A stretch of DNA of 64,000 bases. Source: Brenneria roseae subsp. roseae (GTDB lineage Bacteria > Pseudomonadota > Gammaproteobacteria > Enterobacterales > Enterobacteriaceae). The notes beneath the pieces were generated by a model. The model saw only the letters and a program-made list of their open reading frames with translations, made no database searches and was not told the origin of the DNA. Of the stretch, positions 1-64,000 are shown piece after piece; the first letter of the stretch is position 1; the number at the start of each line of letters is the position of its first letter. The stretch covers positions 1 to 64,000 of the forward strand of contig NZ_KZ819037.1 in NCBI RefSeq assembly GCF_003115845.1, in the 5' to 3' direction. The position numbers and the translations under genes are program-made.

Positions 1-212
1 GCACTTACAGATATTCTTCCCCAAATTTGTGGGGATCCCTCAGCCTTTACGGGCGAAACCCAAAAACGGGTCGAGTAACACGGTCAGCGTACCTGCTGGC
101 TTGCAAGATGCCGGGTATGACACGCTCCCTTCTTTTATCGATAGCCAACCTCAAATTGTTATCTTCATCACGCATAAATGTTTTTATTTGGTTAACTATT
201 GGCTGCATTGTT
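1..212. other. intergenic region upstream of glpD
   Basis: No convincing gene is seen. A short perfect hairpin (CCCC, eight-base loop, GGGG) lies at 19-34. Bases 96-121 resemble the end of an ERIC-type repeat (tract resembling TTGCAAGATGCCGGGTATGA). An open frame in phase with glpD runs back to base 29 but has no ribosome binding site and encodes nothing resembling the family N-terminus. In E. coli the divergent neighbour would be glpEGR, which would lie off the left edge here. Confidence 0.5.
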
Positions 213-248
213 TGTTTTCGATTACTATAATGCTCGAAATCGAACATT
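213..248 (+). promoter_or_regulatory. glpD promoter with GlpR operators
   Basis: A perfect TATAAT -10 box sits at 226-231. A weak -35 candidate (CTGCAT, 203-208) lies 17 bases upstream. Bases 229-248 match all 20 positions of the degenerate palindromic GlpR operator consensus recalled from E. coli (WATKYTCGWW and its complement). A second, weaker operator-like sequence spans about 213-232 and overlaps the -10 box. This predicts repression by GlpR relieved by glycerol-3-phosphate. The match is seen directly; the regulation is inferred from E. coli. Confidence 0.8.
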
Positions 249-277
249 TTGTTTATTTTGACGGTGGAGGAAGAAAC

Positions 278-1777
278 GTGGAAACCAAAGATCTGATCGT
301 GATCGGCGGCGGTATTAACGGTGCAGGCATCGCCGCAGATGCGGCCGGGCGCGGATTATCTGTCCTGCTGCTGGAAGCGCAGGATCTGGCCTGCGCCACT
401 TCCTCCGCCAGTTCCAAATTGATTCATGGCGGCTTGCGCTACCTTGAGCACTATGAATTCAGACTGGTCAGCGAGGCGCTTTCCGAACGTGAAACGCTGC
501 TCAAAATGGCTCCCCATATCATCTTCCCGATGCGCTTTCGTCTCCCGCACCAGCCGCACCTGCGTCCGGCCTGGATGATCCGCATCGGTCTGTTTATGTA
601 TGACAATATTGGTAAGCGCGTCAGTCTGCCCGCCAGTAAGGGATTGAAATTCGGCGCTGAATCCGTGCTGAAGCCGGAGCTGACTCGTGGATTCGAATAT
701 TCGGACTGCTGGGTTGACGATGCGCGTCTGGTGGTACTGAACGCGCAGGAAGTGGCAAAACGCGGTGGTGAAGTTCGCACACGTACCAACGTGGTCAGCG
801 CACGCCGCGAACAGGGCCTGTGGATCGTGGAAGCCGTTGACTCACTCACGGGCGAGACGTTCACCTGGCGCGCCAAAGGTCTGGTTAACGCCACCGGTCC
901 ATGGGTGAAGCAGTTCTTTGATGACGGTTTGCGGTTAAAATCACCGTACGGCATTCGCCTCATCAAAGGCAGCCACATCGTGGTGCCAAGAGTACACACC
1001 CAGCCTCAGGCTTATATTCTGCAAAACAAAGATCACCGTATCGTATTTGTGATCCCGTGGCAGGATGAGTTCTCGATCATCGGCACCACCGATGTGGAAT
1101 ATCATGGCGATGCGCATAATGTGAAGATCGATGATAACGAAGTCAGCTATCTGCTGGACGTGTATAACGATCACTTCAAGAAGCAACTTACTCGTGAAGA
1201 TATCGTCTGGACCTATTCCGGTGTACGCCCGCTGTGTGATGATGAATCGGATTCGCCGCAGGCCATCACCCGTGATTACACGCTGTCGGTGGAAGATGAC
1301 GATGGTCAGGCGCCATTACTCTCCGTATTTGGCGGCAAGCTGACGACCTATCGCAAGCTGGCGGAGCATGCGCTGGATAAGCTGCAAAAATATTATCCTC
1401 AGGCTGGTAAAGCCTGGACCCAGAATGCGGTGTTGCCAGGCGGGGATATCGCCGGTACACGTGAAGATTACGCCGCCGCGCTGCGTCGCCGCTTTAACAT
1501 ACCGGAAGCGTTGGCGCGCCGTTATAGCCGCACATACGGCTCAAACAGTGAACTGATTCTTGCGAATACCAAGGGGATCAGCGAATTGGGAGAGAATTTT
1601 GGTCATGACCTGTATGAAGCGGAATTGCGTTATCTGGTGGAAAAAGAGTGGGCCATTACGCTGGATGATGTCATTTGGCGTCGGACAAAACTGGGTATGC
1701 TGCTGAGCGAAGCGCAGAAACAGCGCATCAGCGCGTGGTTGGATGCCTACCGCCACCAGGTGGCTAAAGTCAGCTAA
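278..1777 (+). CDS. glpD: aerobic glycerol-3-phosphate dehydrogenase
   Basis: GlpD is an FAD-dependent peripheral membrane enzyme that oxidises sn-glycerol-3-phosphate to dihydroxyacetone phosphate and passes electrons to ubiquinone. The GTG start at 278 follows a GGAGG at 266-270 and gives 499 residues, close to the E. coli length of 501. The N-terminal FAD dinucleotide fold is clear (IGGGINGAG near residues 9-17), followed by the family SSKLIHGGLRYLEHYEF segment and a conserved C-terminal domain. GlpR operators overlap its promoter. It is separated from the glycogen genes by the ydh cluster, whereas in E. coli glpD lies close to glgP. Identification is very secure. Confidence 0.97.
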   Translation: METKDLIVIGGGINGAGIAADAAGRGLSVLLLEAQDLACATSSASSKLIHGGLRYLEHYEFRLVSEALSERETLLKMAPHIIFPMRFRLPHQPHLRPAWMIRIGLFMYDNIGKRVSLPASKGLKFGAESVLKPELTRGFEYSDCWVDDARLVVLNAQEVAKRGGEVRTRTNVVSARREQGLWIVEAVDSLTGETFTWRAKGLVNATGPWVKQFFDDGLRLKSPYGIRLIKGSHIVVPRVHTQPQAYILQNKDHRIVFVIPWQDEFSIIGTTDVEYHGDAHNVKIDDNEVSYLLDVYNDHFKKQLTREDIVWTYSGVRPLCDDESDSPQAITRDYTLSVEDDDGQAPLLSVFGGKLTTYRKLAEHALDKLQKYYPQAGKAWTQNAVLPGGDIAGTREDYAAALRRRFNIPEALARRYSRTYGSNSELILANTKGISELGENFGHDLYEAELRYLVEKEWAITLDDVIWRRTKLGMLLSEAQKQRISAWLDAYRHQVAKVS

Positions 1778-1820
1778 CCCTGCTGACACGACATTAGGCA
1801 ATTTGCCATTAATAATCCCT

Positions 1821-1851
1821 TCCCGACCTCCCTCTTGTCAGGGGGAGGAAC
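1821..1851. repeat. GC-rich palindromic repeat, left copy
   Basis: The tract begins TCCCGACCTCCC and continues into AGGGGGAGG, forming an imperfect hairpin just after glpD. A related tract in opposite orientation lies at 8841-8878, just before the end of glgP, so the two copies bracket the ydh genes. It may act as a terminator-like structure or be a dispersed palindromic repeat. Confidence 0.5.
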
Positions 1852-2233
1852 AACTCACCCATGAAAGATACTGGACCTGCTCCCTCTCCACCGGTGAAGG
1901 GAAAGCAAAAATTGACCGCGTCATGCAGTCCATTATTCTTTATCTTGAAAGATTCTTCATGAATTGGGGTTTATATCATTTTTCATCGGCTATCTTATAT
2001 TCGGTGATTCCGGTATAAATCAAAAAAGACAAATATCGCTGGCCTGATATTTTCTCATTTTAAAAAATAATCTCGCCAAAATAATAATCACCATTAACGG
2101 CTTTTGATTTTACTGCACCATATTCATTGAGTTATCTGTATTTATACTTTAGAGAGCCTCATTAATATTAAGTAATAAAGGTCTCAAATAATAATAAGAA
2201 TCAATAACATTAAAAATATTCAAAATAAATATT

Positions 2234-2255
2234 TTCTATGACGTTAATCACAGAA
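2234..2255. promoter_or_regulatory. possible CRP site upstream of ydhY
   Basis: TATGA, six bases, TCACA matches the CRP core TGTGA-N6-TCACA at nine of ten positions with correct spacing. It is about 450 bases from ydhY, so its target is uncertain. No clear FNR palindrome was found, although E. coli ydhY is FNR-activated. Confidence 0.35.
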
Positions 2256-2505
2256 TAAAAAACATGATAACCACATCATCAATATGGCTAACCAGAAACA
2301 CTGCTATGTCCTATAGTAAAAAACATGCACTATTGCGAATGCGTTTCATTATTCGCGTAGTAAGCGGATCATTATATGTACCGCCAGATATCAAGTCTTG
2401 CGGAAAAATGACAACGGCATGATAAGCGTAATGAAGGTAAACATCGCCACCGTTATTTATTTTATTATATAACGGTATTTGACGCGGTCAGTCAATTATT
2501 TTTTT

Positions 2506-2630
2506 ATATTCTAAATAATTCGAGTTGCAGGAAGGCGGCAAGTGAAGGAATCCCGATGAGCTTACTCAGGTAAGTGATTCGGGTGACTGAACGCGGCCAA
2601 CGCACATGCAACTTGAAGTATGACGAATAT
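2506..2630. repeat. ERIC (IRU) repetitive element
   Basis: The tract has the hallmarks of the roughly 127-bp enterobacterial repetitive intergenic consensus. It has the outer ends CGAGTTGCAGGAAGGCGGCA and CATGCAACTTGAAGTATGAC. It also has the central GAGCTTAC and GTAAGTGA core used by ERIC-PCR primers. It lies just upstream of ydhY and would be transcribed in the leader if the promoter at about 2479-2508 is used. Confidence 0.85.
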
Positions 2631-2698
2631 CGCGCTTGTCGTTACCAATTCTGCTATGGGTGCACTTCCATACTCATTTTGCGGAGGATGAGAATTAA

Positions 2699-3328
2699 AT
2701 GCCTAATCAGGTTGAACGTCCTTTACTGAATCTGGGGTTAACAAGGCTGGAATTCCTGCGTATTTCTGGCAAAGGTTTGGCAGGAATCACCATTGCGCCG
2801 GGATTACTGTCTTTGTTGGGCTGTAAGCAGGAAGAGATCAATAGCGGCACCGTAGGGCTCACCACCACTCCCAAAGGCGTACTGGTGACGAAAAGAGCCC
2901 GCTGTACGGGCTGTCACCGCTGCGAAACGGCCTGTACGACCTACAACGACGGCAGCGTCGGCTCCTTCTTTTCACGGGTCAAAATCCACCGTCATTTTTA
3001 TTACGGTGATAAGGGTATCGGCACCGGCGGCGGGCTGTATGGCGATCTTAATTTTACTACCGACACCTGCCGGCAATGTAAAGATCCCGAATGTATGAAA
3101 GTCTGCCCAATAAAAGTTATTACCTACAACGAGGAGCGTGGCTGTATTACGGTTGACGCCAACCGTTGTATTGGTTGCGCTGCCTGTACCACCGCCTGCC
3201 CGTGGATGATGGCAACGGTAAATCCACAGATCAAAAAATCCGGCAAGTGTAATTTATGTGGCGAATGCGCTACCGCTTGTCCTACAGGTGCATTAAGTAT
3301 CATCGACTGGAAGGATATTACGGTCTGA
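2699..3328 (+). CDS. ydhY: YdhY-like four-cluster ferredoxin protein
   Basis: First gene of the ydh operon, 209 residues, almost the length of E. coli YdhY (208), which it resembles throughout. Four cysteine clusters of the CxxCxxCxxxC type are visible (RCTGCHRC, TCRQCKDPEC, RCIGCAAC and KCNLCGEC), enough for four [4Fe-4S] centres, so it probably carries electrons for YdhV. Residues 14-45 form a hydrophobic N-terminal segment with TRLEFLR, a Tat-like motif lacking the second arginine, and end in LSLLGC, which resembles a lipobox. The ATG at 2699 follows a GGAGG at 2683-2687. The E. coli operon is induced anaerobically by FNR; the reaction served is unknown. Confidence 0.92.
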   Translation: MPNQVERPLLNLGLTRLEFLRISGKGLAGITIAPGLLSLLGCKQEEINSGTVGLTTTPKGVLVTKRARCTGCHRCETACTTYNDGSVGSFFSRVKIHRHFYYGDKGIGTGGGLYGDLNFTTDTCRQCKDPECMKVCPIKVITYNEERGCITVDANRCIGCAACTTACPWMMATVNPQIKKSGKCNLCGECATACPTGALSIIDWKDITV

Positions 3329-3386
3329 GTAACCGGTTTTATTCCTGCCTATTTCTCATGATGACGCTTCACACTCAGGAAAATAA

Positions 3387-5492
<2,106 letters not shown>

Positions 5493-5514
5493 CCGTATTG
5501 CAGGGATATTGATT

Positions 5515-6204
5515 ATGACAACGACATCATCACTCACGTCTGCGGCGCCCGCGTCAGAAACACCCCCGGACGGCCAGCCCGACTTAAGCAAAAGACGGCT
5601 GCTGTTGCCGTTATCCGCACAGGCGGAAGCCGCGGATGATGGCGTTACCGCAGACGATACGCCTGAACCCAAAGCGCCGTTTTTGGTCGTCGCAGATTAT
5701 ATCCGCCAGTGCTCGGCGGCAGGTGAACTGGTGAGTACTCGGAGCTTTCAGGCTCCGCCTTATTCACTGGAGCCTGAAACCATCGGGCAGCTGTTTGCCC
5801 AAATCGGCGCCAGCGACGAATGCGCAGACATCCTCGCCATCGGCAATGGCGAGGAACAGTATCACTACTCGGATCAAAGCATGAGCCACAACTATGCGCG
5901 GATTTTACTGTTTACTCACGAGCAGGATACCTGCAAGACCATTGCAGATACCGTGCGGTTCGAGTGCCAGACCTATCCGCGCCCTTACAAAGTGCAGATG
6001 CTGACGCTGCCGCCGTATTCATTCGATCAGGAGAAGATTGATTGCGCGCTCCGCTTTCTCGGGCAGTCCGATAGCTTTAAGGATATTCGCACCGTCATGG
6101 CGTCCAACGGCGAACCCTATCTGTTCAGTGAACGCTTTATGAGTTACGGCAAGGCAAAGGGGCTATGTGAATGGATCGAGGTTGAACAGTATGAAAACCC
6201 GTAA
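5515..6204 (+). CDS. ydhW: YdhW-like protein of unknown function
   Basis: A 229-residue protein in the position of E. coli ydhW. The ATG at 5515 follows CAGGGA; a TTG two codons upstream is less likely. The first 50 or so residues are low-complexity and rich in Pro, Ala, Asp and Ser. The remainder contains two similar halves with the recurring pattern PPYSxxxExIxxxLxxxxxSDxxxDI followed by E-P/Q-Y (near residues 82-125 and 163-205), suggesting an internal duplication. It lacks metal-binding motifs and a signal peptide. A role as accessory or maturation factor for YdhV is only an inference from the operon. Confidence 0.8.
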   Translation: MTTTSSLTSAAPASETPPDGQPDLSKRRLLLPLSAQAEAADDGVTADDTPEPKAPFLVVADYIRQCSAAGELVSTRSFQAPPYSLEPETIGQLFAQIGASDECADILAIGNGEEQYHYSDQSMSHNYARILLFTHEQDTCKTIADTVRFECQTYPRPYKVQMLTLPPYSFDQEKIDCALRFLGQSDSFKDIRTVMASNGEPYLFSERFMSYGKAKGLCEWIEVEQYENP

Positions 6205-6363
6205 TCCTTCTCCCGCCCACGCGCGACAAACCAGCAATCCATACCGTGCGGCGGTGAGTCAACCCATTGGAGAGCAGATGAAAAAGCAAGCTTTGACACC
6301 TCGGATGCAATCTACTTTGAACCGTACATTTTCCAACAGCGCATTTTCTGGGAGGCAAGGAAG

Positions 6364-7035
6364 ATGACATGCTCACGCCGTCAGTTTGTCCTCGGCATGG
6401 GATCGGTGATTTTCTTCAGCGCACCACTCTTCTCCGCCCTCGGCGGGACAGATAAAAACAGGCTGGTGCGCTACGCCATGATCCACGACGAAGTGCTGTG
6501 CAACGGTTGCAGTATCTGTACCGTTGCCTGCCATAAAGTCAATAAGGTCCCCATTGGCGCGGCCCGAATGAGTATCGCGCATATCGCGATGACCCCACCG
6601 GAGCAGGGAAATATTTATCACTTTTTCCGCCATGCCTGCCAGCAATGCGAGGATGCGCCGTGCATTGACGTTTGCCCGACCGGCGCATCTTACCTGGATG
6701 AAAGCAATGGTATTGTTCGGGTGGATAAAGTGAAATGTATCGGCTGTAGCTACTGCATTTCCGCCTGCCCGTATCAGGTGCGCTACCTTAATCCCACCAC
6801 CCGCGTGGCCGACAAATGCGATTTTTGTCTGGAATCACGGCTGCAAAAAGGCTTCCCGCCAATCTGCGTCAGCGCCTGTCCGCAGGACGCGCTCATCTTT
6901 GGTCCTGAAGACAGCGAACCGGTGCAAACCTGGCTGAAAACGCATGAGTACTACCAATACCGACTGCCTGATGTCGGTAAGCCACATATTTATCGCCGCC
7001 CCGGTCCACATGACGTCGAAAAGGTGAATGTATGA
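6364..7035 (+). CDS. ydhX: YdhX-like Tat-exported ferredoxin-type subunit
   Basis: A 223-residue iron-sulfur protein that starts with a Tat signal (SRRQFVLGMG) followed by a hydrophobic stretch, so its Fe-S domain is expected in the periplasm. Four cysteine groups are visible (CNGCSIC, CQQCEDAPC, CIGCSYC, and CDFC with a later CVSAC), the pattern of DmsB/NrfC-type four-cluster electron carriers. The ATG at 6364 follows GGAGG at 6351-6355. The stop overlaps the start of ydhU (ATGA), implying translational coupling with the membrane cytochrome. It would link the quinone pool through YdhU to the rest of the ydh chain. Confidence 0.92.
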   Translation: MTCSRRQFVLGMGSVIFFSAPLFSALGGTDKNRLVRYAMIHDEVLCNGCSICTVACHKVNKVPIGAARMSIAHIAMTPPEQGNIYHFFRHACQQCEDAPCIDVCPTGASYLDESNGIVRVDKVKCIGCSYCISACPYQVRYLNPTTRVADKCDFCLESRLQKGFPPICVSACPQDALIFGPEDSEPVQTWLKTHEYYQYRLPDVGKPHIYRRPGPHDVEKVNV

Positions 7036-7817
7036 ATATCATGCCCAACGCGGAGCTGTTTCAGGCTCAGCTGTACCAATATGTCTATATCTATACGCCT
7101 GATTTCTGGCCGGTGTGGCTGATTCTGGCCGGTATCCTGCTTGCCGGAATGCTGGGCGTATTAACGCTGCACGGGCTGCTGCGCTACAAATTCGCGCCAT
7201 CGCTTCAGGCGGCACAGGAAGAAAAAGTATATCTCTACTCGCGGGCCATCCGCTTATGGCACTGGAGCAACGCCCTGTTGTTTATTCTGTTGCTCGCCAG
7301 TGGCTTGTTAAACCACTTCGCCATCGGTTCGGTAAAAGACCGGGTGACGCTGGTGGCAATGCACGAGCTGTGCGGATATCTGCTGTTGATCAGTTGGGTG
7401 GCGTTTGTACTGATTAACGCCTTCGGCGGCAATGGGCATCATTATCTCATCGATCGTAAAAGTTGGGGACAGCGCGCCTTTCTGCAAGTCCGCTTTTATC
7501 TGTATGGCATTATCAAAGGGGAGGATCACCCTTTTCCGGCGACGCCGCGAGCCAAGTTTAACCCGTTACAGCAGGTCGCCTATCTTGGCGTGATGTATGC
7601 GCTGTTACCCGCGCTGCTGGCGACAGGGCTGTTCCTGAGTAATCCGCAGTGGATCCCGGCTGATTTTGTGCAGCTCAAAGCCTGGCTGTTACCACTGCAT
7701 CTGGTTTTGGCGGTCGCCAGTCTGTTCTTTATTGGCGGGCATGTTTATCTGTGTACGACCGGGAGAACGCCAACCCAGACGTTCCGCTGCATGATTGATG
7801 GTTATCATCGCCACTAA
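7032..7817 (+). CDS. ydhU: YdhU-like membrane cytochrome b subunit
   Basis: A 261-residue protein with about five hydrophobic membrane segments, resembling the thiosulfate-reductase cytochrome b (PhsC/YdhU) family. Candidate haem-ligand histidines lie in RLWHWSN, LLNHFA, AMHELCG, LPLHLVL and IGGHVYL. It probably exchanges electrons between menaquinol or ubiquinol and the Fe-S subunit YdhX at the periplasmic face. Its start overlaps the ydhX stop by four bases. Identification by operon position and sequence similarity is firm; the direction of electron flow is not known. Confidence 0.92.
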   Translation: MNIMPNAELFQAQLYQYVYIYTPDFWPVWLILAGILLAGMLGVLTLHGLLRYKFAPSLQAAQEEKVYLYSRAIRLWHWSNALLFILLLASGLLNHFAIGSVKDRVTLVAMHELCGYLLLISWVAFVLINAFGGNGHHYLIDRKSWGQRAFLQVRFYLYGIIKGEDHPFPATPRAKFNPLQQVAYLGVMYALLPALLATGLFLSNPQWIPADFVQLKAWLLPLHLVLAVASLFFIGGHVYLCTTGRTPTQTFRCMIDGYHRH

Positions 7818-7867
7818 GGCGCAACACTCCCGGACGAGAACAAGACGTTACGCGGGCATGGCAAACA

Positions 7868-8800
7868 ATGAAGAAAATGACCAGGCAGCAATTACATTCA
7901 TTACAGGTCAGTCCGCAGATTTACCGCTGGTTCCTACGCCATTTCCCGCAAGGCGGACATTATCAGGATATCCATCATGCTCTGATGCGCGATGGCCACA
8001 TCGAATGGCTGGAAACGCTGGTGGAATACAGCTATGCACGCGGTTTTGATACGCATCAGTTTATTGCACAGGAAATGCGCACCACTCAGGCGATGGTGAC
8101 ACAGTTAACGACCGGCGGTGATGGTATCGTTCAGATCAAACCTCGCTGCCGCATCGCAAAATCAGCGCCAGAGATCCCCTATACAATGCAATTGGCCGTC
8201 AGTGATTCTGCGTTGGATATCGGCTGCACCGGGTTGCAAAGTCAGGTCGCCCTGTCAGGCGCGTGCAATTTCATTGGTAATTCGGGTGACAACACCAGCA
8301 TCGCCAGCGTTGGCTATGCCTGCCAGCTCGTCAGCGCCGGTTTTGCGGTCAGGATCAGCAACACCGGCCAGCATAGCCGGATTGGCAGTCTGGGAGGACG
8401 GGCCCGCATCAGCAACAGCGGAAACTCGGCGAAAATCAGCAGCGCCGGTTGTGGAACCCACATCACCAATAGCGGCATGCGCAGCTATATCAGCAGTGCC
8501 GGTGACTCAACACGCATCGCCAACGCCGGTGATATGTGCAGGATCGGGATATCAGGCCATGACAATCGCCTCATCAATGGCGGCGACGATGTTTCAGTCA
8601 ACATCACGGGAGAAAACGTCGTACTCCTCTCCTCGGGTAAGGTGAAAACGCTGATACTGGGGAAAGGGGGATGCGCGGCATTAACCTACCACGACGGCAC
8701 GCGTACCCGGTTCCTGGTGGTTTATGAAGGGGAAAACGGCATCATGGCGGGCGTAAAATACCGGATTAATAACGCGTTTGAACTGGAGGTATGCCAATAG
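7868..8800 (+). CDS. ydhT: YdhT-like protein with tandem nonapeptide repeats
   Basis: Last gene of the ydh operon, 310 residues (E. coli YdhT is about 270 as recalled). Residues 1-100 form a mixed region without known motifs. From about residue 109 to 261 the protein consists of roughly 17 tandem nine-residue units, with an aliphatic residue at position 1 and Gly at position 5 (for example ISNTGQHSR, IGSLGGRAR, ISNSGNSAK, ISSAGDSTR). This regularity predicts a beta-solenoid with two units per turn. The last 40 residues break the pattern. No strong ribosome binding site precedes 7868; an ATG at 7877 is an alternative start. No signal peptide is seen. Function unknown. Confidence 0.85.
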   Translation: MKKMTRQQLHSLQVSPQIYRWFLRHFPQGGHYQDIHHALMRDGHIEWLETLVEYSYARGFDTHQFIAQEMRTTQAMVTQLTTGGDGIVQIKPRCRIAKSAPEIPYTMQLAVSDSALDIGCTGLQSQVALSGACNFIGNSGDNTSIASVGYACQLVSAGFAVRISNTGQHSRIGSLGGRARISNSGNSAKISSAGCGTHITNSGMRSYISSAGDSTRIANAGDMCRIGISGHDNRLINGGDDVSVNITGENVVLLSSGKVKTLILGKGGCAALTYHDGTRTRFLVVYEGENGIMAGVKYRINNAFELEVCQ

Positions 8801-8897
8801 CCGCAGCGCCTGCCGGCCGCTATCATCGCCTCTGCGCACTCGTTCCCCCAACCCCCCCTGTTACAGGGAGGTCGGGAGGCGCTAAACATAACGGCGC
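8801..8897. repeat. short spacer with inverted GC-rich repeat, right copy
   Basis: The convergent spacer between ydhT and glgP contains at 8841-8878 the reverse-complement relative of the tract at 1821-1851. Both share a core of CCCGACCTCCCTG-type sequence. It may act as a bidirectional terminator. Confidence 0.5.
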
Positions 8898-11345
8898 TTA
8901 CAGCCGTATCGGTTTGATATTCCAGATTTCACTGGCGTATTCGCTGATGGTGCGATCGGAAGAAAAATAGCCCATATTGGCGATGTTATGCGCCGTACAA
9001 CGCGCCCATTCGTCCTCATTACGGTATAAATCATCCACCCGGTCCTGCGTATCGACATAGCTGCGATAGTCGGCCAGCAGTTGGTAGTAATCACCGAAGT
9101 TCACCAGCGAATCAAACAAATCGCTGTAGCGTTTGGGCTCATTGGGACTGAATAAGCCCGTCGCAATCTGCGTTAATACCCGATGTAACTCCTCGTCCTT
9201 TTCATAGTACTGCCGCGGGTTATAGCCGTTTTTACGCAGCTCCTCCACCTCATCGGCGGTATTGCCGAAAATGAACATATTCTCATCCCCGACATGCTCC
9301 AGCATTTCAACGTTGGCTCCATCCAGCGTACCAATGGTCAATGCGCCGTTTAACGCAAACTTCATGTTGCTGGTGCCTGATGCCTCCGTCCCCGCCAGCG
9401 AGATCTGCTCAGAGAGATCGGCGGCAGGAATAATGATCTGCGCCAGACTCACGCCATAATTCGGGATAAAGACGACTTTCAACCGATCGTGCAGCGCGGG
9501 ATCGTTATTGATCACCTTCGCAACATCATTGATCAGGTTGATAATGTGTTTCGCCATGTAATAGGCGGACGCCGCTTTGCCGGCAAAAATCATCACGCGA
9601 GGCACACGATCAACCTCTGGATCATCCTTGATGCGGTTATACAGCGTAATAATGTGCAACACATTGAGTAGCTGCCGCTTGTATTCGTGAATGCGTTTGA
9701 TTTGTACATCGAACAACGCTTCCGGATTGACGACAATATTCAGGTTTTCCGCGATGTAGGCCGCCAGCCGTTCTTTGTTCTCCAGCTTGACCTTACGGAT
9801 TTTCTGCACGAACGCAGGGTAATCAATATGCTGCTGAAGATCGCTCAGCTGGCTCAAATCGGTACGCCAGTTGTGTCCGATGGTGTCGTCCAACAGTTTT
9901 GACAGCGGACGGTTTGCCAGCGCCAGCCAACGGCGCGGCGTCACGCCATTAGTCTTGTTGCAAAAGCGATTGGGAAAGAGTTTGGCGAAGTCGGCGAACA
10001 GCGATTGCACCATTAAATCCGAGTGCAGCTCCGACACCCCGTTCACCTTATGGCTGGCAACCACCGCCAGCCAGGCCATGCGTACCTTGCGTCCATTGTT
10101 TTCATCAATGATGGAGACTCTGGACAGCAGGTTATTATCACTTGGGTATTGCTTCTGTACGTATTCCAGGAAGTTCTCGTTAATCTCGAAAATCAATTGC
10201 AGATGGCGCGGCAGAATCTTGCCCAGCATGTCTACCGGCCAGGTTTCCAGCGCTTCCTGCATCAGCGTATGGTTGGTATAGGAGAAAACCTTGGTCACCA
10301 CCGTCCACGCATCCTGCCATTTGAATTTATGTTCATCAATCAACAACCGCATCAGTTCCGGAATGGCGAGTACCGGATGTGTATCGTTCAGATGGATGGC
10401 AAATTTTTCCGCCAGATTATTGTAGGTTTTGTGCATCAACCAGTGGCGATTGAGAATATCCTGCACCGTGGCGGAAACCAGAAAATATTCCTGCCGCAGA
10501 CGCAACTCGCGCCCGGAATAGGTTGAATCATCGGGATACAATACGCGCGACACGTTTTCCGAGTGGTTTTTATCTTCCACCGCCGCAAAGTAGTCACCCT
10601 GATTAAATTTACCCAGATTGATTTCATTACTGGCCTGCGCGCCCCATAGGCGTAGCGTATTCGTCGCATCCGTATCAAAACCGGGAATGATCTGATCGTA
10701 AGCGCAGGCGATAACTTCTTCGGTTTCCAGCCAGCGGATTTTTGTCCCTTCCTGCTGGAGACGTCCGCCGAACCGCACTTTATAACGTGTACTATGGCGC
10801 GGAAACTCCCACGCGTTGCCGTATTCCAACCAGTAATCCGGTGATTCGGCCTGTTTTCCGTCTACGATGTTTTGCTTGAACATGCCATATTCATAGCGAA
10901 TACCGTAACCACGCCCCGGCAACGCCATGGTTGCCAGCGAATCCAGAAAACAGGCGGCCAATCGCCCCAGACCGCCGTTTCCCAAACCGGGATCCGTCTC
11001 TTCCTGTAGCAAATCGTCCAGTTCTAATCCCATGTCATCCAGCGCGGCTTTCAGATCGTCATACAGTCCCATCGCCAGCAGCGCATTGGATAGCGTGCGT
11101 CCCAGCAAAAACTCCATAGAAAGGTAGTAAACCTGACGAACATCCTGCGAAAGCTGCGCCCGATTGGAGCGCAGCCAGCGTTCCACCATACGGTCACGCA
11201 CCGCCAGCAGCGTGGCGTTCAGCCAATCATGCTGGGTGGCGATAGAAGGATCCTTACCCACGGAAAACATGAGTTTGTAGGCGATAGAATGTTTCAGCGC
11301 TGCCACACTGAGCGTTGGTGAAGTATAGATAAACGGAGAGTTCAT
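8898..11345 (-). CDS. glgP: glycogen phosphorylase
   Basis: Removes glucose-1-phosphate from the non-reducing ends of glycogen using pyridoxal phosphate. The 815 residues equal the E. coli GlgP length, and identity is high along the whole protein. The PLP-lysine signature [14 protein letters not shown] is present near residue 660, and the substrate loop [13 protein letters not shown] near residue 125. The start at 11345 is chosen because a GGGA lies nine bases upstream; in-frame ATG and longer options at 11354 and above would run into glgA. Last gene of the glgBXCAP operon, 22 bases after the glgA stop. Confidence 0.97.
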
Positions 11346-11367
11346 AATATTCATTCCCAAGTGAGTG

Positions 11368-12801
11368 TTACCACAAGCGTTGATATAGCGTTCGGTAAGC
11401 CTGCGCGGCCACCGTCCAACTAAAGTCCATTGCCATCGCCTGACGCTGGACATAGCGCCACAGCGTTGGACGTGACCACAACACAAACACACGACGAATC
11501 GCTCTGGAAAGCGATCCCACATTACAATCGTTAAATACAAACCCACTCGCCAGCCCATCCGCCAGATTTTCCAGCGAACAGTCCGATACCGTATCGGCCA
11601 GTCCGCCCGTCCGACGAACCAGCGGCAACGTGCCGTATTTCAGCCCGTAAAGCTGCGTCAGGCCGCAGGGCTCAAACCGGCTCGGCACCATGATGACGTC
11701 TGCGCCACCGATAATGCGGTGTGAAAACGCCTCATGGTAGCCAATTTGTACGCCAACCTGCCCGTGATACTTTGCGGCGGCGGTCAGAAACCCTTCCTGC
11801 AAATCCGCATCTCCCGCCCCCAGCACCACCAGTTGCCCGCCCTGATCCAACAAATCCGGTACTGCACTCAATGCAATATCCAGACCTTTTTGACTGGTCA
11901 GGCGACTGACAATGGCAAACACCGGCACCTTGTCATTAACCTTCAGTCCCATCGCCGTTTGCAGATGCCGCTTGTTTTCCGCCTTGTTTGCCAGCACATC
12001 ACGATTGTAGTGGCTGGTCAATAAATGATCGTGCGCGGGATTCCAGATAGCATCGTCCACACCGTTGAGAATGCCGGACAAACGCCCTTCTTCTTCACGG
12101 GTTTGCAATAAACCTTCCATGCCGTAACCATAGGCCGGCAGAGTAATTTCATGGGCATAAGTCGGGCTGACCGTAGTGATATGATCGGCATAAAACAGCC
12201 CGGCTTTAAGGTAGGAAATCTGCCCATAGAATTCCAGGCCGTAAACCTGGAAGAACTCCGGCGGCAGATGAAGCTCCGGCATATGGCGAGCGTCGAACAG
12301 CCCCTGATAGGCCAGATTATGCACGGTAAATACCGACTTGGCCGGACGGTTACGGGCCGCCAGATAAGCGCAGGTCAGCCCCGCGTGCCAGTCATGGGCA
12401 TGCACAATATCCGGCCGCCAGTAATGATCCAGCCCGCAGGCCATCTCACAGCCGATCCAGCCCAGCAGAGCAAAACGCAAATAGTTGTCCGCATAGGCAT
12501 ACAGCGCAGGATCATGATAGGGGCTACCCGCACGGGCATACAAATTCGGCGCATCAATCAGGTAAATGCCGACCCCGTTAAAATGGCCGAACAGCAGCGT
12601 GACACGCCCGGCGAAAGTATCCAATTCACGCACAATCTGGGTATCCGTAATCCCTTTTTTCAGATCAGGAAAAGCCGGCAACAGCACCCGGGCATCCATT
12701 CCCGCGGAAATCTGTGCCGCTGGCAGCGCACCGGCGACATCAGCAAGCCCGCCGGTTTTCAATAATGGAAATAACTCTGAACAAACGTGTAATACCCGCA
12801 T
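11368..12801 (-). CDS. glgA: glycogen synthase (ADP-glucose)
   Basis: Transfers glucose from ADP-glucose to the growing alpha-1,4-glucan. A GT5-family enzyme of 477 residues, the E. coli length. The ADP-glucose binding motif KTGGL lies at residues 15-19, and the C-terminal nucleotide-binding region [18 protein letters not shown] is intact. Two adjacent ATG codons occur at 12804 and 12801; GGAG spacing of five bases favours 12801. It lies 27 bases after glgC and is presumably co-transcribed. Confidence 0.97.
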
Positions 12802-12828
12802 CATTACTCCTGTTTGCCACGATGGCTG

Positions 12829-14106
12829 TTACAGTTTTTCCAGCATCGTCCGCGTCACCAGCACAATTCCTTCTTCCGAACGATAAAAACGGCGGCTGTC
12901 TTCTTCCGCATTTTCGCCAATAATCGTGCCCTCCGGGAGCTGGCAGGCACGGTCGATGATACAACGACGCAGACGACAGGACCGCCCGACGGTGACATCC
13001 GGCAGCAACACCGCTGAATCTATACTGCAAAACGAATTTACCCGGACGCGAGGAAACAGCACCGAATGCGTCACCACCGAACCGGAAACTATGCAGCCGC
13101 CTGAAACCAGCGAGTTCATCGTCATTCCGTGGCTGCCGGAATGGTCCTGCACAAATTTTGCCGGCGGTAACGACTCGATCGCCGAGCGAATCGGCCAGTT
13201 ACGGTCATACATATCCAGTTCCGGCGTCACGGAGGCCAAATCAAGATTTGCCTGCCAATACGCTGCCAGCGTACCGACATCCCGCCAGTAGGGATGATCA
13301 TTCTCACCCGACGTCACGCAGGAAAGGGTGAAAGGATGTGCCCAGGCTGAACGCTGCGCGACGATTTTCGGGATCAGGTCCTGACCAAAATCATGATTGG
13401 ACTCCGTCACGCGGAGATCGTCTTCCAGCAAGCGATAAAGATAGTCCGCATTAAAAACATAGATCCCCATGCTCGCCAGCGCCATATCCGGATTATCCGG
13501 CATCGATATCGGTTTCTCCGGTTTTTCCGCGAAATCGAGGATACGGAGCTGATTATCGACGCTCATGACGCCAAAGGCGCTGGCCTCTTGCAACGGCACG
13601 GGGAGACAGGCCACGGTGCATTCCGACCCTTTTTCGACGTGGTCGATCAGCATGCGCGAATAGTCCATCTTGTAGATATGATCGCCGGCCAGTATCACCA
13701 CGTATTCCGCCTGGTAACGGCGGATAATATCCAGGTTCTGACATACCGCATCGGCGGTGCCGCGATACCAGTGATCGGTGGAGTTACGCTGCTGCGCGGG
13801 CAGCAGGTCGATAAACTCATTCATTTCCACGTTCAGGAAAGACCAGCCGCGCTGAATGTGTTGCACCAGCGTATGCGACTGATACTGAGTAATCACCCCA
13901 ATGCGCCGGATACCGGAATTGAGGCAATTGGACAAGGCAAAATCAATAATGCGGAATTTGCCGCCGAAATGTACGGCTGGCTTGGCACGCTTTGCCGTCA
14001 GCTCTTTTAAACGTGTTCCCCGGCCTCCCGCCAGAATTAACGCCACAGACTTAAGCGGCAATTGTCTCGCCAGCATCAGAGGATCATTTTTGTCGTTACT
14101 CACCAT
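12829..14106 (-). CDS. glgC: glucose-1-phosphate adenylyltransferase
   Basis: Makes ADP-glucose from ATP and glucose-1-phosphate, the committed and allosterically controlled step of bacterial glycogen synthesis. 425 residues against 431 in E. coli; the C-terminus is a few residues shorter. The nucleotidyltransferase loop [14 protein letters not shown] and the downstream [18 protein letters not shown] segment are clear, followed by a left-handed beta-helix C-terminal domain. The ATG at 14106 follows GGAG with seven bases spacing. A longer frame to 14166 overlaps the glgX stop and lacks family similarity. Allosteric lysine and arginine residues of the E. coli N-terminal region look conserved. 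Confidence 0.97.
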
Positions 14107-14123
14107 GGCTAACTCCTTCTTAT

Positions 14124-16094
14124 TTATCTTGTAAGGATACAGACCGCCTGTGCATTCCCTTGCCATACCCCATTGCTGATCCGGTACGCCTTCTCATCAA
14201 ACGGTGGCGAAACTTTCCACTGTCCTGTCGGCAGGGTGAAACTCCCCTCGTGTACACTGGCGTTAATCACCAATAGCCAGCGCTCGGAAAGCAAAATTTG
14301 TAACTGGCGCTCACCCTGTTCCCATTGCTGCGGGGTTAAGGGTTGCCCGTTGATATCCAGCCATTGAACGGCGTTATCGCCCTCCTGCCACCATCCTTCC
14401 TGCTGCAACGCCGGTATTGCGCGACGCAGATGAATTAATCCGGCGGTAAACCGGATCAGGTCCTGGTCGGCATTATCCCAATGCAACCAGGTCAGTTCGT
14501 TATCCTGACAATAGGCATTGTTGTTACCCTGCTGGCTATGCCCCCGTTCATCCCCCGCCAGCAGCATCGGGGTTCCTTGTGATAACAACAGCGTGGCCAG
14601 CAGTGCCCGCTGACTGGCATGGCGGCGCTGTTGTGTCTCTTCATCGGCATCCAGCCCTTCCGTTCCGTGGTTATTGCTGAAATTGCTGTCGGTGCCGTCG
14701 CGGTTACCTTCACCGTTCGCATCATTGTGTTTATGGTTAAAGCAGACCAGATCGCGCAGCGTAAAACCGTCGTGCGCGGTCAGTTTGTTGATAGAAGCGT
14801 AAGGCAGACGGTCATGGTGCTGGAAAATATCGCTGGAGGCGGCAAAACGACGGGCGAAATCGCCGAGGGAAACATCGCCATGCAGCCAGAAGCGTCGCAT
14901 ATCGTCACGATAACGATCGCTCCATTCGGCGAACGGCGCAGGGAACTGTCCCAGTTGATAGCCGCCGTTGCCAATGTCCCACGGTTCGGCAATCAGCTTG
15001 CACCCTTGCAGACGGCGGTCATTTTTCATGGCGGTCAATAGCGGTGCGGAGGCGGTAAAATCGGGCGTGCGCCCGAGCACCGTGGCCAGATCGAAACGGA
15101 AGCCGTCGATATGGCACACTTCGCGCCAGAAATACAGGCAATCCATCACCCAGTCCATGACCGCAGGGTGATTGAGGCGCAATACGTTACCGCACCCGGT
15201 CCAATTACGGTATTCGCCTTGCTCGGTCAGCCAGTAGTAGCTGCGATTATCAATACCGCGCAGAGAAAGCGTCGGCCCTTCTACATCCAGTTCGGCGCTG
15301 TGGTTGAACACCACATCGAGAATCACTTCAATGCCGGCGTTATGCAGGGCTTTGACCGCATCCCGAAATTCATTCAGCGCATCTTCACCGGCCGCCAGAC
15401 CGTTATCCACGGCGAACGGCAACAGCACGTTGTAGCCCCAATAGTTGCGCAATCCCATTTGCTGTAACCGTGGTTCATCCGCGTGTTGCTGAACAGGCAA
15501 TAACTCCAGTGCGGTCACGCCCAGCATTTTCAGATAGTCGATGATGACCGGATGGCCCAGCGCGGCGTAGCTGCCGCGAATGGCTTGCGGAATATCAGGG
15601 TGCAGTTGCGTCAGGCCGCGCACGTGCGCCTCATAAATCACCGTCTGGCTCCACGGCGTCTGCGGGTGGCGGTCGTCCCGCCAATCGTAATCCTCGGCGA
15701 TGACGACACACTTCGCCATCACGTCAGCGCTATCCCGTTCATCACGCTGATCGAGTCCGCCGTGCAGGCAGTCGTCATCGACCACCCAGCCATCCAGCAA
15801 GCGGGCGCAGGGATCAAGCAGCAGTTTGTGTGGATTGAAGCGCAGCCCCCGCGACGGTTCAAACGGCCCCGACACCCGGAAGCCATAGCGCAGACCGGGC
15901 TTCGCGCCAGGCAGATAGCCATGCCAGATATCCCCGCTGCGATGAGTCAACGCCAGCCGCCGTTCCTGTTGCCGTTCATCAAACAGGCATAATTCGACCC
16001 GCTCGGCATCGGCCGAAAACAGGGCGAAATTAACACCCTCGCCGTCAAAACTCGCACCAAGTGGGCAGGCTGCGCCCGCTTGCAAGACCGTCAT
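14124..16094 (-). CDS. glgX: glycogen debranching enzyme
   Basis: A GH13 isoamylase-type enzyme that hydrolyses alpha-1,6 branches left after phosphorylase trimming. 656 residues, E. coli has 657. The N-terminal CBM48 domain is followed by a catalytic barrel with the conserved regions [21 protein letters not shown] (nucleophile Asp), IAEPWDIG (acid/base Glu) and [10 protein letters not shown]. The ATG is only three bases beyond the glgB stop, and its AAGGAGG ribosome binding site lies inside the end of glgB, so translation of the two is coupled. Confidence 0.97.
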
Positions 16095-16097
16095 TTA

Positions 16098-18275
16098 TTA
16101 CGCCTCCTTCACCAGATACAGCGTTGCCAACGGAGGAATCGTCAGCACCAGTGACTGAGGGCGTTGATGGCTACCGATATTTTCGCTATCCACCGGCCCT
16201 TCGTTGCCCAGATTGCTGCCGTGGTAGTAGCCCGAATCAGTATTAATGATTTCCCGCCAGCGGCCGGGCTGGTTAATCCCGATGCGGTAAGCGTAGCGCG
16301 GTACGGGCGTGAAATTGCTGACCACCAGCACCTCATTACCCTGTTCATCGCGCCGCACGAAGGCGAAAACGGAATTTTCCCGGTCATCCACCACGAGCCA
16401 TTCAAATCCCTGTGACTGAAAATCAAGCTGATACAGCGGCGGCTGCTGGCGATAGCAGTGGTTGAGATCGCGCACCAGATGCTGAACACCGCGATGCCAG
16501 CCTTCCGGCTCATCCAGTAAGTGCCAGTCCAGACTGGCGTCGTAATTCCATTCGCGTCCCTGAGCAAACTCACAGCCCATAAACAGCAGTTTCTTGCCTG
16601 GATAAGCCCACATAAAACCGTAATAGGCGCGCAGGTTGGCGAACTTTTGCCAGGCGTCGCCGGGCATTCTGTCAAGCAGCGATCGCTTGCCGTGCACCAC
16701 TTCGTCATGGGAGATCGGCAGAACAAAATTTTCGCTGTAGGCATACAGCATGCCGAACGTCAGCAGATCGTGGTGATATTTGCGGTGAATCGGATCGTGC
16801 TGCATATAAGACAGGGTGTCGTGCATCCAGCCCATATTCCATTTGTAGTGGAACCCCAGACCGTTGCAGTCCGGCGGCAGCGTAACCCCCGGATAGTCCG
16901 TCGATTCTTCCGCAATGGTCACCGCGCTGGAATAGGCATGGCCCAGCATCTGGTTGGTGTAACGCAGGAAAGCAATCGCTTCGAGGTTCTCTTTGCCGCC
17001 GTAGTAGTTAGGCACCCACTCCCCTTCGTTACGGCTGTAGTCGCGGTAAATCATCGATGCAACCGCATCCACCCGGAGTCCGTCGATACCATAGTGCTCC
17101 ATCCAGAACAGGGCGTTGCCCGCCAGATAGTTACGCACTTCATGACGCCCGTAGTTATAGATCAGGGTATTCCAGTCCTGATGATAGCCCTCGCGAGGAT
17201 CGGCGTATTCATACAGCGCCGTACCGTCGAACTGGGCCAGACCGTATTCGTCGCCGGGGAAATGTCCCGGCACCCAATCCAGCAGCACATTGATACCCGC
17301 CTCGTGAAAGGCATCGATAAACCGCCTGAACTCCTGCGGCGTACCAAAGCGGCGCGTTGGCGCGTACAGCCCAAGCGGCTGATAGCCCCAACTGCCGTCA
17401 AACGGGTGTTCATTGATGGGCATCAGCTCAATATGGGTAAAGCCCATCTCTTTAACGTAGGCAATCAGTTGAGTAGCCAGATCCTGATAGCTGAGCCAGA
17501 AATTGTTATCCGTATGCCGCCGCCAGGACCCCAGATGCACTTCATAGATGGAAATCGGGGCCTGGAGGCTATTGGCCTGACGGCGGGCTTCGCTCACCGG
17601 GACTTTTTCCGGCAGCGGGGTAATCAGAGAGGCGGTATCAGGCCGCATTTGCGCTTCAAATGCGTAAGGGTCGGCTTTCAGGCGGACGCTGCCATGACAG
17701 TCAATCATCTCGTATTTATACAACTGTCCCTGGGTCACTCCGGGCAAAAACAGTTCCCAGATGCCATTCTCTTTTCTTAAACGCATGGGATGACGACGCC
17801 CATCCCAGAAATTGAACTGCCCCACCACCGATACCCGCTGCGCATTGGGCGCCCAGACGGCAAAACGCGTCCCTTCCACCCCGTCCAGCGTTTCCAGATG
17901 GGCCCCTAAGCGCTCATAGGGACGTAAGTGCGTGCCTTCGGCCAGCAGCCAGATATCCATATCCTGTAACAAGGGGCCAAAACGGTAGGGGTCTTCAATC
18001 AGATAGGTTTCTTGCTGCCAGGTTACCGCGAGCTGATAGTGAAAGGTTTTTTTTCTACGCGGCAGCACGCCACAAAAAAAGCCACGCGCATCAATCTGTT
18101 TCAATTCAATAACTTTTCGGCCGTTCGTCGCATCGACAAGCCATACCTCCTGTGCATCCGGTAATAGTGCCCTGACTTCTATACCTTTAGCGGTTTGATG
18201 CATTCCCAGCAGCGAGAAGGGATCGGCATAATGTCCATCAATAAGTGCGTTAATCGCATCGGAAAATTCTGGCAT
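16098..18275 (-). CDS. glgB: 1,4-alpha-glucan branching enzyme
   Basis: Creates alpha-1,6 branches in glycogen. GH13 enzyme with an N-terminal region (CBM48-like domains), then catalytic motifs [28 protein letters not shown] and [11 protein letters not shown]. First gene of glgBXCAP. Three in-frame ATGs exist at 18275, 18284 and 18299, giving 725, 728 and 733 residues (E. coli 728). AGAGG is nine bases from 18275 but abuts 18284, so 18275 is preferred on spacing. The long open frame antisense to this gene (16521-17780) is a codon-usage shadow. Confidence 0.96.
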
Positions 18276-18661
18276 GGTATCCATCCTCTGATTAACCATT
18301 TGAATTAAATAAATATGTTATATAAATAAGTCATCACTCCTCATTTGTATTTTTTTGCATGCGCTGAACGGATGGCATACAGAATAAATTCAATTAAAAT
18401 AAAGATTTATTAGCAAACTAATGAATTATGCATACTTTTAAAAAATATTTAATAGTATGAAAGAGTTCACTAACATGCCGCCTGTAACCCAGCTTAGTCA
18501 AAGAACCTACAAATATCTGAGAACTAGTTAAATTTTTCTGTTTATATTTATATGAATAAATTATGACTATATATTTTTAGTACCTTTTGTTTAAAGATCG
18601 GTTCGTGTACCAAAGAAAAGCAGTACAATCTGCTGGCTTGAGCATTACGAGGTCATTAGCC
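18276..18661. other. divergent AT-rich intergenic region (glgB / btsS)
   Basis: About 385 bases that must hold the glg operon promoter (minus strand) and the btsS promoter (plus strand). It is strongly AT-rich between 18300 and 18590. No specific operator was recognised. An open frame continuous with btsS starts at 18587, but the first family-like residues begin at 18662. Confidence 0.5.
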
Positions 18662-20380
18662 ATGGTCAGTCAGGTCGATCTAATCCTTTCTTTACTGCAA
18701 CAGATGTGCGTCTATCTGGTCATCGCCTACCTGTTGAGTAAAACCCCGCTTTTCATCCCGCTGATGCAGGTCACCATCCGCCTGCCCCACAAGCTGGTGT
18801 GCTATCTGGTTTTTTCCATGTTCTGCATCATGGGGACTTACTTCGGCCTGCATATTGATGATTCCATTGCCAATACTCGCGCGACGGGCGCCGTGCTGGG
18901 CGGGATGCTGGGCGGCCCTTCAGTAGGCTTTCTGGTGGGATTGACCGGTGGACTTCATCGTTATTCCATGGGCGGGATGACCGCATTGGCCTGTATGCTG
19001 TCGACCATTGCCGAAGGGTTGATCGGCGGCCTGTTACATCGTTATCTGGCGCGGCGTAATCGCATTGACCTGCTGTTCCAGCCGTTAGTGGTGGGGTTGA
19101 CCGCGCTGGTGGCAGAAATCCTGCAAATGGTGATTATCCTGCTGGTGGCCCGTCCATTCGACAGCGCCGTGGAACTGGTGAGAGACATCGCCTTACCAAT
19201 GATGATAACCAACACCATTGGCTCCGCCATGTTCATGCGTATCCTGCTCGACAGGCGGGCGATTTTCGAGAAATACACGTCTGCCTTTTCCGCCAAGGCC
19301 CTGCAAATCGCGGCCCGTGCCGAAGGTGCCTTACGTCAGGGTTTTAACCAGCAAAACAGTATGCGCGTGGCGCGTATTCTGTATGAAGAGCTGGGGGTGG
19401 GCGCGGTAGCCATTACCGACCGCGATAAATTGCTGGCGTTTATCGGGCTGGGTGACGATCACCATAAAGTCGACTCGCCGATCACCTCGTCTCATACCCG
19501 ACGTGCCATTGAGAACAATCAGGTCGTCTACGCCGATGGCAACGAGGTGTCCTATACCTGTTCAATTTCTTCCAATTGCAAGCTGGGTTCAACGCTGGTT
19601 ATCCCGTTGCGTGGCGAAGAACAGCGCGTCATCGGCACCATCAAACTGTATGAACCCAAGAATAAATTGTTTTCCAGCATCAATCGCACGCTGGGAGAAG
19701 GTATCGCCCACCTGCTTTCCGCACAGATTCTGGCCGGACGCTTCGAACAGCAAAAACAGCTGCTGGCGCAGTCGGAAATCAAGCTGCTGCACGCACAGGT
19801 CAACCCACATTTTCTGTTTAACGCGCTGAACACCTTATCGGCGGTGATTCGTCGTAATCCTGCCCACGCGCGTCAGCTGGTACTCTCTCTGTCGACCTTT
19901 TTCCGCAAAAACCTCAAACGCAGCAATGATGAAGTGTCGCTTAACGACGAGATGGAACACGTCAATGCTTATCTGGAAATCGAGAAAGCACGCTTCGCCG
20001 ATCATCTGACGGTGGAGATGTCCCTGCCAGATGAATTGCTGCAAGCCCGCTTACCGGCATTTTCCCTGCAACCTATCGTCGAGAATGCGATCAAGCACGG
20101 CATTTCCCAGATGATTGAGAATGGCTATATTCACATTAGCGGGCGCATGCACGCCAATACGCTGGAACTGACGGTAGAAGACAATGCCGGCATGTACCAA
20201 CCCCCCAGAGGCGGCGACGGACTGGGAATGAATCTGGTGGATCACCGTATCAAAGCCCGCTACGGCAGTCGTTATGGCATCACGGTAGTCTGCGAGCCTG
20301 ACAAATTCACCCGGGTTGAGGTACGCGTACCGCTGATTTCGCCGCGTAAAGCGCTGGAGGGCATTGGAGAGGCGGCCTGA
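18662..20380 (+). CDS. btsS: BtsS-type membrane sensor histidine kinase
   Basis: A LytS-family sensor kinase of 572 residues (E. coli BtsS/YehU 561). The N-terminal half holds about six membrane helices with the family segment GGLHRYSMGGMTAL. A GAF-like domain follows, then the kinase domain: H-box region HAQVNPHFLFNALN, N-box LQPIVENAIKHG, and the GLGMNLVDHR glycine box. E. coli BtsS senses extracellular pyruvate and signals to the LytTR regulator BtsR. The ATG at 18662 has GAGG nine bases upstream. Unlike E. coli, no btsR lies next to it here, so it is an orphan within the window. It sits between glgB and asd, which are adjacent in E. coli. Confidence 0.9.
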   Translation: MVSQVDLILSLLQQMCVYLVIAYLLSKTPLFIPLMQVTIRLPHKLVCYLVFSMFCIMGTYFGLHIDDSIANTRATGAVLGGMLGGPSVGFLVGLTGGLHRYSMGGMTALACMLSTIAEGLIGGLLHRYLARRNRIDLLFQPLVVGLTALVAEILQMVIILLVARPFDSAVELVRDIALPMMITNTIGSAMFMRILLDRRAIFEKYTSAFSAKALQIAARAEGALRQGFNQQNSMRVARILYEELGVGAVAITDRDKLLAFIGLGDDHHKVDSPITSSHTRRAIENNQVVYADGNEVSYTCSISSNCKLGSTLVIPLRGEEQRVIGTIKLYEPKNKLFSSINRTLGEGIAHLLSAQILAGRFEQQKQLLAQSEIKLLHAQVNPHFLFNALNTLSAVIRRNPAHARQLVLSLSTFFRKNLKRSNDEVSLNDEMEHVNAYLEIEKARFADHLTVEMSLPDELLQARLPAFSLQPIVENAIKHGISQMIENGYIHISGRMHANTLELTVEDNAGMYQPPRGGDGLGMNLVDHRIKARYGSRYGITVVCEPDKFTRVEVRVPLISPRKALEGIGEAA

Positions 20381-20456
20381 CGGCAGGAGGTTTCGCATCG
20401 GCTCATTCGGCGGCGCTTAACTGGCCATAGGCGAAACCTTGTTCACACGCTCACGT

Positions 20457-20867
20457 TCAAACGACAGGTGACAGCGGGATGAGGTTCAACTGCCCGTGAC
20501 GAACGCCGGTTTGCGCCATCACGGATTCGGCAAACCGTTCAACCAATGCGGCAGTACCGCGCAGAATAACCGTCTCGACGCACTCTTCATGGCTCAGATG
20601 GGTATGCATGGTGGATACCGTCAGATCGTGATGGTCGTGCTGCATTTCCGCCAGCCGGCTGGAAAGCTGACGTTCGTGATGATCGTAAACGTAGCTCAGC
20701 ACCGCCACGCATTCGCCCTCTTGATCCGTTTTCCGCGTCATTTCACCCAGTTCCCGGCGCAGCATATCGCGAAACGCTTCGGAACGGTTGGCATACCCTT
20801 TACGCGCCATCAGCTCGTCAAAGTCCTGCGCCAGTTGATCATCCATTGAAATTGTCAGTCTTTGCAT
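20457..20867 (-). CDS. nikR: nickel-responsive transcriptional regulator NikR
   Basis: A ribbon-helix-helix repressor that binds DNA when loaded with nickel. 136 residues (E. coli 133). N-terminal RHH domain MQRLTISMDDQL, then an ACT-like domain with all four nickel ligands expected from E. coli (H76, H87, H89, C95), here H77, H88, H90 and C96. Start 20867 has GAGG at five bases; a second ATG immediately upstream is too close. No nikABCDE transporter or hydrogenase genes are present in the window, so its targets must lie elsewhere. Confidence 0.93.
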   Translation of the reverse strand: MQRLTISMDDQLAQDFDELMARKGYANRSEAFRDMLRRELGEMTRKTDQEGECVAVLSYVYDHHERQLSSRLAEMQHDHHDLTVSTMHTHLSHEECVETVILRGTAALVERFAESVMAQTGVRHGQLNLIPLSPVV

Positions 20868-21060
20868 CATAGCCTCGTGAAAATGGGGTGGGTCAGCGCT
20901 CATGGTCACCGGTAGAACCCGTCTGGGAGGGTAATGCCAATCGAGTGAACGGCATTACCATCAGGCCATTATAAAAGGCCGCTGGCGTAATGAATACGCT
21001 TCATCTCAATTAAGTGATAACGCAGAAAGCAATCGCGGGCAGGAAAAGGCGAAGGACAGG

Positions 21061-21102
21061 GGAAAAAGAAAGCTGGCGCAATCGTGAGCGGAATTGCGCC
21101 AG
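21061..21102 (-). terminator. intrinsic terminator of asd
   Basis: A perfect 10-bp stem (CTGGCGCAAT pairing with ATTGCGCCAG, 21073-21102), read on the minus strand, is followed by a T-rich run. It lies 11 bases beyond the asd stop. Confidence 0.85.
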
Positions 21103-21113
21103 ACCAAAGACAG

Positions 21114-22217
21114 TTACAGCAGGATACGCAGCATACGGCGCAGCGGTTCAGCCGCTCCCCACAGCAGCTGATCGCCGACCGTGAAGGCGGACAAATATTC
21201 CGGCCCCATGTTCAGCTTGCGCAGGCGGCCAACCGGCGTCGACAGCGTACCGGTGACGGCGGCCGGCGTCAGTTCACGCATCGTGATCTCACGATCGTTC
21301 GGCACCACTTTCACCCAGTCATTGTGAGTGGCCAGCAATTGCTCGATTTCCGGCAGCGCCACGTCTTTTTTCAGCTTGATGGTAAACGCCTGGCTATGGC
21401 AGCGCAGTGCCCCCACGCGAACACACAGGCCATCAACCGGGATCGCCTGGCTGGTGCCGAGGATCTTGTTGGTTTCCGCCTGACCTTTCCATTCTTCACG
21501 GCTCTGACCGTTATCCAGCTGTTTGTCGATCCACGGGATCAGGCTGCCCGCCAGCGGTACGCCGAAGTTATCGGTCGGTAATGTGCCGCTGCGCGTCAGC
21601 GCCGTTACTTTACGTTCAATATCCAGAATGGCAGACGCCGGATCTTGCAGTTCTTTGGCGACTTCGCCACTTAGAATGCCCATCTGCGTCAGCAATTCAC
21701 GCATATGGCGCGCACCGCCGCCGGAAGCCGCCTGATAGGTCGCGACCGATACCCAGTCAACCAGATCGTTGGCAAACAGACCGCCCAGCGACATCAGCAT
21801 CAGGCTGACGGTACAGTTACCACCGACAAACGTTTTAATGCCTTTATCCAGACCCTGTTTAATCACCGCGTGGTTAACCGGATCCAGAATAATAATGGCG
21901 TCGTCTTTCATACGCAGTGAGGACGCGGCATCAATCCAGTAACCCTGCCAGCCACTTTCACGCAGTTTCGGATAGACTTCATTGGTATAATCACCCCCTT
22001 GACAGGTGATGATGATATCCAGCGCGCGCAACGCATCCAGATTGTAAGCGTCCTGCAATACGCCTTGCTGTCCTCCCAACGTCGGAGCCGGTTCGCCGTG
22101 CTGAGAAGTAGAAAAGAATACCGGGCGGATTGCATCAAAATCGCGTTCTTCCACCATGCGCTGCATGAGAACCGAACCGACCATACCGCGCCAGCCAATA
22201 AAACCAACATTTTTCAT
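21114..22217 (-). CDS. asd: aspartate-semialdehyde dehydrogenase
   Basis: NADPH-dependent reduction of aspartyl phosphate to aspartate semialdehyde, needed for lysine, diaminopimelate, methionine and threonine. 367 residues, identical to the E. coli length. N-terminal Rossmann motif [11 protein letters not shown], catalytic Cys135 in [12 protein letters not shown], and the active-site His region [10 protein letters not shown]. The start at 22217 is preceded by AGGA at about ten bases; the frame extends to 22376 without family similarity. It ends in a strong intrinsic terminator. Confidence 0.97.
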
Positions 22218-22473
22218 GGTAACTGTCCTGCCTTGGGGATAACAAAAATAATTCTGGCGACCAACACCGATGCAACTTGAAAGAAGACGGGTGTATTGTA
22301 GTAAACACATTATGCATGTATTTCCACCATACAAAATGTACATAAAGTCGCAAGTGAATTTATTCGATAGCGCCACGTTTTTTAGCAGTCATTCTAATAT
22401 CGTCATCTTTATGCGGGTGACATCCGTCATCACGTCATTTCAGGAAATGGGATTTCAGGAGTAAAAAACCACA

Positions 22474-23067
22474 ATGTCAGAAATGATCTCGGCAACAGTC
22501 CTGTTACTGCTAATCATGGATCCCCTTGGCAACCTGCCTATCTTTATGTCGGTGCTGAAGCATTTGGACCCTAAACGCCGGCGTGTCGTGCTGATTCGCG
22601 AGATGCTTATCGCTCTGGGGCTGATGCTGATCTTTCTCTTTGCCGGCGAGCGCATTCTGGCGTTTCTCAGCCTGCGGACAGAAACGGTATCCATCTCGGG
22701 CGGGATTGTGCTGTTCCTGATAGCCATTCGCATGATATTTCCCTCCCAGGAGGGAAACAGCAGCGGCTTGCCCGCGGGTGAGGAGCCTTTTCTGGTTCCC
22801 ATGGCAATTCCGCTGGTCGCCGGCCCGTCGATCCTCGCCGCGCTGATGCTGCTGTCACATCAATATCCTCATCAACTATCACATCTGACCCTCGCGCTGT
22901 TTATCGCCTGGTCCATCTCTTTCATTATTCTGTTGATGTCAGATTTGTTTTTACGTCTGTTGGGAGAGAAAGGCGTCAGCGCGTTGGAAAAATTGATGGG
23001 GTTGATTCTGGTCATGCTCTCGACCCAGATGTTCCTGGACGGCGTGCGGGCATATATGAAGCTATAA
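22474..23067 (+). CDS. yhgN: MarC-family inner membrane protein YhgN
   Basis: A UPF0056/MarC-family integral membrane protein of 197 residues with about six membrane helices, matching E. coli YhgN in length and sequence (MDPLGNLPIFMSVLKH near the N-terminus, LMGLILVMLSTQMFLDG near the C-terminus). Its role is not established; MarC proteins were once linked to multidrug resistance, a link not supported later. Divergent from asd, as in E. coli, with about 255 bases between the starts. Confidence 0.93.
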   Translation: MSEMISATVLLLLIMDPLGNLPIFMSVLKHLDPKRRRVVLIREMLIALGLMLIFLFAGERILAFLSLRTETVSISGGIVLFLIAIRMIFPSQEGNSSGLPAGEEPFLVPMAIPLVAGPSILAALMLLSHQYPHQLSHLTLALFIAWSISFIILLMSDLFLRLLGEKGVSALEKLMGLILVMLSTQMFLDGVRAYMKL

Positions 23068-23077
23068 CGTCACATGG

Positions 23078-23196
23078 CGGCGACGGCCGCAGGGTAACAG
23101 ACAGGACCGCCCGTCATAAAAAATTTCCGGGAGAAATTTTCAACGTCGCATGCGACGGCCCGCAGGGTGACGGGCAGGACGCCCGTCATAAAAAAA
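23078..23196. repeat. modular palindromic repeat, two tandem units
   Basis: Each unit carries the tract GCGACGGCC-GCAGGGT, then a CAGGAC-centred hairpin ending GCCCGTCATAAAAAA. The units are joined by AAATTTCCGGGAGAAATTT, itself a palindrome, and by GTCGC-AT-GCGAC. A closely related double unit occurs at 34474-34625. The unit looks like a dispersed non-coding element of this genome. Confidence 0.75.
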
Positions 23197-23347
23197 CCTA
23201 AACACCACTGCGCCTCTGGTCCTGATAAGGGACACCCGAAAAGCACAGTAATGCTTAGGTTTTGTATAAAAGAATCACAACATAATAATGAGACATAGAT
23301 TTGATGAAAAAACATACCGCTCAAGCAATATAGCAGTCTGAAAACAG

Positions 23348-23373
23348 AAAACCGTGAACGCCGCCACGGTTTT
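23348..23373. terminator. bidirectional terminator-like hairpin
   Basis: AAAACCGTG pairs with CACGGTTTT across an eight-base loop, giving A-tracts and T-tracts on both sides. It lies between convergent yhgN and yhhW and could terminate both. Confidence 0.65.
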
Positions 23374-23457
23374 CCGACATCAGGAAAAGGGGAAGCATCC
23401 TGACGATGTGGAGCCATAAATCCGGCCTGACGCTCACGTCTATGCCCAAGAAGTTAC

Positions 23458-24153
23458 CTACACCGGCGGCAAATCAAACAGCAAAATCTCGCTGTCTTTG
23501 CTGGCATGAACCGATAGCGTTTCTTCGTCCCAAATCGCGAAAGCATCGCTGGTTTCGGCCTTGTGTCCATTAATTTCCACACTGCCGCGCACCACCTGAA
23601 TCCAGATGCGGCGTCCCGCCTGAACCTGATAAATAGACTGCTCCTGCGGTTTCAACGCCCAGCGCCACAATGTCATATCCTGAAAAACTTTCAGGGAGCC
23701 ATCACGGGCATCGGGCGACAGCACCAATTGCCGTCCCTGTGGAACATCAAAACGTTTCTGGTCATAACGTGGCGTCAGACCCGCTTTTTCAGGGATGATC
23801 CAAATCTGGTACAGATGCAGCAATTCATCGCGGCTGGCGTTGTATTCAGAGTGACGGATGCCGGTGCCGGCGCTCATGATCTGGAACTCACCGGCCTGAA
23901 TCTGCTCCTTGTTGCCCATGCTGTCCTGATGTTCAATCGTCCCGCTCAAAATATAGGTCAGGATTTCCATGTCTTTGTGCGGATGCGTACCAAAACCTTG
24001 TCCGCCTTCGATCCGGTCTTCATTGATGACGCGCAGCGCCGAAAAGCCCATGAATTCACGATCGTAATAATCAGCAAATGAAAATGTGTGCCAGCTATCC
24101 AGCCAACCGTGGTTCGCGTGCCCGCGCTGTTGCGCTTTACGTAAATAGATCAT
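23458..24153 (-). CDS. yhhW: pirin-family protein YhhW (quercetin 2,3-dioxygenase-like)
   Basis: A bicupin protein of 231 residues, the exact E. coli YhhW length. The metal ligands of the N-terminal cupin are all present: H57 and H59 in GTHPHKD, H101 and E103 in IRHSEY. E. coli YhhW has quercetinase activity in vitro; the cellular substrate is unknown. GGGAG lies eight bases before the ATG. It neighbours ryhB, as in E. coli, where yhhW, yhhX and ryhB are linked; yhhX is not present here. Confidence 0.94.
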   Translation of the reverse strand: MIYLRKAQQRGHANHGWLDSWHTFSFADYYDREFMGFSALRVINEDRIEGGQGFGTHPHKDMEILTYILSGTIEHQDSMGNKEQIQAGEFQIMSAGTGIRHSEYNASRDELLHLYQIWIIPEKAGLTPRYDQKRFDVPQGRQLVLSPDARDGSLKVFQDMTLWRWALKPQEQSIYQVQAGRRIWIQVVRGSVEINGHKAETSDAFAIWDEETLSVHASKDSEILLFDLPPV

Positions 24154-24293
24154 GTCAGTTACTCCCGTACTTTGATAAGTAAAGTCTAACGGGTGCTAAA
24201 GAATAAGATAGCGTAAAAAATTTAACGCGCTGTTCAAAAAATCAGAACAGGATGGCAACACGGATTTCAGCAGAGGGAGAGCAAATCGCAGGC

Positions 24294-24457
24294 AAAAAAA
24301 AAGCCAGCACCCGAGCTGGCTAAATAAATACTGGAAGCAATGTGAGCAATGTCGTGCCTTCACAGCAAAACCGACGTTTGTCATGTGCATATCATCCATA
24401 GAGACCTTGTCTATACAAAGGATCACACTGACAGAACCGTTGGTTTCCCCGGAACGC
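24294..24457 (-). ncRNA. ryhB: RyhB small RNA (iron-stress regulator), extended form
   Basis: Read on the minus strand, bases 24363 down to 24294 reproduce the conserved part of RyhB: GCACGACATTGCTCACATTG, then CTTCCAGTAT, then the terminator stem AGCCAGC/GCTGGCT followed by a run of nine T. RyhB is an Hfq-dependent RNA that blocks translation of non-essential iron proteins when iron is scarce. Upstream, the promoter and Fur box align with those of E. coli ryhB and place the start at about 24457. That makes a transcript of about 164 nt against 90 in E. coli; the additional 5' sequence contains a hairpin CCTTTGT/ACAAGG. Position beside yhhW matches E. coli. Confidence 0.92.
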
Positions 24458-24459
24458 AT

Positions 24460-24493
24460 GACAATAATAATCATTATCATTCGCGTCTGTAAA
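24460..24493 (-). promoter_or_regulatory. ryhB promoter with Fur box
   Basis: On the minus strand TTTACA (24493-24488) and TATTAT (24469-24464) form -35 and -10 boxes with an 18-base spacer. A 19-base Fur box of the GATAATGAT-type inverted repeat covers 24460-24478, overlapping the -10. This predicts repression by Fe-loaded Fur. Confidence 0.88.
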
Positions 24494-24558
24494 GTATTTT
24501 TTTACCCCGGACAGACATCGCTCATTGCATGTAAAAGGCAGTAATCAGCAACGCGCAG

Positions 24559-25767
24559 TTACTCCTGAACCAGCGCCCGGGCCAATAGCGTAATCGGATG
24601 TTCACAGGGTTTACTGGTGGACATTTCGATTTGCCATTTACAGGTTTCGCAATCCGTCACCACTACATCCACGTCGCTTTCTTCTATCTGACGGAACAGC
24701 GGTGCGCCAATCCCCTGCGCCGTGGTGTAATTTTCTTTTTTGAAACCATAGGTGCCGGCGATACCGCAGCACTGGGAATCCAGCACGATCAGTTCGATGC
24801 CGGGGATCCGCTGCAACAGCGCGAGCGTATACGCCGTCCACCCCATTCGCTCCAGATGGCACGGCGTATGATAGGCCACGCGCAGCGGCAGTGAACGCAA
24901 CGGCAATGTACGCCCTTCTTCTTCCAGCAGGCGGTAGAGCCGGCGGGTAACCAGTTCGATGCCTTCACGGACATTGCCGTTATCGATACCCAACAGATGC
25001 GGATATTCATCCCGTAGCGTAAAGGTACAGCTGGATGAGGTTGCCACCACCGGAATCGCCTTGCCGTTGATCGCCTCATCCAGAGAGTTGATGTTTATAC
25101 GCGCCTGCTTGCGTGCCTGATCGTGATAACCATTGGCAATCAACGGCACACCGCAGCATTTCTCTTTGCTCAGCAGCTGCACGCCGATACCCAGCGCGTT
25201 AAAGACCCGAATAAGGTCTTTTCCCAATTGGGGATGGTTGTAATTCACATAGCAGCCATGAAAATAGGCAATCTGTTCGGCATAGTGCTGCTGTCGTTGC
25301 GCCTGCTGGCGATACCAGCGACGGAACGTACCGAAAGAATATTTCGGTAACTGGCGGCGATGGTCGATTTTCAGTGCCTTATCCAGTAACTGACGCACGG
25401 GTTTCAGGCTGGTCGCCGTATTGACCAACGGCGCAAATGGCGTCGCCATCGTTCCCATAAAATCGGTATGACTCAGGATGGCATCACGCAATGTCGGCTT
25501 GTGTTCACTGTAGCTGGCTTTCGCGCGCTGAATGATGTCGCCAATTTTAACGTCTGAAGGGCAAGCCACTTCACAGCGCTTACAGTTGGTGCAATATTTT
25601 AATGCTTCATCGTATAGCGCGGGATCTTTACGGCGCAGGCGCTCGCCGTCCGGGCCAGCCTGTTTCGGCCCCGGATACAAAGGGTTAACCCGCGATACCG
25701 GGCAATAGGTGGTACATACCGTACACTTGATGCAATTTTCAAAACTGTTATCAGTAAGCAGACTCAT
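24559..25767 (-). CDS. glpC: anaerobic glycerol-3-phosphate dehydrogenase subunit C
   Basis: Membrane-associated Fe-S subunit that passes electrons from GlpAB to menaquinone during anaerobic growth. 402 residues (E. coli 396). Two N-terminal [4Fe-4S] motifs, CIKCTVCTTYCP and CTNCKRCEVACP, and two C-terminal CCG domains (EKCCGVP, SQCCGIAGTYG) are visible. Its ATG overlaps the glpB stop (ATGA). Last gene of glpABC; ryhB lies downstream in the same orientation. Confidence 0.96.
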   Translation of the reverse strand: MSLLTDNSFENCIKCTVCTTYCPVSRVNPLYPGPKQAGPDGERLRRKDPALYDEALKYCTNCKRCEVACPSDVKIGDIIQRAKASYSEHKPTLRDAILSHTDFMGTMATPFAPLVNTATSLKPVRQLLDKALKIDHRRQLPKYSFGTFRRWYRQQAQRQQHYAEQIAYFHGCYVNYNHPQLGKDLIRVFNALGIGVQLLSKEKCCGVPLIANGYHDQARKQARININSLDEAINGKAIPVVATSSSCTFTLRDEYPHLLGIDNGNVREGIELVTRRLYRLLEEEGRTLPLRSLPLRVAYHTPCHLERMGWTAYTLALLQRIPGIELIVLDSQCCGIAGTYGFKKENYTTAQGIGAPLFRQIEESDVDVVVTDCETCKWQIEMSTSKPCEHPITLLARALVQE

Positions 25768-27026
25768 TGGTTGCCCTCCTTCAGTATCTGGTCGGCAACA
25801 TACAGCGCGCTGAGCATGGATACTCCCGCTCCGCAGCCTTGAGCAATCGGATCGAACCCTTCCAGTACCGCGCCGATGGCATACAGGTTATCCACGGTTT
25901 TACCGCCGATGGCGGGCCGCAGATTTTCATCCGTCATCACGCCGAATTGCATATAGGGTTGAGCGGCAAAGACATCTTGTTGACTCCAGCATTCGCGACG
26001 TGCGTCAAAACGCACATCCAGCCCGAATACCGGCTCAGCGATCTGGTCGAATTGCGCCACCAGGCCATTACTGAAAAAACTGCCGCTGGCCAATACCACC
26101 TGAGCCGCACGCAGCGGGATATCCCCGTGATTATGGGTATACAGCACCGCCTCATGGGGAGTCAGATCGGCACGCTCCACTCTGTCGCCCGGCATCACTA
26201 TGCCGCCCAGTTGGCGAAAACGACGAGATAGCGCCTGATGCAAACGCAATCCCAACAATGATGGCGGCAACGTCGGCAATAGCAGCACCGGTTTGCCGAG
26301 CGCATTATGCAGCTCCGTCATCACCGATACATTTTCCAGCCCCAGACAGGCAGGCATAACGATCGCGTCATTACCGTTGGCCAGCGTCGCCAGTTCATCG
26401 ATCAATGCCGGCAGATTCTCCGGCCGATCCAATACACGGGCGATATTCACCGACCGAAATTCACTGGGGTTGTGACGTAAACGATCCAGCACCGGCAGTT
26501 TTAAATCATCACTGCGGGCCGCAATCCCCTGAACCTGCAATGCCCCCGCCACAATACGGGATTGAAAATCAAGAAAACCTTCAATACCGGCAATTAACGG
26601 CCTTTCCCAATGCAGGGCTTCAGACAACCCGCAGGTGACGCTGTCGGCAGGGCTGAGCCAGCAGGGACGAAACTTGCCCAGAGGCGTCATGCGTTGATGG
26701 TTCTGACGATAATCCCCCAGCACCGCAATATCAGAACGGCTTAATAACGCTTGCGCTTCAGGCAGTAATGCCGTGATACGTTCGGCACCGATACGCGAAT
26801 AAGGATGTTGGGGCGCCAATCGGGCCAATTCGGTCAAAGCATTCAATGGCTGACTTACCGCGCGGCCATCCGGCAGGCAAGAGAGCAAATCCAACGCGCC
26901 GGAAGAGAAATGCAGCGCGCTTTGTCCGGCGCTGACAATCGCACAACGTTTTCCCAATTCAGACAACCGAATGCCACAGGTTAACCCCGCCAGACCGCCG
27001 CCAATAATGACTACGTCATACCGCAT
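25764..27026 (-). CDS. glpB: anaerobic glycerol-3-phosphate dehydrogenase subunit B
   Basis: Flavoprotein subunit of the anaerobic GlpABC dehydrogenase, 420 residues (E. coli 419). Starts with the dinucleotide fold MRYDVVIIGGGLAGLTCG and ends with the FAD-binding region AIGAVLEGFDPIAQGCGAG. The ATG at 27026 follows AGGAGG with six bases spacing and lies inside the end of glpA (11-base overlap), so translation is coupled. Confidence 0.96.
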   Translation of the reverse strand: MRYDVVIIGGGLAGLTCGIRLSELGKRCAIVSAGQSALHFSSGALDLLSCLPDGRAVSQPLNALTELARLAPQHPYSRIGAERITALLPEAQALLSRSDIAVLGDYRQNHQRMTPLGKFRPCWLSPADSVTCGLSEALHWERPLIAGIEGFLDFQSRIVAGALQVQGIAARSDDLKLPVLDRLRHNPSEFRSVNIARVLDRPENLPALIDELATLANGNDAIVMPACLGLENVSVMTELHNALGKPVLLLPTLPPSLLGLRLHQALSRRFRQLGGIVMPGDRVERADLTPHEAVLYTHNHGDIPLRAAQVVLASGSFFSNGLVAQFDQIAEPVFGLDVRFDARRECWSQQDVFAAQPYMQFGVMTDENLRPAIGGKTVDNLYAIGAVLEGFDPIAQGCGAGVSMLSALYVADQILKEGNQ

Positions 27027-28686
27027 GGTGTTCCTCCTGACCGTCATCGGCCGTCAAGCCGCACAGCCCCTGATATACCCAGTTGGTAAATTCGCTTTCG
27101 CGCAGCGTATTGCCCCAGGCAACCGGGCGAATGCCCTTCCAGCGTTCATTCAGAAACTGGCTGAGTTGGATAATGGATTGCTCCGGCGTCGATTGTCCCA
27201 GGCGGCATAGCAGCCCCGCCGCCCGACACGCGCACAGCTCGCCCTGACACGTTCCCATCCCCACCCGGGTACGCCGGCGTAAATCAATCAGGTTGTTCAC
27301 CTGTAGCGATTCCACCGCATAGCGCACTTCACCTGCGGTGACCGCTTCACATTCGCAGACCAGACTGCTATCCAGACGTTCTCCCGAGATCAAACGCCCG
27401 GCGCGATCGCCGTGACGATAAATCGCCGATCCTCGCAGCGGCGCCGACAGTTGTCTGTCATCCGTGGGTTTTGTCGTGGATTGAGCCGGCTGGCGTCGCT
27501 CTCCGGTGGGCTCGGAGCCCGGCAGCGCTCTCTGGGCCGTGGAACAGGCAACGTTGTGGCCCAGCTTTTCGCAAATTTTGTCCGTGGCCCATTCGGCCAT
27601 CAGTCGATACGTCATCAGCTTGCCGCCCGTAATGGTGATAAATCCTTCCAATCCATCGCGGCTGGCGTGGTCTAGCAGCACAATGCCACGGCTCACGCTC
27701 CGTCCACTCGGGTCGCTGTCGTTCGCAACCAACGGGCGCACACCGGCATAAGCGCGCAAGATACGCGTGGTCGCCAGCTGCGGCGCCAGCATGCTGCCTT
27801 CACGAATCAGGGTGTCAACTTCATCAGGAGTCACCGTCATATTGTCGATTTGGTCGTAATCGACGCGGGTTGAGGTCGTGCCAATCAGGGAAATCGTATC
27901 GCCCGGCACCAGAATATCGGCGTCCGCAGGCTTGCGGCAGCGGTTGATGACCATGTTGTTAATACGATGTCCCAAAATCAGCAATGCGCCTTTGGCCGGA
28001 AACATACGCACCCGCAGGTCGGCATATTCGGCAATATGCTGTCCCCAGATCCCAGCCGCATTCACCACAATCTGAGCGTATATCTCTGTTTCAGTAGAAT
28101 CTTTGTGGTCGAAAACGCGTACGCCGGTAATGCGATCGCCCTGACGAATTAAACCAATAACTTCATGATATGTCAGGACGATCGCGCCGTGCTCGCAGGC
28201 GTCAACCATATTGGCTGTCGTCAGCCGGAAAGGATCCACGGTGCCGTCAGGCACCCGCACCGCACCGATCAATGTTGGGTTGGCCGCCGGTTCCAGCCGC
28301 AGCGCTTCCTGCGGATCAATGGCCTGCGCATTGATTCCCGCCTGCTGGCAGGCCGTAATGAACTGGCTCTGCCAGGCAAGATCATCTTCCGGCAGCGTCA
28401 GGAACAGGCCATCGGTGGGTTCAATACAGTGGCGGGCAATACGGCGAAGAATGGTATTTTCTTCAATACATTCGCGTGCGGATTCGCCATCCGTCACGGC
28501 ATAACGCGCCCCGCTGTGCAGCAAACCGTGATTACGCCCGGTGGCGCCCGTAGCCATATCGTGGCGCTCCAGCAACAGGCAGCGCAACCCACGTAATGCA
28601 CAATCTCGCGCAATGCCGGCTCCTGTCGCGCCGCCGCCAATGATAACGACATCGGTTTCCCGGTATGCCCCTTTCTTCTGCATCAT
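27016..28686 (-). CDS. glpA: anaerobic glycerol-3-phosphate dehydrogenase subunit A
   Basis: Catalytic FAD subunit of GlpABC, oxidising glycerol-3-phosphate to dihydroxyacetone phosphate under anaerobic conditions. 556 residues against 542 in E. coli; part of the difference is a Gln/Thr/Pro-rich insertion near residue 410. FAD fold VVIIGGGATGAGIARDCALR near the N-terminus; C-terminal BFD-like [2Fe-2S] region CECEAVTAGEV and GMGTCQGELCACR. GGGG is seven bases before the ATG at 28686; a second ATG follows immediately, and the frame also extends to 28707 without a ribosome site. Confidence 0.96.
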   Translation of the reverse strand: MMQKKGAYRETDVVIIGGGATGAGIARDCALRGLRCLLLERHDMATGATGRNHGLLHSGARYAVTDGESARECIEENTILRRIARHCIEPTDGLFLTLPEDDLAWQSQFITACQQAGINAQAIDPQEALRLEPAANPTLIGAVRVPDGTVDPFRLTTANMVDACEHGAIVLTYHEVIGLIRQGDRITGVRVFDHKDSTETEIYAQIVVNAAGIWGQHIAEYADLRVRMFPAKGALLILGHRINNMVINRCRKPADADILVPGDTISLIGTTSTRVDYDQIDNMTVTPDEVDTLIREGSMLAPQLATTRILRAYAGVRPLVANDSDPSGRSVSRGIVLLDHASRDGLEGFITITGGKLMTYRLMAEWATDKICEKLGHNVACSTAQRALPGSEPTGERRQPAQSTTKPTDDRQLSAPLRGSAIYRHGDRAGRLISGERLDSSLVCECEAVTAGEVRYAVESLQVNNLIDLRRRTRVGMGTCQGELCACRAAGLLCRLGQSTPEQSIIQLSQFLNERWKGIRPVAWGNTLRESEFTNWVYQGLCGLTADDGQEEHHAV

Positions 28687-28994
28687 GTTCTCGCCCCAGA
28701 CGCTCATTGTATGTTGCTATTGGGACATAAAATATAAGGTTAATGTTTGATAAAGAGCAAAAACGAACAAAAAACGAAAATTAATAGATAATGAAAGACC
28801 GTAAATGTGATTTAACTCACTAAAATCACGCCTTCAATTCCCTCCGTTCTGTTAACATGCACACAAAAAATGTCACGCTGTCATAAAAGCGTAACATTTG
28901 AGCCATGACTCACAAATAACCATCGATTTACTCACTACAATTACGTTCGTAATAGAACAATAAATTGTCGTTTTCTTTCGCATTGGAGATATCT
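28687..28994. promoter_or_regulatory. divergent glpACB / glpTQ control region
   Basis: The 308-base region between glpA and glpT contains a strong CRP site at 28803-28824 (TGTGA-N6-TCACT core). A good GlpR operator lies at 28942-28961 (17 of 20 consensus positions). GlpR half-site-like tracts lie at 28762-28782 on the glpA side and 28963-28972 on the glpT side. This agrees with the E. coli arrangement, where GlpR and CRP control both operons from one region. No clear FNR palindrome was recognised. Confidence 0.8.
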
Positions 28995-30344
28995 ATGCTG
29001 AGTATTTTTAGGCCTGCGGCCCACCAGCCGAAAATGGAAGAAGATCACATTGATCCTGTCTATCGCCGCCTGCGCTGGCAGATTTTCATGGGGATATTTT
29101 TTGGCTACGCCGCCTACTATCTGGTACGCAAAAACTTCACGCTGGCAATGCCTTATCTGATCGAACAGGGCTTTTCCCGTGGGGATCTTGGCTTTGCGTT
29201 ATCCGGTATCTCAATTGCCTATGGTTTTTCCAAATTCATCATGGGTTCCGTATCCGACCGTTCAAACCCCCGCGTCTTTCTGCCTGCGGGATTGATTCTG
29301 GCGGCTTCCGTCATGCTGTTCATGGGCTTCGTCCCCTGGGCAACATCAAGCATTGCGGTGATGTTCGTTCTCTTGTTCCTGTGTGGCTGGTTTCAGGGAA
29401 TGGGATGGCCTCCGTGTGGACGCACCATGGTTCACTGGTGGTCTCAGAAAGAACGCGGCAGTATCGTTTCCATCTGGAACTGCGCGCACAACGTCGGGGG
29501 CGGTCTGCCACCGCTGCTGTTCCTGCTGGGTATGGCCTGGTTTAACGACTGGAAAGCGGCGTTATACATGCCGGCGTTTGCCGCCATTCTGGTTGCGCTG
29601 ATTGCCTTTGCTCTGATGCGTGACACGCCACAATCCTGCGGCCTGCCGCCGATTGAAGAGTATAAAGACGATTATCCCATTGATTACGATGAAAAAGCAG
29701 AAGAAGAGCTGACGGCGAAGCAAATCTTCATGCAGTACGTTTTCCCCAACAAACTGCTGTGGTATATCGCCATTGCCAACGTATTCGTCTACCTGCTGCG
29801 CTACGGTATCCTTGACTGGTCGCCAACCTATTTGAAAGAAGTGAAACACTTTGCACTGGATAGATCGTCCTGGGCGTATTTCCTCTACGAATATGCCGGT
29901 ATTCCCGGCACGCTGCTCTGCGGCTGGATGTCCGATAAGGTCTTCAAAGGCAATCGTGGGGCGACCGGCGTATTCTTTATGGTGCTGGTCACCATCGCAA
30001 CGATCGTTTACTGGATGAATCCGGCAGGGAATCCGCACGTAGACATGGCCTGTATGATCATCATCGGTTTCCTGATTTACGGCCCGGTCATGCTGATTGG
30101 TCTGCACGCACTGGAACTGGCGCCGAAAAAAGCCGCGGGTACCGCAGCCGGATTTACCGGCCTGTTCGGTTACCTTGGCGGCTCCGTTGCGGCCAGCGCC
30201 ATTGTCGGTTATACCGTCGATTTCTTCGGCTGGGACGGCGGCTTCATGGTAATGATCGGGGGCAGCATATTGGCTGTCGTGCTGCTGTTGATAGTGATGG
30301 TCAGTGAGAAAAAGCATAAAGAAGAATTAGCCAATCGTGCATAA
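28995..30344 (+). CDS. glpT: glycerol-3-phosphate/phosphate antiporter
   Basis: Major-facilitator inner membrane carrier that imports glycerol-3-phosphate in exchange for inorganic phosphate. 449 residues (E. coli 452), twelve membrane helices, near-identical to E. coli over the substrate-binding helices (for example [14 protein letters not shown] and [19 protein letters not shown]). The ATG at 28995 has GGAG six bases upstream. First gene of glpTQ, with glpQ 74 bases downstream. It is also the usual fosfomycin entry route in enterobacteria. Confidence 0.97.
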
Positions 30345-30418
30345 TCCCGTCTTGTAAGCATCCCTCTGGCGGCGTCTACTGACGCCGCCTGTCTCTCAAC
30401 AGAAAGAGGTTTGACCGC

Positions 30419-31486
30419 ATGAGCTACGTTGTAAAATCACTTCTCACCAGTATCGCCTTGTCCTTTTCATTCGGCGCCCTTGCCGAACAAAGCAGCAAAA
30501 TCGTTATCGCCCACCGCGGCGCCAGCGGTTACCTACCAGAACATACGCTGCCAGCCAAAGCCATGGCCTACGCACAGGGAGCGGATTATCTGGAGCAGGA
30601 TCTGGTACTCACCAAAGACAACGCACTGGTCGTCCTGCACGATCACTATCTTGATCGCGTCACCGATGTCGCAGAACGCTTTCCTCAGCGAGCGCGTCAG
30701 GATGGCCGGTTTTATGCCATTGACTTCACGCTGTCAGAAATTAAGTCGCTGAAATTCACTGAAGGGTTCGACATTAAAGACGGCAAACAGATACAAAGCT
30801 ACCCCACTCGTTTCCCAATGTGGAAATCTGACTTTCACGTCCATACCTTTCAGGAAGAAATTGAGTTTATTCAGGGCCTGAATCATTCAACCGGCAAAAA
30901 TATCGGCATCTACCCTGAAATCAAAGCGCCGTGGTTCCATCATCAGGAAGGTAAAGACATTGCCCGCGAAACGCTGACCGTACTGAAACAATACGGCTAC
31001 ACTCAGAAAAACGATCGGGTATTCCTACAGTCTTTTGATGTCGCAGAGCTTAAACGCATCAAGACCGAACTACTGCCCGAAATGGAGATGGACCTGAACC
31101 TGATCCAGTTGATTGCCTATACCGACTGGCATGAAACCTATGAGAAGCAGTCTGAAGGAAAGTGGATAAACTACGACTATGACTGGATGTTCAAACCGGG
31201 CGCCATGAAGCAGATTGCCGCCTACGCCGACGGTATCGGCCCGGACTATCACATGCTGGTGAAACCCGACGCCACAACCGGGCATATTTCGTTTACCGGA
31301 CTAGTGAAAGAAGCGCACCAGAACAAACTCCAGGTTCACCCGTTTACTGCGCGAGCAGACAGGCTGCCCACGTATGCCAGGGACATCGATCAGCTTTACG
31401 ATATTCTTTATAAACAGGCGAACGTTGACGGCCTGTTCACCGATTTCCCTGACAAGGCGGTGAATTATCTTAAAAAACCGCGCTAA
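30419..31486 (+). CDS. glpQ: periplasmic glycerophosphodiester phosphodiesterase
   Basis: Hydrolyses glycerophosphodiesters in the periplasm to glycerol-3-phosphate plus alcohol, feeding GlpT. 355 residues (E. coli 358). Sec signal peptide 1-22 ending in ALA. GDPD-family metal and catalytic residues are present: H32-R33 in AHRGASGYLPEHT, E59 and D61 in YLEQDLV, H74 in VLHDHYLDR. GAGG lies before the ATG. Co-transcribed with glpT and so under GlpR/CRP control. Confidence 0.96.
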   Translation: MSYVVKSLLTSIALSFSFGALAEQSSKIVIAHRGASGYLPEHTLPAKAMAYAQGADYLEQDLVLTKDNALVVLHDHYLDRVTDVAERFPQRARQDGRFYAIDFTLSEIKSLKFTEGFDIKDGKQIQSYPTRFPMWKSDFHVHTFQEEIEFIQGLNHSTGKNIGIYPEIKAPWFHHQEGKDIARETLTVLKQYGYTQKNDRVFLQSFDVAELKRIKTELLPEMEMDLNLIQLIAYTDWHETYEKQSEGKWINYDYDWMFKPGAMKQIAAYADGIGPDYHMLVKPDATTGHISFTGLVKEAHQNKLQVHPFTARADRLPTYARDIDQLYDILYKQANVDGLFTDFPDKAVNYLKKPR

Positions 31487-31517
31487 ACTAGAACATCCCG
31501 TTGAGACGAAAACAGGG

Positions 31518-31589
31518 GGCAGAATAATACCGGAATGACGATAACGAGCCATAGTCGTATTGTTCGTTAAATCAGAGGATTATTCTGCC
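31518..31589. repeat. 72-bp element bounded by perfect 11-bp inverted repeats
   Basis: GGCAGAATAAT at 31518-31528 is exactly complementary to ATTATTCTGCC at 31579-31589. Inside, TAACGA and TCGTTA form a second nested pair. It lies 30 bases after the glpQ stop and may be a transcription-end structure, a small RNA fold, or a miniature mobile remnant. Confidence 0.55.
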
Positions 31590-31656
31590 AACACCTATCG
31601 CCTGGCACACACCTAATACTGTTAGTACTCCCAGATATCAATGCTATATATAACAT

Positions 31657-32079
31657 CTATGGGAAAGAGGGTTCCCCATATAAAGTTTCTATCCTTCGAT
31701 AATTTTCGATAGCATTACATATGTCTAAATTAAATTGATATGCCATCTCATTTTTATCTATACCTAATGTGACATAAGAGCATCTATCTTTTTTATATAC
31801 TTCCCACGACCTTTGCTCTCGTATAAATGCATCAGTGATTTCTTTATTATTCATTTTCTCTAAAGCTACTTTTATTTCGGATATCCTTTTCACCAGCATT
31901 GCCCTGGAGTCATTCTCCATCAAAGCTGCACAATTATATATTTCATGATAACTTTCCCCTTTAATCAAGTCCTTACATATTCCATTCTCACTATCTTTCA
32001 GATAATCATTTGATGTCTTCGCCCACGAACCAAAGGAAATGAGAAAGAAAAAGACTACTGCAACACTAACAATTCGCAT
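31657..32079 (-). CDS. LprI-family (DUF1311) secreted protein, putative lysozyme inhibitor or immunity protein
   Basis: A 140-residue protein with an N-terminal signal peptide (cleavage near residue 20 after SWA). The C-terminal half carries the LprI/DUF1311 pattern FIREQRSWEVYKKDRC, and five or so cysteines suggest periplasmic disulfides. LprI-type proteins bind and inhibit lysozymes. The gene is AT-rich compared with its neighbours, a sign of transfer. Its ATG follows GAGGG and lies one base beyond the stop of a broken lysozyme-like gene, the arrangement of an effector-immunity pair. The immunity role is inferred. Confidence 0.75.
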   Translation of the reverse strand: MRIVSVAVVFFFLISFGSWAKTSNDYLKDSENGICKDLIKGESYHEIYNCAALMENDSRAMLVKRISEIKVALEKMNNKEITDAFIREQRSWEVYKKDRCSYVTLGIDKNEMAYQFNLDICNAIENYRRIETLYGEPSFP

Positions 32080-32080
32080 A

Positions 32081-32449
32081 TCACCCTCTGTTATTCTTCA
32101 AATAATTAACCCTACCCCTTGCCAACTCATCCCTAACAAGAGTTTGGTTATTGGTTATATATTCTATAAAATAATCTATGCTATTTTTCGTCGCAGCTAT
32201 CATGGCTGTCTCTCCCCTATATCCCTGATAAGTCATATCGATTAAAACATCTTTTATCGCTGGATGTAACTCATCCCAACCAGGTCTATCCTGTACCTGA
32301 ATAGTTATTTCATAATAATTTTATTTTGCTCTTATTATATAATTTCGATAAGTCAAATTAAATAGGGAAATCTGTTGTCTTTCCGTTATCTCTCCAATTT
32401 CATTTCTATATTTTCTAATCCATTCATAAAAACCGTATATCTGTGACAT
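32081..32449 (-). pseudogene. broken lysozyme-like (peptidoglycan hydrolase) toxin domain fragment
   Basis: Read on the minus strand from the ATG at 32449, the frame encodes MSQIYGFYEWIRKYRNE, then GEITERQQISLFNLTY, and stops at an in-frame TAA (32321-32323). The same frame resumes with YYEITIQVQDRPGWDELHP, KDVLIDMTYQG and RDELARGRVNYL, and ends at 32081. The pattern resembles the C-terminal half of phage-type or pesticin-like lysozyme domains (EQQ-LF-TY, then an internal KD-LIDM helix, then R-xRV). The upstream part of the gene is absent, so this is a truncated remnant. It is strongly AT-rich and abuts the LprI-family gene. The family assignment is by eye and tentative. Confidence 0.6.
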
Positions 32450-32463
32450 ACGGTCTGGCGGGC

Positions 32464-32486
32464 CATCCCCAACTGGAGGGGATGGT
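32464..32486. terminator. hairpin downstream of yigL
   Basis: CCATCCCC pairs perfectly with GGGGATGG across a seven-base loop, 13 bases after the yigL stop. No T-run follows, so termination is uncertain. The foreign AT-rich sequence begins immediately beyond it. Confidence 0.45.
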
Positions 32487-32498
32487 AAAGCGAGATTA

Positions 32499-33296
32499 TC
32501 ACAGGAACAACTCCCGCAAATAGTTCGGCACAGCATTTTCTGCATTGGTGCCAATCACTTCACAATCCGGCAGCAGGTTTTTCAGACGCTGGTGCGCATT
32601 CTCCATGACACAGCCTTTACCCGCCATCGACAGCATTTCATAGTCATTCATGCCATCCCCGAAGGCGATACACTCTTTCAGTGAAAAACCGATGATCTTC
32701 GCCACCTGCTCCAGCGCATGCCCTTTGGATACGCCACCCGCCATGACTTCCAGACAGGTTAACGTTGAAAAACTCACATTGACACGGTCGCCCCAGCGCG
32801 CATTGATCGCTTCTTCCAACGGCAACAGCTGTTCATGTGAGTCACAGGTAAAGAACACCTTGCTGACGCCATCCGTTTCCAGCAGGCCCGGCTCAAACAG
32901 TTTGTACCTGAAAATCGATTCCCGGAAAAAACGCTCCTCTTCCGGCCGCCGACGATTCATGTACCAGTCATCGTTGCGGTATACGTGCGTCAACATGTTC
33001 GGGTTATCGTGCATCACGTGATACAGATCGTGAGCAATGTCCTGATCAAGGCTATGACTGAAAATCAGCTCTCCCTGCGTGTTATGTACCCGTGCGCCAT
33101 TAGAGGTGATCATAAACGCGCTAATGCCCAGGCCATCGCGGATTTGCGCCACATCCATATGATGCCGTCCGGTTGCAAACACAAAATGAATCCCTTTTTT
33201 TGTCAGCAATCTGAGTGTCTCTTTGGCATACGGCGATAAGGTATGGTCGGGTGACAGCAGCGTGCCATCTAAATCGGAAGCAACAACATGATACAT
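32499..33296 (-). CDS. yigL: HAD-family phosphatase YigL (pyridoxal phosphate / sugar phosphate phosphatase)
   Basis: A Cof-type haloacid dehalogenase phosphatase, 265 residues (E. coli YigL 266). Motif I DLDGTLLS with nucleophile Asp, motif II ITSNGA, the KGHALEQ lysine and motif IV FGDGMNDYEML are all present. E. coli YigL dephosphorylates sugar phosphates, including under glucose-phosphate stress, and pyridoxal phosphate. The ribosome binding site before 33296 is weak; the frame extends to 33425 without similarity. Confidence 0.93.
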   Translation of the reverse strand: MYHVVASDLDGTLLSPDHTLSPYAKETLRLLTKKGIHFVFATGRHHMDVAQIRDGLGISAFMITSNGARVHNTQGELIFSHSLDQDIAHDLYHVMHDNPNMLTHVYRNDDWYMNRRRPEEERFFRESIFRYKLFEPGLLETDGVSKVFFTCDSHEQLLPLEEAINARWGDRVNVSFSTLTCLEVMAGGVSKGHALEQVAKIIGFSLKECIAFGDGMNDYEMLSMAGKGCVMENAHQRLKNLLPDCEVIGTNAENAVPNYLRELFL

Positions 33297-33354
33297 AGCG
33301 GTGAGATCTAACCTCTGTGGTGGTGTTTGGCGGCATCCGCCGTAAAATTTAATG

Positions 33355-33420
33355 ATATCCCCGTCATCTTTCAAGCTGTAGGCGCGTTGGCCGGCAGCCT
33401 GAAATCTATTGGGTGTAGTC
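33355..33420. repeat. short ERIC-derived element between pldB and yigL
   Basis: Contains CCCGTCATCTTTCAAGCTGT, GCGTTGG and AAATCTATTGGGTGT, the outer ends of an ERIC repeat with the centre missing. A similar short copy lies at 48636-48700. Confidence 0.55.
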
Positions 33421-34401
33421 GGCAAAGTGAGCCAGAATCAGCTCAAACGCCTGAGCACGCATGTTATCTTTCTCAAACAGAATCTCATGACGGGCCCCTT
33501 CGATAACCCGGGGCGCGCCGCCAGCGCAAGGGTGGCCGGCCTGCGCCAACGCCCGACAAAAATCGTCCTGACTACGATTATCCACGACCCGATCTTCCTG
33601 AGCCTGTAATAATAATATCGGCGTCGTGATATCCGCAGCCAGCGCCAATAACTGCTTACCTGCGGTCATGGCTTCACGCACCCAATGATAAGTCGGGCCG
33701 CCAACGCGCAATTCCGGGTAATCCGCATAAAATCTGACGCTGCGCTGGTAACGTTCACGGCTGTGCGTCAATACATTGACCAGGTAGGGCAAGGGCTGCC
33801 ATTGCCCGGTGCCAATCGCATAATAGTCACGTATCGGAGGGTGACGTTCTGACCAGTCAAGCACCCGCCACGCCAGCCAATGAGGTATTGGCAAATGGAT
33901 GCCGCACATCGGCGCACAAAGCGCCGCAGCATCAAACGATCCTGGCTGGCGCGCCAGAAAATGGGCCAGAATAGCACCGCCCATCGAATGAGCAAGCGCG
34001 AATCGTCGTGTATAGGCGCGAGGTTCGATTTGCTGCTGCCACAGCAGCGCGACGTCGTCCACGTAATCGCTAAAGCGTAATACGTGCCCACGATGGCTAT
34101 CTTCCAACAGCCGACCGGAACGGCCCTGCCCGCGATGGTCCATCATCAGCACGTCATAGCCGTTGTGGAAAAGGTCGTAAGCCACTTCGCTGTATTTTAC
34201 GTAACTTTCGATACGTCCCGGAAACACCGCCACAATATGCTTATGCTGCGGCGCAGAGAAACGAACAAAGCGGATCGGCACATTATCGACGCCGATAAAC
34301 TCCCCTTCCTCACGCCGAAACCAAAAATTCAGCAACTCTCCGGTAGCAAAGGCAGAAAACTGCGCTTCTCGCGTTAACAGGCTATCGTGATACGGCATCA
34401 T
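33406..34401 (-). CDS. pldB: lysophospholipase L2
   Basis: Inner-membrane-associated serine hydrolase that removes acyl chains from lysophospholipids. 331 residues (E. coli 340). Alpha/beta hydrolase fold with nucleophile elbow AHSMGGAIL, an upstream DHRGQGRSGR segment, and a C-terminal His in EGARHEILFE. GTG, ATG and ATG codons occur in a row; GGAG spacing of seven bases favours 34401. The order pldB-yigL is conserved from E. coli. Confidence 0.94.
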   Translation of the reverse strand: MMPYHDSLLTREAQFSAFATGELLNFWFRREEGEFIGVDNVPIRFVRFSAPQHKHIVAVFPGRIESYVKYSEVAYDLFHNGYDVLMMDHRGQGRSGRLLEDSHRGHVLRFSDYVDDVALLWQQQIEPRAYTRRFALAHSMGGAILAHFLARQPGSFDAAALCAPMCGIHLPIPHWLAWRVLDWSERHPPIRDYYAIGTGQWQPLPYLVNVLTHSRERYQRSVRFYADYPELRVGGPTYHWVREAMTAGKQLLALAADITTPILLLQAQEDRVVDNRSQDDFCRALAQAGHPCAGGAPRVIEGARHEILFEKDNMRAQAFELILAHFADYTQ

Positions 34402-34473
34402 CACACATCTCCGGTGCAGGCCAGTAAAGCTATCGGAAAGACTTTTTGAAATATAAATATCAGCGTATTGTTA

Positions 34474-34625
34474 CATAAAAAATTTCCAGGAGAAATTTTT
34501 AACGTCGCTGGCGACGGCCCGGAGGGTAGCGGGCAGGGACGCCCGCTATCAAAAATCGCAGGGAGCGTTTATTAACAACGCAAAGCGTTGGCCCTTCAGG
34601 GTGGAAGGCAGGATGCCGTTATAGA
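34474..34625. repeat. modular palindromic repeat, second locus
   Basis: Carries AAAATTTCC-AGG-AGAAATTTT, AACGTCGC-TGGCGACGG, then GGCCCGGAGGGT and a GCGGGC-AGGGAC-GCCCGC hairpin. A diverged second unit follows (AACGCAAAGCGTT, GGCAGGATGCC). The architecture is the same as the two tandem units at 23078-23196. It fills most of the spacer between the divergent genes pldB and rhtB. Confidence 0.75.
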
Positions 34626-34652
34626 CAATGACAATCATGGAGTAATTCGCCG

Positions 34653-35273
34653 ATGACCATAGACTGGTGGCTAACCTATTTACTGACAACACTCATTCTC
34701 AGCCTTTCCCCCGGTTCGGGCGCCATCAATACCATGAGTACGGGCATCAGCCACGGCTATCGCGGTGCGGTCGCGTCAATCAGTGGATTACAGGTCGGGC
34801 TATCGATACATATTGTGCTGGTCGGTATTGGGCTTGGCGCACTGCTGTCAAAATCCCTGCTGGCGTTTGATATTCTCAAATGGCTGGGGGCGGCCTATCT
34901 CATCTGGCTGGGGATCCAGCAATGGCGTGCCGCCGGGGCGCTGGATTTGCAGGCGATAGCCAGCGCCATGCCGCGCCGCAGACTCTTTAAACGCGCCATT
35001 CTGGTGAACCTGACCAATCCGAAAAGCATTGTGTTTCTGGCCGCGCTATTCCCGCAATTCATCATCCCACATGAACCACAAGCCGCGCAGTACCTGATTT
35101 TAGGCATCACGACGGTTGCCGTCGATGTGGTCGTCATGATTGGCTATGCCACGCTGGCAACGCGCATTGCCGGCTGGCTGAAAGGCCCGCGTCAGATGCA
35201 AACGCTCAATCGGATATTCGGCTCATTGTTTGTTCTGGTCGGCGCACTGCTCGCCAGCGCCAGAAAAGCCTGA
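34653..35273 (+). CDS. rhtB: homoserine/homoserine lactone exporter
   Basis: LysE-family inner membrane efflux protein, 206 residues as in E. coli, about six membrane helices. The family signature [16 protein letters not shown] lies near residues 16-32, and [18 protein letters not shown] in the second half. GGAG lies before the ATG. Convergent with rhtC, with a bidirectional hairpin between them. Confidence 0.95.
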
Positions 35274-35283
35274 TTCATTTCCC

Positions 35284-35304
35284 GGCCGGGTTACATACCC
35301 GGCC
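35284..35304. terminator. bidirectional terminator between rhtB and rhtC
   Basis: GGCCGGGT and ACCCGGCC form a perfect 8-bp stem with a five-base loop in the 46-base gap between the convergent genes. Flanking T/A runs are weak. Confidence 0.6.
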
Positions 35305-35319
35305 AGTGTAAACAACGCA

Positions 35320-35937
35320 TCAGCGCGAAAAAATCAGATGTAAACCAAACCCGGTAAACAGCACCCCCGCCGCGCCATCTACCCACTTCGCCATACGCTG
35401 GTAAGCCCGACGCATCGCCGGTAACGCGAAGACCACCGCAACCAGGCTAAACCACAACAGCGTTTCGATGGCAATCAGGGTGAAAATGCCACAACGCTCG
35501 GCGCTACCGACGCTATCGCCCACAAACAACGAGAAAACACTACCGAAATACACCAGCGCTTTTGGGTTTGCCAGATTGGTCAGCAGACCGCGAATAAATG
35601 TTTTGCCACGCCGGGGCAGTACGACCGCCGTTTCCTGTTCGGTTTCCAACTGTGCTTTGCGGCGCGCTGAGCGGAGCATCTGCCAGCCCATCCAGCACAG
35701 ATAGGCGCCGCCGCCGATAGTAATGGCACGATGCAACCAGGCCATCTGCTGTAACAAAAGGTGCAACCCCAGTAATGCGATCGCCGCCCAAATGACAACC
35801 CCCAGAGAAATGCCCAGTACGCCCATCATTGCTTCACGTCGGGAGCGGCTGGCGGCGGTTTGAGAAACGAAAAAGAAATCCGGACCTGGGCTCATCAACG
35901 CGATGAAATGCACCAGTGCGACAGTCAGAAAGAGCAT
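35320..35937 (-). CDS. rhtC: threonine exporter
   Basis: LysE-family threonine efflux protein, 205 residues (E. coli 206), about six membrane helices. Signature region LMSPGPDFFFVSQTA near residues 14-28 and GLLTNLANPKALVYFGSVFSLF in the middle. It lies between recQ and rhtB as in E. coli. Confidence 0.95.
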   Translation of the reverse strand: MLFLTVALVHFIALMSPGPDFFFVSQTAASRSRREAMMGVLGISLGVVIWAAIALLGLHLLLQQMAWLHRAITIGGGAYLCWMGWQMLRSARRKAQLETEQETAVVLPRRGKTFIRGLLTNLANPKALVYFGSVFSLFVGDSVGSAERCGIFTLIAIETLLWFSLVAVVFALPAMRRAYQRMAKWVDGAAGVLFTGFGLHLIFSR

Positions 35938-35985
35938 GGTATTTTCCTGTTTTTTAGCGTGTTAATGCACCTGTTTTAACGTCCA

Positions 35986-37812
35986 TCACTCGTCATCATT
36001 ATCAACATGATCGCGGATCATGGTCATAAAAGGCGCGCCGAAGCGTTCAAGTTTACGATGGCCTACGCCATTAATATTCAGCAACTCACCAGCGGTAATC
36101 GGCATCAGTTCGGCCATTTCCAGCAACGTGGCGTCACTGAACACCACATAAGGCGGAATATTGGCTTCATCGGCAATGGACTTACGCAGCTTGCGTAATT
36201 TGGCGAATAATTTGCGGTCGTAATTGCCACCGTAGGATTTCTGGCTGGCGCGCGGTTTCAGGTTGATCACCCGCGGTACGGCCAGTTGCAAAGAGACTTC
36301 GCCACGCAGCACCGGCCGGGCTGATTCGGTCAGTTGTAACGCGGAATGCAGGGCGATATTCTGGTTCAGCAAACCAAGATGAATTAGCTGGCGCAACACG
36401 CTGACCCAATGTTCCTGCGACTTTTCCCGTCCGATGCCATAAACCGGCAGTTTGTCGTGGCCGTACTCACGGATACGCTGGTTATTCGCTCCGCGCAGCA
36501 CTTCAACAATATAGCTCATACCAAAGCGTTGCCCGACCCGATAAACGCAGGAGAGCGCTTTCTGCGCGTCGAGCAGACCATCGTAACGCTTGGGCGGATC
36601 GAGGCAGATATCGCAGTTACCGCAAGCCTGCTGACGACCCTCTCCGAAATAGTTCAGCAAGACCAGACGGCGACAGGTTTGCGCTTGCGCAAACGCGCCC
36701 ATGGCATTCAACTTATGCCGCTCAATATCCAACTGTTGTCCGGCAGGCTTTTCTTCCAGACAGCGCCGCAGCCACGCCATATCCGCCGGATCGTAAAACA
36801 GTACCGCTTCAGCCGCCAGCCCGTCACGTCCGGCGCGTCCGGTTTCCTGATAGTAGGATTCGATATTGCGCGGAATATCAAAATGCACCACGAACCGCAC
36901 GTTCGGCTTGTTAATCCCCATGCCGAACGCCACCGTCGCCACCACAACCTGAAGATCGTCACGCTGGAAGGCTTCCTGCACCTGCGCACGACGCTCGTTT
37001 TCCAGCCCGGCGTGGTAGGCCGCCACGCTCAGTCCCCGGCTTTGCAGACGCGTGCTGATGTCTTCCACCTTCGCCCGGCTATTACAGTAAATAATGCCGC
37101 TTTTGCCGCGCTGGCCCTGAACATACATCCAGAGTTGATCGAGGGGTTTGAATTTTTCCACCAGCGTGTAGCGAATATTGGGTCGGTCGAAACTGCTGAT
37201 CTGAATGAGAGGCGACTGAAGATCAAGCAGTCGGATGATGTCCCGCCGCGTGGTTTCATCCGCCGTCGCGGTTAACGCAATGACCGGCAGCGAGGGAAAA
37301 TGCTGTTTAACTTGCCCCAGCGCCCGATATTCAGGGCGGAAATCATGTCCCCACTGGGAAATGCAGTGCGCTTCATCAACGGCGATCAGGGAAGGCTGCC
37401 AGTGAATCAGATGATCGAGAAACCCGTCCGTCGTCAGACGTTCCGGCGCAATATACAGCAGCTTGATCTGCCCGGTACGGCAACCCGCCATCACCTCAAG
37501 CTGTTGCTCGCGCGTTTGGGTCGAGTTCAGGCAAGCGGCGGATACGCCATAAGCCTGTAGCTGATCGACCTGATCTTTCATCAGAGAAATAAGCGGGGAA
37601 ACCACCAGCGTCAGACCATCCATCACCAGCGCCGGGATCTGATAACAGAGCGATTTCCCACCGCCGGTCGGCATGACAACCAGACAATCCCGCCCGCTGA
37701 TGGTCGCGTTAATGATCTCTTGCTGACCCGGCCGGAATTGCTGGTAGCCAAACGTCTCCCGTAAAACCTGAACAGCAAGCGTTTCCTTATTCAATACTTC
37801 CGCCGTAGACAC
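35986..37812 (-). CDS. recQ: ATP-dependent DNA helicase RecQ
   Basis: 3'-5' superfamily 2 helicase acting in RecF-pathway recombination and fork repair. 608 residues (E. coli 609). Walker [17 protein letters not shown] box [19 protein letters not shown], motif [12 protein letters not shown], the zinc cysteines in [14 protein letters not shown] and CGNCDIC, a winged-helix domain, and a C-terminal HRDC domain ending in [12 protein letters not shown]. The start codon is GTG at 37812, preceded by GGGG at five bases. Downstream of pldA in the same direction. Confidence 0.97.
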
Positions 37813-38000
37813 GCGTTCCCCAATCCGATGAAATCAAACAGGCGCTATTTTCAGCGCCGTCCGGTAAAACTGCAATGTTTTAAATGGCAGCGCCCCCGAT
37901 TATCGCCATACTTGCGAACCTTTCCGAGAAATTGTTTCTATTTCGTCAGACTGACAGGCGGGAAACGCGAGCAGGCAACCATCCCCGGCGCCCGCCCTGT

Positions 38001-38867
38001 CTAGAACATATCGTTCAGCGTGACCCCAACGCCGAAGCGCGTCTGGCGATGATTGTAATCAATGAGCGATTCACCATAGCCGCTGAACACTTTGGTATAA
38101 AAACGCACGTGTTTCGTCAATGGATAGCTCCAGCCGAGTTCGCCGCCGCCGTAGCCGCTGTTCCAGTTATAGCGCCCTTCCGCACTGAACACGCTGTCGC
38201 CCCAGACATAGCCGACACGCAGGCGATAGTGTCCCATATACTTTGTAATGTCCGGGTTATCATCCTGGCTGTCCGAGAAACGAATCCACGGTTTCAAATC
38301 CACCTGCCAGTTGCCATTTTGCGCCATCAGACGGGCATAGGCACGGTCCCAGCTACGCGATGTCGGCTCAGAACGTCCGTTCGACTGATGATTGATCCCC
38401 ACTTCAACATCCCGCAACGTCCAGCCGGCGAAGGTGTAATCCGTTGCCCAGCCCAGAAAAAGCTGCGGTTCATAATCGGTTTCACGAAACGGTGAAGACT
38501 CGCTTTTATTGGATAATTGCCACCAGGAGCGTTGCGTATAGGACGCCCCCAGCAAAGAGCTGTCACCGAAGATGCCACGCCACAGCGGGAAGCCAAGGCT
38601 AAGCTGGAAATTCACTTCATCCTTGCGCGCTTCATCGCCCCAGTTATAACTCTGTATCGCGGCTTTATTAATATTACTGGTGTAGGTATACAGCAGATAG
38701 TTGCTTTCATAAGGATAGAGAATAAACGGGCTATCATGATCCTGTAGCAGGCTGGCGATAATACTGCCGCGTACCGCGGGTTTGTCATGCACTGGCTCTA
38801 TTTTTGCCTCTTCCGCCTGAGCGTATGTCGTCAGCAGCACCGCCAACATACCTGCAATTTTACGCAT
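38001..38867 (-). CDS. pldA: outer membrane phospholipase A
   Basis: Outer membrane beta-barrel lipase that hydrolyses phospholipids mislocalised to the outer leaflet. 288 residues (E. coli 289). Signal peptide 1-18 ending AQA. The catalytic His-x-Ser motif is present in NHQSNGRSEPTSRSWDR, and the calcium-site region DSQDDNPDI follows. It ends in phenylalanine, typical of barrel proteins. Divergent from yigI. Confidence 0.95.
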   Translation of the reverse strand: MRKIAGMLAVLLTTYAQAEEAKIEPVHDKPAVRGSIIASLLQDHDSPFILYPYESNYLLYTYTSNINKAAIQSYNWGDEARKDEVNFQLSLGFPLWRGIFGDSSLLGASYTQRSWWQLSNKSESSPFRETDYEPQLFLGWATDYTFAGWTLRDVEVGINHQSNGRSEPTSRSWDRAYARLMAQNGNWQVDLKPWIRFSDSQDDNPDITKYMGHYRLRVGYVWGDSVFSAEGRYNWNSGYGGGELGWSYPLTKHVRFYTKVFSGYGESLIDYNHRQTRFGVGVTLNDMF

Positions 38868-39081
38868 TCACTTTTTCTCCCGAGCATTCACGATGGCTGT
38901 TCCAGCCAGGCAATCAATATCAACATAAACCAGACATTCTACACAGTTCGTCGGTATTTGAATCCGTGTTCGATACTTTCTCAGTCTTTTCTGGAAAGAA
39001 ATAAAATATGCACATAAAATAAACAATTAATTAACTTTTCAGCATCCTATATCCGGTGCTTTTCTCAAGGTGCAAACAACC

Positions 39082-39570
39082 ATGTCCAGCACGCCATCCA
39101 CTCAAAGCGCGGTTTTAACCCGAGAGACTGTCCGTCAGCTTGTTGCTGACATTTTCATTTACAAGATGCCGTTCAATGGTGAATTAGGGCTCGAGCTACA
39201 GCATTTTGAAATCGACCGGGCAACATTAACGTTTGCACGCCAGGACAAGCTGATCGGCAACGCCTTGCAAAAAATTCTGCACGGCGGCGTGATGGCCGCC
39301 GGATTGGACGTCGCTGCCGGTTTAGTCTGCGTCGGCAACACCCTGCTGCGCCATGAAACCATCAGCGAACAGGAATTCCATCAGCGACTCTCGCGGATGG
39401 GGACTATCGATATGCGGGTGGACTATCTGCGGCCGGGCCACGGCGAGCATTTCACCATCACCAGCCAGCTGCTGCGCGGCGGCAATAAAATCGCGGTGGC
39501 GCGGGCCGAATTGCACAATGAAAAGGGCTTACACCTTGCCAGCGCGACCGCGACGTACATTGTTGGTTAA
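39082..39570 (+). CDS. yigI: hot-dog fold thioesterase-like protein YigI
   Basis: 162 residues, similar to E. coli YigI (155), a PaaI-type hot-dog domain protein reported to act on medium- to long-chain acyl-CoA. The family segment [17 protein letters not shown] and [13 protein letters not shown] are clear. The ATG at 39082 is preferred to an upstream in-frame GTG at 39070; AAGG lies about 11 bases upstream of the ATG. Confidence 0.9.
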
Positions 39571-39640
39571 CCGTTGAGATGAAAACGCGTTCTGTTTTGA
39601 GTAGACTAAGCCGTTTCCCGCCTTTGTTATCGAGCCACCA

Positions 39641-40570
39641 ATGAATTCGCAACAAACCCGTAAAGGGATCTTTTTCGCTCTGGGCGCCTATTTCATCTGG
39701 GGCATTGCACCGGTTTACTTTAAGTTGCTTGAGCATGTTCCCCCCGATGAAATACTGACGCACCGTATTATCTGGTCGTTTTTCTTTATGCTGATCCTGC
39801 TGACCATCAGCCGGAAATGGCGTCAGGTTCGTTGTGCCTGCCGTAACGTCAAACACCTGCTGTTGCTGGCGCTGACCGCCGTACTGATCGGCGGCAACTG
39901 GTTACTGTATATTTGGGCGGTCAATAACCATCATATGTTGGAAGCCAGTCTGGGCTACTTTATCAACCCGCTGGTTAACGTGATGCTGGGGATGCTATTT
40001 CTGGGTGAACGTTTCCGCCGCTTGCAATGGATGGCAGTGCTACTGGCGGTTGCCGGCGTACTCGTTCAACTGTGGACTTTCGGTTCGCTGCCGATTATCG
40101 CATTGGGGCTGGCCTTCAGCTTTGCGCTATACGGCCTGCTACGCAAAAAAATCGGGATTGACGGACAAACCGGCATGCTGATTGAAACCCTGTGGCTGTT
40201 GCCGATGGCGATCGTTTACCTGTTTTTTATCGCCGACAGCCCTAGCAGCCATATGACCGCCAACCCCTGGTCACTGAATCTGCTGCTGATCGCCGCAGGC
40301 ATTATCACCACGGTTCCATTGCTGTTTTTCACCGCCGCCGCTATGCGGTTACGCCTTTCGACATTGGGCTTCTTCCAGTACCTCGGTCCGACCATGATGT
40401 TCCTGTTGGCCGTAATTTTCTACGGCGAAACCATGGGCAGCGACAAGCTGATCACGTTTGCCTTTATCTGGAGTGCGCTGGCCTTGTTTATTCTGGATGC
40501 GATCTACACGCAGCGTAAACGACGTCGGATTCAGGTTACGCCGCATCAGATACAACACGACGCGAAATAA
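39641..40570 (+). CDS. rarD: EamA/RarD-family transporter
   Basis: DMT-superfamily membrane protein of 309 residues (E. coli RarD 296), ten predicted helices in two EamA halves. N-terminal GIFFALGAYFIWGIAPVYFK and the HRIIWS motif are typical of the RarD subfamily. RarD was named as a chloramphenicol-sensitivity protein; its substrate is unknown. The 3' end overlaps the convergent abrB-family gene by 35 bases. Confidence 0.92.
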   Translation: MNSQQTRKGIFFALGAYFIWGIAPVYFKLLEHVPPDEILTHRIIWSFFFMLILLTISRKWRQVRCACRNVKHLLLLALTAVLIGGNWLLYIWAVNNHHMLEASLGYFINPLVNVMLGMLFLGERFRRLQWMAVLLAVAGVLVQLWTFGSLPIIALGLAFSFALYGLLRKKIGIDGQTGMLIETLWLLPMAIVYLFFIADSPSSHMTANPWSLNLLLIAAGIITTVPLLFFTAAAMRLRLSTLGFFQYLGPTMMFLLAVIFYGETMGSDKLITFAFIWSALALFILDAIYTQRKRRRIQVTPHQIQHDAK

Positions 40571-41594
40571 AGCGCGATAGCAGCGGACAAAAGAGCAGGG
40601 TCGAGAACAGGCGTAACGTCTGCATCGCAATGACAAACGCCATATCGACCCCGCTGCCTGCCGCAATAATGGCGATAGAATCCAGCCCGCCGGGGCTGGT
40701 TGCCAGATAAGCCGTCAGCAAATCAACAGACATGATCCGCGTTACCATCAACGCCATGCCGCCGCATAGCAACATCAGTCCGACGATTGAGAACATCATG
40801 TGCGGCAAGGTACGCAAAGCAAGAAAAAATATCGGCCGGGTAAAACACAAACCGACGCTCCAGCCAATAAAAGCATATGCCAGCGCCAGCAACCATTCCG
40901 GCGTCGCTAAATGCAGGATTCCGCTGGCGTGCAGGAACGAGCCAATAATCATCGGCCCCAGCAGTGCGCCTGAAGGAATACGCAGACGCCTCCCCAGCCA
41001 TGCGCTGCCAAACGCGACGCACAGCGTCGCAGGAAAACGCCAGTCCAGCGCCGGAAACCAGACCAGCATGGCATTATTTTCGGCGGCGGCGTCCCCCAGG
41101 CTGAGGCGCGCGACAAATGCCGCGGCGGCGGTCACCATCAGCACCCGCAAATACTGCATAAATGCAACCAGCCGGACATCCGCGCCGAATTCCGCCGACA
41201 TCGCCACCATCGCGGAAGCACCGCCGGGAGAGGCGCCCCAGGTTCCGGTCGTACCCGGCAATTCGCTGAATTTCACCAACAGCCAGCCAGAAAGTCCGCT
41301 GGCGGCCAGCGTCGCCAGCAAAATGAACAGTACCAGCGGCCATTCGCTGATTAATGGACTGAGGATGGAAAGAGAAAGGCTTTGCGCCACCAGACAACCA
41401 AGCACCGCATTGCTGCCGGCAAAAAACACAGGAGGAATACGGATGGTTGCACCGTTCAACCCCATCACCACGCCAACCAGCATGGGGCCCAGCAACAGCG
41501 CTGCCGGAACATGGTAAACCTGCAACCCGAATCCCAGTACCAGCGAAACCGACAGCAGGATTACCCATTGTCTCAAGGGTGGAACCCTTTTCAT
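40536..41594 (-). CDS. AbrB-family putative membrane transporter
   Basis: 352 residues with about ten membrane helices, similar throughout to E. coli AbrB/YbgN (348), a family once annotated as putative ammonia monooxygenase. Repeated ATSPGGLDSIAIIAAGS and ASPGGASAMVAMSAEFGAD segments mark the two halves. The start at 41594 is preceded by CAGG at nine bases; upstream ATGs at 41633 and 41750 lack a ribosome site. Its final 35 bases overlap rarD tail-to-tail. Function is not established. Confidence 0.85.
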   Translation of the reverse strand: MKRVPPLRQWVILLSVSLVLGFGLQVYHVPAALLLGPMLVGVVMGLNGATIRIPPVFFAGSNAVLGCLVAQSLSLSILSPLISEWPLVLFILLATLAASGLSGWLLVKFSELPGTTGTWGASPGGASAMVAMSAEFGADVRLVAFMQYLRVLMVTAAAAFVARLSLGDAAAENNAMLVWFPALDWRFPATLCVAFGSAWLGRRLRIPSGALLGPMIIGSFLHASGILHLATPEWLLALAYAFIGWSVGLCFTRPIFFLALRTLPHMMFSIVGLMLLCGGMALMVTRIMSVDLLTAYLATSPGGLDSIAIIAAGSGVDMAFVIAMQTLRLFSTLLFCPLLSRFISRRVVSDAA

Positions 41595-41787
41595 GCGCAC
41601 AACCTGTTTCAAAAATAAGACATTGTCGGCCATTCTAAACAGAATGGTCAGATAATTAATATGGCAATTAATAGCAGGAAAACAAAAAGTTATAACCAAT
41701 CGGTATTTAGGCGGCGGCAAATATTCGGAAATGCGTTGACGCGGCCTCACGCCCCCGCACGGCGAAGATGAAGGATTTCAGGGATAT

Positions 41788-41812
41788 TGCGCTCCACAAA
41801 AGCGGGAGCGCA
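41788..41812 (-). terminator. hairpin downstream of corA
   Basis: TGCGCTCC pairs with GGAGCGCA around a nine-base loop, eight bases after the corA stop on the minus strand. No T-run follows, so the strength is unclear. Confidence 0.5.
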
Positions 41813-41819
41813 GCCGCTT

Positions 41820-42770
41820 TCAAAGCCAGTTTTTGCGTTTGAAATAGAGATACGGCGCCAATCCGGCCAGGATCATCAACACAATCGCCCCCGGATAACC
41901 AAAAGACCACCGCAGTTCAGGCATGAATTCGAAGTTCATCCCATAGCTGGATGCCACCAGCGTCGGCGGCAGAAACACCACGGAAACCACCGAGAAAATT
42001 TTGATGATGCGGCTTTGTTCGATGTTGATGAGGCCCATTGCCGCCTGCATCAGAAAGTTGACCTTCTGAAACAAGGATTCGTTATGTGGCAGCAGGGACT
42101 CGATATCGCGCAGGATTTCACGCGCCTGCTCCAGTTGACCTGAAGGTAAACGCGCCTTGCGCACCAGAAAATTCAACGCACGCTGCGTATCCATCAAACA
42201 CAGACGCACTTTCCAGCCCACGTCTTCCAGTTCCGCCAGCGTGGAAAGCGCATCATCGTATTCTTCGCCCTGACGACCTTCCATAATGACGCGGCTCAGG
42301 GATTCCAGATCGCTGTAGATATTCTCGATTTCGTCTGCCAGCTGTTCAATTTTGGTTTCGAACAAATCCAGCAGCAGTTCGTAGGCGTTACCATCGACCA
42401 GCGTTTGATTGCGGGCTCGCATCCGATACAGCCGAAACGCGGGCAGTTCCCGCTCGCGCAGCGTATACAAGCGGCCATCGCGAATGGTAAACGCCACGGT
42501 GGCGTTGCCAGCATGATCTTCCGCATCTTCAAAGAAGAAGAAGGAGTGAATGTGCAGCCCGTCCTCGTCTTCAAAGAAACGCGCCGATGCCTCAATATCT
42601 TCCAGTTCTGGTCGGGTGGCCAGACTTTGTCCCAGTTCATTTTGTACTTTCTCACGCTCGCCATCTTCAGGTTCGATTAAATCGACCCAGACAGACTCGG
42701 TGAGATCGTCGGAATCATCCAACTCCAGACGAGATAAACGGCAGTGATCCAGTTTGAATGCGCTCAGCAT
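41820..42770 (-). CDS. corA: magnesium/cobalt transport protein CorA
   Basis: Homopentameric inner membrane channel for Mg2+, Co2+ and Ni2+. 316 residues as in E. coli. A large acidic N-terminal cytoplasmic domain is followed by two C-terminal helices; the universal GMN motif is at residues 277-279, then the MPEL loop, and the basic C-terminal tail KRKNWL. The ATG at 42770 follows GGGAG with eight bases spacing. A long leader with a candidate corL peptide precedes it. Confidence 0.96.
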
Positions 42771-42911
42771 AGGCCATGCTCCCTTATTCAGTAACAGAGA
42801 TGGACAACGCGATTGAAGCACAGAAACAGCGGTGAGAATGTCACCAGCAGGTTTCAGACCGTTCGACGGATCTGACTCGTAGCGACATGAATAATATCGC
42901 TGACAACCACG

Positions 42912-42940
42912 AAGGCTATCAGCATAACGGAGATAGCCTT
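42912..42940 (-). promoter_or_regulatory. corA leader hairpin
   Basis: AAGGCTATC and GATAGCCTT form a perfect 9-bp stem in the corA leader. The stem begins inside the stop codon of the candidate corL peptide, so ribosome position at the end of corL would decide whether it folds. Confidence 0.6.
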
Positions 42941-42995
42941 AGAAGTTGTACCTAATGAACAGGTTATTGAGCCAGTATCGACTGGGTGCGTCCAA
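42939..42995 (-). CDS. corL: candidate corA leader peptide CorL
   Basis: An 18-residue reading frame (MDAPSRYWLNNLFIRYNF) with a TTG start at 42995 and a strong GGAGG nine bases upstream, located about 25 bases after the predicted corA transcription start. In Salmonella a 17-codon corL frame in the corA leader couples its own translation to Rho-dependent termination of corA; position, size and the overlapping hairpin here agree. The identification is by arrangement, not by a verified sequence match. Confidence 0.6.
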   Translation of the reverse strand: MDAPSRYWLNNLFIRYNF

Positions 42996-43027
42996 GGCGT
43001 AGGTCCTCCGGGAATAATGATGCGCGC

Positions 43028-43057
43028 ATGTTACGCCGAGATGAAAAAGGCTGTCAA
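43028..43057 (-). promoter_or_regulatory. predicted corA promoter
   Basis: On the minus strand a perfect TTGACA (43057-43052) is followed, after 18 bases, by TAACAT (43033-43028). This gives a corA leader of about 250 nt containing corL and the hairpin at 42912-42940. Confidence 0.65.
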
Positions 43058-43166
43058 CTTTAAAACCGCCGTTGCAACACTCTGTCGCTAATTGAATAAA
43101 TGCCCCGTTTTTTCTCATCGGTTATGCCCTATTTGCCAACCGGGAAACCGGGGGCAGGTTACCCTC

Positions 43167-45329
43167 TCACACCGTTTCCAGCCGGGCGTAAGCCGCGACC
43201 AGCCATTTAATCCCTTGTCCCTGAAACGCGACCTGTATCCGGCAGTGGTCACCACTGCCCTCCAGATTAACGATGGTGCCTTCGCCAAATTTAGTATGCC
43301 GAACCCGTTGTCCCAGCGTATAGCCACTGTCATTCTGGCTGATCGGCGTGCCCAGACGCTGGTGGTTGACCGGACGCGATACGCTGGCCCGCAAGCGGAC
43401 TTCTTCAACGCATTCCGACGGCAACTCTCCCACAAAACGCGAAGGACGATGATAAGCCTCTTTACCGTATAAACGACGGGATTCCGCATAGGTCAACGTC
43501 AGCTTTTGCATCGCGCGGGTCACCCCCACATAGGCCAGACGCCGCTCCTCTTCCAGCCGCCCCCCTTCATCCAGCGACATCTGGCTGGGGAACATACCTT
43601 CCTCCATCCCGACGATGAAAACCTGCGGGAACTCCAGACCTTTCGCCGAATGCAGCGTCATCAGCTGCACCGCATCCTGATTGGCGTCCGCCTGGCCTTC
43701 CCCCGCTTCCAGCGCCGCATGCGACAAGAAAGCCTGTAACGGCATCAGATCCTGATCTTCTTCCTGATAGCTGAACTGCCGCGTGGCGGTGACCAGTTCC
43801 TCCAGGTTTTCTATCCGCGCCTGACCTTTTTCCCCTTTCTCCTGCTCGTACATGCCCCACAGACCGGAATCTTTAATCACCCGATCAGTCTGCACATGCA
43901 ATGGCAGTTCGGCGGTTTCATAAGCCAGCGCATCAATCAGTTCCACAAAGCGCTGTAGCGATGCGGCAGCGCGTCCCGCCAGCGCCTTGTCCTGCAATAA
44001 CACCCGAGTTGACTGCCACAGCGTCAACTGCCTGTCGCGGGCGGTCTGACGCACCACATCCAGCGTTCTGTCGCCAATACCGCGCGTCGGGGTATTCACC
44101 ACCCGCTCAAACGCCGCATCGTCATTACGGTTGGCAATCAAACGCAGATACGCCAGCGCATCCTTAATTTCCTGACGTTCAAAGAATCGCATGCCGCCGT
44201 AAATACGATAAGGCATGCTTTGCTGTAACAGCGCTTCTTCCAGCACGCGCGACTGGGCGTTGCTGCGGTATAAAATGGCGTTATCGTTCAACGAGCCGCC
44301 ATTTTCCTGCCAGACTTTGATGCGGTTGACGACAAACCGGGCCTCGTCCAGTTCGTTAAAGGCGCAATAGAGTGAAATCGGCTCGCCTTCCACGCCATCC
44401 GTCCACAGGTTTTTCCCCAGCCGTCCACCATTGTGCGCAATCAGTGCATTAGCCGCCTTCAGGATATTGCTGGTTGAACGGTAATTCTGCTCCAGCCGAA
44501 CCGTCTCTGCGCCGATAAAGTCTTTCAGGAACAGCTGGATATTTTCGACCTGCGCCCCGCGCCAGCCATAAATAGACTGGTCGTCATCGCCAACGATCAT
44601 CACCCTGGCGCTATCGCCTGCCAGCATACGAATCCACGCATACTGGATACGGTTGGTATCCTGAAACTCATCGACCAGAATATTGGTGAACCGTTCGCGA
44701 TAGTGATTCAACACGTGTGGCTTGTTCAACCACAATTCATGCGCACGCAGCAGCAGCTCGGCAAAATCCACCAGCCCGGCGCGATCGCAGGCCTCCTGAT
44801 AGGCCTGATAAACCCGCTGCCAGGTTTGCTCGATCGGATTGCCGTAACTTTCGATATGTTGGGGACGTAGCCCTTCGTCTTTTTTCCCGTTGATGTACCA
44901 CATGGCCTGACGCGGCGGCCACTGCTTCTCATCCAGGTTCAGCGCCCGTATCAGACGCTTGAGCAACCGCAGTTGATCATCGCTGTCCAGAATCTGAAAG
45001 TCCTGCGGCAATCCGGCATCCATATGATGAGCACGTAACAAACGGTGGGCCAGGCCATGAAAAGTCCCAATCCACATTCCGCCCTGACTGGTGCCGATCA
45101 GTTGATCGATGCGGTGCCGCATTTCCGCCGCGGCCTTGTTGGTAAAGGTCACCGCCATAATGGAATAGGGGGAACAGTTTTCGACGGCCAGCAGCCAGGC
45201 AATACGATGCACCAAGACCCGGGTTTTGCCACTGCCTGCCCCGGCCAGCACCAATAAATTGCTGCGTGGTGCGGCTACCGCATCACGTTGTTTGTCGTTG
45301 AGGCCATCAAGCAGTTCAGAAACGTCCAT
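43167..45329 (-). CDS. uvrD: DNA helicase II (UvrD)
   Basis: Superfamily 1A 3'-5' helicase for nucleotide excision repair and methyl-directed mismatch repair. 720 residues, identical in length to E. coli UvrD. Walker A GAGSGKTRVLVHR near residue 30, Walker B region VDEFQDTN, motif III GDDDQSIYGWRGA, and motif VI YVGVTRAMQ. The C-terminal RNA polymerase-binding Tudor-like segment (TLGQRVRHTKFGEG) is present. A LexA box lies upstream. Confidence 0.97.
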   Translation of the reverse strand: MDVSELLDGLNDKQRDAVAAPRSNLLVLAGAGSGKTRVLVHRIAWLLAVENCSPYSIMAVTFTNKAAAEMRHRIDQLIGTSQGGMWIGTFHGLAHRLLRAHHMDAGLPQDFQILDSDDQLRLLKRLIRALNLDEKQWPPRQAMWYINGKKDEGLRPQHIESYGNPIEQTWQRVYQAYQEACDRAGLVDFAELLLRAHELWLNKPHVLNHYRERFTNILVDEFQDTNRIQYAWIRMLAGDSARVMIVGDDDQSIYGWRGAQVENIQLFLKDFIGAETVRLEQNYRSTSNILKAANALIAHNGGRLGKNLWTDGVEGEPISLYCAFNELDEARFVVNRIKVWQENGGSLNDNAILYRSNAQSRVLEEALLQQSMPYRIYGGMRFFERQEIKDALAYLRLIANRNDDAAFERVVNTPTRGIGDRTLDVVRQTARDRQLTLWQSTRVLLQDKALAGRAAASLQRFVELIDALAYETAELPLHVQTDRVIKDSGLWGMYEQEKGEKGQARIENLEELVTATRQFSYQEEDQDLMPLQAFLSHAALEAGEGQADANQDAVQLMTLHSAKGLEFPQVFIVGMEEGMFPSQMSLDEGGRLEEERRLAYVGVTRAMQKLTLTYAESRRLYGKEAYHRPSRFVGELPSECVEEVRLRASVSRPVNHQRLGTPISQNDSGYTLGQRVRHTKFGEGTIVNLEGSGDHCRIQVAFQGQGIKWLVAAYARLETV

Positions 45330-45384
45330 AGATACCGGTTATCCGTTGACGGGAAACCGTGCCGTCACAAAGAAGACACCTTCC

Positions 45385-45404
45385 CACTGGTTATTTATAC
45401 AGTT
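45385..45404 (-). promoter_or_regulatory. LexA (SOS) box upstream of uvrD
   Basis: CTGG, eight bases (TTATTTAT), ACAG matches the CTGT-N8-ACAG SOS box with one change in the left half. It lies 56 bases before the uvrD start, as expected for an SOS-inducible gene. Confidence 0.75.
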
Positions 45405-45416
45405 TGTATAGAATGA

Positions 45417-46133
45417 TTATAGCAATGCTGTCAGCGATGCCAACCGCGAAATTTCAATATGCGGCAGCAATCGAGTGTCGCCAATCTGCATGAGATTGCC
45501 TTCACGCAGATTGATCCAGCACGCCTGCATACCGCAGCGAACCGCGCCCGCGACATCGGTGGTGAGATCGTCGCCCACATGCAGGATCTGATTCAGCGAC
45601 AAACCGAGCTTTCCTGCCGCCAGATGATACATATCATCAAACGGCTTTGCGCGCCCGTCAGGGCCGGCACGAAAAATAAAGGTGAAATAATGATCCAACC
45701 CAAACAGATGCGGATCGGCATTACCATTGGTGATCGCCGCCAGCGGCAGATGTCCGGCCAAAGCGGCCAGCGTGCGGTGCGTCTCTTCCGTCACCTCGAT
45801 TTGGCTGCGCCAGCGGGCGAAATTCTCCATCGCCGCCGTTGCCCCTGCCGCCGCGTCATCCGCCGGTAAACCCACATTCAGCATAACCTGCTCAACCGTA
45901 CGCCGCCGCCATTCCGTAACGTCATGATAAATTTCCGGCTCCCGCGCGCGCAGTTCATTACGCAGATTCTGGAAGTCTGCCGCCTGAAAATCGCGTAACG
46001 CCGGATGATACTGCTGTAAAAAACGCACCGACTCCCGCTCAGTCCGCCGTATCACCTCATAATTGTCATACAGGGTATCATCCAAATCGAAAGTGATAGC
46101 GCGAATCTGACCCAGCGGCCGGTAAAAATGCAT
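45417..46133 (-). CDS. yigB: HAD-family phosphatase YigB (flavin mononucleotide phosphatase)
   Basis: 238 residues as in E. coli YigB, a haloacid dehalogenase phosphatase that dephosphorylates FMN and the riboflavin-pathway intermediate ARPP. Motif [13 protein letters not shown], motif II ITNGNAD, and the C-terminal [15 protein letters not shown] motif are present. Its ATG overlaps the xerC stop by one base, so it is translated from the dapF-yigA-xerC-yigB operon. Confidence 0.93.
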
Positions 46134-47068
46134 CAGGTTTTTCCTCGCTTGGCACGTGGATGCGCAGCATCATACACCGACGCTAAATGTTGAAAGTCCA
46201 GATGGGTATAAATCTGTGTCGTCGAAAGGTTGGCGTGCCCCAGCAATTCCTGAACCGCGCGTAAATCGCCGCTGGACTCCAGCATATGGGTAGCGAAAGA
46301 GTGACGCAGCTTGTGCGGATGTACGTGACTGTTGACCCCTTGCTTCACGCCCCACTCGGCAAAGCGCTTCTGCACATTGCGCATAGAAATACGCCGGCCC
46401 TGATTGGAAACAAAAATCGCATCATCCTGCGGCCCAAACAGTTCGCGCAGCGCCAGCCAGTGTTCCAGCCAGGCGACCGCCGTTTTTCCCATTGGCAGCC
46501 GGCGCTCTTTGCTGCCTTTCCCCACGACCCAGACTTCGCCCGTATCGAGATTGACGTGCCGGCAGTCCATTCCGACCAGCTCAGCCAGACGCAGCCCTGC
46601 GCCGTACATCACTTCCAACATTGCCCGATCGCGCACGGCCAGCGGATCATGCGGATCGATATCCAGCAGGCGATTCATCTCGTCAACATCCATATTCTTG
46701 GGCAGATGACGTCCGGCCTGCGGAGTGGAAACGCCCCTGGCCGGATTCGCGCCCAGTACGCCGCGCGACACCATCCAGTCAAGAAAACTGCGCAACGCCG
46801 ATAAACGCAGGGCCAGACTTGCCGCATGCAATCCGTCTCGTTTACTGCGGGAAACCACAGAGCGTACGCCCGCCGCATCCAGTTTCTCCCAATCCGCCAC
46901 CCCGTTAGCCGACACTATCGCGATCGTCGCGGCCAACTGGCGGGCGTAGCTGGTTTGCGTCAACGGGCTCAGTTGACGTTCCACTTTCAGGTAGCGCAGA
47001 AAATCATCCACGCGGTGTTGCAGGGAAGCCACTACGGCAGGCTTATCCGGCGAGGCAGGCTGACTCAT
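46133..47068 (-). CDS. xerC: tyrosine recombinase XerC
   Basis: Resolves chromosome and plasmid dimers at dif with XerD. 311 residues (E. coli 298). N-terminal core-binding domain [20 protein letters not shown], then the catalytic domain with all conserved residues: Arg in [11 protein letters not shown], Lys in [10 protein letters not shown], His and Arg in [12 protein letters not shown], His in [11 protein letters not shown] and nucleophile Tyr in IYTHLD. The start overlaps the end of yigA by four bases, indicating coupling. Confidence 0.96.
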
Positions 47069-47769
47069 ATCCGCTCAACCCAGCGCTCCAGCATGGCGGG
47101 CAACATGGTCGTCAATTGCTGCAACAGCACGGTCCCCATGCCATCCTGATAATGATGAGTATCGCGGCTGCTGAAGATCAGCAGCCCTAAATCATGATTT
47201 TCACCCAATAAGGATACCGCGACCGATCCCACCTGCTTGGCCTGTGGCAACAACATCAGCAGCTCGGGTCCATTCAGACCGCCAAGATAATGGTTGGACT
47301 GGCCAAAACGTTGAATACGCAATGGCTCGAACAGCGTCCGGTTCAAAGCAAGATGAGTAAAATCGGAAGGCGCGCCAATACGCCATTTATCACTGAACAA
47401 ACGAACCGTGGCGCCAGCCAGCCCCAGCTTGCGTGCCCAACGCTGGAATCTGTCGAGCATATCCAGCAGGCTGTCGGCGGATGCCAGCTCAGTTTGCAGG
47501 CCGAGAAGCCGCTTAAACAGCACTTCGTTCGCCCCCGCCTGTTCCATCAGCAGCGTGATTTCTTCTTCAAGCTGGGTGATATGATTTCGCTGACGGGCAA
47601 GCTGCCACTCGACCAGCGATACGGTTCCCCTGATGGGGTGTGGGATCCGCATCTGCTCGGTGGGTCGGGCATTGCGGATAAAAAAATCAGGATTCTGCTG
47701 CAGGAACTGCAAAACCATCTCGTCACTGAGTTCGATTTGGCGCTCTGCCTGCTCCTCGACATTCTTCAT
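47065..47769 (-). CDS. yigA: DUF484 family protein YigA
   Basis: 234 residues (E. coli YigA 235). N-terminal [12 protein letters not shown] motif of DUF484, a coiled-coil stretch rich in Glu/Gln around residues 60-85, then a GAF-like domain. Function unknown. The ATG at 47769 overlaps the dapF stop (ATGA), and the frame extending to 47943 overlaps dapF. Part of the dapF-yigA-xerC-yigB operon conserved in enterobacteria. Confidence 0.92.
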
Positions 47770-48590
47770 AAATGAATAAATCCATCGTAAACATGCGTTG
47801 CAGGACCGGTCATAAACAACGGATTCCCCGGGCCATCCCAATGAATATCCAGATCTCCGCCCGGCAGCGACACGCGCACCTGTGAAGACAACAACCCCTG
47901 CTGTACCCCAACGGCCACAGCAGCACAGGCGCCGCTGCCGCATGCCTGCGTTTCGCCGGCGCCTCGTTCATAAACCCGCAGGCGCACCGTATTACGATCG
48001 ACAACCTGCATAAAACCGATATTAGCACGCTCTGGAAAACGTTCATGGTTTTCCAGCAGCGGTCCGATCTCTTCTACATTCGCGCTATCCACATCATCGA
48101 CCTGAATCACACAGTGCGGGTTGCCCATGGACACGACGCCACAGAGTATGGTGTGTTCCCCGGCGCGCATGATATAGGTTTTCTCCGCTTTTACTGCCCG
48201 AAACGGCACCTGCTGCGGTTCAAAATTAGGTTCACCCATATTAACCCGGACCAGCTCATCATCGGTAACAGTGAGCAGCATTCGCCCGGTCTGGGTACTG
48301 ACGGCGATGTCACGCTTGTTGGTCAACCCTTTCAGGCGGACAAAACGCGCAAAACAGCGCGCCCCATTGCCGCACTGCGCAACCTCGCTGCCGTCAGCAT
48401 TGAAAATACGATAATGGAAATCCAGTTCGGGATCGTAAGGGGGTTCAACCACCAGAAGCTGATCAAAACCGACGCCGCAATATCGGTCCGACAAACGACG
48501 GATCAACTCGGGGGAAAAATAAACATTCTGCGTTACAGCATCAACAACCATGAAATCGTTGCCTAAGCCGTGCATTTTAGCGAACTGCAT
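47766..48590 (-). CDS. dapF: diaminopimelate epimerase
   Basis: Converts LL- to meso-diaminopimelate for lysine and peptidoglycan synthesis by a two-cysteine acid/base mechanism. 274 residues as in E. coli. Catalytic Cys73 in [13 protein letters not shown] and the second cysteine, near residue 217, in [17 protein letters not shown]. lptM lies upstream in the same direction. Confidence 0.97.
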
Positions 48591-48635
48591 TATCCTGACT
48601 CCGCTAGCTTAACCAGGCGCGGTAAAAACGCTACC

Positions 48636-48700
48636 CTGTCATCTTTCAAGTTGCCGGTGCGTTGGTTTCCTGCATCTCGAAATCTATTGGGTATATCGTG
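48636..48700. repeat. short ERIC-derived element between lptM and dapF
   Basis: CTGTCATCTTTCAAGTTGCC, GTGCGTTGG, CTGCATCTCGAAATCTATTG and GGTATATC preserve the ends of an ERIC repeat with its centre deleted. It is closely similar to the short copy at 33355-33420. Confidence 0.55.
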
Positions 48701-48737
48701 ACCAGTTATAAAATAATGATGGACACATCGTCACGCA

Positions 48738-48905
48738 CTAACGTCGCATGGACACTTTTTGATGTGATGCCTGATTCCCATTCTGCTCGACGGTTGTCGA
48801 TGCGGCCTGCTGGTCGGGTGGCATATACAGCGGCCCTTTTAAGCCGCACCCGAACAGGCTTAGCAGCGATAACGCCAGAAAAAACTGACGAAATACTTTT
48901 TTCAT
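48738..48905 (-). CDS. lptM: LPS-assembly lipoprotein LptM (YifL)
   Basis: A 55-residue lipoprotein starting MKKVFRQFFLALSLLSLFGC, with a clear lipobox LFGC and Cys20, followed by GLKGPLYMPPDQQ, the conserved core of LptM/YifL. LptM binds the LptD-LptE translocon and helps LptD oxidation and assembly in the outer membrane. Its position, divergent from cyaY and upstream of dapF, matches E. coli. AGG lies about ten bases before the ATG. Confidence 0.93.
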   Translation of the reverse strand: MKKVFRQFFLALSLLSLFGCGLKGPLYMPPDQQAASTTVEQNGNQASHQKVSMRR

Positions 48906-48982
48906 AACATTAAGACCTGTAATTCATACTCGTATGCTCTCTATAATCGCAGGTGGATCATGAAAATCAATAGGAATCGAAA

Positions 48983-49303
48983 ATGAACGATAGCGAGTTC
49001 CATCAGTTAGCCGACAAATTGATGCTTCAGTTGGAAGAAACGTTGGATCAATTTGCAGGCGATGCCGATATCGATTATGAAACCAACGGCGGCGTGATGA
49101 CGCTAATTTTTGAAAACGGCAGCAAAATCGTGATTAACCGTCAGGAGCCTATGCATCAAGTCTGGCTGGCGACCAAAGCCGGCGGTTATCACTTCAATTA
49201 TCAGGATGGCCGCTGGATATGCGATCGCAGTGGCGATGATTTTACGGCGTTGCTGTCCGAAGCCTGTTCCGTACAGGCGGGCGAAGACGTTCACTTCGCT
49301 TAG
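48983..49303 (+). CDS. cyaY: frataxin-like iron donor CyaY
   Basis: Bacterial frataxin, 106 residues as in E. coli. It binds iron through an acidic first helix and interacts with IscS to control Fe-S cluster assembly. The acidic ridge ([24 protein letters not shown]) and conserved strands [19 protein letters not shown] and [11 protein letters not shown] are clear. Here the next gene on its 3' side is an MFS transporter rather than cyaA. Confidence 0.96.
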
Positions 49304-49426
49304 GCGCCAGAGGGCCCCGCGCTTTTACGAGAATCAGTACAACTCGCCTGTTCTCCCGGACGCGACCGAGGCGGAGGGCGGTTTCAGAATGAGCCGCCCG
49401 GATACGACAGCACCGTGCAACCGTGG

Positions 49427-50605
49427 CTAAGCGACGTTCCGTCTGACCAGAACAAGCAGCAGCGTCATCAGCAACAGAATCCCGATACCGAACATGTTCA
49501 CCAGAGGCCAACCGCTGGTGAACGCCATCATGCTCCCCGCCGACAGCGACGCCAGCGCATTCGGGATATAAATAGCCAGTGAGTTAATCCCCTGCAATCT
49601 GGATTTGTGCACGGAATGGGTAAACGTATTCAACATGAAGGTGCCGCCGTTGAACATGAAAGCCCAGCCGATGCCAAACATAATCAGCGCAGCGAGGAAA
49701 TTCCAGAATGCCAGACCGCTCAACGCGATAATAATACCGATCCCATTGCAGAGAATGCCGGTCACGATAACCTGAACGGCGCTCATCCGCTTTGCCAGCA
49801 CCACCAGCAGCAGCGCCGGCGCGTACATCGCGACAAAATGCCACTGCAATACCGTCGCACTGTTGTCCACCGAGAAGTGGTGCTGATGCATGGCCAGCGG
49901 CGCCGAATTCATCAGCAACGTCATCACGACAAAACCGACCATACAACTGGCGGTTCCCAGCATAAACGCACGACTTTTCAGGATTGAAGACAATGATGCT
50001 TCACTGTTATCCGCTGTCGCAACAGGCGCCGTATTGGGTAATTTCAGACCTGACAGCAAGATCGCCGTGACCACGCAGATAATGGCTCCCGCAATAAAGC
50101 TGCCAAAGAAAGGATACGGCGGCCACGCGTGGGCTGACTGACTGGCGGCGAAGGGGCCGAGAAAACCGCCCAGAATGCCCCCGCTGATCACCCATGAAAT
50201 CGCACTGCTCTTTTGATGGTTATCCGTAAAGATTTCTGCCGCCGCAAAACGATAATACTGGTTGAACGCGCAGGACATTCCCAATACAAACGTGGCAAAT
50301 ACAAACAGGGTAAAGTTGTGCCACACGATCGCCAGCGCCGCCAGCAGCGAGCCAACCAGCCCCAACAGAGCGCCGAAGATAAAGGCGTTTCGTCTGCCAT
50401 ATTTCGCCATCAGGGATGAAACAGAATAAATCATCAGGGCGGCGCCGCAGACCGTTGACGTGATTGGCAACGTTGTCAGCAGCGGCACCGGCGTCATCAG
50501 GACACCCACCAGTGTAGAAGAAAGGGTCATCAACGAAATGATACTGCCCGTCAACCCCTGACCCAACGCCAGCAATATCAGATTTCTGCGCTGCAACGAA
50601 TCCAT
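49427..50605 (-). CDS. major facilitator superfamily transporter
   Basis: 392 residues with twelve predicted membrane helices. The motif-A-like loop MAKYGRRNAFIFGALLG follows helix 2, and a second cytoplasmic loop (LPNTAPVATADNSEASL) separates the halves. I do not recognise a characterised orthologue; drug or small-metabolite efflux is possible but unsupported. It is inserted between cyaY and cyaA, which are neighbours in E. coli, and lies 72 bases downstream of cyaA in the same direction. Confidence 0.85.
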   Translation of the reverse strand: MDSLQRRNLILLALGQGLTGSIISLMTLSSTLVGVLMTPVPLLTTLPITSTVCGAALMIYSVSSLMAKYGRRNAFIFGALLGLVGSLLAALAIVWHNFTLFVFATFVLGMSCAFNQYYRFAAAEIFTDNHQKSSAISWVISGGILGGFLGPFAASQSAHAWPPYPFFGSFIAGAIICVVTAILLSGLKLPNTAPVATADNSEASLSSILKSRAFMLGTASCMVGFVVMTLLMNSAPLAMHQHHFSVDNSATVLQWHFVAMYAPALLLVVLAKRMSAVQVIVTGILCNGIGIIIALSGLAFWNFLAALIMFGIGWAFMFNGGTFMLNTFTHSVHKSRLQGINSLAIYIPNALASLSAGSMMAFTSGWPLVNMFGIGILLLMTLLLVLVRRNVA

Positions 50606-50677
50606 GGTGAAGTCCTTTTCTCAAATAAGGCGAAAAGAAAAATCCGGGTCCTGCGAAAACCAGGGAGTGATAGGAAG

Positions 50678-53233
50678 CTAAAGTATCTGTAACCGCTGCT
50701 TCATGACCATCGACGCGCCTTCTGCCGCCGGCGTAATGCACAAATGAGAAAGCGCGCTGCTGCGGAAAGGGATCACCTGAGTTCGGCCATCAAGTTGTAC
50801 GATCTGATAAAACTGCGGCAGGTTGAAATTAATAAAGCTGGAGCCATACGTGAAGCGATCGTGGGAAGACGAATAGAATCGGCTGACATCACGCACCAGC
50901 TCTTCCTTGCTGCCTTCACAGTGGTGATAAACTTCAACCCGGTTGGACTCATCCAGAATATAGATATTAAAACCCTGATTTTCACTCAGATCTTCAAAGA
51001 AGAACTGGATAATCCCTTCACTGGCCACGCCATCTACCACGGGCGGCAAATGCACATGATTGGTTTCAACCTGAACAGGCAGACCCTGTAGTTTATTATT
51101 GGAAATCGCACCGTAAAACTCGACGGCATTTTCCAGCTTCTGCACGGATACGCTCAGGCGTTCAAAGAACAATCCCCAGGTCTGTCCCGCTACTTTCACC
51201 GCTTTGAAACGTCCCGGTTCCTGACGCGTACTGGTCAGACGCAGTTCAATACATTCCGATACCAGTTGCTGTACGCGGGTACGAATCAGACCGCGTAAAT
51301 GCTGGCTATAGCAGAAGACTTCCAGCGATTCCGGCAGCGCCGCATCCTGATGCATCTTGCCCAGAATGGTTTTCAACGCTTCCAGCACCGCCTGTTCACC
51401 ACTGAAATGCAGCGTACGCACTTCGTTCCAGGAATTGCGATACAACAAATCGATACTGCCCACCAGGCACTGCTGCTGTTGGCCGAAGCTGAAGACATCC
51501 AGTTGGCGGAAATCAAAATGCACGACCTGATTACGGAAAGCGGCGGTAGGATCGTGCTCCAGGTTCACGATAATCGCCAGATGGCGAATCTCACACGGGC
51601 TGTACAACGCTTTCGGCGTCGGTGCCGGCAGGCGCAGCGGGAAATGGCTGGATACATCGGCCACCAGAGCCTGCAAACGAGTGATGTCACACAGCTCGTT
51701 ACCCTTGATATACAACCGCGTACTGGGCGTTAGCAGGCCGTTAAAATAGGCCCAGGCCACCAGCTTGTTCAGATAGCGGTTATATTCCAGCGGCTGGTGG
51801 CTGATAATGGCGTCCATCGACGGCGCCTGATTGTACAGATACCAGCCGGAACGGTTGGCGCGCCCGGCGGGAACATAAATAAAGGTCAGATTCGGTTCTG
51901 ATAAATCAGGCGATATCTGCGGGTTCAGCAGCGTCACTTTGCCAGGCAATGCTTCAAATGCGGCATAGAGCTTACGGGTTAATACGCCGATATCCTGCGG
52001 ACTGGCACTCACGCTCAGATTGTTACGGCGGGCAAAGCGGATCAGGTTGCGATAGGTCTGCATCATCGCGTCGAGCAGTTCGTTGTGTGCTTCACGCACG
52101 CGCTCGATTTTCCAGTTGGCGCGGTTATCCAGCATGGCCAGATGTTCCGCACTCCATCCCCATTCCTGAACCAGCTGACTTAAAATCTGGCGGCGCCAGC
52201 CTACGCAGGCCCGCTCCCGGGATAATTTCTCACAAACTTTTAAATAGAAACATCGACGAGCCAGATCCAGACGGGTGGGATCGTTAATCGCCGTCAGATA
52301 ATGGGTCACGCGCTCCAGCATCATACAGTAAGGATCCAGACCGAAAGAGACGATCTCGCCTTTGTGCAGACGCTTTTTGATATCCATTGAAAGCAGGTGC
52401 GTATCGGGATATTCCCAGGAATAAGCCTCCAGCAGCAGTGTTTTCAATACCGCTTTATAAGGAGAATCGATACTTTTATAGAGCTGCCACAGGCTGGCGC
52501 CGAAATACTCTTCCGCGGAGAGCGTACTTAGCCCGCCTAAATCCAACCACTCGTTCGGCGCCAGTGCGCCCTGCGCATACAGGGACAAGACGTATTCGTC
52601 GTAGTTTGCTTCTTCTTCTACCGGCACCATGTTCCACAAAATACGCTTGCCCGCCATGCGGACAGCCGTACGGTAGAACTCATCCAGCAACAGGATATGC
52701 TGGGTGGAACCGCAATCCTCACCACCGAGGCTGCCGCTTTCATTATGGCGGAAGCGATTTTCGTCCATCAGGAAGAAGCTGACATCCACCCCTTGTGCGG
52801 CGGCCCACTGTTCCAGCAACGTGCATTTCTGCTGTAACCGTAAACGTTCTTCATTATCAAGCCAGGACTGATGACAGACCCAGATGTCCAGATCGGAACT
52901 GCAACTCTGGCCAATTGAGGCCGTGCTGCCCATAGAATAGAGGCCAGTGATGGGCAATTCGCCTTGCTCATGCGAATTCTCCAACTGACCCCATCTTAAT
53001 TCGATGTTATCCAGGTAGTGCTGTTGTTTTTCATCGGGCGTGTAAATGCAGATACCGTGCGGAACCTTGCCTTCAAGGTAGCCCGGCATCAAGGGGTGAT
53101 GATGATGTAATAAAATCGGCAGAAGACTGTAGACCTGCTGAAAAGCGGGTTTCATTGCTCCCAGAGCACGGTCAACGCGTAGTTGGTTGATCGCATCCAG
53201 TCTTTGCTTCAAAGTCTCGATGTAGAAGTACAA
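50678..53233 (-). CDS. cyaA: class I adenylate cyclase
   Basis: Makes cyclic AMP for CRP-dependent control; activity is tuned by EIIA-Glc. 851 residues (E. coli 848). The catalytic N-terminal half contains the nucleotidyltransferase segment [21 protein letters not shown]; the C-terminal regulatory half is equally well conserved except for the last 20 residues. As in E. coli the start codon is TTG (53233), which keeps expression low. A CRP site overlaps its promoter region. Confidence 0.97.
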
Positions 53234-53562
53234 GACGTTTCGCCTGATTATCCCAGTGCCTAGAAAAAACCCCGTATTCCAAATTTGCCAATGATAAAAT
53301 TAGAGGAATGTTTGGCAAAATATCGCTGGAAACGTGATCAATTTAACACCTTGCTGATTAAGCGTAAAGAAAGTAAAGAAAGTTAGATTTATCTATCTTG
53401 CTTTTATTACATTTTTTCATTCGCAAAATCAGCCCGACTTCTCATTCCCACCTTCCTGCGCCTCCCGTCATCGTTTTAAAGGCGCACCGGCAATGTCCGT
53501 AACCTGACACTGGCGCACCATCAATGATACGATGGTGGAAAATGATAAAAACGGTATCAAGC
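53234..53562. other. divergent cyaA / hemC intergenic region
   Basis: 329 bases containing the promoters for cyaA (minus) and hemCDXY (plus) and the CRP site at 53330-53351. The part between 53270 and 53420 is AT-rich. A frame in phase with hemC runs back to 53524 but the family N-terminus starts at 53563. No gene is seen. Confidence 0.6.
53330..53351 (-). promoter_or_regulatory. CRP site in the cyaA promoter region
   Basis: On the minus strand the 22 bases read AGGTGTTAAATTGATCACG plus TTT, which I recall as the E. coli cyaA CRP operator. It predicts feedback repression of cyaA by cAMP-CRP. It lies about 97 bases before the cyaA start. Confidence 0.85.
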
Positions 53563-54504
53563 ATGTTAGACAATATTATTAGAATTGCCACCCGACAAAG
53601 CCCGCTTGCGCTGTGGCAAGCACAATATGTTCAACAGCGTTTGACGCACATCCACCCCGAACTTCAGGTCGAGTTGGTCCCCATGGTTACCCGTGGGGAT
53701 ATCATTCTGGATACCCCGCTGGCGAAGGTTGGCGGCAAAGGTTTATTTGTCAAAGAATTAGAGTTGGCGCTGTTGGAAGACCGCGCCGATATTGCCGTTC
53801 ACTCCATGAAAGATGTGCCGGTCGAATTCCCTGACGGTCTCGGTCTGGTCACCATTTGTGAACGCGACGATCCCCGGGATGCCTTCGTTTCCAACCGTTA
53901 CGCCAGCCTCGATCAATTACCCGCAGGCGGCTGCGTCGGCACCTCCAGCCTGCGCCGCCAGTGCCAGCTGCGCGCCAGACGGCCCGATCTGACAATTCGG
54001 GATCTACGCGGCAACGTGGGAACGCGTCTGTCAAAACTGGACAACGGCGAATACGACGCCATTATTCTGGCTGTCGCGGGCCTGAAGCGCCTGAAACTGG
54101 AAGATCGCATACGCTGCGCGCTCAGCCCGGAAGAATCGCTGCCCGCCGTCGGTCAAGGGGCGATAGGCATTGAATGCCGTTTGGATGACGAACGTACCCA
54201 ACGGTTACTTGCGCCGTTGAATCACGCCGCCACCGCCGCCCGCGTACGGGCGGAACGAGCAATGAATGTACGTCTGGAGGGCGGATGTCAGGTTCCCATC
54301 GGCAGTTATGCCGAATTGGAAGGCGACGATCTGTGGCTACGCGCATTGGTTGGCGCTCCCGATGGCAGCCGGATGATCGTCGGTGAACGTACCGGCAAAA
54401 TAGCGGATGCAGAACAAATCGGTATTGCGCTGGCGGAAGAATTGTTGGCAAAGGGCGCCCGGGCGATCCTTCAAGCTGTCTACCAGGAAACGCCTTCATC
54501 ATGA
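53563..54504 (+). CDS. hemC: hydroxymethylbilane synthase
   Basis: Condenses four porphobilinogen molecules into hydroxymethylbilane in haem synthesis, using a dipyrromethane cofactor. 313 residues as in E. coli. The cofactor-binding Cys242 lies in [13 protein letters not shown]; the substrate-binding arginines in [17 protein letters not shown] and [11 protein letters not shown] are conserved. First gene of hemCDXY; its stop overlaps the hemD start by four bases. Confidence 0.97.
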
Positions 54505-55241
54505 CCATTCTGGTGACTCGGCCATCCCCGGCAGGTGAGCAACTGGTGACCCGATTGAGAAAACTAGGCTACAGCGCCTGGCACAGCCCGCTGATTGAAT
54601 TCTCACCGGGCCGTGAACTGGATCGACTGCCTGCCTTGCTGACAGCCTTGCGTCCCGGCGACATGGTGTTTGCGCTCTCACAGCATGCGATAGATTACGC
54701 GGTTCCACCGCTGGCACGGGCCGGCAGCGGCTGGTCATCGACGCTGTCCTATTATGCCATTGGCCGGACAACCGCGCTGGCGTTGCACAAAGTCAGCGCA
54801 CAGCCCGTTTCCTACCCCCAGGATAGAGAAACCAGCGAAACATTATTACAACTCCCCGAACTCCAGCATGTTAAGGGCAAACAAGCGCTATTATTACGAG
54901 GTAATGGCGGCAGAGCGTTGCTGGGCGCCACGCTCGCCGAACGTGGCGCAACGGTGGTTTACTGTGAATGCTATCAACGCTGCGCCGTATATTATGACGG
55001 GCTGGAACAGAGTCGCCACTGGCAGCAGGCTGGCATTGACAGGCTGGTGATCACCAGCGGAGAAATGCTACAACAGATCTATAATTTAGTTCCTGATTAT
55101 TATCGAACTTCCTGGTTACTCGGATGCCAGGTGATCGTAGTCAGTGAACGCCTGGCAATACAGGCTCGCCAGCTTGGCTGGAGCCATATTCGAGTAGCCG
55201 ATAACGCCGACAACGATGCGCTCGTGCGCGCACTACAATAA
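54501..55241 (+). CDS. hemD: uroporphyrinogen-III synthase
   Basis: Cyclises hydroxymethylbilane with inversion of ring D to uroporphyrinogen III. 246 residues as in E. coli. The N-terminal [15 protein letters not shown] and the ITSGE segment in the second domain are typical; the family otherwise diverges rapidly. Translationally coupled to hemC through an ATGA overlap. Confidence 0.95.
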
Positions 55242-55264
55242 ACCTGATCATGGGATGTACCATT

Positions 55265-56392
<1,128 letters not shown>

Positions 56393-56394
56393 AT

Positions 56395-57588
56395 ATGTTG
56401 AGAGTCCTGTTGCTGTTTCTGATCCTGATTGCAGGCGTGGTGCTCGGGCCAATGGTTGCAGGCCATCAAGGCTACGTTCTGATTCAAACGGATAACTACA
56501 ACATTGAAACCAGCGTTACCGGGCTGGTGATTATGCTGGTGTTGCTGTTCCTGGTCCTGCTGGCCGTCGAATGGATTATCCGCCGTATTTTTCGTACCGG
56601 CACCCGCACGCGTGGCTGGTTCCTTGGCCGTAAGCGCAACCGGGCGAAAAAACAGACCAAAGCGGCGTTGCTCAAACTGGCAGAAGGGGATTACCTACAG
56701 GTCGAGAAATTACTGACTCGTAATGCCGATCATGCCGAACAACCGGTGGTCAATTACCTGCTGGCGGCCGAGGCGGCTCAACAGCGCGGTGATGAATTCC
56801 GCACCAAACAATATCTGGAACGGGCGGCGGAAATCGCCGATACCGACCAGTTGCCGGTTGATATCACTCGCGTCCGCATTCAACTGGCGCGCCATGAAGA
56901 TCACGCTGCCCGTCACGGCGTTGACCGTCTGCTGGAAGTCGCGCCTCGGCATCCGGAAGTCTTGCGTCTGGCTGAACAGGCCTTTCTGCGTACCAGCGCC
57001 TATAGCGCGCTGCTGGATATTCTGCCCGCCATACGCAAACTGCCTGCGCACAACGAAGAGCATGTGTTGGCGCTACAGCAGCAAGCCTACCTCGGGCTGA
57101 TGAATCAGGCGATGGCAGACGGCGGCAGTGAGGGCCTAAAACAGTGGTGGAACAGCCAAAGTCGTAAAATTCGGCACGAGGTGCCTTTACAGGTGGCGAT
57201 GATCGAACATTTGATTGAATGCGATGACCACGATACCGCGCAAAAAATCATTCTTGATGGGCTCAAACGCCAGTATGACGAACGGCTGGTTCTGTTGATG
57301 CCGCGCCTCAAAGCGGGCGATCCGGACCAACTGGAGAAAATGCTGCGTCAGCAAATCAAACAGCAGGGCGCTACGCCGTTGTTGAATAGTACGCTGGGGC
57401 AATTGCTGATGAAGCACGGCGAATGGCAACAGGCCAGCGATGCTTTCCGCGCTGCGCTGGAACAACGTCCGGATGCGTATGACTACGCATGGCGCGCCGA
57501 CGCACTTGATCGGCTTCATTTACCCGAAGATGCCGCCCAAATGCGCAGAGAAGGTTTGTTGCTCACGTTGCAACAGCCCGCCGAGTAA
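56395..57588 (+). CDS. hemY: HemY tetratricopeptide membrane protein
   Basis: 397 residues. Two N-terminal membrane helices (about residues 3-20 and 40-60) are followed by TPR-like helical repeats in the cytoplasm. In E. coli HemY is linked to late haem synthesis but is not the protoporphyrinogen oxidase of Gram-positive bacteria that shares its name. The ATG follows AGGAGG with seven bases spacing. Confidence 0.93.
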   Translation: MLRVLLLFLILIAGVVLGPMVAGHQGYVLIQTDNYNIETSVTGLVIMLVLLFLVLLAVEWIIRRIFRTGTRTRGWFLGRKRNRAKKQTKAALLKLAEGDYLQVEKLLTRNADHAEQPVVNYLLAAEAAQQRGDEFRTKQYLERAAEIADTDQLPVDITRVRIQLARHEDHAARHGVDRLLEVAPRHPEVLRLAEQAFLRTSAYSALLDILPAIRKLPAHNEEHVLALQQQAYLGLMNQAMADGGSEGLKQWWNSQSRKIRHEVPLQVAMIEHLIECDDHDTAQKIILDGLKRQYDERLVLLMPRLKAGDPDQLEKMLRQQIKQQGATPLLNSTLGQLLMKHGEWQQASDAFRAALEQRPDAYDYAWRADALDRLHLPEDAAQMRREGLLLTLQQPAE

Positions 57589-57593
57589 TCATG

Positions 57594-57622
57594 AATGGGG
57601 TACCAACGCGGCGCCCCATTTT
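57594..57622 (+). terminator. intrinsic terminator of hemCDXY
   Basis: ATGGGG pairs with CCCCAT around a 13-base loop and is followed by TTTT, starting six bases after the hemY stop. Confidence 0.75.
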
Positions 57623-57844
57623 CCTGAATCGTCTCAATTTCTCCCCCCTTCCCTTGATTCTCCGTATTGACCCTCAATGTCTAACGGTGAAAGGTCCTTT
57701 TGCACCGTTTGCTATGCTTTGACGGTACATAGATATGCCGGGTTCAAAGGCTGATTCACGCAACAAGCGCGATTGGTACCGATACCGCGACAAAATCCGT
57801 CAGGCAAGATGCCTCGATGAACGCAACATACCGGGAGTGAAAAA

Positions 57845-58522
57845 ATGAACGTATTGATGGTCCTCACGTCACATGATCAACTGGGAAATACGGGTAAAAA
57901 AACGGGTTTCTGGTTGGAAGAGTTCGCTGCGCCTTATTATGCGTTCAGGGACGCAGGGGCCGTAATCACACTGGCCTCACCGAAAGGCGGACAGCCGCCG
58001 CTAGATCCCAAAAGTGACGAACCGGATGCTCAAACCGAAGACACCGAGCGCTTTAAAAAAGATGCCGCAGCGCAGGCCGCGCTGGCCTCCACGCAGCGGT
58101 TATCCGATGTAAAAGCAACTGATTTCGATGCCATCTTCTACCCGGGCGGCCACGGCCCGCTGTGGGATTTAGCCGAAGATCGTCATTCGATCGCGCTGAT
58201 CGAATCATTTTCTCAGGCAGGTAAACCCGTCGGCGCGGTTTGCCATGCCCCCGGCGTACTACGCCACGTCCGTGGCGCCGACGGCAATTCGCTGGTAAAA
58301 GGCCGCAAAGTGACCGGCTTCTCCAATTCCGAAGAAGAGGCCGTGCAACTTAGCCATATTGTGCCGTTTCTGGTTGAGGATGAGCTGAAACAAAAAGGGG
58401 GGATCTATGAAAAAGGCCCGGATTGGCAACCACATGTCGTAACCGACGGGTTGTTAGTGACAGGGCAAAACCCTGCCAGCTCAGCACCGGTTGCAACCGC
58501 ATTACTAAAACTGCTGCTCTGA
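57845..58522 (+). CDS. DJ-1/PfpI-family protein, Hsp31/glyoxalase III-like
   Basis: 225 residues of the class I glutamine amidotransferase-like superfamily. The nucleophile elbow is AVCHAPGVLR with Cys133-His134, and an acidic residue near position 25-26 (WLEEFAAPYYAF) completes the usual Hsp31/GLX3-type active site. Such enzymes convert methylglyoxal to lactate without glutathione or act as stress proteins; which applies here is not decidable. GGGAG lies before the ATG. It separates hemY from glmZ. Confidence 0.88.
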   Translation: MNVLMVLTSHDQLGNTGKKTGFWLEEFAAPYYAFRDAGAVITLASPKGGQPPLDPKSDEPDAQTEDTERFKKDAAAQAALASTQRLSDVKATDFDAIFYPGGHGPLWDLAEDRHSIALIESFSQAGKPVGAVCHAPGVLRHVRGADGNSLVKGRKVTGFSNSEEEAVQLSHIVPFLVEDELKQKGGIYEKGPDWQPHVVTDGLLVTGQNPASSAPVATALLKLLL

Positions 58523-58551
58523 ATCTTCCCGGTTACACCAGGGACGGCGGG

Positions 58552-58766
58552 CAAAAAAAACGCTTACCGTTAGTCGGTAAGCGTTGAAAAAAATCAGGTC
58601 TGTAAGACAACAGTACGGTGCCTCACTCAACGTTATGTCCGGGGAAATCCGATGGAGATCGTGAAACCTTCATCTGGAGTTGGACGATAGGCACCTCAAA
58701 TTGGCTCTGCGTCATTCCCAGGATTATGAAGCCGAAGCAAACATAGAAGGTGGAATGAGCATCTAC
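58552..58766 (-). ncRNA. glmZ: GlmZ small RNA
   Basis: Read on the minus strand from 58766, the sequence reproduces landmarks of E. coli GlmZ in order: GTAGATGCTCATTCCA, GGAATGACGCAGAGCC, TATCGTCCA, ACATAACGTTGAGTGA and CAGACCTG with a T-run. It ends in an 11-bp terminator stem (58559-58585) followed by eight T. About 215 nt against 207 in E. coli. GlmZ activates glmS translation for glucosamine-6-phosphate supply and is cleaved by RNase E with RapZ just before the terminator stem. Its location downstream of hemY also matches E. coli. An 80-codon frame overlapping its 5' part is therefore rejected. Confidence 0.93.
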
Positions 58767-58778
58767 GTTTATATTTAA

Positions 58779-58792
58779 GCACAAAATATGCC
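58779..58792 (-). promoter_or_regulatory. sigma-54-type promoter of glmZ
   Basis: On the minus strand TTGGCATATTTTGTGCT has GG, ten bases, GC, the defining -24/-12 spacing of sigma-54 promoters, ending about 13 bases before the GlmZ 5' end. Confidence 0.7.
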
Positions 58793-58926
58793 AATGCGTA
58801 CATCACAATTACCACGACGGCATCAGTCCACCATAATTGGCTGATAAAAATCATATTTTTATTTTCCTGCAAGCAATATACGACGAGAAAACCGAGCGAA
58901 GAATAAACGAGATGAGCGACAAAAAA

Positions 58927-58944
58927 CGTCGCCTCCAAGAGACA
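58927..58944 (-). promoter_or_regulatory. possible GlrR activator site upstream of glmZ
   Basis: TGTC, ten bases, GACG matches the TGTC-N10-GACA GlrR consensus with one change. It lies about 160-180 bases upstream of the GlmZ 5' end, a usual distance for a sigma-54 activator. Only one such site was found by eye. Confidence 0.4.
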
Positions 58945-59092
58945 GATTACTGAGCTTACAGTTTAATCATTATTAATCAATAAATTACACGTCGCTTTCC
59001 GGCGACACGCCATACAGGTCTTGTCGTTAAATCACAACAACCACAATATTTACCTCCGGCATGACTCGCTGCCAGGCCGGAGATACCAGCCC

Positions 59093-60250
59093 TTATGCCT
59101 GAGCGAGTTTTTCCAGACTTTGTTTCGCTATCTGATACAGATAATGCGCCGTCGGGAACAGCGCGCGATCGTCCACGCGAAATTTCGGATGATGCAGCGC
59201 ATACGGGCCGCCAGACCCTACCATCATAAAGGTGCCGGGCAGCTTTTGCTGATAGAAGGCAAAATCCTCGCCAATCGGGCTGGCATCGACACGACGCGCT
59301 TCAAAACCTTCTTCACTCGCCACTTCCAGCGCGAAATCGACCCATTCCGCCGTATTGATCACCGATGGCGGCCCTGCATGCCAGATAAACTCGATTTCCG
59401 CGCCAAAAGTGCTGGCAATACCTGCCACGATTTGCCGGAAACGCTGTTCAATCAGATCGCGAGCCTCCTGACTGAAGGTTCTCACCGTCCCTTCGAGATA
59501 AGCCGTATCGGGAATCACGTTCCAGGTACTGCCGCTGTGCACCTGAGTAATCGACACCACGGCATTGTTATCGGAAGGAACGGTACGACTGATGATGGTC
59601 TGCACCGATGAAATCAGCTGACCCAGAATCACAATCGGGTCGTTGCCCTCATGCGGCTTCGCCGCATGGCAACCCTTTGCCGCGATCTTGATTTCAAAGC
59701 GATCAACGCCAGCGGTCAATGCGCCCTCTTTGCCGCCAATCACCCCAACCGGCAGCGTCGGATCGTTATGAATACCAAAAATTGCCGCGGCGTTGTCCAG
59801 TGCGCCGGTGGCAATCACTTCCGGCGCGCCCAGCCCCGTTTCTTCAGCCGCCTGAAACAGAATACGCACGGTTCCTTTCAGCTCCGGTTCAATCTTCTTC
59901 AGCAGAATCGCCGCGCCCAGCGCAGCGGAAGAATGAAAATCATGTCCACAGGCATGCATGACGCCTTTGCTGGTTGAGGTGAATTCCACGCCTGACTCTT
60001 CTTCGATAGGCAGGGCATCGATATCGGAACGAACGACCACCAGCGGACCTTCCTGTTGACCGCCGATTTCCGCGACCAGCCCCGTTTTCAGCGGTAATTC
60101 GAGAATACGAATCCCTTCTTTTTCCAGAACTTCTCTGATCTTGCGCGTTGTTTCAAATTCCTGGTTTGATAATTCAGGATGCCGATGCAGATCGTGTCGG
60201 AATGCCTGAATAAACTGAGCCAGCGGCTCATGCTGAGATGCTATTTTCAT
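59093..60250 (-). CDS. M20-family amidohydrolase (N-acyl-amino acid deacylase type)
   Basis: 385 residues of the M20D metallopeptidase/aminoacylase group (HipO, SndA, YxeP type). Metal ligands are visible: Cys101 and His103 in HACGHDFHS, Glu136-Glu137 in FQAAEETG, His161 in GIHNDP and a C-terminal His in YALHHPKF. Such enzymes usually release amino acids from N-acyl forms. It is the last gene of an operon with an amino-acid ABC transporter, a GNAT acetyltransferase and a lyase, so a likely job is removing an acetyl group added by the GNAT enzyme. Confidence 0.9.
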   Translation of the reverse strand: MKIASQHEPLAQFIQAFRHDLHRHPELSNQEFETTRKIREVLEKEGIRILELPLKTGLVAEIGGQQEGPLVVVRSDIDALPIEEESGVEFTSTSKGVMHACGHDFHSSAALGAAILLKKIEPELKGTVRILFQAAEETGLGAPEVIATGALDNAAAIFGIHNDPTLPVGVIGGKEGALTAGVDRFEIKIAAKGCHAAKPHEGNDPIVILGQLISSVQTIISRTVPSDNNAVVSITQVHSGSTWNVIPDTAYLEGTVRTFSQEARDLIEQRFRQIVAGIASTFGAEIEFIWHAGPPSVINTAEWVDFALEVASEEGFEARRVDASPIGEDFAFYQQKLPGTFMMVGSGGPYALHHPKFRVDDRALFPTAHYLYQIAKQSLEKLAQA

Positions 60251-60332
60251 TAATGCCTACTCCACATTATCCGCCCTGTTTACGGGCGTGCAGGTTGCCT
60301 GTCCGTCAGGGGACTTTTTGTTTGTTTTTGGG

Positions 60333-61094
60333 TTAAATATCGTACTCAACCGGCTCGGGGATCTTGGTCAGCTGACGCAGGAAACGCTGTGTCTGCGGGT
60401 TATCAGAAAAACTGATCACTTTTTCCGCCGGGCCTTCTTCAACAATATGACCGTCCGCCATGAAAATTACCCGATCGGCCACTTCCTTAGCGAACTGCAT
60501 CTCATGCGTCACAATCACCATGGTAGTGTTGTTTTTTGCCAGCTTCTGAATCACCTGCAACACTTCGTGCACGCGTTCCGGGTCCAGTGCCGACGTTGGC
60601 TCATCGAACAGAATCGCTTTCGGATCCACCGCCAGTGCCCGCGCAATACTGACTCGCTGCTGTTGCCCGCCGGATAACGTCACCGGGTACTGCGCCGCCT
60701 GCGGCAATAGCCCCACCTGTTCCAGCAATGCCAACCCCATCTCGTTGGCTTGCTTTTTCGGCATTTTCTTCACCACGATCAACGCTTCCGTGACGTTTTC
60801 CAGCGCCGTCTTGTTTTTGAACAGGTTGTAGTTCTGGAATACCATCGCCGTCTGACGGCGCAGGGCGTAGGCCTCTTTGGTTGAATAACGGCGCGTATCC
60901 AGCAATTGCTCGCCGATCTCAATCGTGCCTGACTCGGGCGTTTCCAACAGATTCAGGCAGCGCAACAACGTAGATTTACCGGAACCGGAGGGGCCGATGA
61001 TAGCCACGACTTCACCTTTCGCGATATCCAGGCTGATATCGTTCAGCACCACCTGATCGCCAAAGCTTTTAGTGAGATTCTTTACACTGATCAT
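60333..61094 (-). CDS. polar amino acid ABC transporter, ATP-binding protein
   Basis: 253 residues. All ABC ATPase motifs are intact: Walker A GPSGSGKST, Q-loop FQNYNLF, signature LSGGQQQR, Walker B ILFDEPTSALD and the H-loop VTHEM. It belongs to the HisP/GlnQ/TcyC group. It follows the permease gene by nine bases. Confidence 0.94.
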   Translation of the reverse strand: MISVKNLTKSFGDQVVLNDISLDIAKGEVVAIIGPSGSGKSTLLRCLNLLETPESGTIEIGEQLLDTRRYSTKEAYALRRQTAMVFQNYNLFKNKTALENVTEALIVVKKMPKKQANEMGLALLEQVGLLPQAAQYPVTLSGGQQQRVSIARALAVDPKAILFDEPTSALDPERVHEVLQVIQKLAKNNTTMVIVTHEMQFAKEVADRVIFMADGHIVEEGPAEKVISFSDNPQTQRFLRQLTKIPEPVEYDI

Positions 61095-61103
61095 TTCAGC
61101 CCC

Positions 61104-61775
61104 TTATCGCTGTAGCGAGTGATTCAGTTTCTTTTCCAACTGCTTTTGCAGCCAGGCATAAACAATGATCACCAACCAGTAAATCAAACCCACCACCAGG
61201 AAGGTTTCGAAGAAACGCAATGATTCTGCGGCAATCATCTTGCCTTCCGCAAACAGCTCAGATACGCCCAGCGCGAACGCGACCGAGGTGTCTTTAATCA
61301 GGGAAATAAACGTGTTGCCCGTCGCGGGTAACGCATTGAGCATCGCCTGAGGCAACACAATCCGACGATAAATCTGCGCCTTATTCATGCCGATGGATAA
61401 CCCGGCCTCTGTCTGGCCAAAATCCACCGAGGCCAGCGCCGCACGGAATATCTCCGCCATATAAGCCGACGTTTTCAGACTGAAACCAATAATGGCTGCC
61501 GTCATCGCATCAAGGTTGGATAACCCCGGGAAAATCTGCGGCAGACCGAAATAGATGATAAACAGCTGCACCAGAGAAGGAATACCGCGGAATAGAGAAA
61601 TGTAGAGCTCTACGATTTTCACCACGATGATGTTTTTGGTTTCACGAACCAGCGCCAGTACCAGACCGATAGCCATGGCAAACAACATCGACACCACAGC
61701 AAGCAGCAGCGTGGTCGGTAAATAGCTTAGTACCTGGGGAAAGACCTTTAGCAGGTAGGCGAGATCGATATTCAT
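61104..61775 (-). CDS. polar amino acid ABC transporter, permease
   Basis: 223 residues, about five membrane helices, with the binding-protein-dependent permease EAA-like motif EAGLSIGMNKAQIYRRIVLPQA. HisM/GlnP/YxeN-type permease presumably forming a homodimer, since only one permease gene is present. Separated from the binding protein gene by 161 bases holding an ERIC-derived element. Confidence 0.93.
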   Translation of the reverse strand: MNIDLAYLLKVFPQVLSYLPTTLLLAVVSMLFAMAIGLVLALVRETKNIIVVKIVELYISLFRGIPSLVQLFIIYFGLPQIFPGLSNLDAMTAAIIGFSLKTSAYMAEIFRAALASVDFGQTEAGLSIGMNKAQIYRRIVLPQAMLNALPATGNTFISLIKDTSVAFALGVSELFAEGKMIAAESLRFFETFLVVGLIYWLVIIVYAWLQKQLEKKLNHSLQR

Positions 61776-61812
61776 GAGTCATACCATTGATACTGCCATC
61801 GGTGCAGTATTC

Positions 61813-61898
61813 CCGCCATACTTCAAGCTGCATACGCTTTGCGCTGTTCAAAACGACAACGTTTTGTCCTGCAACCCGAATTATTTCGGGTATCGCCG
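61813..61898. repeat. ERIC-derived element inside the transporter operon
   Basis: Outer ends CCATACTTCAAGCTGCATAC and GCAACCCGAATTATTTCGGG are ERIC-like; the centre is replaced by a short hairpin CAAAACG-AC-AACGTTTTG-type sequence. It lies between the binding-protein and permease genes, a place where such elements can lower expression of downstream genes. Confidence 0.6.
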
Positions 61899-61936
61899 CA
61901 CCGACGGCATTAAAATTATCGTGAGCGTGCCACGAA

Positions 61937-62725
61937 TTACTGAGCAGAAGGTGGTGTCGTGATATCTTCACCAAAATATTTAATCGACAGCGCTTTCAAA
62001 CGCCCATCATCACGCATTTTATTCAGCTCTTCATCAAACTGTTTACGTAAGACATCGCCCTGTTCGTTTTTATGGAACGGGAAACTGACCTCTTCTACCA
62101 CCAGCGAATTACCGACCAGCTTGAACGGCAGATTACGCTTGTTAATTTCTGCCAGCAAAATCGGACGGGAATTCACATAACCTTCAACACGTTTGGACAG
62201 GGCGTCATTCATCGCGCCGTCACGCGTTTCATAAGTACGAATAGTCACGCTGCCATCAGGAAACGCTTTCTTTAAGTTGTTGATATGATTGGACCCCAAC
62301 ACGCCGGCAACGGTTTTCCCTTTCAGATCATCCAGCGTATTGATATCGGCGTTGTCCTTGTGAGTCACAATCTGGCTGCCGTAGTAACTGTAAGGCTGGG
62401 CGAAATTGTATTTCTCCTGGCGTGCCGGGGTAATTGCCACCACGTTAGCCACCGTATCCAGTTTACCCGCTTCCAGTTGCCCCATCAGGCCGCTGAAATC
62501 GGCCGTGACCCACTCAACCTTGTAGTTCAGATCGTTGGCGATGGTTTCCGTGACTTCAACATCAAAGCCGACCAGTTTATTATCCTGCTTGAAGCCGCTG
62601 GGATAGCTCTGGCCGGTTGACCCTACCTTCAACACTTTCTCACCCTGGGCTGCATCCTGAGAATCACAGCCAGCCACAAGAAAGGCAGTCGTCAGCGCTA
62701 AAACAGACAACGTTAATTTTTTCAT
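61937..62725 (-). CDS. polar amino acid ABC transporter, substrate-binding lipoprotein
   Basis: 262 residues of the bacterial solute-binding family 3. A lipoprotein signal (MKKLTLSVLALTTAFLVAGC, lipobox LVAGC, Cys20) is followed by the family pattern VGFDVEVTETIANDLNYKVEWV. The ATG at 62725 has AGAGG seven bases upstream; earlier in-frame ATGs overlap the acetyltransferase gene. The ligand is predicted to be an amino acid or derivative such as a cystine- or succinocysteine-like compound, from context only. Confidence 0.92.
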   Translation of the reverse strand: MKKLTLSVLALTTAFLVAGCDSQDAAQGEKVLKVGSTGQSYPSGFKQDNKLVGFDVEVTETIANDLNYKVEWVTADFSGLMGQLEAGKLDTVANVVAITPARQEKYNFAQPYSYYGSQIVTHKDNADINTLDDLKGKTVAGVLGSNHINNLKKAFPDGSVTIRTYETRDGAMNDALSKRVEGYVNSRPILLAEINKRNLPFKLVGNSLVVEEVSFPFHKNEQGDVLRKQFDEELNKMRDDGRLKALSIKYFGEDITTPPSAQ

Positions 62726-62735
62726 TATCATGCCT

Positions 62736-63263
62736 CTATTTTGAATTTCTTTTTTTCCACTGGTTATACAGTTGGTCATCAAGGATTTTTTCCATAAAGA
62801 TCGTCAGGTGTCCTTTCCCCAAATCAGCTTGCCCGACTTCCCTGAAACCATAATGTTTATACATTTCAATCAACCACGGATGGCTTTGCGCAGTCCCTAA
62901 CGACACAGCGGGAGCTTTAAGCTGAGCAATCAAAATATTCTGCTCAAGCCAGGTCATCATTTGCTTACCCAGCCCCTGCTTTTTATAGTCAGGATGGGTG
63001 GCAAACCACCCCAGATGCGGCAAACCATAAGGGCCAGGCTCTGGCCCCCAGGGATAGCGGATAGAGAATGAAGACACCATAACGCCGTTCTTCTCCATCA
63101 CGTACACGCCGTGAGACGAAATGTGTTTGCGAACCATTTCAATGTCCGCATGCGCGGCAGAGAAATTGATGCCTAACTGACGTATCGGTTCAAAAGCCGC
63201 CAATGCCAGTGCCAGAAAGGGTTCATCATCCTCCAGCGTAGCCTGGCGGAATACGGTACTCAT
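62736..63263 (-). CDS. GNAT-family N-acetyltransferase
   Basis: 175 residues with the GNAT acetyl-CoA binding motif A around HPDYKKQGLGKQMMTWLEQN and a C-terminal YKHYGFREVGQ segment. In this operon it resembles the acetyltransferases that acetylate S-modified cysteines in Bacillus (YxeL, SnaA type). The substrate is inferred from gene context. It lies 11 bases after the lyase stop and ten bases before the binding-protein start. Confidence 0.88.
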   Translation of the reverse strand: MSTVFRQATLEDDEPFLALALAAFEPIRQLGINFSAAHADIEMVRKHISSHGVYVMEKNGVMVSSFSIRYPWGPEPGPYGLPHLGWFATHPDYKKQGLGKQMMTWLEQNILIAQLKAPAVSLGTAQSHPWLIEMYKHYGFREVGQADLGKGHLTIFMEKILDDQLYNQWKKRNSK

Positions 63264-63274
63264 GATGTCACCTT

Positions 63275-64000
63275 CTACGCAGACAGCAGGCCGGATTTAT
63301 CCGCATAGCGGATCACCTCATCCACTTTCTGGGGCGCACTCCCCAGATAGTTGGCCGGATTCAGCCACTCTTCCAGTTCAGCAGACGTCAGTTGTTCCGA
63401 CAACACCGGGTGTTCCAACAGGACGGATTTGAATGACTGGTTCTGCTCGAATGCCTGCATGGAGCATTCGTAAACCAGATGGTGAGCCGTCTGTTTACCC
63501 AAACGTTTACCAATCTCAAACATCACTTTCTCGGACAGCAGCAAGCCGTTTTGCAGTTCCAGGTTCGCCAGCATCTGTTTTTCATTCACCGACATGCCGC
63601 GCAGAATACCCAGCGCATTCTGAAGCTGGGCCGACAGATAGATGTTGATTTCCGGTAATGCGATCCACTCCGCACGCCAGCTCATTGCATCACGCTCATG
63701 TTCCACTTTCATGGATTCATGAATCAGCGCGGCGCTTTTAAACACCGGCGCTGTCAGGCTTGCCAGCCCTTCCAGTGCGGCCGGATTGCGTTTGTGCGGC
63801 ATCGTCGTGGAACCGATTTTACCCTCGGAGAAAGGTTCTTCGATTTCATTGATTTCGGTACGCATCAGGTTATACAGCTCGTTGCCGATCTTGCCCAGCG
63901 TACCGCTGATCAATACAACGACAGAGGCATACTCGGAGAAACGATCGCGGGCGGACTGCCAGCCAATGTTCGGCGTATTCAGGCCCAGCTTATCCAGCGT
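63275..64000 (-). CDS. fumarase/aspartase-superfamily lyase, partial (5' end beyond window)
   Basis: The frame runs in from the right edge; 241 residues of the C-terminal part are visible. The superfamily signature loop GSTTMPHKRNPAALE, with the catalytic serine, is present. It is preceded by PNIGWQSARDRFSEYASVV, typical of the adenylosuccinate lyase / carboxymuconate cycloisomerase branch. Enzymes of this family release fumarate from succinylated substrates. purB itself is unlikely given the operon with an amino-acid transporter and acetyltransferase. An apparent start at 63913 (TTG) is internal. Confidence 0.85.
   Translation of the reverse strand, partial: TLDKLGLNTPNIGWQSARDRFSEYASVVVLISGTLGKIGNELYNLMRTEINEIEEPFSEGKIGSTTMPHKRNPAALEGLASLTAPVFKSAALIHESMKVEHERDAMSWRAEWIALPEINIYLSAQLQNALGILRGMSVNEKQMLANLELQNGLLLSEKVMFEIGKRLGKQTAHHLVYECSMQAFEQNQSFKSVLLEHPVLSEQLTSAELEEWLNPANYLGSAPQKVDEVIRYADKSGLLSA

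What the first reader, a model, noticed from the sequence alone, without database searches (positions are those of the whole stretch)
8192..8652. YdhT is built from about 17 tandem nonapeptide repeats, a predicted beta-solenoid
Residues of about 109-261 follow a strict nine-residue period with an aliphatic residue at position 1, small or polar residues at 2-4 and Gly at position 5. Two units (18 residues) would make one turn, as in RTX beta-rolls, but the Asp ligands of calcium-binding RTX repeats are absent. Such a solenoid in a redox operon is unusual; it could be a scaffold or a chaperone surface for YdhV or YdhW.
Basis: partly seen in the sequence, partly recalled or inferred. Interest (0 to 1): 0.6.

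Follow-up and report, generated by a model that had tools for sequence, protein, structure and literature searches.

The report
YdhT: phage-derived nine-residue beta-solenoid
YdhT, a protein of unknown function at the end of a bacterial molybdenum-enzyme operon, really is built from sixteen tandem nine-residue repeats that are predicted to coil into a beta-solenoid, and both of its end domains show that it descends from a little-studied family of bacteriophage early-gene proteins, so its function may be approached through phage biology.

Summary
Residues 118-257 of YdhT (window 7868-8800, 310 aa) hold 16 unbroken nonapeptides, all with aliphatic at position 1 and Gly at position 5; a 17th unit (109-117) lacks the Gly. 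None of 20,000 shuffles matches it. AlphaFold2 on a 22-sequence alignment gives one short strand every nine residues (pLDDT about 64-94 over the array, 82-94 from residue 161), a five-helix N-terminal domain and a C-terminal beta cap. RTX and pentapeptide motifs are absent.

Phage copies lie among repressors, N-type antiterminators, exonucleases and annealing proteins, with about 3-39 units, near-identical in longer arrays. Operon copies form one clade nested among phage proteins, with degenerate units (27% identity against about 58%), constant length across E. coli and dN/dS about 0.03-0.13. The best reading is one capture of a phage early protein into the YdhYVWXUT operon of Enterobacterales, kept as an assembly or docking factor. 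Repeats and origin are well supported, the fold is predicted, the function is inferred and untested. I found no paper describing the link.

The parts
7868..8800 (+). ydhT, 310 aa, last gene of the ydh operon, single copy in the genome
   Evidence: NF007410 E 6e-109; only one match above noise in its own genome
7868..8113 (+). N-terminal helical domain (residues 1-82), with the phage-type W-F-x3-F-P-Q-G-G motif
   Evidence: AF2 five helices; 36% identity over 80 aa to a phage protein, E 4e-20 in the single comparison; no convincing PDB match by profile or fold
8114..8218 (+). linker (residues 83-117), partly disordered, with the first degenerate repeat 109-117
   Evidence: pLDDT under 50 at 93-113; conservation 0.32 against 0.57 in the solenoid
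8219..8638 (+). 16 nonapeptide units, predicted beta-solenoid (Gly 122, 131 ... 257)
8639..8797 (+). C-terminal beta cap (residues 258-310), with LGKGGCAALTYHDGTRTRF and EGENGIMAGVKYR
   Evidence: pLDDT about 89-94; 59% identity over 46 aa to a phage protein, E 1e-20 in the single comparison
2699..3328 (+). ydhY, ferredoxin-like subunit
   Evidence: NF007382 E 1e-115
3390..5492 (+). ydhV, AOR-family catalytic subunit
   Evidence: NF007354, 1276 bits; Pfam AFOR_N and AFOR_C
5509..6204 (+). ydhW, unknown function
   Evidence: NF007411 E 2e-73; no Pfam match
6364..7035 (+). ydhX, NrfC-like Fe-S protein with a twin-arginine leader
   Evidence: TIGR03149 E 2e-69, below its cut-off; CSRRQFVLGMG seen in the translation
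7032..7817 (+). ydhU (phsC-like), cytochrome b subunit
   Evidence: NF011582 E 1e-116

Best explanation
YdhT is a three-part protein, probably cytoplasmic: a small helical N-terminal domain, a narrow beta-solenoid of 16 nonapeptides (probably two per turn), and a beta cap. It descends from a phage early-region protein that was captured once into the ydhYVWXUT operon of Enterobacterales. After capture the repeat number settled and the units diverged, because specific outward turn residues came under selection. The most likely job is as an operon-specific assembly or docking factor: the solenoid is a rigid rod whose conserved turn residues (Y150, Q153, R178, R180, N186, R205, D222) hold a partner of the YdhV enzyme while it is assembled or joined to its Fe-S subunits. 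Shown: repeats, homology of both end domains to phage proteins, single clade, purifying selection. Predicted: the fold. Inferred: direction of transfer, location, partner and job.
For: Periodicity. Fold, pLDDT 78.8, pTM 0.71. Ten viral-structure matches at E <= 0.001; those that bear a name are phage proteins, one of them a DUF7666 protein. tblastn to Edwardsiella phage GF-2 over residues 3-306, E 2e-52, and 50 viral-contig relatives. N-domain and cap match phage proteins on their own. Phage copies sit near cI, N or an antirepressor in four of the five phage loci with annotation that were read (the Paracoccus phage copy follows helicase and primase genes), and neighbours in viral contigs are exonucleases, Mu Gam-like, RecT, repressors. 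Operon copies are one clade at 100/100, nested among phage proteins when rooted on distant phage proteins (100/99 for that split; inner order weak). Length constant in E. coli: 5,362 of 5,426 genomes cover at least 80%, and 59 of 60 sampled rows match over the full 813 bp. Whole-gene dN/dS 0.03-0.13. Units 27% alike in operon copies, 58% in phage copies (medians). YdhT and YdhW reach their cut-offs in the same 4 of 395 genomes.
Against: No partner, activity or localisation has been tested here or found in print. Rooting depends on the choice of a distant phage clade. The turn size is not directly resolved, and odd repeat-number differences occur in phages. Synteny alone does not prove that YdhT works with its operon.
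Confidence: 0.5

Rival explanations
1. YdhT keeps its old phage function (for example binding a host nuclease, DNA or a regulator) and only shares the FNR-controlled transcript with the enzyme; it is a passenger, not a partner.
For: Phage copies lie in the early operons with recombination and exonuclease genes, where host-takeover genes sit; a ydh-type enzyme can lack YdhT.
Against: Operon copies stay with ydhU or, in G666, with ydhW-ydhX without ydhU; they differ from phage copies in constant length within E. coli and in degenerate units. The solenoid is not acidic (charge about +2; window pI 8.8), which speaks against a DNA mimic.
Confidence: 0.2
2. The solenoid is itself a redox or cofactor subunit, as the beta-helical SufB/SufD scaffold and the GXGXG-type subunit FwdC of a tungsten enzyme are (precedents from general knowledge).
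For: Position in an operon of metal-pterin and Fe-S proteins; precedents for beta-solenoids in such complexes.
Against: No Pfam match at E <= 1 for the window protein, so no GXGXG or Suf domain; solenoid Cys numbers vary from 1 to 7 in operon copies and no solenoid Cys is among the strongly conserved residues.
Confidence: 0.08
3. The direction was the reverse: phages picked the gene up from bacterial redox operons.
For: Midpoint-rooted, the two groups simply lie on two sides of a long branch.
Against: Phage-type copies carry at least two kinds of N-terminal domain (YdhT-N, DUF7666) and come from many hosts; operon copies were found only in Enterobacterales, which is where they were looked for, and nest within phages when rooted.
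Confidence: 0.1
4. It is an RTX calcium beta-roll, a pentapeptide-repeat protein or a collagen-like triple helix.
For: Nine-residue period as in RTX; a profile of the family hits collagen chains at E 1e-25 and a phage homologue is annotated collagen-like; very weak profile hits to an RTX-type lipase and CyaA.
Against: No GGxGxD and no pentapeptide motif; no Pfam match at E <= 1; Gly recurs every nine residues, not every three, so the collagen hits are a composition effect.
Confidence: 0.02

Closest known systems
NCBIfam NF007410 (protein YdhT)
   Same: Whole protein, over cut-off; operon gene order as in E. coli
   Different: Window copy is 40 residues longer than E. coli's 270, mostly in the linker and first units
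Phage early-region proteins such as Edwardsiella phage GF-2 ORF-55 and the viral-contig relatives L046-L072
   Same: Same three-part architecture: N-domain, nonapeptides, GENGI cap
   Different: Near-identical units in widely varying number, DNA-level tandem repeats (L047: 14.8 copies of 27 bp, 97% matches); phage early operon instead of a redox operon
PHROG phrog_4433 and Pfam DUF7666 proteins (for example Salmonella phage SEN22_35, annotated c-type lectin)
   Same: Nonapeptide array and cap; window protein matches phrog_4433 over 126-306, E 5e-5
   Different: N-terminal domain is DUF7666, absent from YdhT
RTX beta-roll (Pfam HemolysinCabind)
   Same: Nine-residue unit, possibly two units per turn
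   Different: No calcium-binding motif and no Pfam match

Membership tests
YdhT (NF007410) | Whole-protein score over the curated cut-off | tested here: met
   363.7 bits against 300, residues 4-309
YdhT (NF007410) | Last gene of a ydhYVWXUT operon | tested here: met
   All six genes in order in the window
Phage YdhT-like solenoid family | N-domain homologous without using the repeats | tested here: met
   36% over 80 aa
Phage YdhT-like solenoid family | Cap homologous without using the repeats | tested here: met
   59% over 46 aa
Phage YdhT-like solenoid family | Lies in a phage or prophage early region | tested here: not met
   Window copy lies in the ydh operon between a glpD-like gene and the glg genes; hence a homologue or descendant, not a prophage gene
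DUF7666 (PF24703) | DUF7666 domain over gathering score | tested here: not met
   No Pfam match at E <= 1
RTX repeats | GGxGxDxUx calcium motif | tested here: not met
   No GGxGxD in the protein; no Pfam match
Pentapeptide repeats | A(D/N)LXX motif or Pfam match | tested here: not met
   None
DUF3060 (PF11259) | Score over gathering | tested here: not met
   No match in the window protein; Proteus YdhT 19.2 against 23.1 bits, Paracoccus phage Shpa protein 24.8
Beta-solenoid with 18 residues per turn | Two units per coil in coordinates | tested here: inconclusive
   Strand every nine residues; alternation only suggestive; model coordinates not available to me
System-specific chaperone or assembly factor | Binds apo-subunit, needed for maturation | not testable with these tools
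   Needs bench work

The most novel reading that the evidence does not exclude
A phage early protein with a length-variable solenoid was domesticated once as a dedicated maturation or docking factor of a respiratory molybdenum/tungsten oxidoreductase, converting a fast-changing repeat array into a fixed molecular ruler with one conserved edge.
Probability: 0.3. Interest if true: 0.75.

Novelty: new variant of a known kind. Interest (0 to 1): 0.5.

Why it matters
YdhT is in nearly every E. coli genome yet has no known function, and the enzyme it travels with (YdhV, bis-Mo-MPT cofactor) has no known substrate or physiological role (PMC13328260, PMC12096430). The phage link gives two systems in which to test one fold: a large family of early phage proteins of unknown function (phrog_4433, DUF7666 relatives), and a chromosomal copy under purifying selection. 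It also offers a comparison of the same solenoid with free and with fixed repeat number.

Tried and rejected
Collagen: the profile hits collagen in the PDB, but through Gly periodicity only. RTX and pentapeptide repeats: no motif, no Pfam match. DNA mimic: operon solenoids are slightly basic in the median. Parity of repeat number as a test of an 18-residue turn: counts are mixed, so not informative. PDB fold search with the whole model and with the N-domain: nothing at E <= 0.001. Literature: no paper found that connects YdhT with phages or describes its fold; the held library lacks most subscription papers. One printed ydhT interaction stands in a passage that otherwise names yhdT, so it is probably a slip for yhdT (PMC5120140).

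Full report
Observation. The ORF at 7868-8800 is YdhT. From residue 118 to 257 every ninth residue is aliphatic and, four residues on, Gly: 16 of 16, with one weaker unit before. No shuffle of 20,000 reaches the observed period for any of three residue classes. TRF finds no DNA repeat in the window, so the period survives in the protein although it has decayed in the DNA.

Fold. With 22 aligned sequences AlphaFold2 gives mean pLDDT 78.8 and pTM 0.71: helices in 1-82, disorder at 93-113, one strand every nine residues from 117 to 255, and a beta cap at 259-308. Blocks of ten residues score 57-78 at the start of the array (111-160) and 82-94 from residue 161 on. The N-domain alone gives 82. No solved structure matches by sequence apart from compositional collagen hits and weak lipase and hemolysin hits, and none by fold at E <= 0.001. 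Predicted viral proteins do match. Evidence for two units per turn is suggestive only.

Relatives. tblastn against phages and plasmids finds a full-length homologue in Edwardsiella phage GF-2 beside the N gene, and partial ones in Komagataeibacter, Paracoccus, Pseudomonas and Salmonella phages and on Roseomonas and Paenibacillus plasmids. A profile scan of viral contigs gives 50 loci. Of the phage, viral-contig and plasmid loci classified, most of the untruncated ones carry the YdhT-type N-domain and others a DUF7666 domain, on the same kind of solenoid and cap (the class YdhT-N also counts one operon copy, L032). The homology does not rest on the repeats: N-domain 36%, cap 59%. Unit number runs from about 3 to 39 in phages; two viral proteins, L060 and L061, are the same except for 18 residues. 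In a published evolution experiment with Serratia symbiotica a gene annotated ydhT_1 (1413 nt) lost exactly 54 bp, that is 18 codons (PMC12505973); I did not verify that this gene is of the phage type.

Phage context. Neighbours are repressors, N-like and CII-like regulators, exonucleases, Mu Gam-like end protection and RecT-like annealing proteins. The Paracoccus phage copy follows helicase and primase genes. So the phage proteins are early-region proteins, not tail fibres; PHROG tail-fibre hits probably come from repeat composition (inference).

Operon clade. Thirty-one copies adjacent to ydhU form one clade at 100/100 that also holds L127, where ydhW and ydhX precede ydhT but ydhU is missing. 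Rooted on the most distant phage N-domains, operon copies nest among phage proteins; the deep split has 100/99, the order inside is weak. Operon copies hold about 14-21 units at 18-34% mean identity; phage copies with seven or more units show 50-77% (L117 is labelled phage there by mistake and is an operon copy). In E. coli 5,362 of 5,426 complete genomes cover at least 80% of ydhT, at 95-100% identity, with no length change in 59 of 60 sampled rows. Between genera the length does change. Whole-gene dN/dS is 0.03-0.13; in nearly all pairs the solenoid is as constrained as the N-domain or more so. Conserved non-Gly solenoid residues include Y150, Q153, R178, R180, N186, R205 and D222 (whose numbers are three lower).

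Link to the enzyme. YdhT and YdhW reach their cut-offs in the same four of 395 order-wide genomes. One other family in the order (Shewanella-like by my guess) has ydhY-ydhV-ydhW in the two loci read, without ydhX, ydhU or ydhT beside them. So YdhT seems to have joined a pre-existing enzyme together with, or after, the YdhX/YdhU branch. FNR control of the operon in E. coli is known (PMC10845959). The function of the enzyme is unknown (PMC13328260).

Mechanism. A rigid rod with conserved turns, a separate helical domain and no signal peptide seen suggests binding in the cytoplasm, not catalysis. I favour assembly or docking of the YdhV-YdhY-YdhX complex (about 0.35 for that step alone), above a retained phage function (0.2). 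Solenoid fold: about 0.93. Phage ancestry: about 0.85. These numbers are judgements, not computed.

Noticed in passing
L036 (CP025887.1, Escherichia phage 503046): A record called a phage genome carries ydhT next to ydhU as in the E. coli chromosome; probably host DNA in a phage record.
   Followed up: partly
L032 (NZ_OL790811.1) and other 4-5 Mb 'plasmid' records: Chromosome-sized records with ydhT are listed as plasmids, probably mislabelled chromosomes.
   Followed up: no
window 1-18299: The ydh operon lies between a glpD-like gene and the glg genes here and in Brenneria L001, but between pykF/fumD and ydhS/ydhR in E. coli; base composition is not unusual. The operon has moved or was gained more than once.
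   Followed up: partly
L127 (G666): ydh operon in which ydhT follows ydhX directly; ydhU is missing and YdhT is on a long branch.
   Followed up: partly
L027, L031: Phage homologues are annotated 'collagen-like' and 'c-type lectin', which look wrong.
   Followed up: yes
L045-L094 repeat arrays: Within phage arrays variation is concentrated in the residues just after the Gly (often D, N, Y, V or H followed by a second variable residue) while the rest of the unit is nearly constant; cause not studied.
   Followed up: no
PMC12505973, clone LT-05: A laboratory-evolved Serratia symbiotica clone lost 54 bp (18 codons) in a gene annotated ydhT_1.
   Followed up: no
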